A stretch of 64,000 bases of DNA, from NCBI RefSeq assembly GCF_002224645.1, contig NZ_CP022121.1, positions 1,494,501 to 1,558,500 on the forward strand, in the 5' to 3' direction. The position numbers and the translations under genes are program-made. The stretch comes from Dehalobacterium formicoaceticum. Lineage in GTDB: Bacteria > Bacillota > Dehalobacteriia > Dehalobacteriales > Dehalobacteriaceae. Each line of letters begins with the position of its first letter. Within the stretch, counting starts at the first letter, position 1. The notes below the pieces were generated by a model. That model had not been told where the DNA came from. It was given only the letters and a program-made list of their open reading frames with translations, and searched no databases. Below are positions 1 to 64,000 of the stretch, piece by piece.

Positions 1-1
1 A

Positions 2-667
2 AAGGCCATGGCCGGGTTTTCTACTGAAGCGGTGCTTCAAGCTTTGGGAAATAAACTGGATCCTTTGGTAGATGTGATTACGGCGGGCAAAATAAAGGGT
101 GTGGTGGCCCTGGTCAACTGCTCCACCCTGCGTAACGGCCCCCAGGATTGGAACACCATTAATCTGGTGAAGGAATTAATCAAGAAAGATATTCTTGTGG
201 TGAGTGCCGGCTGCGGCAATCATGGACTGGAGGTGGCCGGTTTATGTAATCTCCAGGCCATTGATCAGGCGGGACCCGGTTTGCAACAAGTGTGCAAATT
301 ATTAAAAATACCTCCGGTTTTAAGCTTTGGCACCTGCACCGATACAGGCCGTATCTCCATGCTGGTCACAGCACTGGCGGATCATCTCGATGTGGATGTT
401 CCTGATCTGCCCATTGCCGTGACTGCACCGGAATGGATGGAGCAAAAAGCCACCATTGACGGCGTATTTGCTTTGGCCTTCGGCACATACACCCATCTAT
501 CCCCTACGCCCTTTGTGACTGGGGCACCAAAATTGGTACAGCTGCTTACCGCTGATGTGGAAGGTCTGACCGGGGGCAAAATTGCCCTGGGTGACGATCC
601 GAAAGAAGTAGCAAATGGCATTGAGGCGCATATTAATAAGAAAAGACAAGGTTTGGGTTTAAAGTAA
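2..667 (+). CDS. cooS: Anaerobic Ni-carbon monoxide dehydrogenase catalytic subunit, C-terminal part
   Basis: The reading frame is open from the first bases, so this is the last 221 codons of a gene that begins outside the window. The protein matches the C-terminal half of CooS, the homodimeric enzyme that interconverts CO and CO2 on a Ni-Fe-S cluster in the cytoplasm. Visible marks are the cysteine-bearing loop SAGCGNHGLE, followed by SFGTCTDTGR, both typical cluster C surroundings of the CooS family, and a hydrophobic Rossmann-like segment around VVALVNCSTLRN. The full protein is usually about 620-640 aa. A hairpin terminator follows 40 bases after the stop, so cooS is the last gene of its transcript. 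Because the upstream genes are missing I cannot tell whether it belongs to an acetyl-CoA synthase cluster or is a stand-alone CODH. Confidence 0.93.
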   Translation, partial: KAMAGFSTEAVLQALGNKLDPLVDVITAGKIKGVVALVNCSTLRNGPQDWNTINLVKELIKKDILVVSAGCGNHGLEVAGLCNLQAIDQAGPGLQQVCKLLKIPPVLSFGTCTDTGRISMLVTALADHLDVDVPDLPIAVTAPEWMEQKATIDGVFALAFGTYTHLSPTPFVTGAPKLVQLLTADVEGLTGGKIALGDDPKEVANGIEAHINKKRQGLGLK

Positions 668-706
668 GTCATAGTTATTGGTAAAACAAAAGTAAGAACC
701 TAAGTC

Positions 707-743
707 AAAAACGGCATTTGGATATTCCTGATGCCGTTTTTCT
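707..743 (+). terminator. Rho-independent terminator of cooS
   Basis: AAAAACGGCAT (707-717) pairs perfectly with ATGCCGTTTTT (731-741) around a 13-base loop, and the right arm itself ends in a T run. It lies between the cooS stop and the promoter of the next gene. Confidence 0.85.
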
Positions 744-775
744 CTTTCAGAAGAGAAAATTTTTTAGAAAAGGGA

Positions 776-804
776 TTGATTTTACCGGCGTTTATGTGTA
801 CAAT
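776..804 (+). promoter_or_regulatory. SigA-type promoter of the cadC-cadA operon
   Basis: TTGATT (776-781) and TACAAT (799-804) are spaced by 17 bases. The -10 box overlaps the left edge of the inverted-repeat operator at 801-838, so a bound repressor would cover the -10 box and the start site. Confidence 0.75.
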
Positions 805-838
805 ATATCATATGAACACATATTCATATGATATATTG
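801..838. promoter_or_regulatory. Perfect 16-bp inverted repeat, predicted ArsR/CadC operator
   Basis: CAATATATCATATGAA (801-816) is repeated as its exact reverse complement at 823-838, with the 6-base spacer CACATA. The core TGAACA...TATTCA resembles known SmtB/ArsR/CadC operators. It begins in the -10 box and ends two bases before the annotated start of the repressor, fitting autoregulation that is lifted by metal. Confidence 0.8.
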
Positions 839-840
839 AT

Positions 841-1227
841 TTGGGGGCGATTATAATTGTAAGAGAAAAGGTAAACAAAGTAGAAAGCTGTACATGTAAC
901 ATCATTCATGAAGATGTGGTAGCTCAGGCGAAAGAGAATATGCCCCAGGAGGAAATTCTTATTGATTTAGCGGAGCTTTTTAAGATTTTTGGTGATAGTA
1001 CCAGAATCAAGATTATCTGTGCCTTGTTTACCTCAGAAATGTGCGTATGTGACATTGCTGCTCTTTTGGAGATGAATCAATCCGCCATTTCCCATCAATT
1101 AAGAATCCTCAAGCAGGCACGATTAGTTAAATATCGTCGGGAAGGCAAGGTGGTATATTATTCCCTGGATGATGAACATGTGCAACGGATTTTTGATTGT
1201 GGTTTGGTCCATCTTAATCATCAATAA
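841..1227 (+). CDS. cadC: ArsR/SmtB-family metal-sensing repressor, CadC type
   Basis: A 128-aa winged-helix repressor with the hallmarks of CadC: an N-terminal CTC pair (VESCTCNII), the alpha-3 CVC motif (SEMCVCDIA) that together form the soft-metal (Cd/Pb) site, the recognition helix QSAISHQLRILKQA, and a C-terminal D-x-H plus H-x-x-H pattern (DDEH...VHLNHQ) like the alpha-5 Zn site. It should repress itself and the ATPase 39 bases downstream until Cd, Pb or Zn binds. The start is uncertain: TTG at 841 is the only usual start codon in frame before the CTC motif, but the best ribosome-binding stretch (GGGGGCG, 842-848) lies just downstream of it, so a non-standard ATT at 856 is possible. The gene symbol follows from the cysteine pattern and the neighbour. 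Confidence 0.9.
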   Translation: MGAIIIVREKVNKVESCTCNIIHEDVVAQAKENMPQEEILIDLAELFKIFGDSTRIKIICALFTSEMCVCDIAALLEMNQSAISHQLRILKQARLVKYRREGKVVYYSLDDEHVQRIFDCGLVHLNHQ

Positions 1228-1266
1228 TGAAGCCTAAATTTAAAAAGAAATGGGAGGAAGGAGAAA

Positions 1267-3384
1267 ATGGTTAAAGAATTTATCTTGGAAGGGTTAAATT
1301 GTGCTAATTGCGGTGCCAAGATTGAGCAGGGGGTATCCCGGCTTCCCGGCGTTACCAATGCTACCGTCAATTTTCTTAATAAAACCTTGATATTGGAAAC
1401 GGAAGAGACGGCAAACTTCCCTGAGTTAATTAGGAATACCGAAGGGATTGTGAAAAAATATGAACCTGAGGTTAACGTCATCGAAAAAAAAGAGGTAAAA
1501 ATAAAAGATGATGGGGATCAAAATGAGGAAGAAAATCAGAAAAAGCGCCTCATCTCTTTAGGACTGGGGGGAGGACTTTTTACTTTGGCTTTTCTTCCCT
1601 TCTGGAGTCCCGGCATCGAGTTTGCTTTGTTTCTGTTAAGTTATCTTATTGTCGGCGGGGAAGTGCTGATGCGCGCCGGTAAGAATATCTTGCGGGGACA
1701 GGTCTTCGATGAGAATTTCCTGATGTCCATTGCCACCCTGGGTGCTTTTGCTATTAGGGAATACCCGGAAGGTGTGGCGGTGATGCTGTTTTATCAGATC
1801 GGGGAGTATTTTCAGGATCGGGCGGTGGGTCAATCGAGAAGATCCATTAAAGCCTTGCTCGATATCAGACCGGAGTATGTCAATTTGTCTTTCAACGGGG
1901 TAATTAAGAGAGTATCTCCGGAAGAAGCGGCCATTGGGGATATGATGATCATCAAGCCCGGGGAAAGAGTGCCATTAGACGGAAAAGTACTGGAAGGCCA
2001 GGCCATGATGGATACATCGGCCTTAACAGGTGAATCAGTTCCCCGCAGGGCAAAAATCGGGGACGATGTCCTCAGCGGCTTCATCAATAAAGACGGGTTA
2101 TTAACGGTGCAGGTGGCGAAGGTATACGGGGTATCAACCATCGCCAAAATTCTTGATCTGGTGCAGAATGCGGGAAGTAAAAAAGCACCGACAGAGAAAT
2201 TTATCACGAAATTTGCCCATTATTATACACCGGCGGTGGTGCTGGTGGCAGTGCTGCTTGCAATACTACCACCTTTACTCATTGAAAGCGCCACGTTTTC
2301 GGATTGGTTTTACCGGGCTTTGGTATTCCTGGTGGTATCTTGTCCCTGTGCTTTAGTGATTTCCATCCCTTTGGGGTTCTTTGGCGGGATTGGAGCCGCC
2401 TCCAAAAAAGGCATCCTGGTTAAAGGCGGCAATTACCTGGAGGCGATCAATCAAATTGATACCGTGGTTTTTGATAAAACCGGCACTTTGACGAAAGGGG
2501 TCTTTCAGGTAACGGGCATTCACCCGGCAGGGTCCTTTACAGAGGAAGAGGTTTTAGAGTTTGCTGCCCTGGCTGAATTCAATTCCAATCACCCAATCGC
2601 TCAATCTGTGGTGCAAGCTTATGATCAAAGGTTGGGAAACCAGCTTCATCAAGAAAACATTACCGGTTTTCAGGAAATTGCCGGACATGGGGTCAAGGTA
2701 CAGTATGAAGGACAAGAGATTTTAGCGGGCAATGATAAATTAATGAAGCAAGGAAGGATCGATTTTCAGGAATGGCAAGAGGGGGGCACAGTGGTTTACT
2801 TGGCTGTATCTGGGAAATTTGCCGGTACCATTGTCATATCTGATGAGTTAAAAGAAGATGCCAAAAAAACTATGCAGGATTTAAAACAATTGGGCATTAA
2901 CAAGCTGGTAATGTTAACAGGGGATAATCAGGAAACGGGCCAAAGAGTAGGCCGAGAATTGTCATTGGACAGAGTATATGCCGAGCTTCTGCCGGCAGAT
3001 AAGGTGGGGATTCTGGAGAGAATCATCCAGGAAAAAACAAGCAAAAAAAGTGTGGTTTTTGTCGGGGATGGCATAAATGACGCTCCCGTTCTGGCCAGAG
3101 CCGATGTAGGTGTTGCCATGGGAGGACTGGGGTCTGATGCAGCCATTGAGGCGGCGGATATTGTCTTAATGACGGATGAACCGGCTAAACTGGCGGAAGC
3201 AGTGGGGATAGCCAGAAAAACGAGAAACGTGGTTTGGCAGAACATTATTTTTGCCCTTGGTGTGAAGCTGGTGGTGCTTGTTCTGGGCGCAGGAGGACTG
3301 GCCACCTTATGGGAAGCGGTCTTTGCCGATGTGGGAGTCGCTATAATTGCCGTGATCAATGCCATGCGCCTTCTAAAAAGTTAA
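1267..3384 (+). CDS. cadA: Heavy-metal P1B-type ATPase (Cd2+/Zn2+/Pb2+ exporter)
   Basis: A 705-aa membrane pump that uses ATP to expel divalent soft metals. Domains in order: an N-terminal HMA metal-binding domain with LNCANCGAK (Cys12, Cys15), a charged linker, four membrane helices, the actuator domain with TGES, the transmembrane metal site CPC (in SCPCALVIS, the Zn/Cd/Pb-type signature), the phosphorylation motif DKTGTLT, the HP motif in NSNHPIAQS, the hinge GDGINDAP, and two final helices. Length is typical of CadA/ZntA. It starts at ATG 1267 behind a strong GGGAGGAAGGAG ribosome-binding site and is co-transcribed with the CadC-type repressor. The following 1.3-kb repeat begins 18 bases after its stop. 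Confidence 0.95.
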   Translation: MVKEFILEGLNCANCGAKIEQGVSRLPGVTNATVNFLNKTLILETEETANFPELIRNTEGIVKKYEPEVNVIEKKEVKIKDDGDQNEEENQKKRLISLGLGGGLFTLAFLPFWSPGIEFALFLLSYLIVGGEVLMRAGKNILRGQVFDENFLMSIATLGAFAIREYPEGVAVMLFYQIGEYFQDRAVGQSRRSIKALLDIRPEYVNLSFNGVIKRVSPEEAAIGDMMIIKPGERVPLDGKVLEGQAMMDTSALTGESVPRRAKIGDDVLSGFINKDGLLTVQVAKVYGVSTIAKILDLVQNAGSKKAPTEKFITKFAHYYTPAVVLVAVLLAILPPLLIESATFSDWFYRALVFLVVSCPCALVISIPLGFFGGIGAASKKGILVKGGNYLEAINQIDTVVFDKTGTLTKGVFQVTGIHPAGSFTEEEVLEFAALAEFNSNHPIAQSVVQAYDQRLGNQLHQENITGFQEIAGHGVKVQYEGQEILAGNDKLMKQGRIDFQEWQEGGTVVYLAVSGKFAGTIVISDELKEDAKKTMQDLKQLGINKLVMLTGDNQETGQRVGRELSLDRVYAELLPADKVGILERIIQEKTSKKSVVFVGDGINDAPVLARADVGVAMGGLGSDAAIEAADIVLMTDEPAKLAEAVGIARKTRNVVWQNIIFALGVKLVVLVLGAGGLATLWEAVFADVGVAIIAVINAMRLLKS

Positions 3385-3488
3385 ATAGAAATGGGAAAAA
3401 AGGAAGTGTCGCTTAACAGGATAAAATCATGATGATTTTGAACACGATGCGCTGTTCTCCATGAAAGCCCAAAAAGAGCTAAAAAATA

Positions 3489-3497
3489 TGGTATAAT
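3489..3497 (+). promoter_or_regulatory. Extended -10 promoter of the DUF5665-yteA unit (copy 1)
   Basis: TGGTATAAT is a perfect extended -10 element (TGn plus TATAAT at 3492-3497). No good -35 box is visible 16-18 bases upstream. The same element is conserved in copy 2 at 23881-23889. Confidence 0.6.
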
Positions 3498-3600
3498 CGG
3501 GGTGTATCTTTATTATGATAATAAGACACTCCTTATTTTTTGGAAGGATAATATTTTTGCTGCAGGGGAAAATAAGAATGTTGGGGGAGGTTTCATAATC

Positions 3601-3891
3601 ATGGATAACAGAGGTCAATTAGAGAAAAAACTGGATCAACTGGCCATGTACATGGAAAAAATGAAACTGGCACAATACATAGACCTGTTGCATAATCCCA
3701 GGAGATTAATTTGGGTCAATTTAATCGCAGGTATAGCCAGAGGATTTGGCATTGCCATCGGTTTTACGTTATTAGGCGCCATTGCTTTTTTGATTTTGCA
3801 GCGTTTGGTAGGTTTGAATCTGCCCCTAGTCGGAGATTTCATCGCAGAATTAATGAATTATGTCCAGGAAAGCAAAGGGTTAAGGCCTTAG
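3601..3891 (+). CDS. DUF5665 family membrane protein (copy 1)
   Basis: A 96-aa protein of the DUF5665 type, found widely in endospore-forming Firmicutes, function unknown. Residues 1-30 form a charged amphipathic helix (LEKKLDQLAMYMEKMKLAQY), followed by a Gly-rich hydrophobic stretch around residues 37-68 (two membrane passes or a hairpin) and a short polar tail. The start at ATG 3601 is preferred over an upstream in-frame start at 3502 because GGGGGAGGT lies 10 bases ahead of it. It sits 83 bases before the yteA-like gene under one promoter. Copy 2 differs at three residues (G5D, R38K, R95K by my count). Confidence 0.85.
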   Translation: MDNRGQLEKKLDQLAMYMEKMKLAQYIDLLHNPRRLIWVNLIAGIARGFGIAIGFTLLGAIAFLILQRLVGLNLPLVGDFIAELMNYVQESKGLRP

Positions 3892-3974
3892 TCACATAGT
3901 CAGATCATATGGAGTAAAACCCTACCTGATGCCGGAAAATATTATTATTTCTGCCTATTAAGGAGGGATCCGGA

Positions 3975-4628
3975 TTGGATCATAATAAATCAGCCAGTTT
4001 TCGCACCCAGCTTTTAAAAGAAAAGGAAGAGCTCAACAAGAGCATCGCAAGCCTCAATCAGGGATTAAGTGACTCGATGCCTGATTCCATTAGTGAATTA
4101 TCTATGTATGATAATCATCCGGCAGATATAGGAGATGAATTATTTGAACGAAGTAAAGACCTGTCTCTAAGAGATAGTGCTCATATACAGTATCAAAATG
4201 TGGTACGAGCTTTGGAAAGAATTGATGATCAAACTTATGGGATCTGTGCTCAGTGTGGGGCAGCGATTGATATGGCAAGACTGGAGGTTATGCCCTCCGC
4301 GGAATTATGTCTGCCTTGTAAAAAGGAACAGACAGGACCGGATCGTACCCCTCGCCCCATTGAGGAACAGGTGATTCAACCACCTTTTGGCAATCAGAGG
4401 CATGGGGATGGCTCTTCGGAATCAAACGCCTTTGACGGAGAAGATGCATGGCAGGCTGTGGCCCGCTTTGGTACCGCCGACACGCCCCAGGATCTGGAGA
4501 AAGGAAATAACGCCCAATATCCAAATATTTATGAGGAATGGGAAGAAGATCTGAGTGGGGTGGAGGATGTAGATCAAATACCCTATGTTCGTACCAAAGA
4601 CGGGATCATTCATCAGGATTTTAGCTGA
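3975..4628 (+). CDS. yteA: YteA-type sporulation protein with DksA/TraR zinc finger (copy 1)
   Basis: A 217-aa protein of the YteA family, related to DksA/TraR. An N-terminal helical hairpin (about residues 10-90) contains the conserved segment YDNHPADIGDELFERSKD; the C4 zinc finger follows as CAQCGAAIDMARL...AELCLPC (residues about 96-118). The C-terminal third is acidic and of unknown role. YteA is linked to sporulation, and DksA-like proteins act in the secondary channel of RNA polymerase; no direct function is established here. Start codon TTG 3975 is supported by AAGGAGGG nine bases upstream. The protein differs from copy 2 at several positions, including the residue pair after CGA in the zinc finger (AI here, HI there). 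Confidence 0.88.
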   Translation: MDHNKSASFRTQLLKEKEELNKSIASLNQGLSDSMPDSISELSMYDNHPADIGDELFERSKDLSLRDSAHIQYQNVVRALERIDDQTYGICAQCGAAIDMARLEVMPSAELCLPCKKEQTGPDRTPRPIEEQVIQPPFGNQRHGDGSSESNAFDGEDAWQAVARFGTADTPQDLEKGNNAQYPNIYEEWEEDLSGVEDVDQIPYVRTKDGIIHQDFS

Positions 4629-4650
4629 AGTTGCAAAAAATTAAATTTAT

Positions 4651-4694
4651 GCCGGTAGGGTGAAAGACAAAACAGCCCAACCGGCTTTTTGTTC
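4651..4694 (+). terminator. Terminator of the DUF5665-yteA unit (copy 1)
   Basis: GCCGGT (4651-4656) and GG pair with CC and ACCGGC (4680-4685), followed by TTTTTGTTCTT. The same hairpin closes copy 2. Confidence 0.75.
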
Positions 4695-4783
4695 TTAGAA
4701 CTCCGCATTTCCGGAGCACGCACCCTTCGTACCTTTTATCAGTATCTAGTTTGCATTATGCGGAAACTCAAAAAATTATATTC

Positions 4784-4820
4784 TTGCCCAGTGGTATAAT
4801 TATGGTATAATAATACCACT
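4784..4820 (+). promoter_or_regulatory. Promoter and inverted-repeat operator of the phd-type antitoxin gene
   Basis: TTGCCC (4784-4789), 16 bases, then an extended -10 TGGTATAAT (TATAAT at 4806-4811). AGTGGTATAAT (4790-4800) and ATAATACCACT (4810-4820) form an inverted repeat matching at 10 of 11 positions that encloses the -10 box, the layout expected for autorepression by a Phd/YefM antitoxin. Confidence 0.65.
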
Positions 4821-4837
4821 GGAAGGAGTTGGCAGTT

Positions 4838-5098
4838 ATGCCCAAAATCATCCCTATTCGAGACCTGAAAAATACAAGCGAAATCTCTCAAATGTGCCAG
4901 GAGGCAACTGAGCCGATATATATTACCAAAAACGGTTATGGCGACATGGTTATCATGAGCGTAAAAATGTACGAAGAAAAACTGTATATGCTTAATATAT
5001 ATAATAAACTGGCAGCAGCTGAAGCGCAAATAGCTGAGGGAAAGGTGCTTAATGGAGATTCTTGTTTGAAAAGCATAAGAGAAAAATATAATGTATAA
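4838..5098 (+). CDS. Phd/YefM-family antitoxin, no visible toxin partner
   Basis: An 86-aa protein with the N-terminal Phd/YefM DNA-binding fold: IIPIRDLKNTSEISQMCQ, then EPIYITKNGYGDMVIMS (beta strand - helix pattern typical of the family), then a helical tail which in relatives wraps around and neutralises a RelE/Doc/ParE toxin. Start ATG 4838 has AAGGAG nine bases upstream; an earlier in-frame TTG at 4829 is too close to that site. Normally a toxin gene overlaps or follows immediately. Here the next frame is a membrane diguanylate cyclase, so the antitoxin is an orphan, or controls something else. Confidence 0.82.
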   Translation: MPKIIPIRDLKNTSEISQMCQEATEPIYITKNGYGDMVIMSVKMYEEKLYMLNIYNKLAAAEAQIAEGKVLNGDSCLKSIREKYNV

Positions 5099-5106
5099 GC
5101 TGAGGG

Positions 5107-6302
5107 ATGTTAGGGGGCCTGACATCCCACGAACACCTATTGTACAAGGCCGCTAATACGCAGCCGCAAACTGCATGGAAAAGGAAGCATCAATTGATAG
5201 AGAATTATATTGCAACACATTTAATAGATGTAGCCGCTCTGGCCATCTTGTGCTATTTAATATACAGCAACAACATACTGAATCAAAATCGGAAATGGCC
5301 TTTTTATATTGGTATTATGTTAACTGTTCTGATCATTTCGTCAGAGGCCGGGACTATCATTGCCGGAAACGCGAATGGGGATTTGCGCTTTTTGAATATT
5401 TTCTGTAATGTTTTTGGTTTTGCAATGTCTCCCTTGATTCCCATCATTTTACTTGCTATTTATGATGTAAACATTCTGCTAACCAATAAATTGCTTATGC
5501 TGCCGTCAATTGTGAATATGTTCGCCACAGCTTTATCACCGTGGCTCGGATTTGTGTTTTATATTGATGTAAACAACCATTATGAAAGAGGAAATTTATT
5601 TATTGTTTTTGTAACTGCTTATATATTAAACTTAATAATCCTTTTTATCAGTACTGTAAGGACAGGGCAAAAGCACCACTATCCAATAAAAGCGAAGTTC
5701 ACCGCTCTATCCCTCTTTGTGATAGCCGGTACAAGCATTCAGCTTATTTTCCTTCCGTTTATTCCTCTTGGCATAGTGTGACATTGTCCCTTTTGCTATA
5801 CTATCTCTTATTGTCTGAATTTGACGGCAGCTTTGATGCTTTGACGAGGCTTCATAATCGTGCGGCTTATGATAAAATGGTAAATAGGTTGGACGGCAGA
5901 AAACTATATTCCGTTATCGTTATGGATATCAATAATTTCAAAGAGATAAACGATACATTCGGACATGATTTTGGAGATACCGTGTTAAAAAAAGTTGCTT
6001 CGGTTATAAGGAAATCATTTGACAACAGTAGTACCTGTTATCGAGTCGGCGGAGATGAATTTTACATTATCAGCAGTGAAACTGACCCGGTAAAGCTTGA
6101 GCACCAGCTGAAGTGTATGACAAACAATCTTGAAAAAGAGCGCAAGAATGACGGCCGTTTGCCGACAGTCTCATATGGTTACAGTATCTTTAAAGGCGGA
6201 AAAGGGATTGGTTTTCAGGAAGTGCTTAAAGAAGCAGACGATCAAATGTATTACTTTAAGAAAATCCAACAGGATATGAAAAAAAGCACTCAGACTTCAT
6301 AG
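5107..6302 (+). pseudogene. Membrane-bound diguanylate cyclase, disrupted by a one-base frameshift
   Basis: Two overlapping frames make up one protein. 5107-5781 encodes about six membrane helices (residues 40-220) in the style of a small-molecule sensor; 5778-6302 encodes the last membrane segment (VTLSLLLYYLLL) and a complete GGDEF domain with TRLHNRAAYDKM, DINNFKEINDTFGH and the active-site RVGGDEF, which would make cyclic di-GMP from GTP. Reading the second frame back gives WHSVTLSLLLYY, a natural continuation of LPFIPLG, so one base was lost or gained near 5766-5771. A translationally coupled two-gene arrangement (GTGA overlap) is the alternative. The N-terminal start is unclear because no good ribosome-binding site precedes ATG 5107. 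Confidence 0.75.
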
Positions 6303-6423
6303 GTTACTTAGAGCATTGCATAATAGCTTCGAATGCTGCGCGCATGCGAAACCTTGCTCATTCGCGAAACATCGCCTGAAAAAAATGTAAGATAAATAAA
6401 TATGATTAGAAATGGCTAAATCA

Positions 6424-6475
6424 AAGGTTTCCAGACGATCGGCAACAATTACCGATCGCTGGAAACCTTATTTTT
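6424..6475 (+). terminator. Strong hairpin terminator after the diguanylate cyclase gene
   Basis: AAGGTTTCCAG-CGATCGG (6424-6442, one mismatch) pairs with CCGATCG-CTGGAAACCTT (6452-6469), followed by ATTTTTT. It lies in the 245-base gap between the plus-strand gene and the converging minus-strand regulator. The rest of the gap holds nothing I recognise except a short GGGGACAGTTCTTTG-type repeat (minus strand) at 6523-6541. Confidence 0.85.
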
Positions 6476-6547
6476 TACCTTTTTAGTGATATCGATTTGC
6501 TCTGTAGATGATGAATCTAAAACAAAGAACTGTCCCCTGTTTGAATC

Positions 6548-8077
6548 CTACAGTTGAGCGGCGATGGTTTCCAGACGGGAAATGGTTTGCTGAGGGTCAT
6601 ATTTATCCTTTTTTTCAGTCGCAAAGTGGATATTGATGTAATCCCAGAAGGCAGCCGTCATATTGCTTTCATTAATGGCAAAAAAAACGGAAGGTGGAGT
6701 GGTTTTGCCCACCAAGACTCCCACCCCTTCTTTGACATAAACCATACAGCCGTCCAGCTGATTGTCATTGATTATATGGACGTGATAATTTTTATGGGTT
6801 TTAAGCATTCTGATCACATTCGCCAGATGCTCTTTATATTCCTGGGGTGTGTAATAGGCCGGAGTTCCACCGGGCATATCGGAAAATTCCATGACTGCCT
6901 TTCCCTGCAGGATGGTTTTAAGCTCCGGTAAGATAAGCATTTCTGTAAAGTTGTGGTTTTCCAGCAAAGCGAGTAAACGGCTGGTTTTTTTTTGCTGATA
7001 GGTAAGCAGAGGTTCAGCCGTTGCATGTGGAAGACCTTCTATCCGGCGCAACATAAGCTGCGTCGGCATAGTAATATGGCTGAGGGTGTTGGTCTTTAAA
7101 ATGGTATCACTTTTTTCAGCTTCGAATTCCGCTAAGATTTCCAGATAATCCCCCTGGTTGAGGGGATTGAAGATATGCATCAGGGGGCGGCAGAGAGCCA
7201 GGAAATCATGAAATTCGGACTGTAGTGCCAGAAGTGCTTTCTGGCGGGTAAAAAGCAAATTGACGGTGTTCTCAATCCCGTCCCGTACCGAGGAAGAAGT
7301 AACGGCGGCTGTTTGAGGTGCGATAAATAATGTACGTCGGAAAATTCCGTCACGGGTTCTCGGGCAATAATAAGGTTCGATCGCACCGGTCATGTAAATC
7401 GGCACCCAGCCTTTAATACCCGTCAACATTTCATTAAAATCGCGGTTAATGGTGTGGATTATTTTGATGCGGTTGCCGTTTTTCAAGATCTGAAACATCA
7501 GTGCGGTCCAGCGGGCAAAGTACTCCGGATCTTCCGACATCCAGCTCATATCCTCGTTACTGTAAAGTAACAGAGTTTGCGGGGTTTTATTCTGTAATAC
7601 CAGCGAAAGGAAATGTAAAACGGCAGTACGCTTTCCTTCCACGCCGTAAAATATTTCTACATCCTTAAGCAGCCCGGGAACATTGAGGGCTGCCGCCTCC
7701 TCTGCAGCAGGGGCAGGTTTTTTAAAATGAAAACCTGCCACCTCTTTGAGAAAATCGTCGATTGAATCTTGATGATCAGGCGTTTTTTCCAGCAACCAAT
7801 TTAGAAGGAGGGTTTCCATGTTCTCTGATTGATGGGGTTTGATGGAGGAACTGTTTTTTATGGCCTCAAAAAGGGCAGCTTTTTGATAATCAGAGTTACA
7901 GATACTGGAAAAATACCTGGCCATGGCTGGGATGTACCCGGCATTCTCTACCGGGGTGCGGACTCCCCGACGCAGACGGCTGATAAAGGAAGCATCCAGG
8001 GCAATATTGCGAGCCAGCAGGCTATTGGATGTTCTGGTAATATTCATGAGCAAATTCAATTTTTCGTCAAAAAGCAT
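6548..8077 (-). CDS. 509-aa HTH protein of unknown function, probable regulator of the divergent locus
   Basis: Residues 1-60 look like an XRE/Cro-type helix-turn-helix: LLARNIALDASFISRLRRGVRTP reads as two helices around a turn, the second with the basic recognition face. The other 440 residues match no domain I know; they are soluble, without membrane segments, and contain a conserved-looking stretch FYGVEGKRTAVLHFLSLVLQ near residue 140. Start ATG 8077 is backed by AAGGAGG on the minus strand. It is transcribed away from the nine-gene plus-strand run starting at 8259, and the gap between them carries stacked TGCCAA/TTGGCA half-sites, so it is a plausible regulator of the giant-protein locus. 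Function is inferred only from the HTH and position. Confidence 0.75.
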   Translation of the reverse strand: MLFDEKLNLLMNITRTSNSLLARNIALDASFISRLRRGVRTPVENAGYIPAMARYFSSICNSDYQKAALFEAIKNSSSIKPHQSENMETLLLNWLLEKTPDHQDSIDDFLKEVAGFHFKKPAPAAEEAAALNVPGLLKDVEIFYGVEGKRTAVLHFLSLVLQNKTPQTLLLYSNEDMSWMSEDPEYFARWTALMFQILKNGNRIKIIHTINRDFNEMLTGIKGWVPIYMTGAIEPYYCPRTRDGIFRRTLFIAPQTAAVTSSSVRDGIENTVNLLFTRQKALLALQSEFHDFLALCRPLMHIFNPLNQGDYLEILAEFEAEKSDTILKTNTLSHITMPTQLMLRRIEGLPHATAEPLLTYQQKKTSRLLALLENHNFTEMLILPELKTILQGKAVMEFSDMPGGTPAYYTPQEYKEHLANVIRMLKTHKNYHVHIINDNQLDGCMVYVKEGVGVLVGKTTPPSVFFAINESNMTAAFWDYINIHFATEKKDKYDPQQTISRLETIAAQL

Positions 8078-8147
8078 CTTCCTTCCTCCTTATAAAACAC
8101 ATTATATAATAAAGGCAACACACTTTCTATCCTTTTGACACAAATCG

Positions 8148-8171
8148 TGCCAATAATTTGGCATTGCCAAA
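8148..8171. promoter_or_regulatory. Stacked palindromic half-sites between divergent genes
   Basis: Three half-sites, TGCCAA (8148-8153), TTGGCA (8158-8163) and TGCCAAA (8165-8171), form two overlapping perfect palindromes (6-4-6 and 7-1-7). A TTGACA hexamer sits just upstream at 8135-8140. Likely operator for the divergent HTH protein or another dimeric regulator. Confidence 0.55.
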
Positions 8172-8258
8172 TCCGGCATCAGGACACATTTTTCTTGATT
8201 AATTGCTAAAATAGAAAGTAATAGTGGTTGCAGTAAATTGAAGGCAGAGGTGAACGGG

Positions 8259-8573
8259 TTGAACCTTGAAATCAAGTTGAAAGCTGGTTTCTTTAAGACT
8301 CAAGCTTATTGTCTGACCACCAAATCGAGACAAATCGTTTTGACTCCCTTGGACAATGGGGAAATGGAACGTCAGGTAATAGAGTGGGAAGAACTTAAGT
8401 CCTTCAGTATTATCAGCCGGAACATGATCTCTGTTGAATTAGAGATCGCGACCCTTAGCCATACCTACTTTGGCAGCATTTCATCTTCTGATGATTTGGA
8501 GGAAATAATCAAAAATCTTGCCCGGGAATTTGGCACTAAATTTATTTTTCAGCATGGAAACATTCAAACATGA
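8259..8573 (+). CDS. Small protein with PH-like fold pattern, unknown function
   Basis: A 104-aa soluble protein made mostly of predicted beta strands (LEIKLKAGFFKTQAYCLTT, QIVLTPLD, QVIEWEELKSFSII, MISVELEIA) with one C-terminal helix (SSDDLEEIIKNLAREFG). Strand order and the final helix recall bacterial PH-like domains, but I do not recognise a named family. TTG 8259 is chosen over TTG 8238 and GTG 8250 because GAGG at 8247-8250 is correctly spaced for it. It is the first gene of the run that includes the 2201-aa secreted protein. Confidence 0.65.
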   Translation: MNLEIKLKAGFFKTQAYCLTTKSRQIVLTPLDNGEMERQVIEWEELKSFSIISRNMISVELEIATLSHTYFGSISSSDDLEEIIKNLAREFGTKFIFQHGNIQT

Positions 8574-8649
8574 TACATAAAAGGTATCGGCAAAAGGCCA
8601 CGGCTATCGCTACTGGACTTAGCAAACCTGACAGGAGGGAGAAAAATTT

Positions 8650-9219
8650 ATGAATACCGTTTCAGCACCAGCAATACCTCGTTGGAAGACAGCGCTCAAC
8701 ATGATCATTAATCCGGGTGAAGTGGTGAAAAACCAGATGATCAGGATTCCCTGGCCGTATTCCCTGATGGTTTCCGGGTTGTCCTTTACGCTTTTTTTTC
8801 TACAAACAGGCCTTGACCTGCAGCGGAACGGGCAGGTTGAAACAAGTACGGTGATTTTGATAACCATGCTGGGACTCTTATACGGAACAGTGGGGATTGC
8901 TTTGCTGGCCGTGATGGTCTGGGCCTTATCCCAGGCGCAGCAGCATGGTTTCACTATTGGTTGGGCTATATCCACCTTTTCACTGGGGTATTCGGCAACT
9001 TTTGTCTATGCCTTAAGCGGCTTGATCTTTTCCCTGGCTTTAGGTTGGAAGACCGCGGTCGCCTTTGGCGTTACCGGAGTTCTCTGGGCACTAAGGCCCA
9101 CTATGTACACCATAAAACAAATGTCAGGGGAACGGACCGCTTTCAGCATTGCCATGACCACCCTCTGCGGAGCGATTCTTCTGATCGGTTGGGCCTTGCT
9201 GGGGAAATTAGGCGGTTGA
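8650..9219 (+). CDS. Yip1-like multi-pass membrane protein
   Basis: A 189-aa protein with about five hydrophobic segments (near residues 38-55, 72-95, 105-135, 140-155 and 168-188). The soluble start ending in NMIINPGEVVKNQM resembles the opening of bacterial Yip1-domain proteins (a stretch of the form 'P...F..i'). Function unknown; relatives are often found beside zinc-ribbon membrane proteins. It has an AGGAGG site, and the downstream gene at 9262 follows after 42 bases. Family assignment is tentative. Confidence 0.6.
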   Translation: MNTVSAPAIPRWKTALNMIINPGEVVKNQMIRIPWPYSLMVSGLSFTLFFLQTGLDLQRNGQVETSTVILITMLGLLYGTVGIALLAVMVWALSQAQQHGFTIGWAISTFSLGYSATFVYALSGLIFSLALGWKTAVAFGVTGVLWALRPTMYTIKQMSGERTAFSIAMTTLCGAILLIGWALLGKLGG

Positions 9220-9261
9220 TGGCTTTAAGAGAGATCAATGAAGAGATAGGGGGATGAAAAC

Positions 9262-9753
9262 GTGGATACCAGAATGGGATATGCAGGAGGAGCCAGACCG
9301 GCAGGGGTTAAATTATGGCCGGCTTATCTATGCTTCATAATATTCGGGATATTGATGCCCTTCAGCCGACCGGAATTTAAATTTACTACCTTGATATATT
9401 CGCTGATTGTGGCCATCATCGTAGGCTTACTGGCAGTGAATCTGCTGATCATAGCTTTTAACAGCGGCAATGCAGCTTTGCGGCAGGCAAAGGGAGGATT
9501 TGCCCGGGAAGCTGTTGGGACGGGGATGTTGTTTATGATCCCCTTTACAGTTTTGGCAGTACTGGCCTTGGCCTTACTGGGCTGGAACGCGGTGATGCCC
9601 TTTGCTTCGTCAGCCATTACTACGGCAGCAGCAACGGCAGGGTCCGAAGCGATGAAAAGAGGCGCCCAGGGCGTGAAAAACGTCATGATTCCAACCCTGG
9701 TGGCCATGGTGCTTTCGACGGCATGGATGATGCTGACCGGCATCCTTCCTTAG
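9262..9753 (+). CDS. Small membrane protein, unknown function
   Basis: A 163-aa protein starting at GTG 9262 (GGGGGATG upstream). About four hydrophobic segments are visible: residues 18-33, 42-65, 88-108 and 142-161; between the third and fourth lies an Ala/Thr-rich stretch (SSAITTAAATAGSEAM). It resembles its upstream neighbour in general layout (Yip1-like topology), suggesting they pair. Its stop is eight bases before the start of the giant protein, so they are translationally linked. No family recognised. Confidence 0.6.
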   Translation: MDTRMGYAGGARPAGVKLWPAYLCFIIFGILMPFSRPEFKFTTLIYSLIVAIIVGLLAVNLLIIAFNSGNAALRQAKGGFAREAVGTGMLFMIPFTVLAVLALALLGWNAVMPFASSAITTAAATAGSEAMKRGAQGVKNVMIPTLVAMVLSTAWMMLTGILP

Positions 9754-9760
9754 GAAAGGG

Positions 9761-12700
9761 GTGAGAGATTTGTTGAACTTATCAATTGCGTGCAACAAAA
9801 AAAGAATAGATAAACATTTCCTGTCGCTTTTGGCGCTGTGCCTGGTTTTTACCTTATTGATGGTTAATGCCTTCCCTGAGAAAGCACTGGCTGCAAATGT
9901 CGGTGATGTTGTTACCCAGGTAACCAATGATAATCTGGGTTCAGCGGAATTCAATTTCGGGCAGGAAGAAGCTACCGGTTATGGTTTTGACATTCATGCC
10001 GGTGTGGGTGAACTTGGCAGCGGCGGTTGTCAGCTCAGCGTTTTGGGGCCGGCCCAGCTGGATGAAATCCAAATAATGATCGACTATATAGATAGCATCT
10101 CCCAGGTCAGTTATATGCGAACTACCCAGCTAAAGGGCTGTGAACTGAGAGAATACGATACCGAATACGGCGTAGGTATCGGGATTATCCTGCCGGATTA
10201 TTTTATCACGGTGGAAACAATGGAAACCGGCCAAAGTAAGGATGCTGATATGGCTTTTGCCAAGAAAATTGCTCAGCAGACGATCGATGGAATGGAAAGG
10301 GCAGGGCTTTTAAGTCAGGCAGCCCCGGATATCGAATCAGGGACTTCCGAAGAAGAAAAACCAGCCGCAGGTATTGACTCGGAAGCCTCTCTGCCTGCCG
10401 CTGCAGAACCAGTTGATGAGCCGGTACTCGTGGCAGATACGACTAATATTATGGCTGTTTATAATGGACCGACGGTACCTACCACCTTTAGCATCGATAG
10501 TCCCCACCTGGTTACCGAGATTCACAACTATCACTGGAATGATGCCCAGGGGGCAGCCCCTGGAACCATAGGTTTACAGGACCAGAACGGGAAAATGTAT
10601 GGCCCCTGGCAGGCGGTGGCCACGCCGGGACAAGGGGGAGTACCCAATGCTAACTGGTTTGTTTATCCTAAAATTGTCATTCCGGCCGGGACCTATACTA
10701 TCATTGATTCTGATCCGTCCACCTGGTCTCAAAATGGGGATTCGGGCGGCAAAGGTATGTCATACGTGAAGGCTACGCCTCATTTTGAAATAACCGGCGC
10801 AGCTCCCACAGGTACAGGGAATGCACCGGGAAGTTATCCGACAGGAGATAGCCACAGCCCGGCAGGAGTTGGTTCAGTCGGCAGTATCCCCGGACCGTCA
10901 AACACTACTGAAGCGGTCACAGGCGTCGTCGCGCCCGGATTGATCGCCATCGCCTTAGGAGCTTTGGGCAGCCTGGGCGGCGGAGGATTTAGCCCGCCTG
11001 CAGGCGGTGTACCTATGCCCCCTACTGGCGGAGGACCACTGCCCGGCGCTGGGGGCGTCCCGGGCACCGGCGGAGGATCACCGGGGATGGCCCAGGCGAC
11101 CGGTCGGTTAGGACGTCGGGGCAGAGAAGAGATCCTGGTCGACACAAGGGATATGTCACCTGGTGGTGGGATCCAGGAAAATCCGGCTGACCAGGGTATC
11201 TATATCGAGACCGAACGGGAAGCCGGCCTGTTTGTACAACCGGAACCTCTGATTAATGATCCGGGACCGGAAATTTTCATCGATACCATTGATATGAATC
11301 AGCAGGCCATCGATATCAGGGAAGCAGGGGGAGAACCGGGCATCCATATCGACACCACAGATATGTTTGAAGGAAATCAGGCCATCGGTGCATCCGGTGA
11401 CCAGGAGATCTTTATTGAGACGGAAGCAGAAGCCGGTTTGTTTACCCAGCCGGAACCCCTGATTAATGATCCGGGACCGGAGATTTTCATCGATACCCTT
11501 GATATGCAGGAACAAGCCGGTGGTATCAGGGAAGCAGGGGGAGAACCGAGCATCCAGATCGACACTGGGGCTATGGCAGATCTAGAGATGGAACCACAGG
11601 CCTTCAGTGCCCGGGAAGGAGAAGCAGGAGGAGTACATTTTGCTGCTGCTGAAGAAAGCCAGGGAACTCCCATTGCTGACCAGGCCGAACACCTGTATAT
11701 GGATACTGAAGAAACAGAAATTCTGCGCGATTCCGGTTCTCTGGAGGACAATGGGGGGACGGAAGCGGCTCCGGAAACGACAGTGGTAACTGAAGAAACC
11801 TTTGACCAGAACGGGTTTGATGCAGAAGGTTATGACCGGGAAGGATTTAATCAAGCGGGTTATGATCGAGACGGCTTTGACAAAGAGGGCTTCGATAAAG
11901 CCGGTTATAACAGTGAGGGTTTTGACCAGGATGGTTTCAATGAAGCCGGATTCAATGCGCAAGGTTATGACCGTGCAGGTTTTGATGTCAATGGTTTTGA
12001 TGCCGAGGGCTTCGATAAGGCAGGTTTTGACGCCGAGGGCTTCAATAAAGCTGGTTTCAATGTCGAAGGTTATGATAAGAATGGTTTCGACCGGCTCGGT
12101 TTTGACAAAGAGGGCTACAATCAGGAAGGGTTCGACCAGAAAGGCTATGACCGGGAAGGCTTCGGACGGAATGGTTATGATGCCGAAGGCTTCAATCGGG
12201 AAGGTTTCGATCAGGAGGGTTTTAACAAAGAAGGCTATAACCAGGCGGGTTTTGATAAAGAAGGTTTCAACCAAGCAGGCTTTGATAAAGAGGGCTTCGA
12301 TCGTCAGGGCTTCGACAAGCAGGGACTGGATCGGGAAGGCTTCGATAAAGCCGGATTTGATGTGGAAGGCTACGACCGGCAGGGCTTTGATCAGGAGGGT
12401 TTTGACAAAGAAGGCTTCAACCGGGAAGGTTTCGATCAGGCGGGCTTTGACAAAGAAGGCTTCAATCAGGAGGGCTTTGATAAAGAAGGCTTCGATCGTC
12501 AGGGCTTCGACAAGCAGGGACTGGATCGGGAAGGCTTCGATAAAGCTGGATTTGATGTGGAAGGCTACGACCGGCAGGGCTTTGATCAGGAGGGTTTTGA
12601 CAAAGAAGGCTTCAACCGGGAAGGTTTCGATCAGGCGGGCTTTGACAAAGAAGGCTTCAATCAGGAGGGCTTTGATAAAGAAGGCTTCGATCGTCAGGGC

Positions 12701-15700
12701 TTCGACAAGCAGGGACTGGATCGGGAAGGCTTCAATAAAGCCGGATTTGACGCGGAAGGCTTTGATCGGCAAGGCTATGATATCAATGGATACGACCGCA
12801 AGGGCTTCAATCGCAGCGGCTTTGATGCCAAAGGGTTTGATAAACAGGGTTACGATAAGGAAGGGTTCAACAAGGATGGTTGGGACCGGGAAGGCTATGA
12901 TCGTAACGGTTTTGATGATCAGGGCTGGGATCGGGAAGGCTACGACAAGTTCGGTTATGATGAGGAAGGTTACGATCGGGATGGCTATAACCGGGAAGGC
13001 CAGTCCAAAGAGGGTTATGACGCTGACGGCTATGATAAGAATGGGTTCAATGAAAACGGCTTTGATCGTGATGGCTATGATCGGGAAGGTTTCGATTTTG
13101 AAGGATACAACCGCAGCGGCCGTGATCCCTGGGGCTATGATCGGCAGGGATATGGAAAGGACGGATATCACTGGAGCGGCTATAATGCCGATGGCTACAA
13201 CCGGGAGGGGATGCACTGGACAGATAATCCCTATGAGGGTGACAGCCCCTTTAATGTGGATGTAGCACGTAATCCCTTTGATGGAGGAATCGTTATAGTT
13301 GATGGTGTGAGCGGTGGTAGTGATTTGTCAGAAGGATGGAAGCCGACTAAGCCGCCCCTGGGAGAACCATATCATCAGACCGTGGAAAAATACGGAGCCA
13401 AACCATGGACCGATGAGATCCCGGCGCCGGAACCGGAAAGACCATCCATACCTTCGACAGAGGATAGCGGTGTGATCGGACCGGAAGATCCTATGAATAC
13501 TTTGAAGAATCATGATATCCCGATCCCTGAAGAGGATGTTCCCCAGGGTGAATGGCCGGGATCTGAACCAGAAGAGCGATTCCCCGGAGATCAAATTCCG
13601 GAGACACAATCGAACACGTTTGATTACACGGATCCGGAAACGGGTGTCACTTCCACTTATGAATATGAACCTGGATATTTGGGACCCCGGCATGGAGACC
13701 GGCAGATCCTGACAGGTGGGGGTGATGGGCAGACCTATGAAATCGAATTCAATGCGGTCACCGGGAAATGGGTAAATACGGAGTCCGGAAATGAATTTGA
13801 TCCCAGTCGCTTTGAGTCCTGGCAGAGGGATGTAGCCGAAGACAAGCGGCGGGCTGCAATTGATCTGGAAAAGATGGCTCGACGGGAGGATGCTAACAGC
13901 AAAGCCATAGACAAAAACCTGGAAGATTGGCGCAAGCTGGAGCAAATGCAAAAAGCAGCTGACAAATATAATATCGGAACACCCGGTGGACCGGGAGACG
14001 TTGACAAAGCAATCCAAAACCTGAAGGATGATATGTTGGCCGGCAAAGAACTGGATCAGGAAAAAATGGATAAGATCCGTCGGGTCATCGATAATCGCAT
14101 CCAGGGGCAAACCACTGCCGATACCGGGGAACGCTGGAACGAGGATTGGTTTAAAAACCTGGGCTGGGCCTTGGAAGCCAATGCAGCTACTGCTCGGGAA
14201 GTAGTGACCGGTGAAAAGGCAGATGGCAGTACTTCTTGGCTGGGCATGGGAGCCAGGATCATGATCATGGCGGCTACCGGTGGGTTGGCCGGGGGCGCAA
14301 GTCTCACTTACGTCACTCTAGACGGAGCAATGAATGTAGCGGAAGCGATGTACCGCATTAAGGATGAGATCGATAAAGGCGGATCTGATTTCAGAGCCGT
14401 CTCCAAAGCAGTCGGACTATTTGTTCTGGGAGAAGAAATGGGCTGGCTGGCCGGAGAGGCCGGGGGCAGGGTCATGGGTGAGCTGTTTGAGCGCTTCCCC
14501 GCCTTCAGCAATCAGGCAGCTGATCTTATCGAGAATGCATTCCTGAAGGCCAGCGCCAAGAATCAGGTGTGGAGCAAGGCACTGGGTATGGTGACCCAGG
14601 AATCAGCAGAGTCCTCCCTTGATCAGATTAATAAGCGATTAGTGGATATAGGCAGTGACCAGGCGGCCAGGGAAATCATCGATAGTGCCAGGACAGATTT
14701 TGGACTGAGATCAGTGGCGGATTCCTTCGATGATGTGACTAAAGGTGCCGGAAAAACAGCCGCAGGTACCACCGGAGATGTGACAGGCAGAGCTACCAGA
14801 TCTACAACCGAAGGCTGGACAGATGTCGTAGATGGAGGGGGCACAACAGCTGCTGGAACTAGAGGGGGCAGAGCTCCTTCGGGCAGTGATGACATATCCG
14901 GAGGGACCGGCAGAGCAGCCTCCACCAAGACTTCTCCATCAGGGGGCGACGGACCTGGTGGAACACCTGGCGGAAGAACGGCCGGTAGCGCAGGCGATGG
15001 ACCGGGCGGGCCACCCAGAGGCGGAGACGATGGACCTGGTGGACCACCTGGCGGCGGAGACGATCTGCCGGGCGAACCGGATAATTTGCCATTGAACCGC
15101 GGTGGCAGGACCCCGGATGAAGTTTTGGCTGATCCGGCGGCTCTAAACAGGGCGGAAAGAAGCGTACAGCAGAATATGAAGAACTTTGATCAATTACCCC
15201 CGTCCAAACAACAGGAATTGATCAGAGATCAGGCCATTTATGATGAATATCGGATGCAGGCGGAGGAAAGAGTCTGGAATCTGGCTGACAGAGTCCAACG
15301 AGGCGAACCGCTGACGGTTGAGGATATCATGGAAATGAAATCTGATCCGGCTTCCATGAGAACACTGAAAAACCTTGAGGAAATGGATGGCTTAGGATCT
15401 CAATTGACACCCCAGGAAGCTCAGGGGATCCAAAGAGAGTTCAACAATGTCATGGATGAGTATGTACATCAACCATCTTATCGGAGCGTAGAGGATCACC
15501 TGCATAACCGCTATCCGAATGTTGATCCGGAGGGGATAAGGGTCAGAACGGTACGCACACCAGGTACAGAACCGACTGATTTCAATATCAATACGGATAA
15601 TGATGTGATTGCTGAAAGACTGGTAAATGGCCCCCATGGACCTGAATGGGTGGAGATCCCCAAAGGGGAGTGGGAAGATACCTACTATAAGGCTTTGGCA

Positions 15701-16366
15701 GAGAATTCCGGTTTCAGTGCTGAAGAGGCTGGGCGTCGTTTTCCTGATACGGACTGGGCCAACATGGATGAAGCAGCCCAATACCGGCAATGGGCCAAAC
15801 ATCACGAAGAAGCTGCTATGGATCAGTTTGATCTTTCTGCCGGCAGGGATTTCAGCGACCAGCGGACCTGGCGTATACCGGATGGGGACCTGCCGGGCAG
15901 GCCGATGATCGAACTTACGGAAGATGAGATCGCCCGCGGGGTGGATTTTGTAACCATCGATGGAAGACCGATGCGGCCTTCCACCGGTTATGAACTGACC
16001 CAGAGAGGGCAGGGGACCATGATGGATCCGGAACAACTGTCCATGATGGAACAGCATAAATTCGACGATTACTGGAACGCAGGAGATACTCCCGCACAGG
16101 TGATGCGCAATCAGACTGAGGCCATGGAACAATTGCGTAAAACGGCTTCTGTGGCAGAAACGGTAGAAAGAAGTTATCGGGATATGGGATACCGGGTGGA
16201 AGCCATGCCTGATAATATGAAGCAGGCGATCGCACTGATCAGAAACAATGATCTTTCACCGGCGGCGCGGGCTGCCCGTTTGCAGGAATTGGGATATACT
16301 TCCCCTGGAGACTTTTTGAATAAAGTAAGCAGTCGTATCGGCGCCATCAGAACCGCTCAGAGATAA
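9761..16366 (+). CDS. Giant secreted 2201-aa protein with 94 tandem [FY][DN]xxG repeats
   Basis: Begins at GTG 9761 (AGGA five bases upstream; TTG 9770 or 9773 are alternatives). A signal peptide ends at about KALA-A (residues 20-46), so the protein is exported. Layout: a 100-residue N-terminal domain; a second beta-rich domain (about 225-350); a Gly/Pro-rich segment with one hydrophobic stretch (about 390-445); two 70-residue repeats ending in PEIFIDT-DM (about 465-605); 94 contiguous five-residue repeats (681-1150); an acidic Pro-rich spacer; a helical charged region (about 1350-1470); a Gly/Ala-rich hydrophobic stretch (about 1490-1530); a GDGPGG-type hinge (about 1727-1775); and a 425-residue C-terminal module with the motif TDFNINTDNDV. 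The order export signal - long repeats - hydrophobic stretch - flexible hinge - unique C-terminus is that of polymorphic toxins and large surface adhesins. No domain is recognised with certainty and no enzymatic activity can be claimed. Confidence 0.85.
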   Translation: MRDLLNLSIACNKKRIDKHFLSLLALCLVFTLLMVNAFPEKALAANVGDVVTQVTNDNLGSAEFNFGQEEATGYGFDIHAGVGELGSGGCQLSVLGPAQLDEIQIMIDYIDSISQVSYMRTTQLKGCELREYDTEYGVGIGIILPDYFITVETMETGQSKDADMAFAKKIAQQTIDGMERAGLLSQAAPDIESGTSEEEKPAAGIDSEASLPAAAEPVDEPVLVADTTNIMAVYNGPTVPTTFSIDSPHLVTEIHNYHWNDAQGAAPGTIGLQDQNGKMYGPWQAVATPGQGGVPNANWFVYPKIVIPAGTYTIIDSDPSTWSQNGDSGGKGMSYVKATPHFEITGAAPTGTGNAPGSYPTGDSHSPAGVGSVGSIPGPSNTTEAVTGVVAPGLIAIALGALGSLGGGGFSPPAGGVPMPPTGGGPLPGAGGVPGTGGGSPGMAQATGRLGRRGREEILVDTRDMSPGGGIQENPADQGIYIETEREAGLFVQPEPLINDPGPEIFIDTIDMNQQAIDIREAGGEPGIHIDTTDMFEGNQAIGASGDQEIFIETEAEAGLFTQPEPLINDPGPEIFIDTLDMQEQAGGIREAGGEPSIQIDTGAMADLEMEPQAFSAREGEAGGVHFAAAEESQGTPIADQAEHLYMDTEETEILRDSGSLEDNGGTEAAPETTVVTEETFDQNGFDAEGYDREGFNQAGYDRDGFDKEGFDKAGYNSEGFDQDGFNEAGFNAQGYDRAGFDVNGFDAEGFDKAGFDAEGFNKAGFNVEGYDKNGFDRLGFDKEGYNQEGFDQKGYDREGFGRNGYDAEGFNREGFDQEGFNKEGYNQAGFDKEGFNQAGFDKEGFDRQGFDKQGLDREGFDKAGFDVEGYDRQGFDQEGFDKEGFNREGFDQAGFDKEGFNQEGFDKEGFDRQGFDKQGLDREGFDKAGFDVEGYDRQGFDQEGFDKEGFNREGFDQAGFDKEGFNQEGFDKEGFDRQGFDKQGLDREGFNKAGFDAEGFDRQGYDINGYDRKGFNRSGFDAKGFDKQGYDKEGFNKDGWDREGYDRNGFDDQGWDREGYDKFGYDEEGYDRDGYNREGQSKEGYDADGYDKNGFNENGFDRDGYDREGFDFEGYNRSGRDPWGYDRQGYGKDGYHWSGYNADGYNREGMHWTDNPYEGDSPFNVDVARNPFDGGIVIVDGVSGGSDLSEGWKPTKPPLGEPYHQTVEKYGAKPWTDEIPAPEPERPSIPSTEDSGVIGPEDPMNTLKNHDIPIPEEDVPQGEWPGSEPEERFPGDQIPETQSNTFDYTDPETGVTSTYEYEPGYLGPRHGDRQILTGGGDGQTYEIEFNAVTGKWVNTESGNEFDPSRFESWQRDVAEDKRRAAIDLEKMARREDANSKAIDKNLEDWRKLEQMQKAADKYNIGTPGGPGDVDKAIQNLKDDMLAGKELDQEKMDKIRRVIDNRIQGQTTADTGERWNEDWFKNLGWALEANAATAREVVTGEKADGSTSWLGMGARIMIMAATGGLAGGASLTYVTLDGAMNVAEAMYRIKDEIDKGGSDFRAVSKAVGLFVLGEEMGWLAGEAGGRVMGELFERFPAFSNQAADLIENAFLKASAKNQVWSKALGMVTQESAESSLDQINKRLVDIGSDQAAREIIDSARTDFGLRSVADSFDDVTKGAGKTAAGTTGDVTGRATRSTTEGWTDVVDGGGTTAAGTRGGRAPSGSDDISGGTGRAASTKTSPSGGDGPGGTPGGRTAGSAGDGPGGPPRGGDDGPGGPPGGGDDLPGEPDNLPLNRGGRTPDEVLADPAALNRAERSVQQNMKNFDQLPPSKQQELIRDQAIYDEYRMQAEERVWNLADRVQRGEPLTVEDIMEMKSDPASMRTLKNLEEMDGLGSQLTPQEAQGIQREFNNVMDEYVHQPSYRSVEDHLHNRYPNVDPEGIRVRTVRTPGTEPTDFNINTDNDVIAERLVNGPHGPEWVEIPKGEWEDTYYKALAENSGFSAEEAGRRFPDTDWANMDEAAQYRQWAKHHEEAAMDQFDLSAGRDFSDQRTWRIPDGDLPGRPMIELTEDEIARGVDFVTIDGRPMRPSTGYELTQRGQGTMMDPEQLSMMEQHKFDDYWNAGDTPAQVMRNQTEAMEQLRKTASVAETVERSYRDMGYRVEAMPDNMKQAIALIRNNDLSPAARAARLQELGYTSPGDFLNKVSSRIGAIRTAQR
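11229..11540 (+). repeat. Two 210-bp imperfect tandem repeats in the giant gene
   Basis: The segment starting GATTAATGATCCGGGACCGG at 11251 recurs at 11461, exactly 210 bases (70 codons) later, with matching flanks encoding AGLF-QPEPLINDPGPEIFIDT-DM. A shorter third echo (EILVDTRDM, EIFIETEAE) lies before and between them. Confidence 0.85.
11801..13210 (+). repeat. 94 x 15-bp coding repeat ([FY][DN]xxG pentads)
   Basis: 1410 bases encode 94 pentads in register, e.g. FDKEG, FNREG, YDRQG, FDQAG. Position 1 is F or Y (rarely L, W, Q, R), 2 is D or N, 5 is always G; position 3 is often K, R, Q, A and 4 is E, A, Q, N or D. Inside it, a 195-bp higher-order unit (13 pentads) occurs nearly identically two and a third times, marked by TCGTCAGGGCTTCGACAAGC at 12301, 12496 and 12691. 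Confidence 0.95.
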
Positions 16367-16397
16367 AAGAAGAAAATATTAGACAGGAGGCATTGAT

Positions 16398-17510
16398 GTG
16401 GAAATGAATACAGAAAATCCGGGCAGCGTTGAGGTATTCAAACTGGCTCCGGCAGATATTGATCATTTGTACAGACGTTCCGGATTGACTGGGAATCCGC
16501 TTTCGTCTTACAGCTATCATGCGGAACAGGCTGCCACCAGCAGTCCCTCAGAATTATTCAAACTGCTGGCGGAAAGTGCTAATTTTGCATCGATTGCAAA
16601 AAAATTGCTGGCACCGGATTTGAAAATCGAATTCAAACGCGGGGGAGCCGGTTCAGCAGAAGAAACATATCTTGCCCTTCTCTCCCTGGGCGATAATGAC
16701 GTTTTAGCCCATTTTATAGGTCAAGATGGAAATATATTGCTGCTGTTTTTTGATAATGAAGAAGCGTTTTTGCAATGGTGGTCGGGCATTTATGCCTCAA
16801 AAGCATCCAGCAATTACCAGCCGGTGTTCCCGGATGTTATGTCTGCGGAAGTTCTGGTCTGTGCCCTGCACTGTATCGACATTTATCGCCGTGCCTACAT
16901 GGAAAGCATGCTGGATTACCGGGGCGGCCTGGATCTGGCCATTAGCACCCAGGATTTTGTTCAATTGCTCAAACGCGCCCTGTCCAGTCAGGACAAACGG
17001 TGGCTTTTGCCCACCATGTTTGAGATCACTCCCGGACTAAAAGAGATCAATATCGCCTTGAAACCGGAACATATTAAAAAAGTTCAGGAACTGGGCTTTT
17101 TGACCGGCAATGAAAACCCCTTGACCTTGGGAGAACGTGCGCGGCTGTTGGGTACTGAGATTATTACCGGCTGGCTGGGGTCTATCGGCTGTCAGGCTAC
17201 GGCTTTGATCAACGGTCAGGAGAAAAGCCTTTCCCGGATTTTTCTGACGCCCACGGCTTTTGCTAATCACTTGTTCTCCTTTGAGATCGGGGCAGGAGGC
17301 GATACGCGGTTTCGTCATCAGGCCAGCACAATGCCTGAGCTGATCCAGACCATGATGAAATGGATTGAGGCTCTGCAAAAAGTAATCGGTGGCACCGGCC
17401 CGGCCAAAGCCGCCAAAGGGGAAACCCCGGCGATGAAATTTTGCGGGCAGTGCGGGGCGGAATTGAAACCCGGCAAGAAATTTTGCACCAAATGTGGAAT
17501 ACCGCTATAA
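16398..17510 (+). CDS. Cytoplasmic protein with C-terminal zinc ribbon, partner gene of the giant protein
   Basis: A 370-aa protein without signal or membrane segments. The first 340 residues are an alpha/beta fold I do not recognise, possibly two related halves (SPSELFKLLAES...LLSLGDNDVLAHFI and GERARLLGTEIITGW...IFLTPTAFANHLFSFEI). The last 25 residues form a zinc ribbon, FCGQCGAELKPGKKFCTKCG. It starts at GTG 16398 behind AGGAGG, 31 bases after the giant gene, so it is co-transcribed with it. By position it could be a chaperone, immunity or assembly factor; there is no sequence proof for any of these. Confidence 0.65.
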   Translation: MEMNTENPGSVEVFKLAPADIDHLYRRSGLTGNPLSSYSYHAEQAATSSPSELFKLLAESANFASIAKKLLAPDLKIEFKRGGAGSAEETYLALLSLGDNDVLAHFIGQDGNILLLFFDNEEAFLQWWSGIYASKASSNYQPVFPDVMSAEVLVCALHCIDIYRRAYMESMLDYRGGLDLAISTQDFVQLLKRALSSQDKRWLLPTMFEITPGLKEINIALKPEHIKKVQELGFLTGNENPLTLGERARLLGTEIITGWLGSIGCQATALINGQEKSLSRIFLTPTAFANHLFSFEIGAGGDTRFRHQASTMPELIQTMMKWIEALQKVIGGTGPAKAAKGETPAMKFCGQCGAELKPGKKFCTKCGIPL

Positions 17511-17596
17511 AAGGCACAAATATAAAATGACCGACATAAAGTACCCATATTAAAGTACCTATATAACATGAACCAGATAAAAGGAAGTGAAAGGAT

Positions 17597-18697
17597 ATGA
17601 GTGGATTGAAATTCTGTCCGGGATGCGGAGCACCCTTGACCCCAGGAGACAGGTTTTGTGGTGAATGCGGTTTCGACATCAATACAATGGCCGACAGACC
17701 TGTGACGCCTGCCGCACCAAATCGGCCGGCACCTTCGTCCCCGGCAGCAGAGCCTTATCAACCGCAGCAGCACAGCAATCAACCACCTCAAACTCCGGCT
17801 GCGCCCTATGCTCAAAGGGTTCCGCCTGGAGGAGCATCTGGGCCCATGCCGGGCAGAAACTCTGATACGCTGGGAACCAATCCTGGTGGGAACAAAAAGG
17901 CACTGATGATCATGGTTTCAGCCCTGGCCCTTTTATTAGTGGCCGGTGGTGTGATCTACTGGTGGCTTTCCAAGGACGATCCGGGCGTGGGGGGAAATAC
18001 TGGTGCTCCCGGACAAACGGTAGCCACAAACGGCAATCCTGCCGCTAATGTTGATGGACAGAATGAAACCAGCCTACCGGCTGAGACAAACCCTAAGCCG
18101 GATTTATCCAGAGCGGCGACTTATTTGTCCGACCCTGGCTTGAAGTGCACTTTTTTCGTGAATTACCCAGATGGGATGTCAGGGATTGTTGACCGCTACT
18201 GTGGGCAGGCAGTGCCCAACGAATCAGTGCGCGTAAGCGAAGTGGAAGTGGGCATCGATATGGGCGAGGAATATGGCTTTGGTTTTCATTATGTGGAACG
18301 AGCCGATGGAACTTATTACATCATGGATGCATCACCCTATGAAATATTTCCGGTCTTAAAAAACAATTTGACGGTGGGGCAGGCCTGGAGTTATGATACT
18401 GAATACGGATCCATCAAGTATGAGGTTATGGATATGGGCGTGGATCTGGACCTGGGTTTTGCAAAATTCGAAGACTGTCTGCTGCTTTCGGAAGACAATC
18501 AGGCAGTGGGACATCAAAGCATCACCTATTATGCACCGGGGTGGGGCAGTGTTTATGTCGTAGCTCCCGGGGGAAATTTTGAATACTTTAAAATGACCGG
18601 CATGACCAAGATCGATTTAGCTGACGCGGCTAACACCATCAAAAAATGGTGCCCGAATTATTCAGATATCAAAGATGACCGCGCCCAGAGTATTTAA
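17597..18697 (+). CDS. Membrane-anchored protein with N-terminal zinc ribbon and extracellular domain
   Basis: A 366-aa protein: zinc ribbon FCPGCGAPLTPGDRFCGECG at residues 6-25, a Pro/Gln-rich linker (30-95), one membrane helix (about 97-117, MIMVSALALLLVAGGVIYWW), a Gly/Thr/Asn-rich linker and a 200-residue domain rich in beta strands and aromatic residues, presumably outside the cell. Zinc-ribbon-plus-single-helix proteins are common in Firmicutes, with the ribbon inside. The outer domain (DPGLKCTFFVNYPDGMSG..., DTEYGSIKYEVMDMG) matches no family I know. It precedes the next gene by 19 bases. Confidence 0.65.
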   Translation: MSGLKFCPGCGAPLTPGDRFCGECGFDINTMADRPVTPAAPNRPAPSSPAAEPYQPQQHSNQPPQTPAAPYAQRVPPGGASGPMPGRNSDTLGTNPGGNKKALMIMVSALALLLVAGGVIYWWLSKDDPGVGGNTGAPGQTVATNGNPAANVDGQNETSLPAETNPKPDLSRAATYLSDPGLKCTFFVNYPDGMSGIVDRYCGQAVPNESVRVSEVEVGIDMGEEYGFGFHYVERADGTYYIMDASPYEIFPVLKNNLTVGQAWSYDTEYGSIKYEVMDMGVDLDLGFAKFEDCLLLSEDNQAVGHQSITYYAPGWGSVYVVAPGGNFEYFKMTGMTKIDLADAANTIKKWCPNYSDIKDDRAQSI

Positions 18698-18716
18698 ATG
18701 AGGGGAGGACTGAAAC

Positions 18717-19976
18717 ATGACGGTGGCAGCAGCTGCTATGGAATTGTGGCGGCGGGTAGCTCTGGTCCTGGGGATCCTGATCGGTCTGGCACTTTTTTGC
18801 TATGTGTCACCGGCTGTGGTCAGTTTAACCGCGGTGGACTGGAAACAGGAACAAGCCAATGAATTGAGATCTTTCAGCGGTTATGTAACGGAAGAGGATA
18901 AACGACTGAATGCATTGCCTCTGGATGAGTATATCCGGGAAAAGACCAACGGAAAAGTAACGGTCGTCAACAGTGCCCAGTGGTCAAATTTTTTTGGTCA
19001 GGCAAGACTGGCCAGCATGGGGGAATATGAGGGTTCCGGCTTTGGTGACCGGATCAGTAAAGAAGATAAGGATGACTTCTGGAAGCCAACGGGACCGGTC
19101 GAGGTTTTCTTTAAACCGGATGAAATACCTTATGCTCAATGGGGCCTGTGGGAAGGCGATGGTCAAACCGCATTTGTCAGCACCAATATCGGTAGTGAAA
19201 CGATTTATCTGCGCTTAAAATACCATGATTACTTAACCGGGGTGAGTGCTATGTCCAGCCCGTACCGTATTGCACCGGGGGGGCTGTACCATCCTTACCG
19301 CACGGTCGGCATTATAGTCATGGGATTAGGCTTGCTTTTTTACATATTTTTGCCCCGAAGAAAAAAACAAGCCGATGATATCAGTTATTCCACCGGCAGT
19401 ATGTTGGCCGGAGACCTGGTAGGGGCAATTCTCCTTACTCCTTTTTACGGGCTGCCTTTTTTGATTAATGGGGGAACAGTCCAGGCCATCACGGGTTTGT
19501 GGCCAATCACCTTGGGCATGTGGCTGATTGCCTTGATTAGCATTTACCTGTTCTACAGCAATGCCTGGAACGCCTCCTATCGGATCGAACTGACGCCGGA
19601 AGCCCTGTGCCTGATAACTTTTAGGGGTGTCAAAGAATTGGGCTTTAATGAAATAGCCGCTGTTGATTTAGTGGCTTTAAGAAATCCCGGTTGGTTCAGA
19701 AAACTGTTCCTAGCCATGGCCTTTTTCTCCTTGGTTAGTGGCCGCGCCTCTTCAACTCAGCCGGCGGGTAGTGCTCTGCTGACAGCTGCAGCCTCCTATG
19801 GAGGTTTGGAGATCCGGGGCCAGAGCGGCGGCAAACCGACTTACATCTGGTTTTCGGATCAAAGGGGTGGAATTATTATCAATAATTTTGACCGGGTAGC
19901 GGAAGCTATTAAGGCTGCCGGGGTGCCCTTCAATATGGAACCACGGGAAATCGAGGGATTTTCCATGTTTATGTAA
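18717..19976 (+). CDS. Multi-pass membrane protein, unknown function
   Basis: A 419-aa protein. One helix near the N-terminus (residues 12-38), an extracytoplasmic region of about 150 residues, then helices near 195-215, 230-252 and 262-282, and a cytoplasmic C-terminal part that begins YRIELTPEALCLITFRGVKELGFNEIAAVDL, the strand pattern of a PH-like domain. TPEALCLI and FNEIAAVDL fit the usual beta-hairpin of that fold. The start at ATG 18717 follows GGGGAGG. It belongs to the giant-protein run and shares the membrane-plus-PH-like theme with the 8259 gene product. Confidence 0.6.
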   Translation: MTVAAAAMELWRRVALVLGILIGLALFCYVSPAVVSLTAVDWKQEQANELRSFSGYVTEEDKRLNALPLDEYIREKTNGKVTVVNSAQWSNFFGQARLASMGEYEGSGFGDRISKEDKDDFWKPTGPVEVFFKPDEIPYAQWGLWEGDGQTAFVSTNIGSETIYLRLKYHDYLTGVSAMSSPYRIAPGGLYHPYRTVGIIVMGLGLLFYIFLPRRKKQADDISYSTGSMLAGDLVGAILLTPFYGLPFLINGGTVQAITGLWPITLGMWLIALISIYLFYSNAWNASYRIELTPEALCLITFRGVKELGFNEIAAVDLVALRNPGWFRKLFLAMAFFSLVSGRASSTQPAGSALLTAAASYGGLEIRGQSGGKPTYIWFSDQRGGIIINNFDRVAEAIKAAGVPFNMEPREIEGFSMFM

Positions 19977-20082
19977 AAAGAATGAATTTAAGCAAGTTTT
20001 TGCTCCGCATAAGACGCGGATAAAAATATGGGCAACATTTACATGATGCGATTCAGTTTTTTTAATGAGGAGGTAGAGAATA

Positions 20083-20640
20083 ATGATGGGATTAATAATT
20101 ATTGGAGTGGTCCTAGTCCTATTGGCCGTATTCTTGGTCGCAATCTACAACAACCTGGTGCAGCTAAGACAGCGCGTGCAAAATTCCTGGGCCCAGGTGG
20201 ATGTCCAATTGAAGCGACGCTATGATCTGATTCCTAATCTGGTCAATGCCGTCAAAGGATATGCACAGCATGAAAAATCGACTCTTGAAACCGTAACTCA
20301 GGCCCGGAATATGGCAATAAATGCGGGCAACCTCCAGGAGCAAATGCAGGCTGAGAATATGCTGAGCAGTGCTTTGCGTTCTTTGTTTGCTGTAGCCGAA
20401 GCTTATCCGGAACTGAAGGCCAACACTAATTTTCTGCAGCTGCAGGCCGAGCTCAGTGATACGGAAAGCAAAATTGCTTTTTCCCGCCAGTTCTACAATG
20501 ACACTGTGCAGAAGTTCAACACCAAGATCGAATTATTCCCCAACAACCTGGTGGCAGGCATGCTGGGCTTCGCTATGGTGGATTATTTCACCCTGCAAGG
20601 GGAACCTGATGCTCGTCAGGCTGTGAAGGTGGAGTTTTAA
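20083..20640 (+). CDS. lemA: LemA family protein
   Basis: A 185-aa LemA protein: an N-terminal membrane helix (residues 2-22, GLIIIGVVLVLLAVFLVAIYNN) and a four-helix cytoplasmic or extracytoplasmic bundle with the family signature NSWAQVDVQLKRRYDLIPNL, then YAQHE and FAVAEAYPELKAN. Length matches the family. The molecular role of LemA is unknown, but it is often next to DUF2207 or TPM-domain membrane proteins, as it is here. A GGAGGT site precedes ATG 20083 (an ATG at 20086 is equally possible). Confidence 0.93.
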   Translation: MMGLIIIGVVLVLLAVFLVAIYNNLVQLRQRVQNSWAQVDVQLKRRYDLIPNLVNAVKGYAQHEKSTLETVTQARNMAINAGNLQEQMQAENMLSSALRSLFAVAEAYPELKANTNFLQLQAELSDTESKIAFSRQFYNDTVQKFNTKIELFPNNLVAGMLGFAMVDYFTLQGEPDARQAVKVEF

Positions 20641-20650
20641 AGGAGTTATT

Positions 20651-20680
20651 AAGGAGTATCCACGTAAAGGAGTATCCACG
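20651..20680 (+). repeat. Duplicated ribosome-binding segment before the DUF2207 gene
   Basis: AAGGAGTATCCACG occurs twice in tandem (20651-20664 and 20667-20680), two bases apart, the second directly abutting ATG 20681. It offers two Shine-Dalgarno sequences for one start, the second correctly spaced. Confidence 0.7.
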
Positions 20681-22582
20681 ATGATAAAAAAAATGTCTTC
20701 CTGTCATTTTCGAACCACAGTATTTGGCTTATTAATGGGGTTGTGCTTATTCCTGACTTTCATGACACCGCCGGCCTTGGCAGATCGCTCTCTGACCATG
20801 GAACAGATCATCGTTGATGCCCAGGTCTTGCCTGATGCATCCATGCAGGTGACGGAAAAAATCACGGTGGACTTTTCCGGGCAGTGGAACGGCTTTTATG
20901 TGAAGATCCCCCAAGGGGATACCCCCATCATCGATGTGCAGGTGAGCGAAAACGGCCGTCCTTATACCTTTAATTCCGGCACAGAATACGGACCGCCGGA
21001 TACATTTCTGATCAAACAAGAAGGCAGTGATATTCTCATCGACTGGAGCATCGATGCGATAGATCAGGTGCGCACCTTCGACTTAACTTACCGGGTGGTG
21101 AATGCGGTCAAGATCCATTCTGATGTGGCAGAGCTCTACCGCAAATTCATAGGTGAAGCCAATGGCAACAAAATATCCTATGTCCAGGTTAATCTTACCC
21201 TGCCGCCGGGGGCGGAACAGTTTAAGAAGGGGGAAGATATCCGCATCTGGGGACATGGCCCCTTAAACGGGGAAGTCGAATTTGACGGTTCTAATGGGGT
21301 CATCCTCAAAGTCAGCGACCTGTCTGCTTACACCTTTATGGAGGGTCGGGTGGTTATGCCTACAGGTATGTTCACGGGTGCGCCGGCGGCTGCCTATACT
21401 GATCAGCCGGCTCTGAACAAGATTTTAGCAGAGGAAGAGGGCTGGGCCGACCAGGCCAATAAAGAACGGACGATGGCCAGAGTGGAGACCGGTGCCGGAG
21501 CAGGTATCGTAGCGGCGGCGTTGGCAAGTGTCTTGATGCTGTGGCGCAGGTACGGACGCAAACATCCCACGGTTTTTGACGGTGATTATTACCGGGATTT
21601 GCCCGCCAATTACAGCCCGGCGGAATTGAGTGTGCTGTGGAATTTTAAAGCCATGAACGCCAATGATATCACAGCTACCATCATGGATCTGGCCCGGCGG
21701 CAATTTCTTTTCTTAGAGGAAGATACCGTACAGGTGCGGAAACTGCTGGGGAGCAAAGAGGTCACCACCTTCCGGCTCAGCTTCATGCCGGCCCCGGAAC
21801 CGGCGGCACTGCGCAAACCTGAAGAAGCAGTTCTCAAGCCTCACGAAGCAGAACTAATCGATTATCTGAAAAACGATATTGGCGGTGGTAAGGATTATAT
21901 CTATTTGACCGACATAGAAGAGTACGCCAAAAAAAACGGCCGGGAATTTCATGCCTTCTGGAGCGGCTGGACTTCCGATATTATCTCCCAATGTGAAGAA
22001 TACAACTTCTTTGACAGCAATGGCAAAATGTCGCTGTTAACTGTGTTAGGCGGCGTTGCTCTCTTTGTCGCAGGTTTCGTTCTGGCAGCCAGGATCGGAA
22101 TTATTGGCTGGGCCATGATCATTGCCGGCGTGATTATTTTCTTAGTGCCCCGCTTTTTCAAACGACGCTCGGTGACCGGTCAGGAAGACTATGTGCGCTG
22201 GTCGGCTTTTAAAAAATTCCTGGAGCATTTCTCGGAAATGCAGCGTCACGAAATTCCCAGCCTGATCATCTGGGAGCATTATCTGGTCTATGCAGTTACC
22301 CTGGGAGTAGCTAAAGAAGTTATCCGGCAGCTGGAAGTGGTTTTTCCTCATATGCAGGACGGAGATTATCGCTTTGGCTCTGGATGGATGATGTATGGAA
22401 GCTATCATTCCGGCATGAATGTCTTGAATAATTCCTTCGATTCCATCGGCAATTCTTTCGAGCGTTCTTTGGCATCAGCTAAAAAAGCAGTCAGCAAGTC
22501 ATCCTCCGGTTCCGGCGGTGGAGGTGGTTTCTCCGGCGGCGGCGGAGGTGGTGGAGGCGGCGGCAGCTATGGAGGACGGTAG
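20681..22582 (+). CDS. DUF2207 domain membrane protein (YciQ-like)
   Basis: A 633-aa protein: signal peptide or first helix (residues 15-35), an extracytoplasmic DUF2207 domain (about 36-240) with the typical strands DAQVLPDASMQVTEKITVDF and QWNGFYVKIP, a membrane helix (about 270-290), a cytoplasmic region with the conserved LPANYSPAELSVLWNF, two close helices (450-490), and a C-terminus of nearly pure glycine (SGGGGGGGGGGSYGGR). That Gly-rich tail is a known mark of this family. Function unknown. Neighbouring LemA supports a joint membrane-linked role. Confidence 0.88.
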   Translation: MIKKMSSCHFRTTVFGLLMGLCLFLTFMTPPALADRSLTMEQIIVDAQVLPDASMQVTEKITVDFSGQWNGFYVKIPQGDTPIIDVQVSENGRPYTFNSGTEYGPPDTFLIKQEGSDILIDWSIDAIDQVRTFDLTYRVVNAVKIHSDVAELYRKFIGEANGNKISYVQVNLTLPPGAEQFKKGEDIRIWGHGPLNGEVEFDGSNGVILKVSDLSAYTFMEGRVVMPTGMFTGAPAAAYTDQPALNKILAEEEGWADQANKERTMARVETGAGAGIVAAALASVLMLWRRYGRKHPTVFDGDYYRDLPANYSPAELSVLWNFKAMNANDITATIMDLARRQFLFLEEDTVQVRKLLGSKEVTTFRLSFMPAPEPAALRKPEEAVLKPHEAELIDYLKNDIGGGKDYIYLTDIEEYAKKNGREFHAFWSGWTSDIISQCEEYNFFDSNGKMSLLTVLGGVALFVAGFVLAARIGIIGWAMIIAGVIIFLVPRFFKRRSVTGQEDYVRWSAFKKFLEHFSEMQRHEIPSLIIWEHYLVYAVTLGVAKEVIRQLEVVFPHMQDGDYRFGSGWMMYGSYHSGMNVLNNSFDSIGNSFERSLASAKKAVSKSSSGSGGGGGFSGGGGGGGGGGSYGGR

Positions 22583-22640
22583 CCTACGAGCCATTTTATA
22601 ACCATCATGGATAGAAGAGAACATCTTACAGGAGGAAAAA

Positions 22641-23354
22641 ATGATTTGTCCAAAATGCGGTGCTGAATCTGATAAAAGTATCAAATTTTGTGTCCATTGC
22701 GGCAGCCCACAGCTGCATTCTGCAGAGACTCAAGCGCCAGAACCTGAAACAGTAGAAAGGAAACCTGCAGGTAATCATGGACTGATCGGCTATTCAGAGC
22801 GGATCAATGACCCGGCTTTTGCCAGCTATCGGCGTCAAACCACCGCCTGGTCCTTTATATTTGCAGGAATTCTTGCCGTGATCGTGATCGTTGGTTTTTA
22901 TATTTATGGCGAAAATAGTTCAGAAATGGATAATCCCCAGGCCCTTTACATAGGACTGGGCATTGGAGGCATGTTTCTCTCCATTGCCTTATTGTCGACT
23001 ATTAGCCGTATGAGGGTCAAAGGGTGGGATGGGGTGGTCATTGATAAGAAAAAGGAGAAAAAGACCCGGCGCAACAAGGACTCGAACGGTCAGTACTATG
23101 AGGAACGTTACACCTTATACACGGTAGTTTTTAAGACCGACCGGGGCAAGATCATAAACAAATCGGTAGATGATGATGATACCGTTTTCAATTATTTTGA
23201 GATCGGTGATCAGGTGCGCCAGCATAAAGGGCTGGGCACCCTGGAGAAATACGATAAAACAGGGGACAGCATCATATTCTGTAATGCCTGTTCCACCTTA
23301 AACGACATCAATGATGACAAATGCTACCGCTGTTCCTGCCCGTTACTGAAATAA
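22641..23354 (+). CDS. Membrane protein with two zinc ribbons and a DUF2500-like domain
   Basis: A 237-aa protein. Zinc ribbon 1 at residues 3-21 (CPKCGAESDKSIKFCVHCG), two membrane helices (about 72-92 and 104-124), a beta-rich domain (SMRVKGWDGVVIDKKKE..., YTLYTVVFKTDRGKIINKSV, FNYFEIGDQVRQHKGLGTLEKYD) that resembles DUF2500 in strand order and length, and a second zinc ribbon at the C-terminus, FCNACSTLNDINDDKCYRC. Last gene of the run; AGGAGG precedes it. It is one of three zinc-ribbon proteins in the locus, pointing to a shared partner or assembly. Confidence 0.7.
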   Translation: MICPKCGAESDKSIKFCVHCGSPQLHSAETQAPEPETVERKPAGNHGLIGYSERINDPAFASYRRQTTAWSFIFAGILAVIVIVGFYIYGENSSEMDNPQALYIGLGIGGMFLSIALLSTISRMRVKGWDGVVIDKKKEKKTRRNKDSNGQYYEERYTLYTVVFKTDRGKIINKSVDDDDTVFNYFEIGDQVRQHKGLGTLEKYDKTGDSIIFCNACSTLNDINDDKCYRCSCPLLK

Positions 23355-23462
23355 GGGGGGTGCCAGGGGGACGACAGACTGTGTGAGAACATACCCTTTT
23401 CGCACACCACAATAAGCAGTATGCTTAATGATTATCAGGTAGTTGAAAAAGTGATTGTAGCC

Positions 23463-23634
23463 TCAGATTCTTTTTACTGTTCCAGATGGGTGCTCTACAG
23501 TCATTTGCCTTTGCATATATAGTTTCCGGTTTTTCCGGGTTCGTTGCTCTATTTCATCCAGTAATGGCTGGGCTAAGTTACGGCTGATAGATCGACCCCT
23601 CTTCGCTTTAGTACATTGATCTTTTAAGGACCAG
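23463..23634 (-). pseudogene. Remnant of an IS1182-type transposase (C-terminal piece)
   Basis: Minus-strand residues [15 protein letters not shown], then EQRTRKNRKLYMQRQMTVEH and GTVKRI match the Cys-rich to EHPFGTIKR part of IS1182-family transposases. The usual CPL is degraded to WSL and no start or N-terminal domain exists. The fragment abuts the pyrB remnant on the other strand. The 100 bases before it (23355-23462) hold only a weak hairpin (GTGTGAGAA with TTCGCACAC, 23381-23407). Confidence 0.75.
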
Positions 23635-23808
23635 GATTTGCTCCGGATAGCTAAGGAAGGCATGATCATATTACATCCTTTGCCCAGGGTCAATGAAATT
23701 TCCCTTGAAGTGGATTTTTATCCGGGTTCATTGTATTTCCAACAGGCCCATAACGGTTTATTTGTGCGTATGGCGATATTGGCTTTGATTACGGGAAGTG
23801 TCGTTTAA
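23635..23808 (+). pseudogene. pyrB: 3' fragment of aspartate carbamoyltransferase gene
   Basis: The frame 23635-23808 reads [20 protein letters not shown], then [20 protein letters not shown], then [17 protein letters not shown] and stop. HPLPRVNEI and YFxQAxNGLxVRMALLAL are the diagnostic C-terminal motifs of ATCase, so this is its last 57 codons. The remainder (about 250 codons) is missing, replaced by the transposase remnant. The last bases of the fragment (GGAAGTGTCGTTTAA) are also the first bases of repeat copy 2, and survive at the edge of copy 1 without any pyrB sequence before them. Confidence 0.88.
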
Positions 23809-23992
23809 CAGGACAAAATCATGATGATTTTGAACACTGTGCGCCGTCCTTCATAAAAACCCAAAAAGGGCTAAAAAATATGGTATAATCGGGGTGTATC
23901 TTTATTATGATAAGATGACATCCCTTATTTTTTGGAAGGATAATTTTTTTTCTGCAGGAGAAAATAAAAATGCAGTGGGAGGTTTCAGAATC

Positions 23993-24283
23993 ATGGATAA
24001 CAGGGATCAATTAGAGAAAAAACTGGATCAACTGGCCATGTACATGGAAAAAATGAAACTGGCACAATACATAGACCTGTTGCATAATCCCAAGAGATTA
24101 ATTTGGGTCAATTTAATCGCAGGTATAGCCAGAGGATTTGGCATTGCCATCGGTTTTACGTTATTAGGCGCCATTGCTTTTTTGATTTTGCAGCGTTTGG
24201 TAGGTTTGAATCTACCCCTAGTCGGAGATTTCATCGCAGAATTAATGAATTATGTCCAGGAAAGCAAAGGGTTAAAACCATAG
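23993..24283 (+). CDS. DUF5665 family membrane protein (copy 2)
   Basis: A 96-aa near-identical twin of the gene at 3601, with the same charged N-terminal helix and Gly-rich hydrophobic region. Differences are conservative (for example R to K before LIWVNLIAG and at the penultimate position). Most base changes between the copies are silent or lie outside the genes, which suggests both are, or recently were, under selection. Confidence 0.85.
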   Translation: MDNRDQLEKKLDQLAMYMEKMKLAQYIDLLHNPKRLIWVNLIAGIARGFGIAIGFTLLGAIAFLILQRLVGLNLPLVGDFIAELMNYVQESKGLKP

Positions 24284-24366
24284 TCACATAGTCTGAGATC
24301 ATATGGATAAACCCTACCTGATGCCGGAAAATATTATTATTTCTGCCTATTAAGGAGGGATCCGGA

Positions 24367-25020
24367 TTGGATCATAATAAATCAGCCCGTTTTCGCACCC
24401 AGCTTTTAAAAGAAAAGGAAGAGCTCAGCAAGAGCATCGCAAGCCTCAATCAGGGATTAAGTGACTCGATGTCTGATTCCATTAGTGAATTATCTATGTA
24501 TGATAATCATCCGGCAGATATTGGAGATGAATTATTTGAACGAAGTAAAGACCTGTCTCTAAGAGATAGTGCTCATATCCAGTATCAAAATGTGGTACGA
24601 GCTTTGGAAAGAATTGATGATCAAACTTATGGGATCTGTGCTCAGTGTGGGGCACATATTGATATGGCAAGACTGGAGGTTATGCCCTCCGCGGAATTAT
24701 GTCTGCCTTGTAAAAAGGAACTGGCAGGACCGGATCGTACCCCTCGCCCCATTGAGGAACAGGTGATTCAACCACCTTTTGGCAGTCAGAGGCATGGGGA
24801 TGGCTCTTCGGAATCAAACGCCTTTGACGGGGAAGATGCATGGCAGGCAGTGGCCCGCTTTGGTACCGCCGACACGCCCCAGGATCTGGAGAAAGGAAAT
24901 AACGCCCAATATCCAAATATCTATGAGGAATGGGAAGAAGATCGGAGTGGGGTGGAGGATGTAGATCAAATACCCTATGTTCGCACCAAAGACGGGATCA
25001 TTCATCAGGATTTTAGCTGA
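24367..25020 (+). CDS. yteA: YteA-type sporulation protein with DksA/TraR zinc finger (copy 2)
   Basis: A 217-aa twin of the gene at 3975 with the same TTG start, AAGGAGGG site and C4 zinc finger (CAQCGAHIDMARL...LCLPC). Substitutions relative to copy 1 include S/R at residue 8, N/S near residue 20, P/S near residue 36, A/H inside the zinc finger and QT/LA shortly after it. All four zinc cysteines are kept in both copies. Confidence 0.88.
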   Translation: MDHNKSARFRTQLLKEKEELSKSIASLNQGLSDSMSDSISELSMYDNHPADIGDELFERSKDLSLRDSAHIQYQNVVRALERIDDQTYGICAQCGAHIDMARLEVMPSAELCLPCKKELAGPDRTPRPIEEQVIQPPFGSQRHGDGSSESNAFDGEDAWQAVARFGTADTPQDLEKGNNAQYPNIYEEWEEDRSGVEDVDQIPYVRTKDGIIHQDFS

Positions 25021-25041
25021 ATTTGCAAAAAATTAGATTAT

Positions 25042-25088
25042 GCCGGTAGGGTGAAAGACAAAACAGCCCAACCGGCTTTTTGTTTTTA
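25042..25088 (+). terminator. Terminator of the DUF5665-yteA unit (copy 2)
   Basis: GCCGGT (25042-25047) pairs with ACCGGC (25071-25076), followed by TTTTTGTTTTTAG; same structure as in copy 1 with a longer T run. Confidence 0.78.
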
Positions 25089-25090
25089 GA

Positions 25091-25510
25091 GGAAGTAAAA
25101 TACGTATTTGCAAACCAATGCATAGCCGAACCATTATAATACAATGACAATATCGACAAAATGCTTATATTTGAGAAAAAAGGTGCAATGTAAGAGAAAC
25201 TGGAATGATGGCTGGATAAAAGGGGACGGCGGTATGGTAAATTATGAAGGAAATTGCATTCTTTTGTAGAATTAAAGGAGATAATGATTTTGCTGTTGCC
25301 GGTAGTATATAAAGTGAAACTTCTATCAGTAGGGGTTTTCTTCATCCCCTACTGATAGTTAGTTGAACCAATCAGGAACTTAGCGTCCGTAATAAATAAT
25401 TCAAGCTTAATACATACCTTTTGATCGTAAGCAAATCTGAAGCGACATTCAAAAAAGAGAGAAAGTAAGTAGCGTCATGGGTGGTGTGTGAGTCCTGAAG
25501 GGGGGGATTT
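25091..25510. other. 420-bp gene-free gap with one strong hairpin
   Basis: No convincing reading frame. CTATCAGTAGGGG (25323-25335) and its exact reverse complement (25346-25358) form a 13-bp stem with a 10-base loop, not followed by a T run. A closely related hairpin lies at 45893-45930. The remainder is AT-rich and must hold the promoter of the next gene; I searched for a c-di-GMP riboswitch pattern and did not see one. Confidence 0.6.
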
Positions 25511-28096
25511 ATGCCTGCGAAAATATTGATTGTTACTGATTCCGCTGTCGATCGTTTAAAGTTACAAAACCTGTTAATGGATTATTACATTTTAACGGCA
25601 TCCGATGGTTGGGAAGCGATGCAGGAAATGGATGATAATACTGATCTTAGTCTGATTATCCTTGATCTTAATCTGCCAAATATGGAGGGCTACCAACTTC
25701 TCAAAAAACTAAAAACTGAAGAGGAATATCAGAATCTGCGCACCATTATTCTTACCGATAATGATAAGCCGGAGCATGAAATAAATGGTTTGAAGATGGG
25801 TGCAGCTGATTTTATTCGCAAACCGATAAATCGGGAGTGTTTGAAATCAAGAGTAGAGATTCATCTGGAGCTCTTAAGGATACGTCAATTATATGAAGAG
25901 ATGCTCTTTGGACGGGATCTGACCCTGGACACAATTTTAAATCAGGTACCCATTGGGATCACGATTTTGCATAGTGACAAGCCCTTTGGTAGTGGTATTA
26001 AGAGCATTATCAATCCGGTTTTCGAGCAAATTACCGGTAGAACAAAAGAAGAACTGATAAAAGTCGGCTGGGGCAAGATTACTCATCCCGATGATCGGGA
26101 CAAAGATCGGGAGAACTTTGAGAAGTTAAAATCAGGTAAGATCAGCAGTTATTCGATGGAGAAGCGATATATAAAACCGGATGGTTCCATTGTCTGGGTT
26201 TATATGGTGGTCGCTCGGTTAAACCTGGACAATACTACCACCAATAACCATATATGCATTGTTCAGGAAATCACCAAGCGCAAAGAGATGGAAAAAGATC
26301 TATGGGAAAGTGAAAGAAGCAAGTCTGTGCTCTTGGCTAATCTGCCGGGTATCGCCTATCGCTGCGATTATGACCGAGAATGGACGATGCAGTTTGTTTC
26401 CCAAGGTTCTTATGAATTAACCGGCTATAAGGCGGAGAGTTTGATTGGCAACAAGGAATTGTCTTATAATCAGATTATAGCACCGGAATATCGGGAAGCC
26501 ATTTGGCTTAAATGGGAGGAAGTGCTCCGACATCGGCTGCCTTTTGAACACGAATATGAAATCATAACCGCATCGGGTAAGCGGAAATGGGTTTTGGAAA
26601 AAGCTCAGGGTATCTTTGATGAGCTGGGAAATGTGGAAGCCCTTGAAGGAATTATTATCGATATTTCTGATCGTAAAAATCATGAGCTAAGGAATCAATT
26701 TTTACTTGAGCATGATACCCTAACGGGACTACATAACCGCAGGCATTTGGAGGAACTTTTAGAACATGATGCCGCAAGGAAAGAAAATGGCAAAAGGGCA
26801 TTATTGAATATGAATCTATGTCGACTAGATATACTGACCCTTGCTTATGGCTTCAACTATGTTCAGGTATTATTCAAAAAAATTTCTGATGTCCTCTTGT
26901 CCATGTGTATTAATAATTGTCAGTTATTTGCTACTTATAGCAATCGCTTTACTTTTTATGTGAAGAACTATTATGATAAGAATGACTTGATTCAGTTTTG
27001 CCATGATATCGAAGATATTTTAGGATCCACATTAGAGACAGAAGGAATCGGTGTAGGTATTGGTATTCTGGAGATAGAAGAGCAAGATATGGATGTAAAA
27101 GATGTGAAAGGGATGCTTAAAAACGTCTTAATCGCCTCCGAAAATGCATTGAACAAACCGGACCAACACTTCAATTATGTTTTTTTTGATCAGGAAATGG
27201 AATCGAAAATATTACGCAAAAGAAAAATTAAAGAGGTGCTGGAAAAAATAGCTGCCGGTGAGGAAAACTACATTTATTTACAATTTCAACCTATCCTTGA
27301 TCTTAAGGCTAATCATATCTGCAGTTTCGAAGCTTTATCACGTATTAAGAGTAATGAGTTAGGCATCATACCACCTTTGGAGTTTATCCCCATTGCCGAA
27401 GAAACAAAGCTGATTGTTCCCATCGGCAAAAGAATTATTTTTCTCGCCTTAAGCTTTCTCAATAAACTTAAAACTCAAGGGTACGATTCCGTAAAAATTT
27501 CAATTAACGTATCTTTAATTCAGTTATTAACGAATGATTTCAATGCAACCCTGTTTGCCCTTTTAGAGGATATGGGCGTTGACCCCACAAATCTGATTAT
27601 TGAAATCACGGAGTCGGTATTTTCCGACAATTTTTGCGAAATTAACAAGAAGCTTAAAGAGCTTAAAGCATCCGGCATTGAAATTGCAGTTGATGATTTT
27701 GGAACCGGATATTCATCTTTGGCACGAGAACGGGAGCTTAATATCAACTGTCTGAAGATCGACAAATATTTTATCGACGAACTGGTCCCCTTGAATCATA
27801 ACGGGACAATTACAGGCGATATCATATCCATGGCGCACAAGCTGGAGCATTATGTTGTGGCAGAGGGCGTCGAACATGAGGTGCAGAAGGAATACTTGAT
27901 TGAGCATGGCTGCGACAAGATGCAAGGGTATTTAATCAGCAGACCCCTGGATGAAGAGGCTGCACTGGATCTCCTGGAAGGTGTGAATGATGTCTCTCCT
28001 GCGTATACTATCATCGTGAAAAATGGGGCGGAAAAGAATATCCCAAAGGACTCATCGGCGAAGAAATCCCCCAAATTTCCAGGATTATTACCATAG
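25511..28096 (+). CDS. REC-PAS-PAS-GGDEF(degenerate)-EAL signalling protein, likely c-di-GMP phosphodiesterase
   Basis: An 861-aa cytoplasmic protein. Receiver domain (1-125) with phospho-acceptor Asp in LIILDLNLPNMEGY and the Thr/Lys partners (ILTDND, RKP); PAS 1 (about 140-262, ending ITKRKEMEKD); PAS 2 (about 270-392); a GGDEF domain (about 393-545) that starts with the usual HDTLTGLHNRRHLEELL but has YSNRF in place of GGDEF, so it cannot be a cyclase and may only bind GTP or act structurally; an EAL domain (about 570-825) with FEALSR, ISINVS, ITES, DDFGTGYSS, KIDK, AEGVE and QGY all present, so hydrolysis of c-di-GMP is expected. No histidine kinase is adjacent. GGGGGGG precedes ATG 25511. 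Confidence 0.92.
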   Translation: MPAKILIVTDSAVDRLKLQNLLMDYYILTASDGWEAMQEMDDNTDLSLIILDLNLPNMEGYQLLKKLKTEEEYQNLRTIILTDNDKPEHEINGLKMGAADFIRKPINRECLKSRVEIHLELLRIRQLYEEMLFGRDLTLDTILNQVPIGITILHSDKPFGSGIKSIINPVFEQITGRTKEELIKVGWGKITHPDDRDKDRENFEKLKSGKISSYSMEKRYIKPDGSIVWVYMVVARLNLDNTTTNNHICIVQEITKRKEMEKDLWESERSKSVLLANLPGIAYRCDYDREWTMQFVSQGSYELTGYKAESLIGNKELSYNQIIAPEYREAIWLKWEEVLRHRLPFEHEYEIITASGKRKWVLEKAQGIFDELGNVEALEGIIIDISDRKNHELRNQFLLEHDTLTGLHNRRHLEELLEHDAARKENGKRALLNMNLCRLDILTLAYGFNYVQVLFKKISDVLLSMCINNCQLFATYSNRFTFYVKNYYDKNDLIQFCHDIEDILGSTLETEGIGVGIGILEIEEQDMDVKDVKGMLKNVLIASENALNKPDQHFNYVFFDQEMESKILRKRKIKEVLEKIAAGEENYIYLQFQPILDLKANHICSFEALSRIKSNELGIIPPLEFIPIAEETKLIVPIGKRIIFLALSFLNKLKTQGYDSVKISINVSLIQLLTNDFNATLFALLEDMGVDPTNLIIEITESVFSDNFCEINKKLKELKASGIEIAVDDFGTGYSSLARERELNINCLKIDKYFIDELVPLNHNGTITGDIISMAHKLEHYVVAEGVEHEVQKEYLIEHGCDKMQGYLISRPLDEEAALDLLEGVNDVSPAYTIIVKNGAEKNIPKDSSAKKSPKFPGLLP

Positions 28097-28136
28097 CAGA
28101 AACCTATGAGCGGGTGTATAGAAGAGAGGTTTCGGT

Positions 28137-28592
28137 CTATTTCTTTTCAACTAACTTTGTTTTATCCAGCCAACTCAGTATATAGGACATGGTTAAACCC
28201 CAAATTAATGCTCCGATGAATTGGGTTATCACGGTATCTAAAGATCGGGTTATAATATAAGGTACTTGAAAAGTGACTGCGACGGCAAAAATCAAATATC
28301 CTGCTAAATATCCAAAAACAACGCCTTTCAGCCAATGATTCCTGGAGGTTATTTTAAGCTCAATCAAATAAGTAAATATCATACCCAAAAAGCCCGCCAA
28401 TAAAAACTGTGATAACAAGGCAAAAATTACTTCTCCCATGGTGTAAGGAAGATGTCCAAAGATCATAACTGAATTCCAATCAAGATATCGCAAGTTAGAA
28501 AATTTCAAATAGTGATAAGAAAATAGGTCCCAAATATTCATGGGAATTCCGGCAATTATTCCTGCCGCTAATCCTCTATGGAATCTGTCCAT
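28137..28592 (-). CDS. Small four-helix membrane protein, unknown function
   Basis: A 151-aa protein with four hydrophobic segments (about residues 6-24, 45-75, 88-110, 118-140). N-terminus MDRFHRGLAAGIIAGIPMNI recalls the YqhR/DUF-type small membrane proteins of sporulating Firmicutes, but I cannot fix the family. GGAGG lies correctly spaced before ATG 28592. It converges with the EAL gene; an inverted repeat GAAACCT/AGGTTTC (28099-28133) sits between the two stops. Confidence 0.65.
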   Translation of the reverse strand: MDRFHRGLAAGIIAGIPMNIWDLFSYHYLKFSNLRYLDWNSVMIFGHLPYTMGEVIFALLSQFLLAGFLGMIFTYLIELKITSRNHWLKGVVFGYLAGYLIFAVAVTFQVPYIITRSLDTVITQFIGALIWGLTMSYILSWLDKTKLVEKK

Positions 28593-28739
28593 TTTTGGCC
28601 TCCGGTATGTTCATTTTGCACTAAACTGATAGATATGTGCCATTGAATTACTGCCCTTATCATCATCAGCATCCTTGAATAGGTCTAGTATTACACTTGG
28701 GATTAATAATATTCTCCGGGGATTATTACTGTGTGGTGA

Positions 28740-29717
28740 CTATAGCCTGTATTGAGGTGCAGGCTGCAGCCAACCCTTAACTTTACCAAACTTAATAAGC
28801 TGATCCAGCAGATGAATTTCCTCCAGCAATAAATCCTTAAAAATTTCCCGTACGCGGTCATTGGTTGTAGATTGTTTTAATGCTTGGGCATGCATGATTG
28901 CTGCTCCATGCATGCCTGTATAGATATCTTTAAACATAAACTCATCCTTTAAAATTTCTGTGTTGTACGGTGGAGTGATAACATTTGGTGGACGCTTGGG
29001 CATAGGAATGCCAAAATACTCCAACTCCTTTTCCAACATGGAAACCTGTTTTTTAAGCACCCCCTGTAAACCCACCTTTAAAAGCACTTTAAAATCACCG
29101 TCATATACAAAATCATGAAGGGTTTCAGTTTTTTCGATACCGTCATAACGGTACGTTAAATGATCCCAGAGGTGAAAAACTTCCCCGGTATCCAGTCTTT
29201 CTTTTACGTTATTAGGAATAAGGGAATAAAGAGGCGGTGTTTCCAGCCATCCCTTTATTTTCAGATACTTCTCCATCAAACTTTGTCGTTCCATAGCCTG
29301 AGTTAACATTTTGAAAAATAATTTTCTGATACCCTCATTTGTAGTTGACGTCACAAAGGCTCTTAAAAACATCTCCACTTGTTCCTGAAGAACTAAAAAG
29401 AAATCATGGGCCAAAAACTCATCAAGGAGGATTTCTGAGTTAACAGACGTATTAATTCTGGATCTATTTGTTCTAGGGCCTTGAATCCCATACCTTTCCA
29501 GTTCCTTTTCTAAAACATTAATTTCTTTCTTTAAATCATGAATGTTCTTTTTGGCTAATAAACCAAACTCAGGATCATGAACAAAGTTACTCCAAATATT
29601 AAATCGTTCCACAACACTGTACATTGATTTAAGAATATCCCATAAATGATATGCTTCCTCAACATCAATCAACTGTTGTTGCTTTATTGCCTTGCTTCTT
29701 GGTACGGTAAATACCAT
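28740..29717 (-). CDS. Tandem DUF3231 protein, spore-coat-like
   Basis: A 325-aa protein built of two DUF3231 domains (about 15-165 and 185-320), each a ferritin-like helical bundle; the repeat units are visible in EAYHLWDILKSMYSVVERF / EVFHLWDHLTYRYDGIEKT and in VNSEILLDEFLAHDFF / YNTEILKDEFMFKDIY. DUF3231 is common in Bacillales and Clostridia and related to CotF-like coat proteins; the molecular role is not known. ATG 29717 with GAGGTGAT upstream is preferred to the longer frame starting at 29789. A 148-base gap follows on its 3' side, without a visible gene. Confidence 0.85.
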   Translation of the reverse strand: MVFTVPRSKAIKQQQLIDVEEAYHLWDILKSMYSVVERFNIWSNFVHDPEFGLLAKKNIHDLKKEINVLEKELERYGIQGPRTNRSRINTSVNSEILLDEFLAHDFFLVLQEQVEMFLRAFVTSTTNEGIRKLFFKMLTQAMERQSLMEKYLKIKGWLETPPLYSLIPNNVKERLDTGEVFHLWDHLTYRYDGIEKTETLHDFVYDGDFKVLLKVGLQGVLKKQVSMLEKELEYFGIPMPKRPPNVITPPYNTEILKDEFMFKDIYTGMHGAAIMHAQALKQSTTNDRVREIFKDLLLEEIHLLDQLIKFGKVKGWLQPAPQYRL

Positions 29718-29836
29718 ATCATCACCTCGATTCTTATTTTTTACATTATCAGAGATATAATACGGATAAATACTAACAAATAATGACACAAGTAAAGAAG
29801 CGCCATGGCAATCCGCTGAGAGAACCGGATAAGGAT

Positions 29837-31108
29837 TTAAAAGTCGGGCTTTTTGATTAAGTTTCCTGAGACATAACGGTGCAGGATATGCCGGTCATCT
29901 CCCAGATAAATAAATCTTTCCAGCCGTTCTTCCAATGTATAATCCAGATAATTTAATTCTTCGTCATCAATAATCAGGGCATCAAAATCATACCCTGCTT
30001 CGAAACTGCCTACCTTGCCAAAGAAACTGCCTCCCCCTTTGGTGGCAATAAAGAAGGCCTCAGAATTGGTGAGAAAATCCATTTGTTTCTCCGAATTTGC
30101 CCAAAAGATCTTTGACGTCTGAATGGCATAAACCATGACTTTCATCAATGAAGGAAGATGTCCTCCACTTAAGTCCGAGCCCAGGCCTAATTTAATACCC
30201 CGATCCATGAACCTTCTGATGGGCATTAATCCGCTACCCACATTCAAATTGGAAGTGGGACAATGGACGGCCAGGACATTGTTCTCCTTCATTAATTTCA
30301 TTTCTTCTTCCGAGGATAAACTGCAGTGGGCCATTAAAGTAGGTGTTGCGCCAAAAAGATCATATTGCCGATAGACATCTCCATAATAGTCGGCATCAGG
30401 AAACAATTTCTGCACCCACTTTACCTCGTTTTTATTCTCCGATAAGTGGGATTGAACGGGGATGCCAAATTTTTGGCCCAATTTGCCTAATTCCGCCAAA
30501 AGCCATTCGCTACAGCTGGGGGCAAAGCGGGGGGTGATGATGGGTTTTACTAAAGGAGATTTATTTTGGTATTTGATAATGATGTCTTCCGTATCTTTTA
30601 GAGAGTCTGCTGAGTTTTCGCGTATATAATCGGGGCAATTATTATCCATATTTACCTTACCCACATAAGCTCCCAATCCGGAATTAATAAACATGTCTAA
30701 TAGTCTCATGGTGGATTCTTTATGTACAGTAGCAAAGACCACGATCCGCGTGGTGCCTTGTTTCCAGATTTCCTTAATAAAGTTTTGATAGATCTTTTCC
30801 GCGTATTTAGTATCTTGAAATTTAGCTTCTTCGGGAAAAGTATAGTTCTCCAACCAGGGAATCAATTCTTTATCCATGGCCATGCCCACATGCTTAAACT
30901 GGGAAGCGTGGCAGTGCAGATCATTCATACCCGGAATAATTAATCTATCACCATAATCTGTAATTGCCAAGTTGCGATACTCTCTCGGTAGCTCTTGATA
31001 AACCCCTTTTACTTTGCCATCACTAACCAGGATATGTCCATGGGGTAATACAGTAAACTTATCCGGTGTGGGGGTAAAAACAATATTTCCCTTAATTATC
31101 TTTATCAT
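29837..31108 (-). CDS. guaD: Guanine deaminase
   Basis: A 423-aa zinc amidohydrolase that converts guanine to xanthine plus ammonia. Metal ligands are seen in PGMNDLHCHASQ (HxH), HLSENKNE (His), MAHCSLS (His) and GLGSDLSGG (Asp); the segment FPEEAKFQD after the first motif is characteristic of guanine deaminases. Length fits the family (about 420-440 aa). GCAGGAG precedes ATG 31108. It stands alone, divergent from the HAD gene, and no purine transporter is nearby, so its physiological setting (purine salvage or nitrogen supply) is open. Confidence 0.9.
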   Translation of the reverse strand: MIKIIKGNIVFTPTPDKFTVLPHGHILVSDGKVKGVYQELPREYRNLAITDYGDRLIIPGMNDLHCHASQFKHVGMAMDKELIPWLENYTFPEEAKFQDTKYAEKIYQNFIKEIWKQGTTRIVVFATVHKESTMRLLDMFINSGLGAYVGKVNMDNNCPDYIRENSADSLKDTEDIIIKYQNKSPLVKPIITPRFAPSCSEWLLAELGKLGQKFGIPVQSHLSENKNEVKWVQKLFPDADYYGDVYRQYDLFGATPTLMAHCSLSSEEEMKLMKENNVLAVHCPTSNLNVGSGLMPIRRFMDRGIKLGLGSDLSGGHLPSLMKVMVYAIQTSKIFWANSEKQMDFLTNSEAFFIATKGGGSFFGKVGSFEAGYDFDALIIDDEELNYLDYTLEERLERFIYLGDDRHILHRYVSGNLIKKPDF

Positions 31109-31169
31109 TTTTCTCCTGCCTCACATACAAATTTTAGTTGAATCATGCCTTTTAAATTGAATATATATT

Positions 31170-31196
31170 TTGCACTAGCGGTAGATAAGGTATAAT
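31170..31196 (+). promoter_or_regulatory. Probable promoter of the HAD gene and export operon
   Basis: TTGCAC (31170-31175), 15 bases, TATAAT (31191-31196), about 130 bases ahead of the HAD start. Spacing is short; TTTGCA at 31169 would give 16. Confidence 0.45.
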
Positions 31197-31325
31197 ATTA
31201 ATACTTGGAATGTATTTTCAATTATAGTCCTATTAATTTTAACAATAAAGGGTCAGAAAGGCCAATAAAAAGGCGGATAATGTTTCCCCAAAATTAGCTG
31301 ACAAAGAAGTGAGGTAATATTAATA

Positions 31326-31991
31326 ATGAATATGAACAAGAAAAGAATGGTGATCTTTGATTTTGACGGCACAGTGGTGGCATCAATGGAATACATTGAT
31401 GAGATGTTTAAAAGGCTTTTTGCCAAGCAGGGTATTATACCGGATGATGAAATGTTAAGTGAGATTAAGCCGAAAGGCTTTTCGGGCGGAGCTACCTATA
31501 TGAAAAAGGAATATCACTTGGATGATTCTGAGGAAGAGCTTGTTCATTATATGCTGGATGAGATGTCTGTAGTTTATCAAGATATCATCCAGCTAAAGCC
31601 CCATGTCGTGGAATTATTGGAGTGGCTCTCGGCTCGGGACATGAAAATTTGCCTCGCAACTGCCAATATACGAGATTTTGTGAAAGCAACCGTGGAAAGG
31701 ACAGGAATAGATCAATACCTGGATTATGTAATTACTATTGATGAATTAAAAACCACTAAGGACAGCCCGGAGATTTTCCTCCATTGTGCCCGAAAGTTTC
31801 ACGTAGAGCCAAAGGATTGTGTGGTCTTTGAGGATTCCTTGTCGGCCTGTCAAGTAGCAAAGGAGGCTGGTTTTTACGTAATTGGGGTTCAAGATGAAAC
31901 CAACAAAGGAAAAGAGAGAGCAGAAATGCATCAAATATGCGACATCTTTATTGATGATTTTTCCCAGGTTATTAGGAAGCTTACGTATTGA
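31326..31991 (+). CDS. HAD-superfamily phosphatase (phosphoglucomutase/Gph-like)
   Basis: A 221-aa HAD hydrolase. Motif I is IFDFDGTV (nucleophile Asp and acid/base Asp), motif II LATANIRDF, motif III Lys in TTKDSPEIF, motif IV VFEDSLSACQVAKEAGF. The helical cap between residues 20 and 85 marks it as a beta-phosphoglucomutase/phosphoglycolate phosphatase type (subfamily IA). Substrate cannot be told. GAGGTAA precedes ATG 31326. The efflux genes start 95 bases downstream on the same strand and may be co-transcribed. Confidence 0.85.
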   Translation: MNMNKKRMVIFDFDGTVVASMEYIDEMFKRLFAKQGIIPDDEMLSEIKPKGFSGGATYMKKEYHLDDSEEELVHYMLDEMSVVYQDIIQLKPHVVELLEWLSARDMKICLATANIRDFVKATVERTGIDQYLDYVITIDELKTTKDSPEIFLHCARKFHVEPKDCVVFEDSLSACQVAKEAGFYVIGVQDETNKGKERAEMHQICDIFIDDFSQVIRKLTY

Positions 31992-32086
31992 ACATTTTAA
32001 AGTTAAGGGAAAGGTAATACTCCCGACATTCACGAATATATATAGCGACCATATTGACGTTTGATGAGGAGGAGTTGTCTACTTAT

Positions 32087-33343
32087 ATGAAAAAGTATCG
32101 ATTTTTGATTATATTTATGGTTGTTGCGATCTGCGCAGCAGTCGGCTATTTTTTCATAAATAGGGAAGAGGGCATGGAAGTTAGCACCATGAAAGGATAC
32201 AAAGGAAGTATTTCAAAAACCATTGAGGTTTCGGGAGTTATCGATTCCAATGATATTCAGGTCATCCCTCTGGAAGCCAATCGGAAAGTGATTAAAACAT
32301 ATGTACAGGAAAATGATCTGGTAAAAGAAAACCAACTCTTAGCAGAACTCGATACCACAGATATTGATTTATCACTGAAGAAAGCAAAGGCAAACTTAGA
32401 GGATCTCAATGCCAAATTAAGCCATTTAACTTCTGATAAAAGCAGTGTAATTTTGTTAAGCAATGCCTTATCAAAAAGCAGAGAAGAATATGCTCTGGCT
32501 AAAACCGATTTGCAAACAGCCCAAGATGATTTAAAAAGGGCCGAGCTTCTTTATGGGCAAAATGCCATCAGCAAAGTTGAATACGATAAATATGTTTCCG
32601 ATGTAAACAAATTAACCGCTAATGTGAAAAAGGCCGAGTTGAGTCTAAATGATGCGTCAGTGAGCTTTAGCAATAATGATAAAGAAAATCAGCAAAGCAT
32701 TTCTTCACTGGAAAGGCAAATCAGGACTGCCCAGCTTGATATGGAAAGCTTACATAACGAAATTAAGGATTCCGGCATTTACTCTTCTACTGCAGGATTT
32801 GTCACGGAGTTTCCTTTGGAAGCATTCCACCAAATTCTCGCCGGAGAATCCATTACCATATATGGTAATGCTACCTATGAGTTTGCAGCTTTGGTGCCCC
32901 AGCAGGATGCCACATTAATTAAGGAAGGCCTGAAGGCTATGGTGGCTATTGACGGATTAAGCAACGCCTATGAGGGCATCGTAACCACTGTTTCTAAGAA
33001 TGCGGTGACAGATAACAGTGGCAGTGAGCCGAAGGTAGAAATAAGAATCGAAATTACTAATCCTGACGATGCCATATTATTTGGCTACGAAGGCAAGGCC
33101 AATATTATCTTGGCCGAACAGGATGAAGTCCTGATCCTAAAAAATGAATGTGTCAAAAATGACGACAACGGGGAGTTTGTTTATGTAGTAGAAGGAAAAG
33201 CTGCCCAAAAAGTATATGTTGAAACAGGAATTACCGACGGATATGTGATTAATATTAAAAAGGGCATCAGTGAAAATGATGTGGTGATTATCAATCCTCC
33301 CTTAGATTTAACTAAAGGAATGCTCGTTAAGGTTATGAAATAA
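32087..33343 (+). CDS. HlyD-family membrane fusion protein of an ABC exporter
   Basis: A 418-aa periplasmic-adaptor-type protein: N-terminal membrane anchor (KKYRFLIIFMVVAICAAVGYF), a short biotinyl-lipoyl-like half (VIKTYVQENDLVKENQLLAE), a long coiled coil (about residues 95-215), the second lipoyl half, and a beta-barrel plus membrane-proximal domain ending ITDGYVINIKKGISENDVVI. In Gram-positives such proteins bridge the wall and cooperate with a MacB-type pump, which is encoded next. ATG 32087 (behind GAGGAGGAG) gives the canonical MKKYRF start; longer TTG starts at 32054 and 32075 are less likely. Confidence 0.88.
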   Translation: MKKYRFLIIFMVVAICAAVGYFFINREEGMEVSTMKGYKGSISKTIEVSGVIDSNDIQVIPLEANRKVIKTYVQENDLVKENQLLAELDTTDIDLSLKKAKANLEDLNAKLSHLTSDKSSVILLSNALSKSREEYALAKTDLQTAQDDLKRAELLYGQNAISKVEYDKYVSDVNKLTANVKKAELSLNDASVSFSNNDKENQQSISSLERQIRTAQLDMESLHNEIKDSGIYSSTAGFVTEFPLEAFHQILAGESITIYGNATYEFAALVPQQDATLIKEGLKAMVAIDGLSNAYEGIVTTVSKNAVTDNSGSEPKVEIRIEITNPDDAILFGYEGKANIILAEQDEVLILKNECVKNDDNGEFVYVVEGKAAQKVYVETGITDGYVINIKKGISENDVVIINPPLDLTKGMLVKVMK

Positions 33344-33371
33344 GAGAGTTTATTAAAAGGGGGTGATGCCC

Positions 33372-34529
33372 GTGAGATTAGCCTTTGAAATAGCCCTGAG
33401 GTTTTTAAAATCAGGAAGGAATCAAACCTTATTGATTGTTTTGGGGATTTCCGTAGGTGTTGCTGTTCAGATATTTATCGGTTCCTTGATTCAGGGGCTG
33501 CAAATAGATTTGATTGATACCACCATTGGGAGCACCTCTCACGTAACGATTGCATCAAAAGAGGATGGGGAAAGGATCAAGAACTGGGAAAGAACGGTTT
33601 ATGAATCGCAAATCAGCAGTTCTGATGTAAAAAATATTACTCCCGTCTTAGATGGTATTGCCACCATTGATTATGAAGATGATCGCGCTTCTGTAGTGAT
33701 CAGGGGCTTTGAATTAGAGGATGCCGACAAGATCTATAAATTTAAGAATAATTTGTATGAAGGAAGATTTCCCGCTAAAAGAGGCGAGGTGCTCATCGGC
33801 AAGGAGCTGGCATTAAAATCAGGCACCAGGGTAAATGATGATTTATCATTGATTACCACGAATGGAGGCCTATACCGAGTTAACGTTACTGGGTTTTTTG
33901 ATTTGGGGGTAGCTTCTGTGAATGATTCCTGGGTAGTAACGGATTTGGAAACGGTAGGAAATATTCTTTCCGTTGACGGTATTACTGCGGTAGAAATGCA
34001 AGTAAATGAAGTTTTTATGGCCGACGAGATCTCACGTCAAGTTGCATACACACTGTCCGATACGGATTTGAAGGTGGATAACTGGAAGGATTTAAATCAG
34101 TCCCTGCTCAGCGGCCTAAATGGTCAAAATATATCCAGCTACATGATTCAGGTATTTGTTTTAGTTTCCGTTTTGTTGGGGATCTCAAGTGTTTTGGCGA
34201 TTACTGTGGTGCAAAGATCAAAGCAGATCGGCATCCTAAAGGCTATGGGGATCACGGATCGGGATGCCAGCCTGATCTTTGTTTTCCAAGGATCATTGCT
34301 GGGCGTGTTAGGGGCATTAATGGGTATTGCTTTAGGTATTGGATTATTGGTGGTATTTAGCAAATTTGCTCTTAAACCGGATGGAACGCCGATTGTACCG
34401 GTTTACTTCAGCAATGGTTTCGTGGCTATTTCCGGCATGTTTGCTATTCTTACGTCAATCACAGCATCCTTGATACCGGCTCGGTTGACCTCAAAACTTG
34501 ATCCGATTGAGGTAATTAATAATGGCTAA
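33372..34529 (+). CDS. MacB/FtsX-type ABC transporter permease
   Basis: A 385-aa permease with one N-terminal membrane helix (NQTLLIVLGISVGVAVQIFIG), a large extracytoplasmic MacB-PCD-like domain (about 45-255) and three C-terminal helices (about 265-290, 315-340, 360-380) with the cytoplasmic coupling motif RSKQIGILKAMG. This topology is that of FtsX-like permeases of LolCDE/MacB exporters. GTG 33372 is chosen because GGGGGTGAT is six bases away. The ATPase gene overlaps its last eight bases. Confidence 0.88.
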   Translation: MRLAFEIALRFLKSGRNQTLLIVLGISVGVAVQIFIGSLIQGLQIDLIDTTIGSTSHVTIASKEDGERIKNWERTVYESQISSSDVKNITPVLDGIATIDYEDDRASVVIRGFELEDADKIYKFKNNLYEGRFPAKRGEVLIGKELALKSGTRVNDDLSLITTNGGLYRVNVTGFFDLGVASVNDSWVVTDLETVGNILSVDGITAVEMQVNEVFMADEISRQVAYTLSDTDLKVDNWKDLNQSLLSGLNGQNISSYMIQVFVLVSVLLGISSVLAITVVQRSKQIGILKAMGITDRDASLIFVFQGSLLGVLGALMGIALGIGLLVVFSKFALKPDGTPIVPVYFSNGFVAISGMFAILTSITASLIPARLTSKLDPIEVINNG

Positions 34530-35214
34530 AGTGAATGTTATCGAACTGAAAAAAATTAATAAAGTTTATGGTGACAAAATCAAGAATCAGGTGCTTTTTG
34601 ATATCAATATTGCTTTTGAAGAGGAAAGCTTTAATGCGATTATCGGAGAGTCCGGCAGCGGGAAAAGTACCATGCTGAATATTATGGGCACCTTGGATAA
34701 ACCCACTACCGGTGAGGTTTACATTGACGGTAAGAAGACAATTAATATGGATAAGCGAGAGCTTGCTGTTTTGAGAAATCAGGCCATTGGTTTTATATTC
34801 CAGTTTCATCATCTTTTGCCCGAATTTACAGCCAAGGAGAATGTGTTAATGCCCTACAAGATTATGAATTATAAGGTGCCAAAGGAGATTGATGATTGGG
34901 CCGATGAGCTTTTAGATCTGACCGGGCTGTCGTCGGTAAAGAATAATTTGGGTACGAATATGTCGGGAGGTCAGCAGCAGCGGACGGCAATTGCCAGAGC
35001 CTTGATTAATAAGCCAAAAATCGTTCTGGCCGACGAACCGACAGGCAATTTGGATTCCAAATCGTCAGAAAATGTATATGAGATATTAAGGGACATTAAT
35101 CAACAATATAAGACGACTTTTATTGTCATCACCCATGATCAGAAAACCGCAGAAAAAACAGACCGTATCGTGGAGATTAAGGATGGCAGGATTAACATGG
35201 ATGTAAGAACGTGA
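34522..35214 (+). CDS. ABC transporter ATPase, LolD/MacB type
   Basis: A 230-aa nucleotide-binding subunit: Walker A GESGSGKST, Q-loop FQFHHLLPEF, signature MSGGQQQRTAIAR, Walker B IVLADEPTGNLDS and switch His in VITHDQ. It closes a three-gene exporter operon (adaptor, permease, ATPase). Substrates of such systems are peptides, antibiotics or lipids; none can be inferred here. Confidence 0.93.
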   Translation: MAKVNVIELKKINKVYGDKIKNQVLFDINIAFEEESFNAIIGESGSGKSTMLNIMGTLDKPTTGEVYIDGKKTINMDKRELAVLRNQAIGFIFQFHHLLPEFTAKENVLMPYKIMNYKVPKEIDDWADELLDLTGLSSVKNNLGTNMSGGQQQRTAIARALINKPKIVLADEPTGNLDSKSSENVYEILRDINQQYKTTFIVITHDQKTAEKTDRIVEIKDGRINMDVRT

Positions 35215-35217
35215 AAC

Positions 35218-35248
35218 AGAGGGGCGGTGTGAAGTGACCCCTCTTTAA
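35218..35248 (+). terminator. Terminator of the exporter operon
   Basis: AGAGGGG (35218-35224) pairs with CCCCTCT (35238-35244) followed by TTAAT. The loop and flank (GTGAAGTGACCCCTCTTTAATAT) recur with small changes at 43050-43077. Confidence 0.65.
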
Positions 35249-35255
35249 TATCCAC

Positions 35256-36047
35256 TCAACTGACGCGGTCTAAGGCTTTGAGAATACCGTACATGATGGC
35301 CGGGGGTCGGGGCGGACATCCCGGAATGTAAACATCCACCGGGAGAATACAATCAATGCCGTTTTTGGTGGCATAAGTGTCCTGGAAAATGCCGCCACTG
35401 CAGGCACAGGCACCTACCGCCACCACCAGCTTAGGGTCGGGGGCGGCGGTATAGGTCTTGATCAATGCAAGCTCCATGTTTCTGGTGGCAGTGCCGGTCA
35501 CCAGTAGTAAATCCGCATGTCTGGGGGAAGCAACAAAATGTATGCCTAACCTTTCCAAATCATTTATGGAATTGTTTAGAGCATTAATCTCATAATCACA
35601 GCCGTTGCAAGAACCGGCGTCAACTTCTCTGATGTTTAAGCTGCGCCCAAAAATTCGGTATGCCTTTTGTTGAATTTTTTCTCCAATAATCTCATATGAT
35701 TCATGGGGAAGGTCCCGCGTTTCAATCACAATAGGTGAGTGGCGCAGATCGTTCCGATTTTTTGCGGCCAACTCAATCTGGTTGGTCATCTGAGCCGCAC
35801 CTGTGGGGCAAACCTCGGTACATAAGGTGCAAAAGATGCATTGATCAAGGTTGATCCCGATATCCTTCTTTGCGGCATCCATGACAATGGCAGAAGCAGG
35901 ACAGTCAGAAACGCATATACCGCAAAAGGTGCATTTACTGAGCTCAATTGCCGGCTTGCCGATGACCTGGCCGGCATCCAAAGCTTCTTTGGGATATTTC
36001 GTTGTGATTCGCGGATATTGGACAATCTTTTTGATCATATTATACAT
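35256..36047 (-). CDS. HycG/NuoB-like subunit fused to a 2x[4Fe-4S] ferredoxin domain (Ehr complex)
   Basis: A 263-aa soluble subunit. Residues 36-95 hold two [4Fe-4S] motifs, CTFCGICVSDCP and CIFCTLCTEVCP, as in HycF/HyfH. Residues 125-263 are the NuoB/HycG domain with the ligands of the terminal cluster: GSCNGCDYEI, GACACSGG and PGCPPRPPAIMYG. Normally these are two proteins; here they are fused. In the complex it would pass electrons to the membrane arm. Last gene of the minus-strand operon. Confidence 0.9.
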   Translation of the reverse strand: MYNMIKKIVQYPRITTKYPKEALDAGQVIGKPAIELSKCTFCGICVSDCPASAIVMDAAKKDIGINLDQCIFCTLCTEVCPTGAAQMTNQIELAAKNRNDLRHSPIVIETRDLPHESYEIIGEKIQQKAYRIFGRSLNIREVDAGSCNGCDYEINALNNSINDLERLGIHFVASPRHADLLLVTGTATRNMELALIKTYTAAPDPKLVVAVGACACSGGIFQDTYATKNGIDCILPVDVYIPGCPPRPPAIMYGILKALDRVS

Positions 36048-36112
36048 TTTACTGCATTCCTTTCTAAAACGAAAAATGGCAGATTATTTTTGGTAAATAT
36101 AGTTACAGGTTA

Positions 36113-37695
36113 TTACAGATCATTACCTGCGTAGGACAAATTAAAGCTTTTGTTAATCAGTGGAAAGTCCGGTACAACATTTCCTTTGACGGCATGACAT
36201 AGAGCCGGCCAGTTGCAAAAGGATGGAGTTCGGATTTTATAGCGATAAAGGGTGTTATTTTCCCCCGTCATCACCCAATGGACATTTTCCCCCCGGGGAG
36301 ACTCGACCAGGCTGAAGGCAAACTGATAGGGTGGTACTTCATGAAAAGGCTCCCTGATTTTGCCCTGAGGCATACTCTCTACAGCTTGATTGATGATATC
36401 CAGTGAGGTCTGGCACTCTTCAATTTTTACGTTCATACGACAGTTCACATCTCCATTCTTATGGTTGGGAATGGTGAAGTGGAGTTTATCATAGACCTCG
36501 TAGGGAAAGGATCTTCGCACATCATAGTGAATCCCCGAAGCCCGTCCTCCGGGGCCAACAGCATTTAAATCCAAAGCAATTTGGTGCTCCAAAATACCGG
36601 TATGTTCCACCCGATCAATAAACATGTTTTTGTTTTTGATGATCGTGATGGTCTCCCTTAACTCCTTTTTCATCTTTGCTAAACTTTCCAGGATCTTTTT
36701 TCTTTGCCGGCGACAAAGTCCAGGCGGCAGCCCCCCAGCTTGTTTACACTGCGTAAAAAGCGCATCCCGCAAAGCTCATCGGCCAGGTCATAAGCCCAGG
36801 CGCGCAGCATATTAAATTGAGAGGCGGCAAAGCCATAGGCCACATCAGTACAAATCCCCGTCAGATCACCCAGGTGGCTGGTGAGACGTTCCAGTTCCCC
36901 AAAAATGACGCGGGTGTACATCGCCCGTTCCGGAATGGTTACCTGGGCAATCTTTTCTATCGCCTGGCAATAGGCCTGGGAGTTGGCAAAGGTTTCATCA
37001 CCGGAGATCCGCTCAGCCACATAGAGGCAATGCTCAATGGACCGTCCTTCACACATTTTTTCGATGCCCTTATGAACAAAATAAAGCTGGGCCTCCAAGT
37101 TGATGATCGGCTCTCCCGCCACGCTAAAGCGAAAATGTCCCGGTTCGATGATGCCGGCATGCACCGGTCCTACCGGAATCTCATAAACCCCATCACCCAT
37201 CACCTGCGTAAATGGCATTTCCTGATTATCAAAGGGAGGCTTCTCTTGTCCATTAAAATCCTTGCGCAGGGGATAGATCCCTTTCGGCCAATTACTATGA
37301 AAGATCAACCTTTTGGGATCGGGATGACCTTGGGGAATTAGACCGAACAGATCCTTAATTTCCCTTTCATAGACGGCTGCTCCGGGGATTTTTACGGCAA
37401 TGGAAGTAAAAGTTGGATCTTCCGGGGCAATCCCGGTTTTGATGATGAGCAGCACTCCTTGATCGCGATCAGCAAAGGCATAATAAAGGACGAATCTATC
37501 TGATAGGATGCGTTCGTCATTGGCAAACATGGAGATCAAGGGGCAGTTTAGTTCCTGATCAATAAAAGTGATGATCTCTAAGATGATCCTTGGATTTACC
37601 TCCAGATAAAACTCATTGGTGTGAGCAATCTTTTGTGAAATAATATGATCCGCAAATTTTTCCACGAGTATTTTACGATAATCCTTTTTATTCAT
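36113..37695 (-). pseudogene. NuoC-NuoD/HycE-like large subunit of the Ehr complex, interrupted by a frameshift at an A6 run
   Basis: Two frames form one protein of about 527 aa. The 5' frame (37695-36679) carries the NuoC domain (GAAVYEREIKDLFGL, then GIYPLRKDF) and half of the NuoD/HycE domain. The rest continues in the frame ending at 36113. The join is at a run of six A on the coding strand (36701-36696): a seventh A gives VAGKEKKILESLAKM, matching the protein's natural continuation. The usual RxCGxC near the start of the NuoD part is RISGDE and the C-terminal DPCxxC is replaced by NLSYAGNDL, so no NiFe site can form. This marks it as an energy-converting-hydrogenase-related (Ehr) subunit. 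Sequence error, true mutation and recoding by slippage all remain possible. Confidence 0.82.
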
Positions 37696-37699
37696 GGTT

Positions 37700-39184
37700 T
37701 TATTCCCCCCTTATAATCCGTGTTGCGCTGTAAATCAGCTCTTTAAGCTCTGCGGGCAGATAAAAACCGGTGATTAATATCAAAAAGAGCAGGAGTAAAA
37801 TTACCCCAATGCCTGCTGGATTTGTTTTGCGCGTAACCGGCATTTCCGGCATTTCTTGCTCTGAACCTGTACCATAAAACATGCGCAGCATATTAAAAAC
37901 AATTCCGGCAAAAACCATGGCCAGCAGGAGGGCGAATATCCCACCGATGATATATCTGCCATCGGCAAAAATGGCTGCAATAATGTTCACCTCACTGGCA
38001 AAAATGCTAAAGGGAGGAGTTCCGGCAATGGCAAACAAACCGAGGAGAAAGGCCGTCCCGGAAATAGGCAGCATTTTTAAGATGCCCTTAACCCTGGCAA
38101 TCCTCCCTGTATGATAGGTATGAAGAATATTCCCTGTCGCAAAGAAGAGCATGGATTTGGTCAGGGAATGGTTGATCATATGCAGCAGGGCGCCAAAGAT
38201 AGCGGCCGGGGTAAAAAGACCTAAGCCGAAGGCGATGATTCCCATATGCTCAATGCTGGAATAAGCCAGGAGACTTTTGTATTCTTTTTGTGAAAGGATG
38301 ATCACTGCTGCAATCCCGATGGATAACAGACCTGTGGCCATCAAAAGATTGCCTGTAAAATCACTGCCTGCCAAATTTTTATTGACAATGGCCACTGCGC
38401 GCATAATGCCATACATGGCGCTGTTCAAGAGAACTCCCGAAAGGAGGGCGCTGATGGGAGACGGTGCCTGGCTATGAGCGCCGGGCAACCAGGTGTGCAT
38501 CGGTGCCAAACCGGCTTTGGTGCCAAAGCCCACGATGATAAAGAGAAAGGATAACCTTAAAAAGGGGCTTTTTAATGCTTCCGCCTGGGCAAATAAGGCA
38601 GTCCAATCCAGCAGCTGACCCTCACCTAATACACCTGAGGAGGAAAGATGAAGGAGAATAATCCCCAAAAAGGCTAGGGAAATCCCGACAGAACAGATAA
38701 TAATGTATTTCCAGGCAGCTTCCAGGGATTCCTTGGTATTATAAAAACCCACTAAAAAAACAGAGGCCAGAGTTGTCGCCTCAATGGCTACCCACATAAT
38801 CCCCATATTTTTCACCGTTAGGGCCAGAATCATGGTAAAGATAAAAGTATAGAGCAAAATATAATAGAGGCGGATTTGATCCTCGCCGATTTTTTCCTGC
38901 CGCAGGTCTTCCTCCAGATAGCCCACAGAATAAACACTGACCAAAAAGCTTAGGAAAATCACGATATCTAGGACAATAATACTTAAGGCATCGATATAAA
39001 AGAAACCGCCCCAGATGGGATCATTGATTACACCCTCAAGAATAATATTTTTAGTTAGCCCCATGGCCATAATCAACATTAAGGCCGAGGCCAACAGGCT
39101 CAGCTTATGGAGTACACTCCGGTTTTTGATCACCAATGCCAAAAGCACCGTGATTACCGGGATCAACAGCAGCATATATCCCAT
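37700..39184 (-). CDS. HyfF/NuoN-like ion-pumping membrane subunit
   Basis: A 494-aa antiporter-like subunit (14 membrane helices) of the NuoL/M/N family. Key charged residues of the channel are seen: Glu in VAIEATTLASVFLVG, Lys in GFGTKAGLAPMHTWLP and Lys in FNHSLTKS-type segment (MINHSLTKSMLFF). It starts at ATG 39184 with GAGG upstream and ends five bases before the large-subunit gene. With two such subunits in the operon the complex can be expected to translocate H+ or Na+. Confidence 0.9.
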   Translation of the reverse strand: MGYMLLLIPVITVLLALVIKNRSVLHKLSLLASALMLIMAMGLTKNIILEGVINDPIWGGFFYIDALSIIVLDIVIFLSFLVSVYSVGYLEEDLRQEKIGEDQIRLYYILLYTFIFTMILALTVKNMGIMWVAIEATTLASVFLVGFYNTKESLEAAWKYIIICSVGISLAFLGIILLHLSSSGVLGEGQLLDWTALFAQAEALKSPFLRLSFLFIIVGFGTKAGLAPMHTWLPGAHSQAPSPISALLSGVLLNSAMYGIMRAVAIVNKNLAGSDFTGNLLMATGLLSIGIAAVIILSQKEYKSLLAYSSIEHMGIIAFGLGLFTPAAIFGALLHMINHSLTKSMLFFATGNILHTYHTGRIARVKGILKMLPISGTAFLLGLFAIAGTPPFSIFASEVNIIAAIFADGRYIIGGIFALLLAMVFAGIVFNMLRMFYGTGSEQEMPEMPVTRKTNPAGIGVILLLLFLILITGFYLPAELKELIYSATRIIRGE

Positions 39185-39189
39185 CTTTT

Positions 39190-39846
39190 CTATCCTCTCA
39201 AATTTTTCATTTTATTGATGTCAATTGAATCAAATTTTTCATAAATTCTAAATACCATCAAGCCCATAATTAATACCCCGGTAAGGAGATCAATGAAGAT
39301 TCCCAGATCCACGATCAGAGGCATACCTTTGGTCACGAACATTGCGGTGGCAAAAATTCCGTTTTCCAGCACCAAAAAGCCTACGATTTGACCAATTGCT
39401 TTCTTCCGGGTGATCATAAAAAATAGTCCGATTAAGACTACAGATACTAAATTAATCATCTGCAGGTTAACCTCTCCTTCATGGAGACCTTCAATAGAAG
39501 AGAAGGTTAAATAAGAAAATACAAATAAAAGAAAGGAAATAAATATTAAAATGGGGATATTTAGAATAAAGTCCTTTTCTACCGTATGTTCCACATGTTC
39601 ATAAGTCTTATTAAGAAGGTTAGGGATGTAGATCACTTTTAAGAGCACCATGATCCCGCATAAGATCAAAGCATCAAAGCGACCGTCCTGAGCAAAGCTT
39701 TCCAGACCAATGATCCCTGCGCCCAGAGCGATTAACAGGGATTGCAGCCGAAATGTTCTGACATAGGATCCAATCCTTTTATTGGCAATGAGAATAAAGG
39801 AGGTTAGCAAAATAAGCAGGGATAAGGTATCAAGAAAATTTGTCAT
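39190..39846 (-). CDS. HyfE/NuoK-like membrane subunit
   Basis: A 218-aa protein with about seven hydrophobic segments. The C-terminal part (LVSVVLIGLFFMITRKKAIG, then VGFLVLENGIFATAMFVTKG) shows the NuoK-type pattern with the conserved Glu in LENGIF. Length and gene position (between HyfC- and HyfF-like genes) are those of HyfE in hydrogenase-4 clusters. A weak AAAGGAATG site precedes ATG 39846. Confidence 0.87.
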   Translation of the reverse strand: MTNFLDTLSLLILLTSFILIANKRIGSYVRTFRLQSLLIALGAGIIGLESFAQDGRFDALILCGIMVLLKVIYIPNLLNKTYEHVEHTVEKDFILNIPILIFISFLLFVFSYLTFSSIEGLHEGEVNLQMINLVSVVLIGLFFMITRKKAIGQIVGFLVLENGIFATAMFVTKGMPLIVDLGIFIDLLTGVLIMGLMVFRIYEKFDSIDINKMKNLRG

Positions 39847-39875
39847 GGTTTTTCATTCCTTTGTCAAACAAAATA

Positions 39876-40823
39876 TTATCTTCCTAGCAGGAAGTAATTG
39901 ATAAAACCTAAAAAAGATAAGATAAAGGATAAGGCTGCCAAATTAGGTAGGCTAAAGAGGCGTAACTTAACCGTATTTACTTCAATGAAGGCAATCAGGA
40001 TCGCGAGGAAAATCACCTTGATCACATAAAATAAAAGGGATAGCAACACGGCTCCCGCCCCGGATAAGAAAATCAGATGGTCATGGGGCAAAAAAATGTT
40101 GACCAAAAAGGTGATTAAAGCCAGTTGTTTGATCACGGCACTTAACTCCATTAAAGCCAGATGTCGGCCTGAGTACTCTAAGATCATCGCCTCATGCACC
40201 ATAGTCAGTTCCAGGTGCGTAGCCGGATCATCTACCGGGATCCGGGAGGTTTCTGCAATGATGATGATCAGGAAAGCAAGAAAAATCATTAAATAAACAG
40301 GCTGTACCAGTGGTAATTCCAGGGAATTTGAAGCATTCATCATATTATAGATGGAAGTAGATCTGGAAATCAGTCCGATCGTGAAGAAGGAAATCAACAT
40401 GGACGGTTCCATTAATGAGGAAATCATCCCTTCTCTGCTGCTGCCCATTCCGCCAAAGGTGCTGGCTGTATCTAATCCGGAGAGCATCATAAAAAATCGA
40501 CTCAGGGCAAAAATATAAATCAGCATAATGGCGTCCCCGGGAAAAGAGGCGGGAGCCATCAAAGTGGAAACGGGTACCAGCAGTGCTGCCGCCATGGTAG
40601 CACCAAAAACCAGATAAGGAGTGACATGATAAATCCAAGAAGATGTCTGGGAAATAACCACATCTTTTTTCATTAATTTATATAAGTCAAAGTACATCTG
40701 AAAAATGGGTGCCCCCGTTCTTTTTTGGGAAAAGGCTTTTACTTTCTTGATGATGCCATTCACCAATGGTGCCAGAAGCAGGATGATCAATATTTGAATG
40801 GGGAAATAAACAAGACTGTGCAT
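39876..40823 (-). CDS. HyfC/HycD (NuoH-like) membrane subunit
   Basis: A 315-aa protein of eight membrane helices that anchors the soluble arm. Characteristic NuoH/HycD loops: KAFSQKRTGAPIFQMYFDLY after helix 1, GMGSSREGMISSLMEPSM, and ETSRIPVDDPATHLELTMVHEAM, which carries the conserved Glu/Asp residues facing the electron-accepting site. AAAGGAG precedes ATG 40823. Confidence 0.93.
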   Translation of the reverse strand: MHSLVYFPIQILIILLLAPLVNGIIKKVKAFSQKRTGAPIFQMYFDLYKLMKKDVVISQTSSWIYHVTPYLVFGATMAAALLVPVSTLMAPASFPGDAIMLIYIFALSRFFMMLSGLDTASTFGGMGSSREGMISSLMEPSMLISFFTIGLISRSTSIYNMMNASNSLELPLVQPVYLMIFLAFLIIIIAETSRIPVDDPATHLELTMVHEAMILEYSGRHLALMELSAVIKQLALITFLVNIFLPHDHLIFLSGAGAVLLSLLFYVIKVIFLAILIAFIEVNTVKLRLFSLPNLAALSFILSFLGFINYFLLGR

Positions 40824-40865
40824 ATTTGCCGCTCCTTTTTCTTACGATCAAACTTAAAACATAAC

Positions 40866-42914
40866 TTAAACGAGGTGATTATATAGTAACAAGACCAGGA
40901 TTGCGACGAGAATATAAAAAAGGTATAAATGGATGCTACCCGTCTGAATCGAGAGCTTTGTTTTAATGGAAAACTTGCTTATGATCAGGATCAGGGGATT
41001 ATACAAATGTTTCTCAAAAATGGGTTCGGTAGTAACCCGGTAATTTTGGGTCAGGGGAAAATAGGGAGAAGCACCTTTTTCCGTTTTCAGTTCTCGCCCA
41101 GGGCGGTATAAAATTCTAAAAACAATGCGCAGCGGTTTGGAAAAACCAGTGGAGCTGTATTGCATCCTGGCATTTATTTCCTTGAAGCCACAATCCCAGG
41201 TATTATATTTCCTTTCCCGGTATTTTCCGCCGATAATTCTGACCATCATCAGGCCCAAAAGGACAAGCAAGGCTAAAGCAAGTAGCAAAAAGCTGGGGGA
41301 GATGCTGTTACCGCCTACATTCAAGGGTAGGTAAGCCACAAGCCATCCTCCCTGGAGCTGTTCCGTCACAGATACACCGGTGAAAACCCGGCCGATCTTG
41401 TCCGCGATACCCAGGAAAAACATGGGGAAAATACCCAAGATCAGACAAAGAGCAGCGAGAAACCCCATACCTGCGAGCATAGAAGTGGGAACCTCCTCTG
41501 CATTTGCGGCCACCGTGCTGCGGGATCGGCCCAAGAAAGAGATACCGAAGAGTTTAACAAAACACACAGCTGCTAATGCACCACATAAAGCCAGAGCAGC
41601 CGCGGTGAGGATATATAACATATTGATGCCACCGGCACTATCCAAATCAATATTAGCAAAAAGAGACTGATAAGTTAGCCATTCGCTGACAAAGCCGTTA
41701 AAAGGCACGATGGCCGATATGGCGAGAGCGAAACACAAAACAAATATCGATGTCACCGGCATCTTTTTAATTAAGCCGCCTAATTCCTCCATATTCTTGG
41801 TGTGGGTTGCGTATTGAATAGCACCGGCGCCAAGGAAAAGACCGCCCTTAAACAAGGTGTGATTAAAGGTATGAAAAAGGGCTGCTGTGAGAGCCAAACC
41901 GCCGAGAAATACATTATGCTGGGCGAATGCGATAAAACTAACCCCCAGGCCAATGAAAATAATACCGATATTTTCTATGCTGGAAAAGGCAAGAAGTCTT
42001 TTTACGTTGTCTTCCATAAGGGAGTATGCGACTCCTAACACTGCTGAGATCACGCCTATACAGAGAATCAATACACCCCACCAGGTATGCTGGATGCCTA
42101 AATAAATCAGGTCAAACCGGATCAATCCATAAATGGCTGTCTTAATCATGATACCCGACATCAAAGCGGACACGTTACTGGAAGCTGCCGGGTGAGCATA
42201 GGGCAGCCAAATATGCAGGGGAATCACCCCGGCCTTGGTGCCGAAGCCAATGAGGAGCAGGATAAAGATTATATTTTTTGCTGTCTCAGGTATGACAGCA
42301 GAACTTCCGAAAATATCAAAGGAACCGGTGAAGCTAAAGATGATCATAAAGGCGATTAATAAAAAGGTGGCCCCGATATGGGTCATGATAATGTACAGGG
42401 TGCCTGCTTTTTGATTTTCTTCCTTCTCCGATTCAAAAACCACTAAAAAGTAAGAAAGGAGGGACATCACTTCCCAAGCTATAAAGAAAAAAACAGTATT
42501 TCCGGCAGTCATGACCAAAAACATGGATAAAATAAAAGTGGCATAGAGAAAATTAAAAAGCCCTACATTCCTTTTCCCGTAGTAGTGGGCATTATATCCT
42601 AAGGAATAGAGGGATACGGCAAGTACCAAAACAGATAAACCCAGAATAAAGAAGCTCGCTAGATCGTCGATAACCAGATCCAGGTCAATAAGGGGGATGG
42701 ACGTGCTAAAATGAATTAGCGTGAGCATCCCTCTGTCTGATAAGAGATAGTTTAATGATGCGAAGATCCCCAGAGTTGCCCCTGCGATACAAAGAAGGTT
42801 AGCGATGATATTACATCTTTTATGACGCTTCCTTAATAAAAGGGAAAGCAAAGCAGCAGCAATATATAGTAAAATATTTGCAAAAAACAAATTATCCGGT
42901 TGCAAGCTAAACAC
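40866..42914 (-). CDS. HyfB/NuoL-like ion-pumping membrane subunit
   Basis: A 682-aa antiporter-like subunit, first gene of the operon. Channel residues: FFIAWEVMSLLSYFLVVFE (Glu), GFGTKAGVIPLHIWLPYAHP (Lys), FHTFNHTLFKGGLFLGAGA (Lys), and a long C-terminal extension after GISFLG. GTG 42914 is chosen because AGGAGG lies ten bases upstream; the frame is open further to 42986. A candidate operon promoter on the minus strand is TTGACG (43021-43016) with TAGGCT 18 bases on. Confidence 0.88.
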   Translation of the reverse strand: MFSLQPDNLFFANILLYIAAALLSLLLRKRHKRCNIIANLLCIAGATLGIFASLNYLLSDRGMLTLIHFSTSIPLIDLDLVIDDLASFFILGLSVLVLAVSLYSLGYNAHYYGKRNVGLFNFLYATFILSMFLVMTAGNTVFFFIAWEVMSLLSYFLVVFESEKEENQKAGTLYIIMTHIGATFLLIAFMIIFSFTGSFDIFGSSAVIPETAKNIIFILLLIGFGTKAGVIPLHIWLPYAHPAASSNVSALMSGIMIKTAIYGLIRFDLIYLGIQHTWWGVLILCIGVISAVLGVAYSLMEDNVKRLLAFSSIENIGIIFIGLGVSFIAFAQHNVFLGGLALTAALFHTFNHTLFKGGLFLGAGAIQYATHTKNMEELGGLIKKMPVTSIFVLCFALAISAIVPFNGFVSEWLTYQSLFANIDLDSAGGINMLYILTAAALALCGALAAVCFVKLFGISFLGRSRSTVAANAEEVPTSMLAGMGFLAALCLILGIFPMFFLGIADKIGRVFTGVSVTEQLQGGWLVAYLPLNVGGNSISPSFLLLALALLVLLGLMMVRIIGGKYRERKYNTWDCGFKEINARMQYSSTGFSKPLRIVFRILYRPGRELKTEKGASPYFPLTQNYRVTTEPIFEKHLYNPLILIISKFSIKTKLSIQTGSIHLYLFYILVAILVLLLYNHLV

Positions 42915-43200
42915 GAAGCAAAAACCTCCTATGATGACTGTCAATAGAATTGTGTCAAAAGACTTGAACACGTGGACAGTCACCAACTCTTAGCCTATCA
43001 TATTTTAAATATCTTCGTCAACTTATAATGAAACGATTGAAATGCAGGGACGGTTTGAAGTGACCCCTCTTTAATATACACTTTATGTACAGTTGACACC
43101 CCTTGATAAGTGGAACAAAATTTGCGATTCTCTCGTATTTTAACTTGGAGTCAATCTGCAGTAAAAACCAAATACTTTGTAAGAGAAGGAGATGGCTGAA
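42915..43200. other. Intergenic region shared in part with 50520-50631
   Basis: Holds the leader of the Ehr operon (minus) and of the truncated stalk gene (plus). From about 43090 (GTTGACAC-CCTTGATAAGTGG) onward it is the same sequence as the leader of the intact stalk gene at 50520-50631, with few differences. 43050-43077 resembles the exporter terminator region at 35224-35251. Confidence 0.7.
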
Positions 43201-43746
43201 ATGAAACATACACTGAAGACTGGGCTACTTGTGATCATGATCATGCTGATCATGTCCGGCGTTGCCGTGACACAAGTGAGCGCCCAGGGCAGGGATGTCC
43301 AGGTTAAGATCAATCGTTTTAGTGAATGGGGGGAAATTGTCCAGAACAGCATCGAGTTTGAGCATCAAGAAAAACCCAGGCTGGAGCAGGGAAGGGTACT
43401 CATTCCTCTAAGAAAAATTTCTGAGTCCTTAGGATTTACCGTGACCTATGATCACAAATCAAAGAAAATTGATTTGGCTGACCACACCGGAAAAAAGATG
43501 TCCTTAACCATATCCGATAAAACCGCGATGGTCAACAATAAACCCGTGAAGATGGATGTGCCTGCCAAGGTAGTTAACCAGCTTACCTTTGTTCCTCTCC
43601 GGTTTGTCAGTGAGAATTTTGATCAGGTGGTAAAGTGGGATCCGTCAACCCGTACAGTACTCATCGATAATTTCACGGCGACACGAGGGGACGGGCGACA
43701 CGAGGGGACTGTCCCTCCGTGTTTTCGTGTTTTCCAAAACCATTGA
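43201..43746 (+). pseudogene. 5' copy of the stalk-domain gene, cut off by an IS-derived sequence
   Basis: Residues 1-159 are nearly identical to the first 159 of the protein at 50632: signal peptide (LLVIMIMLIMSGVAVTQVSA), then a copper-amine-oxidase-N-like stalk domain (LEQGRVLIPLRKISESLGFT ... MVNNKPVKMDVPAKVV ... FVPLRFVSENF ... WDPSTRTVLIDNF). Homology ends sharply at 43677, after TTCACG. Beyond it the frame reads into foreign sequence and stops at 43746. Start is ATG 43201 rather than 43192, matching AGAAGGAG spacing. A short exported stalk domain could still be made. Confidence 0.85.
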
Positions 43747-44488
43747 TCGCTGTCTTTGTTGTAAGTGACCGTATGCCTTTTTGCTCAATGAACAAGTCGC
43801 TTTCCAATATCTCCTGAGCTTCTTCAACTGCCTCTATAACTTTCTCGGATGATTCTTCGCTAACTTGCTCTATCAGGTCTTCAAGATAGTCTTTCATAAC
43901 TTGTTTGGCTTCAGCATGATCTTCTATTTGCGTGTAATCGGGTATTTCATATTCTTCCTGCCCTTTGGCTTTAAATATCTTCTTAGCCAGGTGTTTCATG
44001 ATGCGTTCGGGTATTTTTTTAATGGTGTTTGCATTAATATGAGTAGTGTCTATGGCAATTCCGTTACTGCTTTTAATTATGCCTTTTTCTACACATTGGC
44101 GTACAATCTCGGTAATGATAGTATCCATGTTAATATCTTTTAAGCGCTGGGTGCGAAATTTAGTCAGTAAGCTAGTTTCAGGCAGAGGATCTTCTGGATT
44201 AAGTCCCACAAACCATTTGTAAGCCAGATTTACGGACATATCTTGTATCAACTGTTCATCGGACAGTGTGTACAAATGCTTCAGGATCTGTATCCTCAGC
44301 ATCATTTCGGGTTCTTTGGCGGGTCGACCAAAGTTCTTGCAATACCTATCGGCTAACAGCTCATTGACAGAACTAAGTGATATTGCTGAATTTATTTGTT
44401 TTAATATATGATTTTCTGGTATCATGTTGTACAATATGTTATAGAAGCTACTTTGCTTAAAGGTGGTTTCAACTAACATAAAAAGCAT
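43673..44488 (-). pseudogene. C-terminally truncated IS1182-family transposase
   Basis: A 271-aa minus-strand frame (likely start ATG 44479, with GGAGGG upstream). It shows the family's N-terminal part: SVNELLADRYCKNFGRPAKEPEMMLRI in outline, LPETSLLTKFRTQRL, the first catalytic Asp in IAIDTTHINANT, and a helical insertion. Sequence homology fades after LFIEQKGIRSL; the second half with the other catalytic residues is missing, so it is inactive. Upstream, AAAAAGCAT (44479-44487) and ATGCTTTTT (near 44540) form an inverted pair, and the stretch to about 44575 looks like the element's end. The gap 44489-44659 holds only this IS end and dispersed short repeats. Confidence 0.82.
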
Positions 44489-44659
44489 CCCTCCAGGTAT
44501 ATTTTGTTGTGGTGACTTAATTATACCATTGTGGGTATGCTTTTTGTGTTTTACTGAAGACTTTTTCAGTGGTCTCGGACTGTCCCTCCGTGTTTTTTGA
44601 GCCTTTTTGGGGGCAAAACTTCCGATTAACCCATTTAAGAACCGTTCCCCCGTTTCACT

Positions 44660-45865
44660 TTAAACGCTGCTATCGTGAAGTACTTTCGCAGGCCGGGTAG
44701 ATTGGGTCAGGAGAAAAACGATAATATCCAGACCAATCATGACTGCCGCAACGAAGAACGTGACCGTAAACCCGAATTGGGCAGTAATAATCCCCATTAG
44801 TACTGATCCTGAGGCAACTCCTACGTCCATGGCGGCAAACAAGGTAGCATTAGCGGCACCGCGGCGATGGGCCGGGGCTAGATCCATACCGATAAAGCTG
44901 ATAATAGCAAATCCCGAGGCCGAGCCCAGACCATAAAGAAACCCACCAAGCAGAATCAAAGGAAGAGACTGGGCGTAAGCTAAAGAAATAAATGCGAACA
45001 GCTGCATAATTAATCCTGGGATAAAAACTTTCCCGACGCCAAAACGCTGCACCAGCTTTCCGGTAAAAAGTGATACAACAATGGTGGCCCCGGCATAAAC
45101 AGGGAAAAACATTCCAATATTTTCAATGCCTCTCGACATACCATATAAAGGAATGAAGCTCCAGATCAGCGCGGCACAAAAAGCCATAAAAAACTGATAC
45201 AGTGCGGGCTTAATGGCGGTTCTATCAAAAATAGTTTTGATATTAAATCCCTCAGACCTTGAAGCCGAAGAACCATGTGGGAAAGCTTGTTTTTGCTCAT
45301 AGTTAAGCATAATCGCCAGGATTATAGCGAGTAGGCTGATGGCGAAAGAAGTTCGAAAAGTAATGACATAGCCAAATCTATTGATTACCCCTAAGGCGAC
45401 CATCGGTCCAAAGGCGATGGATAAGTTTAGGGCATTACTGTATAAGCTGATACCCTCGGCAAGTCTGCCCCGAGCTGTGACATCAGTGACCACAGTGGGG
45501 CCTGCTGTCGTTATGGAACTCACAGCGATCCCCTGAAAAATAGCCAGCGTCATGATCAGGGGAATCAAATTTACCAAGGAAAAAGATAAGGCGGCTATGG
45601 ACATACAAACCGTTCCCAGGACCAAAATTCGTTTTCTGCTTTTTTTATCCATCACATATCCCAGATAGGGGCGAAAAAAGAGGGCGGTGATGCTGACGAC
45701 GGTCAAAAAAATACCGACTGTAGACTCATCGCCCCCGATGCTTACTGTAAAAAGGGGTATGGCAGTGATGTTAATATACTCGGCAAAGTAACAAAAAAAT
45801 GTCATGAAAAGAATAATCACATAATTCCTATTCCAAAGTTTGGGTTTTACCTTCGTAGGTTCCAT
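44660..45865 (-). CDS. MFS transporter
   Basis: A 401-aa major facilitator with 12 hydrophobic segments. The loop between helices 2 and 3 reads LGYVMDKKSRKRILVLG (the family's G-x-x-x-D-R/K-x-x-R motif), repeated in weaker form after helix 8. Best fit by eye is to the YwoG/YfkL-like drug or metabolite exporters of Firmicutes. Substrate unknown. It ends 95 bases from the anion transporter, with a 15-bp perfect hairpin between them, so the two are probably separate transcripts. Confidence 0.88.
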   Translation of the reverse strand: MEPTKVKPKLWNRNYVIILFMTFFCYFAEYINITAIPLFTVSIGGDESTVGIFLTVVSITALFFRPYLGYVMDKKSRKRILVLGTVCMSIAALSFSLVNLIPLIMTLAIFQGIAVSSITTAGPTVVTDVTARGRLAEGISLYSNALNLSIAFGPMVALGVINRFGYVITFRTSFAISLLAIILAIMLNYEQKQAFPHGSSASRSEGFNIKTIFDRTAIKPALYQFFMAFCAALIWSFIPLYGMSRGIENIGMFFPVYAGATIVVSLFTGKLVQRFGVGKVFIPGLIMQLFAFISLAYAQSLPLILLGGFLYGLGSASGFAIISFIGMDLAPAHRRGAANATLFAAMDVGVASGSVLMGIITAQFGFTVTFFVAAVMIGLDIIVFLLTQSTRPAKVLHDSSV

Positions 45866-45892
45866 TAATAATGTCTCTCCCTTAAATTAACC

Positions 45893-45930
45893 AACTATCA
45901 GCAGGGAAGTAGATGTCCCTGCTGATAGTT
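45893..45930. repeat. Perfect 15-bp hairpin of the CTATCAG(C/T)AGGG family
   Basis: AACTATCAGCAGGGA (45893-45907) pairs exactly with TCCCTGCTGATAGTT (45916-45930) across eight bases. It lies downstream of the minus-strand transporter gene and upstream of the MFS gene. Related to the hairpin at 25323-25358. Confidence 0.75.
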
Positions 45931-45960
45931 AATTTCCCTTTATATTAAACTAGTTCTTTT

Positions 45961-47388
45961 TTATAGTAGTCCCATCAGGAACCATAAGGGTATCATAAAA
46001 ACGGCCATTACCAGAACACTTAATATGGTTCTTGCCAAAAGGACTTTCACCGTATCAGTGTAGTTCATGTACCCAAAGCTATAAGCGATAAGCAATATGG
46101 CATATTCATAGGGGAACACATACACGTCTGAGCCTAGATTTAAGGCATAAATTACCGGCAAAGGATTCACCCCGGCAGCTATTGCCATCTCGGTGAACAA
46201 TTCTGTAAAAGTAAATACGATGGCCAGAGGAGTCAAAATAAAGTTGGCCAAGGTTGAGAAAATATATGACCCAAAAACCATCCGAACAGGAGAACCGGTG
46301 AGTAAGGGCGTCACATACTCAACTAATACATCGATCAATCCCACGCTGCCGGCAACATTGCCAATGCTGATGGCACCTGTCATCACAAAAAGAATTTTAA
46401 AATCTGCTTTATCAAAATCATCAACGCTCAAAATATCTATCCCGGGCAAAAACATCAAGAATAAAAACATAGCTACTACTAACATGGGATCAAAACCATA
46501 GGTGCCGGAGAGAATAACTGTCACAACCACCATCAACAAATAGACAAAGACAAATACTTCTCTGCGTTTCACCGGACCTAATTCGTTATAGCACCTTTGA
46601 AGTTCGCTCTTGGCGTCATAGGTTTTTTCCTTGCCGATTTTCAGCACTTTGATGATACTAATGACACCAAAGAAGGTCCAAGCAAGAGCGGGAATAAAAT
46701 TGTGTAACATCCATTGGAAATAAGTGATATCATAACCGGCAACTTCCCTAAAGACGGAGTTAAAGTACAATCCATTACCTGCCGTAAGTGTTCCGATAGA
46801 GGGACCGGACATGGCAAAGAATCCTGCTAGACATAAAGCGGTAGCCTCTTTGCTTTTTGCTTTAATGCCCAGTGCTTGACAGACACCAATGGCGATAGTT
46901 AGAAAGACAATACATCGAGCCATATTATCGGTGATGATAAAAGCCAGAAAAATACCGGCGATAGAAAAACTCCAAATTAATCCCCGCAAACTGCAATCCA
47001 GTTTTAAGAGAATTTTATAGGCCAAGCGTAAACTTACTTTACTTTTATCTGCAGCTAAACCGATGAGGATTACGGCTACAGTCAGCCAGATTACCGTATT
47101 CGTCCATGCTCCATAGGCAACCTCAGCTCCTGTTACGCCAAAGAATAAATACATACTTGGCAATAAAGCTCCTGTAACGGCAACAGGAATGACAGTGACA
47201 ATCCACGAAGTAACACCCCAAGCTGTAATAACAATGAACATTTTAATATTATCATCAAAAGGCATCGGGATCAGCCAGATAATCAAGGGCACTAAAAAGG
47301 TGACGATCCATTTTATCAGATCCCCTTTACTAAGCGCAGAAAACCCCGTTTTTGGTGCTAATAGTTCACTTTGTTCTGCTGCTTTCAT
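45961..47388 (-). CDS. DASS/SLC13-type anion transporter
   Basis: A 475-aa membrane protein with about 12 hydrophobic segments of the divalent anion:Na+ symporter type. Visible family features are the paired re-entrant regions around ITDNMARCIVFLTIAIG and FAMSGPSIGTLTAGNG in the first half and TGAISIGNVAGSVG in the second. Substrates are di- or tricarboxylates or sulfate. Next to an aryl-sulfate sulfotransferase, a sulfo-organic or sulfate substrate is attractive but unproven. Start ATG 47388 is eight bases from AAGGAG; an upstream in-frame ATG at 47406 lacks a site. Confidence 0.85.
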   Translation of the reverse strand: MKAAEQSELLAPKTGFSALSKGDLIKWIVTFLVPLIIWLIPMPFDDNIKMFIVITAWGVTSWIVTVIPVAVTGALLPSMYLFFGVTGAEVAYGAWTNTVIWLTVAVILIGLAADKSKVSLRLAYKILLKLDCSLRGLIWSFSIAGIFLAFIITDNMARCIVFLTIAIGVCQALGIKAKSKEATALCLAGFFAMSGPSIGTLTAGNGLYFNSVFREVAGYDITYFQWMLHNFIPALAWTFFGVISIIKVLKIGKEKTYDAKSELQRCYNELGPVKRREVFVFVYLLMVVVTVILSGTYGFDPMLVVAMFLFLMFLPGIDILSVDDFDKADFKILFVMTGAISIGNVAGSVGLIDVLVEYVTPLLTGSPVRMVFGSYIFSTLANFILTPLAIVFTFTELFTEMAIAAGVNPLPVIYALNLGSDVYVFPYEYAILLIAYSFGYMNYTDTVKVLLARTILSVLVMAVFMIPLWFLMGLL

Positions 47389-47487
47389 TTTCATCACTCC
47401 TTGCAATATGCTTGTCCATGCTTTTTAGATGGCAAAACATATCGTTATTCGTTATTATGATAGAAGTTTCACTTTGAATTTAAAAGG

Positions 47488-49371
47488 TTATAAAGTGACC
47501 GATAGTTTTGTATCATATCTTAGGTTATCTACATTGAGATAGATGTCATAATCCCCGCTGATTCCTTCTCGGCTCACATAGAATTGAATGTCATTTTCCC
47601 CTTGTTCCTCAAAGGATACACAGGCAGCAGTAACGTCGTGGACCTCTGTGGGTACTAAATAGAACTTGGATCCTTCCTTGCCTTTTAGTTCCAGAAAAAC
47701 TTGAGAACCTTCGCCAAATGTCCCATGGAGAGCTAATCTGTCTTCTTCAAGCTCTAAAGATAAATTGTGTTTTTCGGGAATTTCTTCATCCACGTCTTTA
47801 AATTTTACCTTAAAAGCAAACTCCGGTGTTAGGCCAAATCCTCCCAGCATTTCGGCCTTTCCCAGTTTTAGGTTGGTGTTTTCATCATATAATGAAACTC
47901 TTCTTGCCCTGTAATAGTTGCCGCCTTTGATATTTAGCTCAAATTTAACCTCATCATTTAATAATTCTACAGTGGTTGATTCTAGGGTTAAGTGGATCTC
48001 TTCATCTTTATACTGATTTAAGAGGGAAGCCCCTAGTTGGTCGGTGTGATTTCCCCGGTAAGTAGCGATGCCGCCGGAGTGAATCATATAATTTCCTTCA
48101 CCATAATAATCTACGTTACAAATGTATGGAGAATAAAATTCTGCTCCTCTTTCTTTACCATACTGCCAAACTTGCTCGATTTCCATTTTTTCAGTATCGA
48201 TTCTGTAAATCACACCTCTGGAGAAGTTTTCATCCGGTGGGACTCTATTTTCGACAGTTTTCGAGCGATAGGTACCGTTATCAAAAATAAACACATCACC
48301 ATTTGGTAAAATCCTTGCCGAGTGTTGCTCGTATTGCCAATCAAAATCACCTTTAGTGACATTTTTGAAGAAATATTTTTGCCATTCTTCTCCCCAGCCT
48401 TCAGAGTCACCAATAATCCAGTTTAATTTTCCGGTATCGTAATCGATGTTGACTACCGCATCTTGATGTCTGCCGGACAAGGTAATGGAATTTGTCGGTT
48501 TGTCATACCAGACCGCGTTGTTATGGAACCAGTCATGAATATTCCAATCCCCGGCTTTTCCTTCTTCTCTGGGTAAAACATTTTTCAGATCCCATGATTT
48601 CACAATTTCCCCGGTTTTTCGATCTACTTCGACAATATAATCTTCTACCGAATCATTAAAATCATTATCTGATGCGACCAGCAAATTACCATTTTCCAGT
48701 TCTACTGAATCATGGTGAAAACCGCCGGGCAATCTATATTCCTTGTAAATTTTTCCGCATAGGTCCATTTCCATAATGCCTACCATATAATAGGGCTTTT
48801 GCATGAAACGGAAGGAGGTGATAAGGATGCGGCCATTTTCTAATTTTTTTAGATCCCAGCATTCTTTTTCTGTTAACATCCATCTTAAATCACCGGCATA
48901 ATCAAAGCCCCCGGTTTTTGAAGAGGCGATTAAGGGAGTTGTCGAGGATAAAATCATGATATCCTTGCCAAAATATTCGTAGGTGGTATTTAAGTAGTGG
49001 GGTAGATTGATATCCAGTTTATCCGTTTTTATTTTAACTTCTGAGGTTTCGCCGGTGCCTAGTTTTAGGACAACAGTATTTTCGTAATCGTGATATAAAC
49101 CATAAATAGGTAATACGTGTTCCTGTGCCGCGGGAAAAGTATGAGTTAAATCCCCTTCAACGGCTTTGCCTTTTACTGTTAATTCTACCGTGGTTTCTTC
49201 ATCCGTGTTAAAACATAATACTGCAGCAAGGTAGTTAACTAGATAGGGATTTACGACGACAAAGGGGTTTTCCGCAGTATAATTTCCTGATCTGAAGGTT
49301 TTTAAGAACTCTTTTTCAGCTTCATGCTGGAGCGTAATGATGTGTTTTTGCTCTTCTAAATTATGCCTCAT
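47488..49371 (-). CDS. assT: Aryl-sulfate sulfotransferase (AssT-like), apparently cytoplasmic
   Basis: A 627-aa protein. An N-terminal beta domain (about 1-130) is followed by a six-bladed propeller with the family segments GFHHDSVELENGN, DWFHNNAVWYD, SLSGRHQDAVVNIDY (as ITLSGRHQDA), QHSARILPNGDVFIFDNG and a final SPYICNVDY. The several conserved histidines include the one that carries sulfate in AssT. The enzyme moves sulfate from one phenol ester to another phenol. Well-studied enterobacterial AssT is periplasmic; here ATG 49371 (AAAGGAGAGG upstream) gives a charged N-terminus without signal peptide. It forms a probable operon with the DASS transporter, divergent from lysR. Confidence 0.87.
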   Translation of the reverse strand: MRHNLEEQKHIITLQHEAEKEFLKTFRSGNYTAENPFVVVNPYLVNYLAAVLCFNTDEETTVELTVKGKAVEGDLTHTFPAAQEHVLPIYGLYHDYENTVVLKLGTGETSEVKIKTDKLDINLPHYLNTTYEYFGKDIMILSSTTPLIASSKTGGFDYAGDLRWMLTEKECWDLKKLENGRILITSFRFMQKPYYMVGIMEMDLCGKIYKEYRLPGGFHHDSVELENGNLLVASDNDFNDSVEDYIVEVDRKTGEIVKSWDLKNVLPREEGKAGDWNIHDWFHNNAVWYDKPTNSITLSGRHQDAVVNIDYDTGKLNWIIGDSEGWGEEWQKYFFKNVTKGDFDWQYEQHSARILPNGDVFIFDNGTYRSKTVENRVPPDENFSRGVIYRIDTEKMEIEQVWQYGKERGAEFYSPYICNVDYYGEGNYMIHSGGIATYRGNHTDQLGASLLNQYKDEEIHLTLESTTVELLNDEVKFELNIKGGNYYRARRVSLYDENTNLKLGKAEMLGGFGLTPEFAFKVKFKDVDEEIPEKHNLSLELEEDRLALHGTFGEGSQVFLELKGKEGSKFYLVPTEVHDVTAACVSFEEQGENDIQFYVSREGISGDYDIYLNVDNLRYDTKLSVTL

Positions 49372-49504
49372 GAATTTCCTCTCCTTTTTATATGTTGTGA
49401 ATGTTTTTACTTTCATAAGCAACTCATAAGTAATTCTGTATCCTTTTAATAATGATTCTAAATGAAAAGTGGGTTTATGAAAAATACTTGCTTCCTATAT
49501 GGTT

Positions 49505-49519
49505 ATAGGCAAAAGCTAT
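49505..49519. promoter_or_regulatory. LysR-type box between assT and lysR
   Basis: ATAGGCAAAAGCTAT is an ATAG-N7-CTAT inverted repeat of the T-N11-A class bound by LysR regulators, placed midway between the divergent starts. An overlapping CCTATATGGTTATAGG palindrome (49494-49509) may be part of the same control region. Confidence 0.55.
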
Positions 49520-49591
49520 GGACAGGATAATCTGCTCATGATAGGATAAAGTGAAAATTTTTTAAAGAATTATTTATGAGGAGTGGAAAAA

Positions 49592-50512
49592 GTGCGGTTA
49601 GAACAGCTATATTATATTTTGGAGGTTGAAAGGCAAGGCTCAATCTCTCAGGCAGCCAAAAAGCTTTATATATCCCAGCCTTCACTTAGTACTTCCATAA
49701 GTAATTTAGAAAAAGAGTTAAATACCAAGATTTTCTACCGTTCTAAAAATGGGGTAAAGTTGACAGATAAGGGTCAACATGTTGTAGACCAAATTAACGT
49801 GATTGTTAATGAAATTGAGAATCTAACAAGTATGTGTGCTGAGGAACCAGGTGTTCTCAGGGGGAACATGTCCATATCTACTTTACCGGCCTTAGGCAAT
49901 TATATTTTACTAAATGTATTTACCATATTTAAACAAAAACATCCCCAAGTTAATTTGTCAATTAAAGAGGATGATAATAGTAATATTATGAAGGAATTAG
50001 AAACTGGGGAGATAGATGTAGGGTTAATTGGTCTTTTCCAATATGAAACAGCGGAGTTTTTTGACTTGCTACAACAAAAAGATCTATATTATCAAGAGTT
50101 ATTCGCTGATGAATTGTGCATCTATGCCAGCAAGAATAATCCTTTATCAAATAAAAAGAGCATTTATTTGAGTGAAACCTATGATTATCCGCTGATTATT
50201 TATAAGAATAATGTGTTAGATAAGGATTTTGTACAGCTAAACTTGAATCACAACAATATTTTGCGTTTTAATGATCGGGAGAGTATGAAGCAAATGGTGA
50301 GCAGTGGCAATGCCTTAGCAATTTTCCCCAGGATTACCTCTGTTAATGATCTCTATGTTGCATCAGGTAATCTTGTGCCCTTAAATATTATCGACTTTAA
50401 AATCCCTCTGTATATGGGTATTGTTTTTAATGGGAAGGGTTATTTATCTAACATTCAATATGAATTTATTAAAATATTAGAAGAGCAGCTGGAATCAGTT
50501 GAACAGGGTTGA
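49592..50512 (+). CDS. LysR-family transcriptional regulator
   Basis: A 306-aa regulator: winged HTH at residues 1-60 (LEQLYYILEVERQGSISQAA, then SQPSLSTSISNLEKEL), linker helix, and two-lobed effector domain from residue 90 (MSISTLPALGNYILLNVF). GTG 49592 is eight bases from TGAGGAG; GTG 49583 overlaps that site. Divergent from assT with a LysR box between them, so assT and the DASS gene are the expected targets; the effector could be a sulfate ester or phenol. Confidence 0.92.
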   Translation: MRLEQLYYILEVERQGSISQAAKKLYISQPSLSTSISNLEKELNTKIFYRSKNGVKLTDKGQHVVDQINVIVNEIENLTSMCAEEPGVLRGNMSISTLPALGNYILLNVFTIFKQKHPQVNLSIKEDDNSNIMKELETGEIDVGLIGLFQYETAEFFDLLQQKDLYYQELFADELCIYASKNNPLSNKKSIYLSETYDYPLIIYKNNVLDKDFVQLNLNHNNILRFNDRESMKQMVSSGNALAIFPRITSVNDLYVASGNLVPLNIIDFKIPLYMGIVFNGKGYLSNIQYEFIKILEEQLESVEQG

Positions 50513-50631
50513 CACAGGACACAGTTGACACCTCTTGATAAGTGGAACAAAATTTGCATTCTCGCGTCTTTTAACTTGGAGGCAATCTTCAGTAAAAACC
50601 AAATATTTTGCAAGAGAAGGAGATGGCTGAA

Positions 50632-52647
50632 ATGAAACATACACTAAAGACCGGACTACTTGTGAACATGATCATGCTGATCATGTTCGGCGTTGCCATG
50701 ACACGAGGGAGTGCCCAGGGCAAGGATATCCAGGTTAAGATCAATCGTTTTAGTGAATGGGGGGAAATTGTCCAGAACAGCATCGAGTTTGAGCATCAAG
50801 AAAAACCCAGGCTGGAGCAGGGAAGGGTACTCATTCCTCTAAGGAAAATTTCTGAGTTCTTAGGATTTACCGTGTCCTATGATCACAAATCAAAGAAAAT
50901 TGATTTGGCTGACCACGCCGGAAAAAAGATAGCCTTAACGATATCCGATAAAACCGCGATGGTCAACAATAAACCAGTGAAGATGGATGTGCCTGCCAAG
51001 GTAGTTAGCCAGCTTACCTTTGTTCCCCTCCGGTTTGTCAGTGAGAATTTTGATCAGTCGGTAAAGTGGGATCCATCAACCCGTACAGTACTCATCGATA
51101 ATTTCACGATTTCTACACCGGAGTATCTATTCAATCAAAAAACCCTGGAATTGAGAAAACGGGATCTATCGGGTCAGGGAAAGCATGCGCTGCTGGGTAA
51201 GATTGAAATGAGAGTGGACTGGGTCAGTATGGATGTGACGAAAACCAAGCACGGCAATGATCTTATTGTCATCAATAATAATACCGGGGCGCCGCATATA
51301 TTCTACAATATCTATACGATTTATGTTTCAGAAAAAGAAATCATCGATCAAAGTGAAGTACATACGCTTTTTTCGGGCCAGCCGGTTATCAGTGCCGATG
51401 GGGAAAAGGTTGTGATCGGAGACGGGAAAACAGCCCGAGTATATGATGATCAAACGAAAATGCAGCTCCATGAGTATGACCTGCTCCGCATCTTTCAAGG
51501 GGATAAAGATCCCAGTCCAATGGACTCTTGGGAAAAATCATATGTGGTAGTAGGTTTTGGGGACAATTATATTTTGGTCAGAGATACATTTAAAATGCTC
51601 ACCCAAATGGTTTATTTAGATACCTTGGAAATTGTGGATATCTATCAGGCGCTACTCTCAAATGAGGAGCAGGAAAAAGCGCTGCAGAATGGACGTCCCT
51701 TTGGTAGCGGCGATCGGTTAACATTCCTGGAAGAAAAGGATGGCAAGTTAATATTTAATAAATACTATGAGGATGGACCGTATATTAAACAGAAGCCGGT
51801 GGAATTTATTCTCGGTGCCCGTGTGCCGGTGAAATCTGCGGAATCAGTACGAGGGAACACTACAGGTAATCTCAATAATAACGGTCTCTATGCCCAAGGC
51901 GGCGACTGGATTTATTATAGTAATCTGGCAGATGAGGGAAAGCTTTACAAAATGAAAGCTGACGGGAGCGTAGCGACTAAAATTACTGATGATACTGCCT
52001 GGTATATTAACGTAGTTGGGGATGAAATATTTTACAGCGGCAAAGATTGGAATTTAACAAAAATCAAAACGGACGGCAGCGGCAAAACAATTCTGGATAC
52101 TCAATCCTATCATATTAATGTGGTTGATGACTGGATTTATTACACCAGAGTTCATATGCAAGACGGGACTATCTATAAAATGAAAAAAGAAGACGGGAGC
52201 AGCAGGACCCAAATTAACAAGGATCCAGTAAGCCAGCTGGTTGTGACGGAAGAAGGAATTTTCTATTCTAGTTACTACATTAAGTTAATCAGAATCAATC
52301 ACGATGGCAGCGGCAAAACAAAATTGATCAGCGAGAGAAGTGTGGCAGAAATCAATGTCATTGACGACTGGATCTATTTTAATTACAACAAATCTCTAAA
52401 TAAGATCAAAACCGACGGTAGCCAATTGACGGAAATCAGCAGTGATGATGCCCGGGAGATCAATGTTGCCGGGGATTGGATTTATTATACTGATAGCGCT
52501 GAATACTGGAAAAAGCTATATCAGATCCATGTGGACGGGTCCGGGAAAGAGAAATTAAGCGATGATAAGCCCGCGTATATTCATTTGCTAGATAACCAAC
52601 TATACTACTATGACCAATATACCAACACGATGAAAGTGATAAATTGA
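50632..52647 (+). CDS. Exported protein with copper-amine-oxidase-N stalk domain and DUF5050-like propeller
   Basis: A 671-aa secreted protein. Signal peptide (residues 1-28, LLVNMIMLIMFGVAMTRGSA), a stalk domain with the FVPLRFVSENF and VLIDNF motifs (about 35-160), an unassigned domain (165-400), and a C-terminal propeller of at least six blades marked by D-W-I-Y-Y repeats: GGDWIYYSN, GDEIFYSG, DDWIYYTR, DDWIYFNY, AGDWIYYTD, DNQLYYYD, each followed by K-x-D-G-S. This is the DUF5050 pattern; function unknown, probably cell-surface. It was the source or sister of the truncated copy at 43201. Confidence 0.88.
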   Translation: MKHTLKTGLLVNMIMLIMFGVAMTRGSAQGKDIQVKINRFSEWGEIVQNSIEFEHQEKPRLEQGRVLIPLRKISEFLGFTVSYDHKSKKIDLADHAGKKIALTISDKTAMVNNKPVKMDVPAKVVSQLTFVPLRFVSENFDQSVKWDPSTRTVLIDNFTISTPEYLFNQKTLELRKRDLSGQGKHALLGKIEMRVDWVSMDVTKTKHGNDLIVINNNTGAPHIFYNIYTIYVSEKEIIDQSEVHTLFSGQPVISADGEKVVIGDGKTARVYDDQTKMQLHEYDLLRIFQGDKDPSPMDSWEKSYVVVGFGDNYILVRDTFKMLTQMVYLDTLEIVDIYQALLSNEEQEKALQNGRPFGSGDRLTFLEEKDGKLIFNKYYEDGPYIKQKPVEFILGARVPVKSAESVRGNTTGNLNNNGLYAQGGDWIYYSNLADEGKLYKMKADGSVATKITDDTAWYINVVGDEIFYSGKDWNLTKIKTDGSGKTILDTQSYHINVVDDWIYYTRVHMQDGTIYKMKKEDGSSRTQINKDPVSQLVVTEEGIFYSSYYIKLIRINHDGSGKTKLISERSVAEINVIDDWIYFNYNKSLNKIKTDGSQLTEISSDDAREINVAGDWIYYTDSAEYWKKLYQIHVDGSGKEKLSDDKPAYIHLLDNQLYYYDQYTNTMKVIN

Positions 52648-52653
52648 CACATG

Positions 52654-52670
52654 GGGGCTGTCGGGAAATA
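52654..52670 (+). terminator. Left half of a terminator hairpin split by the IS element
   Basis: GGGGCTGTCGGGAAATA (52654-52670) is the exact 17-base reverse complement of 54697-54713, which is followed by TTTTTTTTT. Joined, they would be a textbook Rho-independent terminator for the DUF5050 gene ending at 52647; now 2026 bases separate them. Confidence 0.8.
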
Positions 52671-52763
52671 GCCCCATAAAAAAATCAGTACACTCTTAAT
52701 GAGGGTACTGATTTTTTATGCAAAAAAGAAAAAAAGATGGCTAATCAGGACCACCTTTCCTCC

Positions 52764-52783
52764 GTTACAGTATATACTGTAAC
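52764..52783. promoter_or_regulatory. Perfect 20-bp palindrome ahead of the transposase start
   Basis: GTTACAGTATATACTGTAAC is fully self-complementary and ends five bases before ATG 52789, occupying the place of a ribosome-binding site. It could bind the transposase or fold in mRNA to limit translation. Confidence 0.6.
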
Positions 52784-52788
52784 TACAC

Positions 52789-54540
52789 ATGAACAATACA
52801 TATTATAATCAATTTTTCGAGATAGGGCAACAAGCAGTTAACTTTAATCTGTATCAGATAGGATTACCAGCAGACGACCCCGTCTATACCCTTAAAAAAG
52901 TAATGGAGGAACTTGATTTTTCTGGTCTCATCGCCAGATATTCTACCAAGGGAAGAAAAGGCTATAATCCTATTATGATGTTTGCGATACTGACTTATGC
53001 AAATATGAGGGGAGTTAAAGCTGTTGACCGAATTGTGGAACTATGCGAACGAGACATCGCCTTTCTGTGGTTGTCTAAGGGTGAAAAGCCCAAGCGTGAT
53101 GCTTTCTATGACTTCATAAACAACAAACTCAACAAAGAAATCCTTGAAGGTCTTCACTATCATTTCATCAGACTCCTTCAGCGAGAAGGTCTTGTAACGC
53201 TTAAGAGCTTGTTCATAGACGGCACAAAGATCGAAGCCAATGCCAACCGATACACCTTCGTATGGCGTGGCAGCATAAACTATCATTTGGCAGGACTGCT
53301 TGATAAGGTTGATGAACTTTATTCAAGATACAACACCCTCATCACAGAAGCCGGCTACGACAAAAAATATGGACTGAGGGAAGAAAAAATGTTCGTCATC
53401 GAAGGGATGGACAGGGTTCGGGAAATCATCCAAAAGAATCGGGAACGCAAGAAGACCAATCAAAAGAAAATATCTAATAACACCATCTTGGAGATCGACA
53501 ACATATCTCCATTGGAATTATTGAAACTGCAGACAAACCTCACGAAAACAGCCAAGGGAGAAAACTTGAGTTTTGTATCTGGTAAAGGACAGCAAAAATC
53601 CGAAATCCAAAAACTTTACGAAGAGATTGAAGAGTGTGGAAACCGCCTGCTCAAATACCAAAATCACTTTAAGATAATGGGTGCAACTCGAAACAGTTAT
53701 TCAAAGACGGATCTTGAGGCGACCTTCATGCGCATGAAGGACGACCATATGTTAAATGGACAGCTCAAACCAGCATACAACGTACAGATAGCTGTAGAAA
53801 ACTACTTCATCATCCATACCCACATCAGCAATGACAGAACCGATTACAACACGCTCATCCCAGTGCTGGAAAAACACAAGGATGCTTTCGGAAAAACACT
53901 GGAAGAAGTCACAGCAGACAGCGGATACAGCAGTGAACAAAATCTGAGTTATCTAGAGGAAGAAGGCATTAAGAGCTACATCAAACTGCAAACCCACGAA
54001 AAAATGAAGACAAGAGCCTATAAAAATGAAATCGGCCGACACTACAACATGGAGAAGGTCGAAGAAGGTTCCACACGTTATTATCTATGCAGTGATGGGA
54101 GAAAACTTATTCACGAGAGAACAGAAATCAAAAGACAGAACGAATTGAAACGCACCTTTGAAGTGTATGCCTGCAGCGACTGTAGCGGCTGTACACTCAA
54201 GGCGCAATGCCTTTATCAATATGACGAAGAAAGAGATATAAACAAGAACAAAATCATGAAGGTTAATGAGGCTTGGGAAGAGCTAAAGGCAAAGTCACAC
54301 GAAAACATACAAAGTGAAAAGGGAATTCTCAACCGCCAAATCCGATCAATCCAGACAGAAGGTCATTTTGGTGATATCAAGGAGAACGACAAGTTCAGGC
54401 GATTCAATTATCGCAGCTCCAAAAAGGTATACAAAGAATTTATGATGTATTCATTTGGACGAAATCTAAACAAATACCATAAATTCATAAAAGGAAAAAT
54501 CAAAGAATTTGAGGGTAAAACTTCCGAGGTAGCAGCTTAA
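52789..54540 (+). CDS. IS1182-family transposase, apparently intact
   Basis: A 583-aa DDE transposase. N-terminal domain with YNPIMMFAILTYANMRGV and KRDAFYDFINN; first catalytic Asp in SLFIDGTKIEANANRYTFVW; coiled insertion (200-310); second Asp in EVTADSGYSSEQNL; Cys motif CSDCSGCTLKAQCL; catalytic Glu region IQTEGHFGDIKEND. Full length for the family, no interruption. No Shine-Dalgarno sequence precedes ATG 52789, common for transposases. It is only distantly similar to the two transposase remnants elsewhere in the window. Confidence 0.93.
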   Translation: MNNTYYNQFFEIGQQAVNFNLYQIGLPADDPVYTLKKVMEELDFSGLIARYSTKGRKGYNPIMMFAILTYANMRGVKAVDRIVELCERDIAFLWLSKGEKPKRDAFYDFINNKLNKEILEGLHYHFIRLLQREGLVTLKSLFIDGTKIEANANRYTFVWRGSINYHLAGLLDKVDELYSRYNTLITEAGYDKKYGLREEKMFVIEGMDRVREIIQKNRERKKTNQKKISNNTILEIDNISPLELLKLQTNLTKTAKGENLSFVSGKGQQKSEIQKLYEEIEECGNRLLKYQNHFKIMGATRNSYSKTDLEATFMRMKDDHMLNGQLKPAYNVQIAVENYFIIHTHISNDRTDYNTLIPVLEKHKDAFGKTLEEVTADSGYSSEQNLSYLEEEGIKSYIKLQTHEKMKTRAYKNEIGRHYNMEKVEEGSTRYYLCSDGRKLIHERTEIKRQNELKRTFEVYACSDCSGCTLKAQCLYQYDEERDINKNKIMKVNEAWEELKAKSHENIQSEKGILNRQIRSIQTEGHFGDIKENDKFRRFNYRSSKKVYKEFMMYSFGRNLNKYHKFIKGKIKEFEGKTSEVAA

Positions 54541-54696
54541 GAAAAAAGTAGCATTTAAAGTTGAATACCTTTATTTGGTGCACCCAAAATTAATATTTCC
54601 AATACAAAAACAGAACCCAGCAAGATCAAAGGCCATTTTCAAAGCCCAGATTCTTGAGGGTTCTTTTCATTTTTAGCTCATTGGGACAAAATCAGT

Positions 54697-54722
54697 TATT
54701 TCCCGACAGCCCCTTTTTTTTT
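54697..54722 (+). terminator. Right half of the split terminator with T run
   Basis: TATTTCCCGACAGCCCC (54697-54713) then TTTTTTTTT; pairs with 52654-52670. The same T-rich region also pairs locally: CAGTTATTTC (54693-54702) with GAAATAACTG (54723-54732). Confidence 0.75.
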
Positions 54723-54798
54723 GAAATAACTGCTTCGGGAATAATTGGATACTGCCCAGGGGAAGATAATAGGAATTAAATGGACGGGGAGTAAAAAT

Positions 54799-56394
54799 AT
54801 GTTCCGTTTGCTCAATAAAAAAATCAAGTATTTGCATTCCCTGCTGGGAAGTGAAAATCAGACGCAAGCGCCAAAAAAGGGGGATCGCCTGAGCGGTCAT
54901 TTGGAAAGAGATTTAGCAAATTTCAAGCGCTTGACAGGAGAAAGCACTGATATTGTGGTGCGCAAATTGACATTAAAAAACAATATTAATGCCGCTATTA
55001 TCTTTATTGATGGTCTGGTATTTGAACTGGTAATCCGAGAGAATGTTTTGGAACCTTTGGTGTTATGTGGGGAAAAAGAGATCCTGGACAAAAAAGGAAA
55101 TGATCTGGTACAAGCTTTAAAAAACAGGATCTTACCTGTAGCTAGTATTCGGGAGGAAGAATCCGTTGAACAGATTGTAAATGCTGTGTTTAGTGGGGAC
55201 ACGATGTTACTAGTGGATGGCAGCACCCAGGCCTTGCTTATCAATGCCCCCGGGTGGGAAAGAAGGATGCCTTCCGAACCGGAATCGGAAATTGTTGTGA
55301 AAGGTCCGAGGGAAGGCTTTGTAGAGACACTGAGGACGAATACCTCCATGCTGAGACGAAGGGTGGGCCATCCGGGGCTGACCTTTGAAGACCTGGTGCT
55401 GGGGCAGAAAACCCAAACAAAGGTTTCCATTGCCTATTTAAAAGGGGTCGTCCGGCCGGAGCTGGTGGATGAGGTAAAACGCCGCTTGGAGAGAATTAAC
55501 ACCGATGCCATTTTGGCAGCCGGGTATGTGGAGCAATATATTGAAGATGCCCCCTTTTCCCCTTTTATGACCGTTGACTATACGGAAAGGCCGGACGTGA
55601 CGGCAGCAAAACTGATGGAGGGCCGGGTAGCTATTATGGTTGACGGTACGCCCATTGCCAATACGGTACCGACCCTGTTTATTGAATTTTTTCAAAGTCC
55701 CGATGATTATAATGCTCGACCATTTTATGCCACCATTTTGCGGTGGTTTCGTTACTTTGCTTTTTTTGCCGGTAGCATGTCTCCCGGTATTTTTGTGGCC
55801 TTAGCCACTTTCCATCAGGAATTTTTGCCGACCCCCCTCTTGATTTCCATGGCCGCTGCTTCCGAAGGAACCCCTTTTCCTGCTGTGGTAGAAGCGATGG
55901 GAATGGGGCTGATCTTCGAAATTCTGCGAGAAGCGGGAATTAGGCTGCCCAAACCCATTGGATCGGCCATGAGTATTGTAGGGGCTTTAGTGATTGGCGA
56001 TGCGGCAGTCTCCGCCGGTTTCATTGAAGCTTATATGGTTATTGTGGTATCCTTTACGGCGATTGCTTCTTTTGCCGTGCCCAAACTCTATGATGTCTGT
56101 GCCCTGTTAAGAATCGCTTTTACCGTGATGGCAGGATTATTTGGTGTTTTCGGTCTGATGCTTGTATTTTTATTCCTTATAATACACTTGGTTTCTTTGC
56201 GTTCTTTTGGTGTTCCTTATCTTTCTCCCATTTCCCCCTTGATGCCAAAAGATTTAAAAGATGTTTTAGTGCGGGTGCCTCTCTGGAGCATGGTTACCCG
56301 TCCCGAATCCATCGGGGTCGTTGATCCCGTACGGCGGGATTTTAATTTAATGCCGCAGCCTGAGGAAGATGAGAATAGTTTGGATGAATCGTGA
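54799..56394 (+). CDS. gerKA: Spore germination protein, GerA-type A subunit
   Basis: A 531-aa GerA/SpoVAF-family protein: cytoplasmic N-terminal domain (1-300) with GDTMLLVDGSTQALLI and EPESEIVVKGPREGFVETL, where VVKGPREGFxExLxxNxxLIRRR is the family signature (residues about 170-200), then five membrane helices (about 305-490) including the conserved PFPAVVEAMGMGLIFEILREAG. It forms the nutrient-germinant receptor channel with B and C subunits encoded next. Start ATG 54799 is behind GGGGAG; the frame is open upstream to 54745. Which Ger paralogue it is cannot be told; the symbol marks the subunit class. Confidence 0.92.
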   Translation: MFRLLNKKIKYLHSLLGSENQTQAPKKGDRLSGHLERDLANFKRLTGESTDIVVRKLTLKNNINAAIIFIDGLVFELVIRENVLEPLVLCGEKEILDKKGNDLVQALKNRILPVASIREEESVEQIVNAVFSGDTMLLVDGSTQALLINAPGWERRMPSEPESEIVVKGPREGFVETLRTNTSMLRRRVGHPGLTFEDLVLGQKTQTKVSIAYLKGVVRPELVDEVKRRLERINTDAILAAGYVEQYIEDAPFSPFMTVDYTERPDVTAAKLMEGRVAIMVDGTPIANTVPTLFIEFFQSPDDYNARPFYATILRWFRYFAFFAGSMSPGIFVALATFHQEFLPTPLLISMAAASEGTPFPAVVEAMGMGLIFEILREAGIRLPKPIGSAMSIVGALVIGDAAVSAGFIEAYMVIVVSFTAIASFAVPKLYDVCALLRIAFTVMAGLFGVFGLMLVFLFLIIHLVSLRSFGVPYLSPISPLMPKDLKDVLVRVPLWSMVTRPESIGVVDPVRRDFNLMPQPEEDENSLDES

Positions 56395-56406
56395 GGGTGA
56401 TGGGCC

Positions 56407-57565
56407 GTGAAAAGAAGAAAATTGTTTTTCCTGGTTTTTTATGGGCTGGCATTTTTAGTGTTTTTGCCCGCATGTTGGGACAGCAGGGAACTGGACGAAT
56501 TGGCCATTGTTTTGGGTGTAGGGGTGGACCGGGAAGGAGACGGGCTTCAGCTTACGGCTGAGATTGCTAAGCCTGGCCAGATGGCGGGAGGAAAAGGCGG
56601 CAGTTCAGGTTCCGGCGGTGAACCTGTTTTTATGACCCATGGCAGCGGCGCTACTGTTTTTGATGCCGCCAGGAACGCCCGGAGTCATAGCAGCCGGGCA
56701 CTTTTTTTCCCTAATAACGAAGTTGTCGTGCTAGGAAATGATTTAGCAAAACAAGGGATCTATCCAGCTTTGGATTTTTTTCTGCGGGACCATGAACCGC
56801 GGGCTACTGCCTGGGTGCTGGTAGCGGAAGAAAAGGCAAGGGATGTTTTTGAAGCGAAAGATAAACTGGAAGATACCAACGGTTTAAGCTTGAGCAGTAT
56901 AATCCAGCAGGGCAGCATGTCCAAGATTCCGGGCATTAATGTGCAGGAGGTAAATGCTGCCATGCTTGATATCACACAAGCCTTTCTGATTCCCATCGTT
57001 GGTGTAGTCGAAGAGGGAGAGGACAAACATCTGAAAGTAGACGGCAATGCCGGGGTGTTTGTCAAGGATAAAATGGTGGGAGAAATGAACAACAGAGAAA
57101 CCCGGGGTGTCAAATGGGTGAAGGGAGAAATAAAAAGCACCAGTGTTGTTTCCCATTTGATAGATGAAGCGGGAACCATGAGCAGCGAAATTTTTCTCAA
57201 TAAAAGCAGCATCAAAGCAGTGCTGGATGATGGTGATCCCAAGGTGAAAGTGGAAATTATCGTGGAGGGAAATATCAGCGATCAAAGCGGTACCTTGGAT
57301 TTATCCACCGAGGAAGGCATGATAAAGGCCAATGAAAGCACCGCCCAGGCTATCAAAAAAGAGGTGCTGCAGGCGCTGGGCAGGGCGAAGTCTTACAATG
57401 CGGATGTTTTTGGGTTTGGAGAGGTTGTTGGGGGGGGTTTATCCCAAGGAGTGGCAGAAGATGAAGTCCTCCTGGCAGGAAATTTTTCCGCACTTGGATG
57501 TTGCCGTGGAGGTGCGGGTTAATTTATGGAGAACCGGCGATGTTCTCCGCACGGTACTTCAATAA
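56407..57565 (+). pseudogene. gerKC: GerAC-type germination lipoprotein, frameshifted in a G8 tract
   Basis: Starts at GTG 56407, 12 bases after the A subunit. Lipoprotein signal with lipobox LPAC followed by WDSRELDELAIVLGVGVD, the GerAC hallmark; central domain with RNARSHSSRALFFPNNEVVV; C-terminal GerAC domain from about residue 200. The frame in use reads on to 57522 with an unrelated end (LSQGVAEDEV...), whereas frame +1 from 57438 gives YPKEWQKMKSSWQEIFPHLD and VEVRVNLWRTG, the true family C-terminus, stopping at 57565. The switch lies in eight Gs (57430-57437); seven would restore the frame. As written, the last 45 residues are replaced. Error, mutation or phase variation are possible. 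Confidence 0.85.
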
Positions 57566-57589
57566 AATTGCAGGGAGGAGAGGTGCACC

Positions 57590-58681
57590 ATGGGGTTGGA
57601 AAAGGGTAAGGTGTCATCCCTGGGGCTGGTCTTATTATTATTCCTCTTTATCTTCGGATCTGTCATTGCTATCCCGGGTTCAACAGCCGGAAAAGATATC
57701 TGGCTCGCCCGGATCTTAAGTTTTATGATCGCACTGCCTTTAGCAGGGGTTTTTATTGCTCTCTTAAACCGTTATCAGGGGAAAACCATCATTGAAATAA
57801 ATGAGATCATCTTCGGTCCTATCCCGGGAGGATTTTTATCAGGGATCTTTCTTTGGTATTTGTTCCACAACGGAGCATTGGTAGTGATGTATTATTTTGA
57901 ATTTATCAAACAAGTGCTCCTCCCCAATACACCGGCAAATGTGTTGGTATTAATGATGGTCGCCCCATGCATTTACGGTGCAAAAAAAGGCCTGGAAGTG
58001 ATCGTGCGTACCGGTCAATTGATCGCACCGATCCTGTTGGGCACCTTTATTATGTTAATATTTTTAGCAATGCCGGATATAGAAATTTCAAATATCAAGC
58101 CTCTTTTTACCACGCCCCTGCATAAGTTTTTGTGGGGTGGGGTCAGTACCGCTGCGCTGTCTTTTGGTGAGACGGCAGCCTTTCTTATGATCCTGCCCTT
58201 TTTGAATAAAAAGGGGAAAGTTAAGATTACGCTCCTCTCGGGTCTTTTGCTGGGGTGTATAGTGATGGTCTTGTCTACATTGAGGACAATTCTTATATTG
58301 GGTGATAGCGCCGGGCTGTATCTTTATCCCACCTATTATGCCGTTAAAATGATTGATATTGCCGAATTTTTAAGCCGGTTTGAGATCCTGATCGCCGTTA
58401 ATTATCTCGCCGCAGGGTTTATCAAAACCACCGTATATCTCTACGCTTTGAGTCTGGGCACTGCTCAGCTTTTTAAGCTGGATTCTTATCATCCTCTGGT
58501 GCTGCCCTGGGGCTTTCTCATGGCTCTCTTTTCTTTGATCAACTTGCCTAATATTATCGAAAAATTAGATTTTGCCAATAAAGCTTATCCTATTTACGCC
58601 CTTCCCTTTATATTAGGCATACCTCTCTTAGCCCTCTTAGGATCGTGGCTTAAAGGACTTAAGGGTGGTGATGCTCAGTGA
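57590..58681 (+). CDS. gerKB: Spore germination protein, GerAB-type B subunit
   Basis: A 363-aa membrane protein of the GerAB branch of the APC superfamily, ten hydrophobic segments. It binds the germinant in characterised receptors. Family marks: GSVIAIPGSTAGKDIWLARIL in helix 1 and following loop, GKTIIEINEIIFG, and GETAAFLMILPFL in the middle. GGGAGGAG precedes ATG 57590; its stop overlaps the next start (GTGA). Confidence 0.92.
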   Translation: MGLEKGKVSSLGLVLLLFLFIFGSVIAIPGSTAGKDIWLARILSFMIALPLAGVFIALLNRYQGKTIIEINEIIFGPIPGGFLSGIFLWYLFHNGALVVMYYFEFIKQVLLPNTPANVLVLMMVAPCIYGAKKGLEVIVRTGQLIAPILLGTFIMLIFLAMPDIEISNIKPLFTTPLHKFLWGGVSTAALSFGETAAFLMILPFLNKKGKVKITLLSGLLLGCIVMVLSTLRTILILGDSAGLYLYPTYYAVKMIDIAEFLSRFEILIAVNYLAAGFIKTTVYLYALSLGTAQLFKLDSYHPLVLPWGFLMALFSLINLPNIIEKLDFANKAYPIYALPFILGIPLLALLGSWLKGLKGGDAQ

Positions 58682-58896
58682 TCCTGCTCTATGCCGCTTT
58701 TATTTATGCTGTCCTCAGGGAATTTCCCGGGCTGCTCAATAGAAAAGCTTGGAAAGAGGGGGCTATTTGGCTGGGAATATGGTCCGCTGCACTATTGATT
58801 GGTACTTTGCGCTTATTCAATGTTCAATTGCCTTTATTGGGTGAAATTATATTGAAGCTTATTTTAAGAATTTTTCCCTTTTTAAACTCTTTTTAG
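58678..58896 (+). CDS. Small membrane protein at the end of the ger operon
   Basis: A 72-aa protein with two hydrophobic segments (residues 2-14 weak, 29-47 strong) and a hydrophobic C-terminus. Start GTG 58678 overlaps the B-subunit stop by four bases, so translation is coupled. Small extra proteins (D-type subunits) with two membrane segments occur in many ger operons, and this may be one; the sequence alone does not prove it. Confidence 0.65.
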   Translation: MILLYAAFIYAVLREFPGLLNRKAWKEGAIWLGIWSAALLIGTLRLFNVQLPLLGEIILKLILRIFPFLNSF

Positions 58897-58915
58897 GAGT
58901 TCTTTGTCTTTTTAC
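58884..58915 (+). terminator. Possible terminator of the ger operon
   Basis: AAACTC, seven bases, GAGTT followed by CTTTGTCTTTTT; a short stem with a T-rich tail. Confidence 0.4.
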
Positions 58916-59010
58916 TTAAGAAAACTTTCAGAATCTTGTTGTTTTTACAGAAAGGTTTCTGTTATGCTAAAATAGCTCTGATTGTAAAAACGAAAAAAAG
59001 GATGAGGAAT

Positions 59011-59742
59011 ATGTGGGAAGAATTTTCTCGCACAGCATTATTAATCGGCGAAGAAGCATTGGAAAAGCTGCAGCGCAGTCGGGTGGCTGTTTTTGGCATC
59101 GGCGGGGTGGGTACCTTTGTGGTGGAAGGCTTAGTGAGAGGCGGTATCGGCCATTTTGTCCTTGTGGATCATGACACGGTCACTCTAAGTAATTTTAATC
59201 GTCAGATTCATGCCACCAATAAAACTCTGCACCGGCCCAAGGTGGAGGTCATGAAAGAAAGGATCCTGGATATTAACCCCCGGGCAGAGGTTGTCATTCA
59301 TCAAAGCTTTTATCTGCCTGAAACACGGGCAACATTAATCGAGGAGAACTATGATTATATTGTTGATGCTGTGGATACGGTGACGGCCAAAGTCGATTTG
59401 GTTGTCACGGCAAAAAAGCTTCAGATTCCCATTATCAGCTCTATGGGAGCCGGCAATAAATTAGATCCTACCAAATTCCAGGTGGCGGATATCTATCGTA
59501 CTTCGGTCTGTCCTTTGGCCAGGGTGATGAGGAAAGAATTAAGAAAAAGAGACATCCCTGCTTTGAAGGTGGTCTTTTCCACAGAGGAACCGATTAAACT
59601 TAGATATGCTTCATCAGATAGCTTTGATGAGAGAAAAAAGCAAGTCCCCGGCAGCATTTCTTTTCTCCCTTCCGTGGCTGGATTAATTATTGCCGGGGAA
59701 GTGATCAAGGATCTTATTAAAGCAGAATCATCTGAAATTTAA
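59011..59742 (+). CDS. tcdA: tRNA threonylcarbamoyladenosine dehydratase
   Basis: A 243-aa E1-like enzyme that uses ATP to cyclise t6A37 of tRNA to ct6A. Nucleotide-binding motif VFGIGGVGTFVVEGLVRGG, then VDHDTVTLSNFNRQIHA (Asp and Arg that hold ATP), DAVDTVTAKVDL and ISSMGAGNKLDPTKFQV, all typical of TcdA/CsdL rather than MoeB/ThiF. ATG 59011 gives the usual N-terminus WEEFSRTALLIGEEALEKL; the AAGGATGAGG site fits it. Single gene between the ger and nuo operons. Confidence 0.93.
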   Translation: MWEEFSRTALLIGEEALEKLQRSRVAVFGIGGVGTFVVEGLVRGGIGHFVLVDHDTVTLSNFNRQIHATNKTLHRPKVEVMKERILDINPRAEVVIHQSFYLPETRATLIEENYDYIVDAVDTVTAKVDLVVTAKKLQIPIISSMGAGNKLDPTKFQVADIYRTSVCPLARVMRKELRKRDIPALKVVFSTEEPIKLRYASSDSFDERKKQVPGSISFLPSVAGLIIAGEVIKDLIKAESSEI

Positions 59743-59810
59743 AACTGGGAATGAATGCCTTATAGGAATGAATGCCTAATTAAAGCAAGTCATACAAAAA
59801 ATTCATAAAT

Positions 59811-59828
59811 TTGTGATAATTATCATAA
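59811..59828. promoter_or_regulatory. Rex-like redox operator
   Basis: TTGTGATAATTATCATAA matches the Rex consensus TTGTGAA-N4-TTCACAA in both half-site cores and is a near-perfect palindrome (one mismatch pair). It lies 12 bases upstream of a promoter for the NADH dehydrogenase-like genes, so control by the NADH/NAD+ ratio is plausible. A second palindrome, TCATAAT-CA-ATTATGA, overlaps it at 59823-59838; a Fur-type reading of this AT-rich stretch is the alternative. Confidence 0.6.
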
Positions 59829-59839
59829 TCAATTATGAC

Positions 59840-59868
59840 TTGTTTCATGGATTATATTTTGGTAAACT
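59840..59868 (+). promoter_or_regulatory. Promoter of the nuoE-nuoF-gltD-like operon
   Basis: TTGTTT (59840-59845), 17 bases, TAAACT (59863-59868), 80 bases before the nuoE-like start. Confidence 0.5.
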
Positions 59869-59948
59869 ATTATATAGTGATGTAATTCTGGGATGTTTTA
59901 GGGTAACGGTCCAAATCAAGAAATAAAATGAACTTAGGTGGTGGCAAT

Positions 59949-60452
59949 ATGAATCAAGAAGGATCTGCATGTGCTTGTGCATGTCAGAACGAAACGGATC
60001 AGGAAAAATACGACCGCATCCAGGAAATAATCGACGAATACAAAGATGTGGAAGGCAGTTTAATTCAGGTGTTGCACTTTGCTCAAGGTATTTACGGGTA
60101 TTTGCCTGATGAACTGCAAAAGTTCATTGCCGACGGTATGAATATCCCTTTAAACGAAGTCTACGGGGTGGTAACCTTTTATACTCTCTTTTCAACCCGT
60201 CCTAAGGGGGAAAACACCATTGGCGTTTGCATGGGCACGGCTTGCTATGTAAAGGGTGCCAAGGATGTACTCAAAGCTTTCTCTGATCAATTAGGCATTA
60301 AGGTTGGCCAAACCAGTGAGGATCTTAAATTTACCCTTGAAATAACACGTTGTATTGGTGCTTGCGGTCTGGCACCGGCGATCACCATTAACAATAAGGT
60401 TTATCAGAAGGTTGATCCCCAAAAGGTTCATGCTATTTTAGAAGAATATTAA
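59949..60452 (+). CDS. NuoE/HydC-like [2Fe-2S] subunit
   Basis: A 167-aa thioredoxin-like ferredoxin. Ligands: CMGTACYVKGA (two Cys) and CIGACGLAP (two Cys), in the order C-x4-C...C-x3-C. The region before is the helical NuoE lead (IQEIIDEYKDVEGSLIQVLHFAQGIYGYLPDEL). It has an unusual Cys-rich start, SACACACQNE, not needed for the cluster. ATG 59949 is preferred because AGGTGG precedes it. Partner of the NuoF-like protein encoded 29 bases on. Confidence 0.92.
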   Translation: MNQEGSACACACQNETDQEKYDRIQEIIDEYKDVEGSLIQVLHFAQGIYGYLPDELQKFIADGMNIPLNEVYGVVTFYTLFSTRPKGENTIGVCMGTACYVKGAKDVLKAFSDQLGIKVGQTSEDLKFTLEITRCIGACGLAPAITINNKVYQKVDPQKVHAILEEY

Positions 60453-60481
60453 AAAAGAACATTAATGGGAGGTGAAAGATA

Positions 60482-62152
60482 TTGATTAAATCGACTCAGG
60501 ATCTCCTGGATATTACAAAAAAATATCAAGAGACAAACAGTAAGTATAAATACCGGGTTCTGGTCTGTGCCGGGGGCGGTTGTGTTTCCGCCGATTGCCA
60601 TGAGGTTAAAGATGCTCTGCTCCAGTCACTTAAAGAAAATGATTTGGAAGATCAGGTTTTGGTCAGTGAAACCGGATGTATCGGGACCTGTAATTTGGGC
60701 CCGGTGATGGTGGTGATGCCGGAGGAAGTATTCTATACCAGGCTTAAGCCTAAGGATATTCCCGAGATCGTCAAGTCCCATCTGGTGGAAGGAAATATTC
60801 TGGTTAATAAAACGTATTTTGATATGGGCGCGTTAAAAAGAGTTCCTTATCTCAATGAAATCAGCTTCTTTAAGAAACAGGTTAAAATTGCCTTAAGAAA
60901 CTGCGGCTTAATTGATTACTCATCTATTGACGAGTATATTGCCAATGACGGTTACAAAGCTGTTCTTAAAGTGCTCCAGGAAATGACTCAGGAAGAGGTC
61001 ACTCAGGAAATTACTAAATCCGGTCTCAGGGGCCGGGGCGGAGCAGGTTTCCCCGCCGGTATTAAATGGGAAGCGGGAAGAAAAGCTCCCGGAGATCAAA
61101 AATATCTGATCTGTAATGCGGACGAGGGTGATCCCGGTGCATTTATGGATCGCAGTATCATTGAAGGAGATCCCCATACCATTATCGAAGGGATGATGAT
61201 CGGGGGTTATGCCATTGGTGCCAATAAAGGATTTTGCTATATCCGGGCGGAATATCCCATTGCGGTAGAACGGTTGGAGTATGCCTTAAAACAAGCCCGA
61301 GAGGCAGGAATTTTAGGCAAAAATGTTTTTGGGACGGATTTTGCCTTCGATATCGAGATCAGAATCGGTGCCGGCGCCTTTGTCTGCGGGGAAGAAACCG
61401 CACTGATGGCTTCTGTTGAAGGGAAAAGAGGAGAGCCGAAACAAAAACCGCCCTTCCCCTTCCAAAAAGGCTTGTTCCAGAAGCCCACGATTATTAATAA
61501 TGTAGAGACCCTGGCCAATATCCCACCAATTATTTTAAATGGCAGTGAATGGTTTAACGGTTTTGGTACCGAAAAGAGCAAAGGAACCAAGGTATTTGCC
61601 TTAGCCGGGGATATTGTGAACACAGGCTTGGTTGAGGTGCCCATGGGCATGACCTTGCGGGAAATTGTCTATGATTTGGGCGGCGGCGTACCTAAGAAAA
61701 AAGCCTTCAAAGCAGCTCAAATGGGGGGACCCTCCGGCGGTTGTATTGTGTCCGATGATTTAGACACCCCCGTTGATTTCGATTCCTTAGCCCAATTAGG
61801 CGCCATTATGGGTTCCGGCGGATTGATTGTCATGAATGAAAACAACTGCATGGTAGACGTGGCCAAGTTCTTCATGGAATTTGTCCAGGACGAATCCTGC
61901 GGTAAATGTGTTCCTTGCCGGGCAGGTACCAAGGCGATTCTGGAAGTTCTGGATCGGATCTTGGAAGGCAACGGTCAGGAAAACGATATTGAATTAATGG
62001 AAAAGCTGTGCGAAAACATTAAGAAAACAGCGATTTGCGGATTGGGACAAACTGCGCCTAATCCGGTATTAAGTACCCTGAGATATTTCCGGGATGAATA
62101 TGAAGAACACATTCAAAACAAACCATGCCGGGCAGGAGGTAACACGAAATGA
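60482..62152 (+). CDS. NuoF/HydB-like NADH-binding flavoprotein
   Basis: A 556-aa protein with an N-terminal thioredoxin-like [2Fe-2S] domain (C-x4-C at CAGGGCVSADC and CIGTCNLGPV), then the NuoF core: FMN/NADH site GLRGRGGAGFPAGIKWE, NADEGDPGAFMDR, GAGAFVCGEETALMASVEG, SLBB region, and the [4Fe-4S] motif SCGKCVPCRAGT...C. The extra N-terminal ferredoxin is typical of HydB-like subunits of electron-bifurcating hydrogenases and formate dehydrogenases. Those often end with two more [4Fe-4S] motifs; here the chain stops after the NuoF core. Start TTG 60482 is behind GGGAGGTGA. The next gene overlaps its stop by four bases. Confidence 0.92.
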   Translation: MIKSTQDLLDITKKYQETNSKYKYRVLVCAGGGCVSADCHEVKDALLQSLKENDLEDQVLVSETGCIGTCNLGPVMVVMPEEVFYTRLKPKDIPEIVKSHLVEGNILVNKTYFDMGALKRVPYLNEISFFKKQVKIALRNCGLIDYSSIDEYIANDGYKAVLKVLQEMTQEEVTQEITKSGLRGRGGAGFPAGIKWEAGRKAPGDQKYLICNADEGDPGAFMDRSIIEGDPHTIIEGMMIGGYAIGANKGFCYIRAEYPIAVERLEYALKQAREAGILGKNVFGTDFAFDIEIRIGAGAFVCGEETALMASVEGKRGEPKQKPPFPFQKGLFQKPTIINNVETLANIPPIILNGSEWFNGFGTEKSKGTKVFALAGDIVNTGLVEVPMGMTLREIVYDLGGGVPKKKAFKAAQMGGPSGGCIVSDDLDTPVDFDSLAQLGAIMGSGGLIVMNENNCMVDVAKFFMEFVQDESCGKCVPCRAGTKAILEVLDRILEGNGQENDIELMEKLCENIKKTAICGLGQTAPNPVLSTLRYFRDEYEEHIQNKPCRAGGNTK

Positions 62153-64000
62153 TAAATTTTGTACTGAACGATAAAAGAGTTACAGCTGAGCCGGGAATGA
62201 CGATTTTACAGGCAGCCGAAATGAACGGGGTAGATATTCCTCATTTATGTTATTTGGAAGGATGTTCCGACATCACTTCCTGCCGCATTTGCGTAGTGGA
62301 AGTTGTGGGCGCAAGGAACTTAGTGCCTTCCTGCTCCACCCCGGTGGCGGAGGATATGGTTGTCTACAGCCATTCGGATGCTGTGGTCTCTGCCAGAAAA
62401 GATCTGCTGGAATTAATGCTGGCCGACCACATTGGGGATTGCAAACCCCCTTGCCATCAGGCTTGTCCGGCCAATACGGAATGTCAAAGATATGTCAGAC
62501 TAATTGCCAAAGGAAACTATCAGGAAGCATTAGAACTGAATAAGGAAGTCAACCCTTTTCCCGCCAGTATCGGACGGGTATGTCCCCATCCTTGTGAAGA
62601 GGCCTGCCGCAGACAACTGGTGGAGGAACCCATCTCCATTGCCTCATTAAAGCGATTTGTGGCTGACATTGATTTAAATTCAGGAAATGTATTTTTGCCT
62701 GAAATGAAACCGGCTACCGGCAAAAAGGTAGCGGTGATCGGCGGCGGCCCAGGCGGTCTTACCGCAGCTTTTTTCCTGGCCAAAGATGGCCATCAGGTGG
62801 TAGTCTTCGAAGCCATGCCCAAAGCGGGGGGCATGCTGAGATACGGGATTCCGGAATACCGTCTGCCCAAGGCTGTGCTGGATCAGGAAATCAGCGTCAT
62901 CGAAAAAATGGGTGTGGAGATCAAGTGTAATATCCGCATCGGACAAGATGTTCAGTTCACAGACTTAAGAGAGGACTATGATGCCGTATATGTAGCCATC
63001 GGCGCTTGGGCCAGTTCTCCTATGCGTTGTCAGGGTGAAAACCTGGAAGGTGTCATCGGCGGGATTGATTTCCTGGAAAAAGTAGCGACCCAAAACCCGG
63101 TTCAATTGGGTAAAAAGGTTGCCGTCGTAGGCGGCGGTAATACAGCCATGGATGCTTGCCGTACGGCAGTCCGCATGGGAGCGGAGGAAGTATATCTGCT
63201 CTATCGCCGAACCCGGTCTGAAATGCCGGCAGAGGAAATTGAAATCATTGAAGCGGAAGAAGAAGGCGTTATTTTTAAATACCTGGTCGCCCCTACGGAA
63301 ATCTTGGGCGCAGACGGTAAAGTAAAACAGATCAAACTGCAAAAGATGGAACTGGGAGAACCGGACGCCAGCGGCCGGAGAAAACCGGTGCCCATTCCTG
63401 GAGCAGAAGAAATTATCGATGTGGACAATGTCATCGCTGCTATTGGACAGCAGGTGGTGCCCACAGGTCTGGACGAGTTGGAATTGACCAAATGGAATAC
63501 GATCCAAGCGGACAAGAACACCTTTGCCACCAATTTGCCCGGTGTTTTTGCCGGGGGAGACGGGACCAATGAGGGACCGGGCATTGCCATTCAAGCCATC
63601 GGAGATGCCACCAAAGCGGCGCCTTTTATCACTCGTTACCTGAACGGTGAAGAGATCTCCTACCAAAAACCTTTCTGGGTGAAAAGAGATGATCTGACGT
63701 CAGAGGATTTTCTGGACCGGGAGAAAAAATATCGCTCTCACATGAAACACTTATCTCCGGAAGAGCGGAAAACGAATTTCAAGGAAATCGGTTTCGGATT
63801 CACGGAGGAGGATGCCAAGAAAGAAGCTGCCCGTTGTTTGGAATGCGGCTGTGAAAAGGTATTCGATTGTGAATTGCTGCAATATTCCAATGAATACCAG
63901 GTGGATGGCCGTCTCTACCATACAGAAAAGAAACCGACGCCTATTGACTACACTAATGAAATGTATGTCAGTGACCATAATAAATGTATCATGTGCCGCA
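62149..64000 (+). CDS. [2Fe-2S]/Fer4_20/GltD-like NAD(P)H-FAD oxidoreductase, runs off the window
   Basis: 617 codons are visible without a stop. Domains: an N-terminal NuoG-type [2Fe-2S] ferredoxin (HLCYLEGCSDITSCRICVVE, then VPSCSTPV); a DPD-type cysteine domain (DCKPPCHQACPANTECQRY, GRVCPHPCEEACRR); a GltD-like part with FAD motif VAVIGGGPGGLTAAFFLA, NAD(P) motif VAVVGGGNTAMDACR and GVFAGGDGTNEGPG; at the very end CIMCR begins a bacterial [4Fe-4S] ferredoxin. ATG 62149 overlaps the NuoF stop (ATGA). Such a fusion links NAD(P)H to ferredoxin-level carriers; with NuoE and NuoF it probably serves a formate dehydrogenase or hydrogenase encoded further on, which the window does not show. Confidence 0.9.
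   Translation, partial: MINFVLNDKRVTAEPGMTILQAAEMNGVDIPHLCYLEGCSDITSCRICVVEVVGARNLVPSCSTPVAEDMVVYSHSDAVVSARKDLLELMLADHIGDCKPPCHQACPANTECQRYVRLIAKGNYQEALELNKEVNPFPASIGRVCPHPCEEACRRQLVEEPISIASLKRFVADIDLNSGNVFLPEMKPATGKKVAVIGGGPGGLTAAFFLAKDGHQVVVFEAMPKAGGMLRYGIPEYRLPKAVLDQEISVIEKMGVEIKCNIRIGQDVQFTDLREDYDAVYVAIGAWASSPMRCQGENLEGVIGGIDFLEKVATQNPVQLGKKVAVVGGGNTAMDACRTAVRMGAEEVYLLYRRTRSEMPAEEIEIIEAEEEGVIFKYLVAPTEILGADGKVKQIKLQKMELGEPDASGRRKPVPIPGAEEIIDVDNVIAAIGQQVVPTGLDELELTKWNTIQADKNTFATNLPGVFAGGDGTNEGPGIAIQAIGDATKAAPFITRYLNGEEISYQKPFWVKRDDLTSEDFLDREKKYRSHMKHLSPEERKTNFKEIGFGFTEEDAKKEAARCLECGCEKVFDCELLQYSNEYQVDGRLYHTEKKPTPIDYTNEMYVSDHNKCIMCR

Follow-up and report, generated by a model that had tools for sequence, protein, structure and literature searches.

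Register-locked aromatic-Asp/Asn-x-x-Gly pentads as a candidate spacer rod in a giant protein of Dehalobacterium formicoaceticum

A giant protein of Dehalobacterium formicoaceticum, encoded within the 64,000-nucleotide stretch of DNA analysed here (the window), carries 94 uninterrupted five-residue repeats, or pentads, that we think fairly likely to form one rigid, elongated spacer rod between the protein's membrane-anchored N-terminal part and its C-terminal module. The array lies at 11801–13210 of the forward strand (aa 681–1150 of a 2201-aa ORF), a span that 94 in-frame pentads fill exactly, as the initial annotation had it. Glycine fixed in every fifth position was also claimed correctly, being present at position 5 of 94/94 pentads. 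The accompanying claim of an aromatic at position 1 and Asp/Asn at position 2 holds in strict form ([FY][DN]xxG) for 84/94 pentads and fails for ten: FGRNG, LDREG (three times), WDREG (twice), QSKEG, RDPWG, YGKDG and YHWSG. Position 1 is F in 59 pentads and Y in 28, with L (3), W (2), Q (1) and R (1) making up the remainder; position 2 is Asp or Asn in 90/94 (D 67, N 23, G 2, S 1, H 1). K or R fills position 3 in 58/94, and position 4 is most often E (43), then A and Q (13 each) and N and D (8 each). The composition is hydrophilic, Gly-rich and polyampholytic, with 62 positive and 122 negative charges over 470 aa (net −60). Such a pattern cannot be chance.

The giant ORF (9761..16366, +; GTG start), which has homologues in several Bacillota, encodes in order a signal peptide, an N-terminal region with two Cys, a hydrophobic segment, a Gly/Pro-rich low-complexity linker, the array and the C-terminal module. 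The predicted signal peptide or first transmembrane segment (TM1; aa 15–44, 9803..9892, +; Kyte-Doolittle [KD] score 2.44) is also found in homologues. A conserved, hydrophobic, Gly-rich segment at aa 383–408 (10907..10984, +; KD 2.01) is a putative TM2; its counterparts in nine pentad-bearing homologues score 1.86–2.11 and are preceded by neutral flanks. Just before the array, a 210-bp tandem duplication (11181–11565; 1.8 copies, 83%) encodes acidic EIFIDTxDM repeats. Outside the array the protein matched no family in Pfam, NCBIfam or PHROGs, the PHROGs search returning zero matches. The C-terminal module (1051 aa; 13211..16363, +) is likewise without a fold match, with nothing in PDB below an E-value of 0.6; AlphaFold2 (AF2) modelled it at a mean pLDDT of 55.6, with the last ~420 aa predicted to be well folded. 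Two small multi-TM genes (8650–9219 and 9262–9753, +) sit directly upstream, as they do in homologous loci reaching far enough, and a downstream gene for a soluble protein with a C-terminal zinc ribbon (16398..17510, +) is co-conserved with the giant gene. LemA and DUF2207 genes follow farther on in some of the loci. Promoter and terminator scans returned background levels. A DksA/TraR zinc-finger gene is present on each side of the region (3975–4628 and 24367–25020).

At the DNA level, the array is no microsatellite, because its Gly codons are mixed (GGC 47, GGT 29, GGA 12, GGG 6) and its tail, compared with relatives, shows dN of 0.08–0.19, well below a dS that is either saturated or no lower than 1.4. 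The mixed third codon positions indicate that most of the array is old. A tandem duplication inside it (12242..12781, +; 195 bp or 13 pentads, 2.8 copies, 94%) is recent. Opposite the array runs a 544-aa antisense ORF (11582–13216, −), most likely a by-product of the repeat codon pattern. The search for a second copy in the same genome gave a single 68-aa match, of 38% identity and interrupted by stop codons.

Array-bearing homologues were found, among the matches listed by a pattern scan, in Syntrophomonas, Sporotomaculum, Gelria, Thermacetogenium, Desulfotomaculaceae and others. Named carriers of full-length homologues (L009, L032, L037, L047, L054, L076 and L111) belong mostly to syntrophic Bacillota lineages. 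Among 398 sampled genomes of the phylum, 10 (D. formicoaceticum included) encode the N-terminal half of the C-terminal module. Homologous arrays measure 66–94 pentads by longest run, some loci being truncated where a contig or stretch stops. The final 32 pentads (12731..13210, +) are conserved position by position, at 71–87% identity in true homologues versus 46–49% on average when slid out of phase, and the odd pentads QSKEG, DPWG and YHWSG are kept in place. One locus (L085) whose pentads fail to align in the tail (46% identity) was left out of the homologues. In two distant relatives (L133 and L134), where the locus is partly preserved along with the C-terminal part, pentads are absent; the array is therefore a module that a homologue can lack. 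Adjoining the array-less homologue of L134 is a gene for a 1603-aa protein with YD/RHS-like repeats (L134:11105–15916).

The five-residue register extends well beyond this family. In genomes and viral contigs, 98 other arrays that are not microsatellites were analysed after low-diversity ones had been filtered out; 2493 of 2691 of their motif-to-motif distances (93%) were multiples of 5, compared with 22% in shuffled sequences. The remaining distances were mostly 12, 13, 17 and 18, the latter two equalling a 12- or 13-residue unit plus 5, with 4, 6, 7, 8, 11 and 14 almost absent. The 12- and 13-residue units have their own consensus, that of the latter approximating [IL]H+xTGTx[YF]D. Several arrays (L015, L022, L026, L027, L070, L145, L147, L149 and others) are interrupted mainly by defined 9-, 12- and 13-residue units, and the 13-residue unit is common to archaea, Clostridia, Coriobacteria and phages. 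These break units look like a second conserved unit type. Such strict spacing is more than a flexible tether would require, and the quantised spacing together with the last 32 pentads fixed by position points to a folded, register-locked structure. The rod- or stalk-like role suggested by the initial annotation is the likeliest reading.

Structure prediction by AF2 used 30 pentads with a 41-row alignment. The result was highly confident (pLDDT 97.0, pTM 0.69), with five models alike at 95.4–97.0. Disorder throughout, which the initial annotation had raised as a possible outcome, was not seen; no disorder at all was predicted. By DSSP the model contains no helices, no strands and only 2 bridge residues, so the predicted array is ordered without regular secondary structure, and the beta-solenoid that had also been proposed was not predicted in the DSSP sense. 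We weigh this model lightly because AF2 is over-confident on repeat sequences, for which it can give confident yet unrealistic structures (PMC11795689), although the blind spot described there concerns beta-solenoids, which the pentad model is not by DSSP. Foldseek found 0 matches to the model in PDB and a single weak match of 23 columns in BFVD, in a search where periodic structure was possibly masked. A toy backbone scan, which lacked side chains and energies and speaks to geometric possibility alone, not in support of the model, showed that a five-residue superhelix with D-x-x-G-like angles can be built free of clashes and with 3–5 H-bonds per pentad; in its top hydrogen-bond solutions each turn takes about two pentads, and the rise per pentad is 3–6 Å.

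D/N-x-x-G with free Asp/Asn exchange is consistent with an Asx-capped turn whose last residue is a Gly in left-handed conformation. Each pentad would contribute one such turn and add one aromatic to a hydrophobic spine, and the 94 pentads would build a single continuous, rigid, elongated structure. The rod would serve as a length-adjustable spacer between the membrane-anchored N-terminal part and the C-terminal module, a role we infer because array length varies from 66 to 94 pentads and two distant relatives have no array. Its middle would lengthen or shorten as whole pentads are duplicated. The ~30 pentads at the C-terminal end would stay fixed and would probably serve for docking or capping. 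A register-locked, adjustable rod would account together for whole-pentad length changes, the fixed end, absence from some relatives and the parallel with the DotG/IcmE stalk considered below.

Other structures would explain parts of the evidence. A disordered "sticker-and-spacer" polymer, with aromatic stickers and Gly/charged spacers acting as a condensate scaffold or flexible tether, suits the hydrophilic, polyampholytic composition and the varied, partly cytosolic contexts of the arrays (DnaJ, kinase, zinc ribbon), and the AF2 confidence that speaks against it is unreliable on repeats. We regard it as unlikely, given the invariant Gly, the few off-phase spacings over 98 arrays, the conservation of the last 32 pentads each in its own place and the predicted order. 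More improbable still is a beta-helix of unusual sequence, either of the classical pentapeptide-repeat (Rfr) type or DotG-like. The five-residue period, a weak match of one array row to Pentapeptide_4 and the sequence match to DotG repeats, themselves proposed to be beta-helical, would favor it, and it is opposed by the strandless AF2 model and by the residues around the aromatic. Taking the aromatic as centre i, residues allowed at i−2 in pentapeptide-repeat proteins (A/C/S/V/T/L/I) occur in just 17/94 pentads and Glu in 43/94, i−1 is always Gly, and the Pfam scan of the array gave no PF00805 match. The initial annotation was therefore right that the pentads are unlike A(D/N)LxX repeats. Turns of choline- and glucan-binding repeats also read [YF]-[DN]-x-x-G, and cell-wall-binding and RHS YD turns may be alike. 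This possible resemblance, with the dense aromatic and acidic residues and the net −60 charge, could suggest an array that binds a glycan or Ca2+, which we consider very unlikely. Asp and Asn exchange freely at position 2 (67:23 in the window array, 1707:1010 over the 98 other arrays), as expected of an Asx-capped turn and not of a Ca2+ ligand; the Pfam scan gave no RTX, EF-hand, CW_binding or RHS match, and several arrays sit in cytosolic-type proteins. Ca2+ binding, as initially proposed, thus has no sequence support.

The side of the membrane on which the rod would lie is a separate question, an extracellular stalk being compatible with a rod. The initial annotation had the array push the C-terminal module away from the cell, which we find doubtful. 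If the hydrophobic segment at aa 383–408 spans the membrane, the Arg residues that follow place the array and C-terminal module in the cytosol, and this is probably their location. An array outside the cell, with the putative TM2 not a membrane segment, is a lesser but real possibility; consistent with it are the signal peptide, the Gly-rich character of the segment and the array-less L133 protein, whose signal peptide is the only segment to pass the hydrophobicity threshold used. Against it, the segment is conserved and similarly hydrophobic in every pentad-bearing homologue examined, the linker after it carries Arg in several of them, and the co-conserved zinc-ribbon gene encodes no hydrophobic segment.

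Arrays of the same motif were found, among the matches listed, in many bacterial phyla, Thaumarchaeota and phages; the genome pattern scan includes microsatellite-like reading frames, so these matches indicate presence, not prevalence. They accompany VWA, protein kinase, DnaJ with DUF6273, zinc-ribbon and PelG contexts, and one Nitrosopumilus protein (L056) consists of pentads only. A PelG-annotated protein of Cetobacterium somerae (L205:2435–4546) bears a C-terminal pentad extension that starts with a lipoprotein-like segment, and viral contigs L146 and L156 contain ORFs of 1713 and 1996 aa with about 100 or more pentads. Literature searches with repeat motif strings returned nothing, and no experimental work on any such array was found. 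Tentatively, the pentads may represent a widespread, undescribed rod fold with no PDB precedent, a superhelix of D-x-x-G turns with an aromatic spine. Neither alpha helices nor beta ladders would take part in it, and a small set of defined 9-, 12- and 13-residue units would be interspersed among its pentads. Such a fold would be common to bacteria, archaea and phages and would also occur in the stalks of some DotG-type secretion proteins. If the rod reading is true, many phyla and phages use one simple five-residue unit as a molecular ruler of adjustable length, and pentads in a DotG-type protein would offer a workable model of the type IVB stalk repeats, whose structure is poorly resolved.

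Among known systems, the closest is DotG/IcmE, which like the window array has a long Gly-aromatic repeat region and gave the best sequence match to a solved structure (PDB 7muc/9ngv; E 3e-17 with a single sequence, 2e-25 with a profile). The repeat unit of Legionella pneumophila DotG is 30 bp or 10 residues (PMC2639597), and its repeat region of about 600 residues has been proposed as a beta-helix that perhaps makes up a periplasmic stalk or channel (PMC6362355; PMC7511231). In the alignment Gly-Phe recurs mostly every second pentad of DotG, unlike the window array with Gly in each. The giant protein itself is not DotG: it matched NCBIfam NF033900 at 66.2 bits in the repeat region only (equivalog cut-off 750 bits), the Pfam scan found no VirB10/TrbI C-terminal domain in it, and Pfam and NCBIfam scans of the flanking genes found no type IVB secretion genes. 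The rod would nonetheless act like the DotG/IcmE repeat stalk. A DotG-type protein of Vibrio hepatarius (L063) joins the two systems, with many [FY][DN]xxG pentads, interrupted by breaks, between an N-terminal TM and a DotG-type, VirB10-like C-terminus (NF033900, 1e-20, residues 1019–1205); its gene adjoins DotH/IcmK (PF12293), and its pentads occupy the place of DotG's stalk repeats. This locus (L063:3356–7012) also has many Cys-bearing pentad variants (GCNRxGLDKxGxPC). A plasmid-encoded protein of Photobacterium damselae with the annotation DotG/IcmE/VirB10 matches as well.

The Pfam "Decapeptide repeat region" (PF25296), a model that carries no function, scored 40.9 bits on the window array and 27.4 on the whole protein, short of its gathering cut-off of 45. 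That cut-off was passed by one full homologue (L054, 50.4 bits) and an unrelated locus (L013, 98.2 bits); the model matched 20/41 array segments and gave sub-threshold matches in 6/14 control genomes. Profile searching thus yielded a solved DotG/IcmE entry and PF25296 just below cut-off, and no PF00805. The pentads are not new as a sequence pattern, because they overlap both PF25296 and the DotG/IcmE repeats. PF00805 proteins share the five-residue period and an aromatic or hydrophobic centre; the window array differs from them in its invariant Gly, and AF2, itself unreliable on repeats, predicted no beta-ladder of the Rfr fold for it. The elastin-like beta-spiral, which the rod may resemble, makes one turn per pentapeptide, with an invariant Gly and Val-Pro. 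The window array has an aromatic and Asp in place of Val-Pro, and AF2 gives it a single ordered structure. Taken together, the array is real and widespread, a variant of DotG/Decapeptide-like repeats with a moderate chance of a new fold.

Follow-up and report, generated by a model that had tools for sequence, protein, structure and literature searches.

IS1272 and TnSha1/TnSha2, IS1182-family elements of staphylococci, target inverted repeats or hairpins, which are often terminators (PMC4923244, PMC5678879). Upon insertion of IS1272 or TnSha1 the target stem-loop is lost partly or wholly, and no target duplication is generated (PMC4923244, PMC5678879). A search of the literature on terminator-targeting and on transcription entering the ends of insertion sequences yielded nothing further. 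Some insertion sequences, such as REP-targeting elements, enter hairpins without removing them. Here, we describe an IS1182-family element of Dehalobacterium formicoaceticum together with its relatives. This subgroup resembles IS1272 and TnSha1/TnSha2 in its transposase family, its terminal repeats of ~16-17 bp, its inverted-repeat targets, the loss of the stem-loop and the lack of target duplication, but the IS1272/TnSha transposase is only ~31% identical to that of the present element, and the terminal inverted repeat (TIR) of an IS1272-like copy (L226), GAGTCTGGGACATAAA, is unlike its TIR. The subgroup differs further in being found mainly in Clostridia and their relatives and in having strong subterminal hairpins. 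With elements of the REP-targeting type it has in common that secondary structure or palindromy would guide the choice of target, but it replaces the stem-loop rather than splitting it. The type element of the family, IS1182 of Staphylococcus, has a transposase 32% identical to the present one and a TIR that shares the GGGGCTG start, whereas the remainder of the TIR is unlike (GGGGCTGACCCA against GGGGCTGTCGGG); one IS1182 copy (L227) is located between an A-run and a T-run. The stem-loop-replacing mode has already been published for IS1272, and the present element is probably a new, distant example of it.

The element is located in a stretch of 64,000 nucleotides of the D. formicoaceticum chromosome (NZ_CP022121.1, positions 1,494,501 to 1,558,500; hereafter the window), in which it occupies 2060 bp of the forward strand (52654..54713). 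It is bounded by a left TIR, GGGGCTGTCGGGAAATA (52654..52670, forward strand), and a right TIR, TATTTCCCGACAGCCCC (54697..54713, reverse strand), which are complementary at 17 of 17 bp (100%) and 2026 nt apart, and the right TIR is directly followed by nine T residues (T9). In between lies an intact open reading frame for a DDE transposase of 583 amino acids (52789..54540, forward strand; NF033551, PF13751, PF05598, PF01609). Its score against NF033551, 305 bits with a cutoff of 270, bears out the assignment to the IS1182 family made in a preceding reading of the sequence without database searches (the sequence-only reading). The element is apparently complete and intact. Searches of its own genome found one copy only. 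Homologous elements were collected with transposases 54-73% identical to that of the window, and those having both ends are 2016-2098 bp long.

In the sequence-only reading, the 17-bp arms and the T9 were noticed correctly; they were taken for the two halves of a host terminator, in the loop of which the element would have inserted while preserving an arm on either side. The perfect arms and the T9 speak for such an event. However, GGGGCTGTCGGGAAATA or a close variant of it bounds homologous elements in Acetobacterium, Fusibacter, several Lachnospiraceae and genomes of Bacilli/Tenericutes, at sites unrelated to one another. As the same ends bound homologues at unrelated sites in other genera, the arms are, on this comparison, the TIRs of the element itself. 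A perfect repeat of 17 bp is far beyond chance, yet it is what is expected of an insertion sequence, and joined TIRs form a hairpin by definition, so that closing the gap would yield one for any copy anywhere rather than recreating a terminator of the host. The only other TIR-like near-match in the genome (L006/L225) was rejected as a candidate, as it sits within a gene for a collagen-like repeat protein, which also argues against a split host terminator. Insertion into the loop is thus extremely improbable, being refuted by the comparison of TIRs.

What the element does to its target can be seen in relatives. The flanks were joined for copies in which both were available, and for some copies genomes without the element were searched for. 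Three occupied sites of close relatives (L136, L054 and L161) have homologues that read through without the element, and host DNA is missing at all three, with no target duplication seen in any of these comparisons. At the two clear sites, L136 and L054, an inverted repeat of 22 and 18 nt, respectively, is missing over its whole length. Exactly at the position of the element in L136, one homologue (L177) has GGGCGGCGG-GAAA-CCGCTGCCC and another (L218) has GGGCGGC-N8-GCCGCCC. At the L054 site, where 18 nt are missing, three of seven homologues (L170, L171 and L178) have TACCG-N8-CGGTA; the other four have a weaker repeat, which counts against the interpretation. Terminal pairing as good as at L136 and L054 occurs in ~0.01-0.15% of windows of equal length. 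The L161 site lacks 17 nt, and the ends of this segment pair at 4-5 of 6 positions in homologues that have diverged, so that loss of an inverted repeat is suggestive there. The orthologous intergenic regions of two Fusibacter sites (L045 and L046) carry terminator-like hairpins in related genomes, although no base-level alignment of these regions over the junction was possible. For the L144 copy, no empty site was found beyond its own genome. Judged from these occupied and empty sites, elements of the window's subgroup go to stem-loops and replace them rather than entering the loop, combining loss of an inverted repeat with lack of target duplication as in insertion of the IS1272 type. The suggestion of the sequence-only reading that the element chooses hairpins holds in this respect for its relatives; its other half, insertion at the hairpin tip, does not, since the stem-loop is replaced.

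The flanks of the copies point in the same direction. Across 24 right and 20 left flanks, outward T-tracts are enriched on either side of the element (p<=5e-5 for each side), with a mean of 4.0 T residues among the first six flanking bases on the right and 3.5 on the left as against ~2; this fits terminators as targets. Halves of host inverted repeats still bracketing each copy, which the sequence-only reading had proposed to look for, are in weak overall excess (permutation p 0.015-0.10 depending on window size), most visibly at L136, L037 and L040, and this excess is not main evidence; the 17-bp arms that the copies have in common are their TIRs. The Lachnospiraceae copy L040 is bracketed by a 15-bp inverted repeat, GTTACTGTTCACACC, one half at 2827-2841 and the other ~92 nt past the right end, at unequal distance from the element.

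It could be argued that the element merely prefers A-tracts and T-tracts or AT-rich intergenic DNA, and that stem-loops are lost because terminators hold such tracts. The strong T enrichment at both ends is what such a preference would produce, and many sites look intergenic; however, at L054 and L161 the element apparently lies within a coding region and is not flanked by tracts on both sides, and what has been lost at L054 and L136 is itself an inverted repeat, the limits of which match the ends of the element. Such a preference as the whole account is therefore rather unlikely. Another possibility is that the window copy inserted beside a T-run without loss of any host stem-loop, in which case no terminator stem would ever have existed behind the gene upstream of it, which encodes a protein with DUF5050 and copper amine oxidase N-terminal domains. 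An element-free version of this site, which would bear on this directly, was not found. Against it stands the loss of host DNA, without target duplication, at three of the three close-relative sites having empty homologues, and we regard it as very unlikely.

It is likely, then, that the window copy is a complete element standing in place of the terminator of the DUF5050 gene, as in its stem-loop-replacing relatives. The open reading frame and domain calls place this gene at 50608..52647 on the forward strand, so that it ends six bases before the left TIR, and its terminator has probably been replaced. Downstream of the element, a GerA-type germination gene starts at ~54745. The T9 (54714..54722, forward strand) is best read as the leftover T-tract of the host terminator: replacement of the stem-loop would be expected to leave a T9 at the right flank and a left end six bases past the stop codon. 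The left flank, GACACATG, is without an A-tract, which counts against a replaced terminator, and the flanks contain no direct repeat that would indicate a target duplication. Loss of a host inverted repeat at this very site would follow by analogy with the relatives; an empty homologue, sought via the GerA gene, was not found for lack of synteny, because the nearest relatives with a GerA gene have different genes upstream of it. A near-perfect inverted repeat of 13 nt, AATCAGTTATTTC / GAAATAACTGCTT, reaches from the right end of the element into the flanking DNA (54690-54735) and may be due to chance.

An outline of the proposed event is as follows: the element takes the exact place of a short host inverted repeat without target duplication, as shown for its close relatives. 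For the window copy, the target would have been the DUF5050 gene's intrinsic terminator, the stem-loop of which would have been lost while its T-tract persisted as T9 past the right end. A terminator-like hairpin at the left end of the element would now end the DUF5050 transcript, and the insertion may therefore cause little damage; the same hairpin would also keep host transcription away from the transposase gene.

This subterminal hairpin (52679..52717, forward strand), for which the sequence-only reading had rightly reported 13 bp, has arms of 17 nt (52679-52695 and 52701-52717) with one mismatch (94% complementary) and 13 contiguous pairs. It has a stable fold and is followed by a T run, and is a likely terminator for transcripts entering from the DUF5050 gene. 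All 18 of the left ends inspected have a hairpin in the equivalent position, with z values between -2.6 and -11.7. In an alignment of 7 relatives on this hairpin, both partners have changed in 11 of 18 pairs, and pairing holds in 95.9% of cells, a count that does not come from an unbiased sample as these relatives were picked for equal hairpin loop length; with slid registers, pairing in the same alignment drops to 35-49%. The hairpin at the left end is thus genuine, and paired base changes maintain it among relatives. At the right end, AGAACCC...GGGTTCT (54612..54664, forward strand) folds into a hairpin followed by a T-rich tail, possibly the terminator of the transposase gene; most relatives have a right-end hairpin in the equivalent position, that of the window copy being weak (z -1.2). 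Both hairpins would act as terminators.

Just 5′ of the transposase start codon lies a palindrome, GTTACAGTATATACTGTAAC (52764..52783, forward strand; fold z -3.0), over a -10-like TATACT (52773-52778). It is kept in relatives via paired changes (GTTACA/TGTAAC, GTTCCA/TGGAAC, ACTTATA/TATAAGT and GTTGCA/TGCAAC). No Shine-Dalgarno sequence is evident before the start (52764-52789), which, together with a palindrome over a -10-like sequence directly before the start codon, suggests that the transposase mRNA may be leaderless. The palindrome would be a putative guard against translation of read-in transcripts. A broader proposal is tentative: the clostridial branch of the IS1182 family may systematically swap host terminators for itself, its own conserved terminator-like end hairpins insulating transcription of the neighbours, with read-in transcripts silenced by a hairpin that covers the start of a leaderless transposase mRNA.

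These comparisons extend the structure-dependent mode of insertion, with replacement of the stem-loop, beyond staphylococcal IS1272 to a branch at about one-third identity, and its being common to branches so distant suggests that this mode may be old within the family. Conserved end hairpins provide a simple account of how a terminator-deleting element could spare its host. Caution is also called for when an insertion sequence lies beside a T-run, as its terminal repeats can pass for a split terminator. Vaginella massiliensis carries a distant IS1182 element in about ten copies (L074-L085), the left end of which is formed by a terminator-like hairpin with a T run behind it. IS1182-like elements of Gracilibacillus and Oceanobacillus (L060-L062 and L102; 35% identical) have the GGGGCTG start and a left-end hairpin, with T-runs past the right end in some copies.
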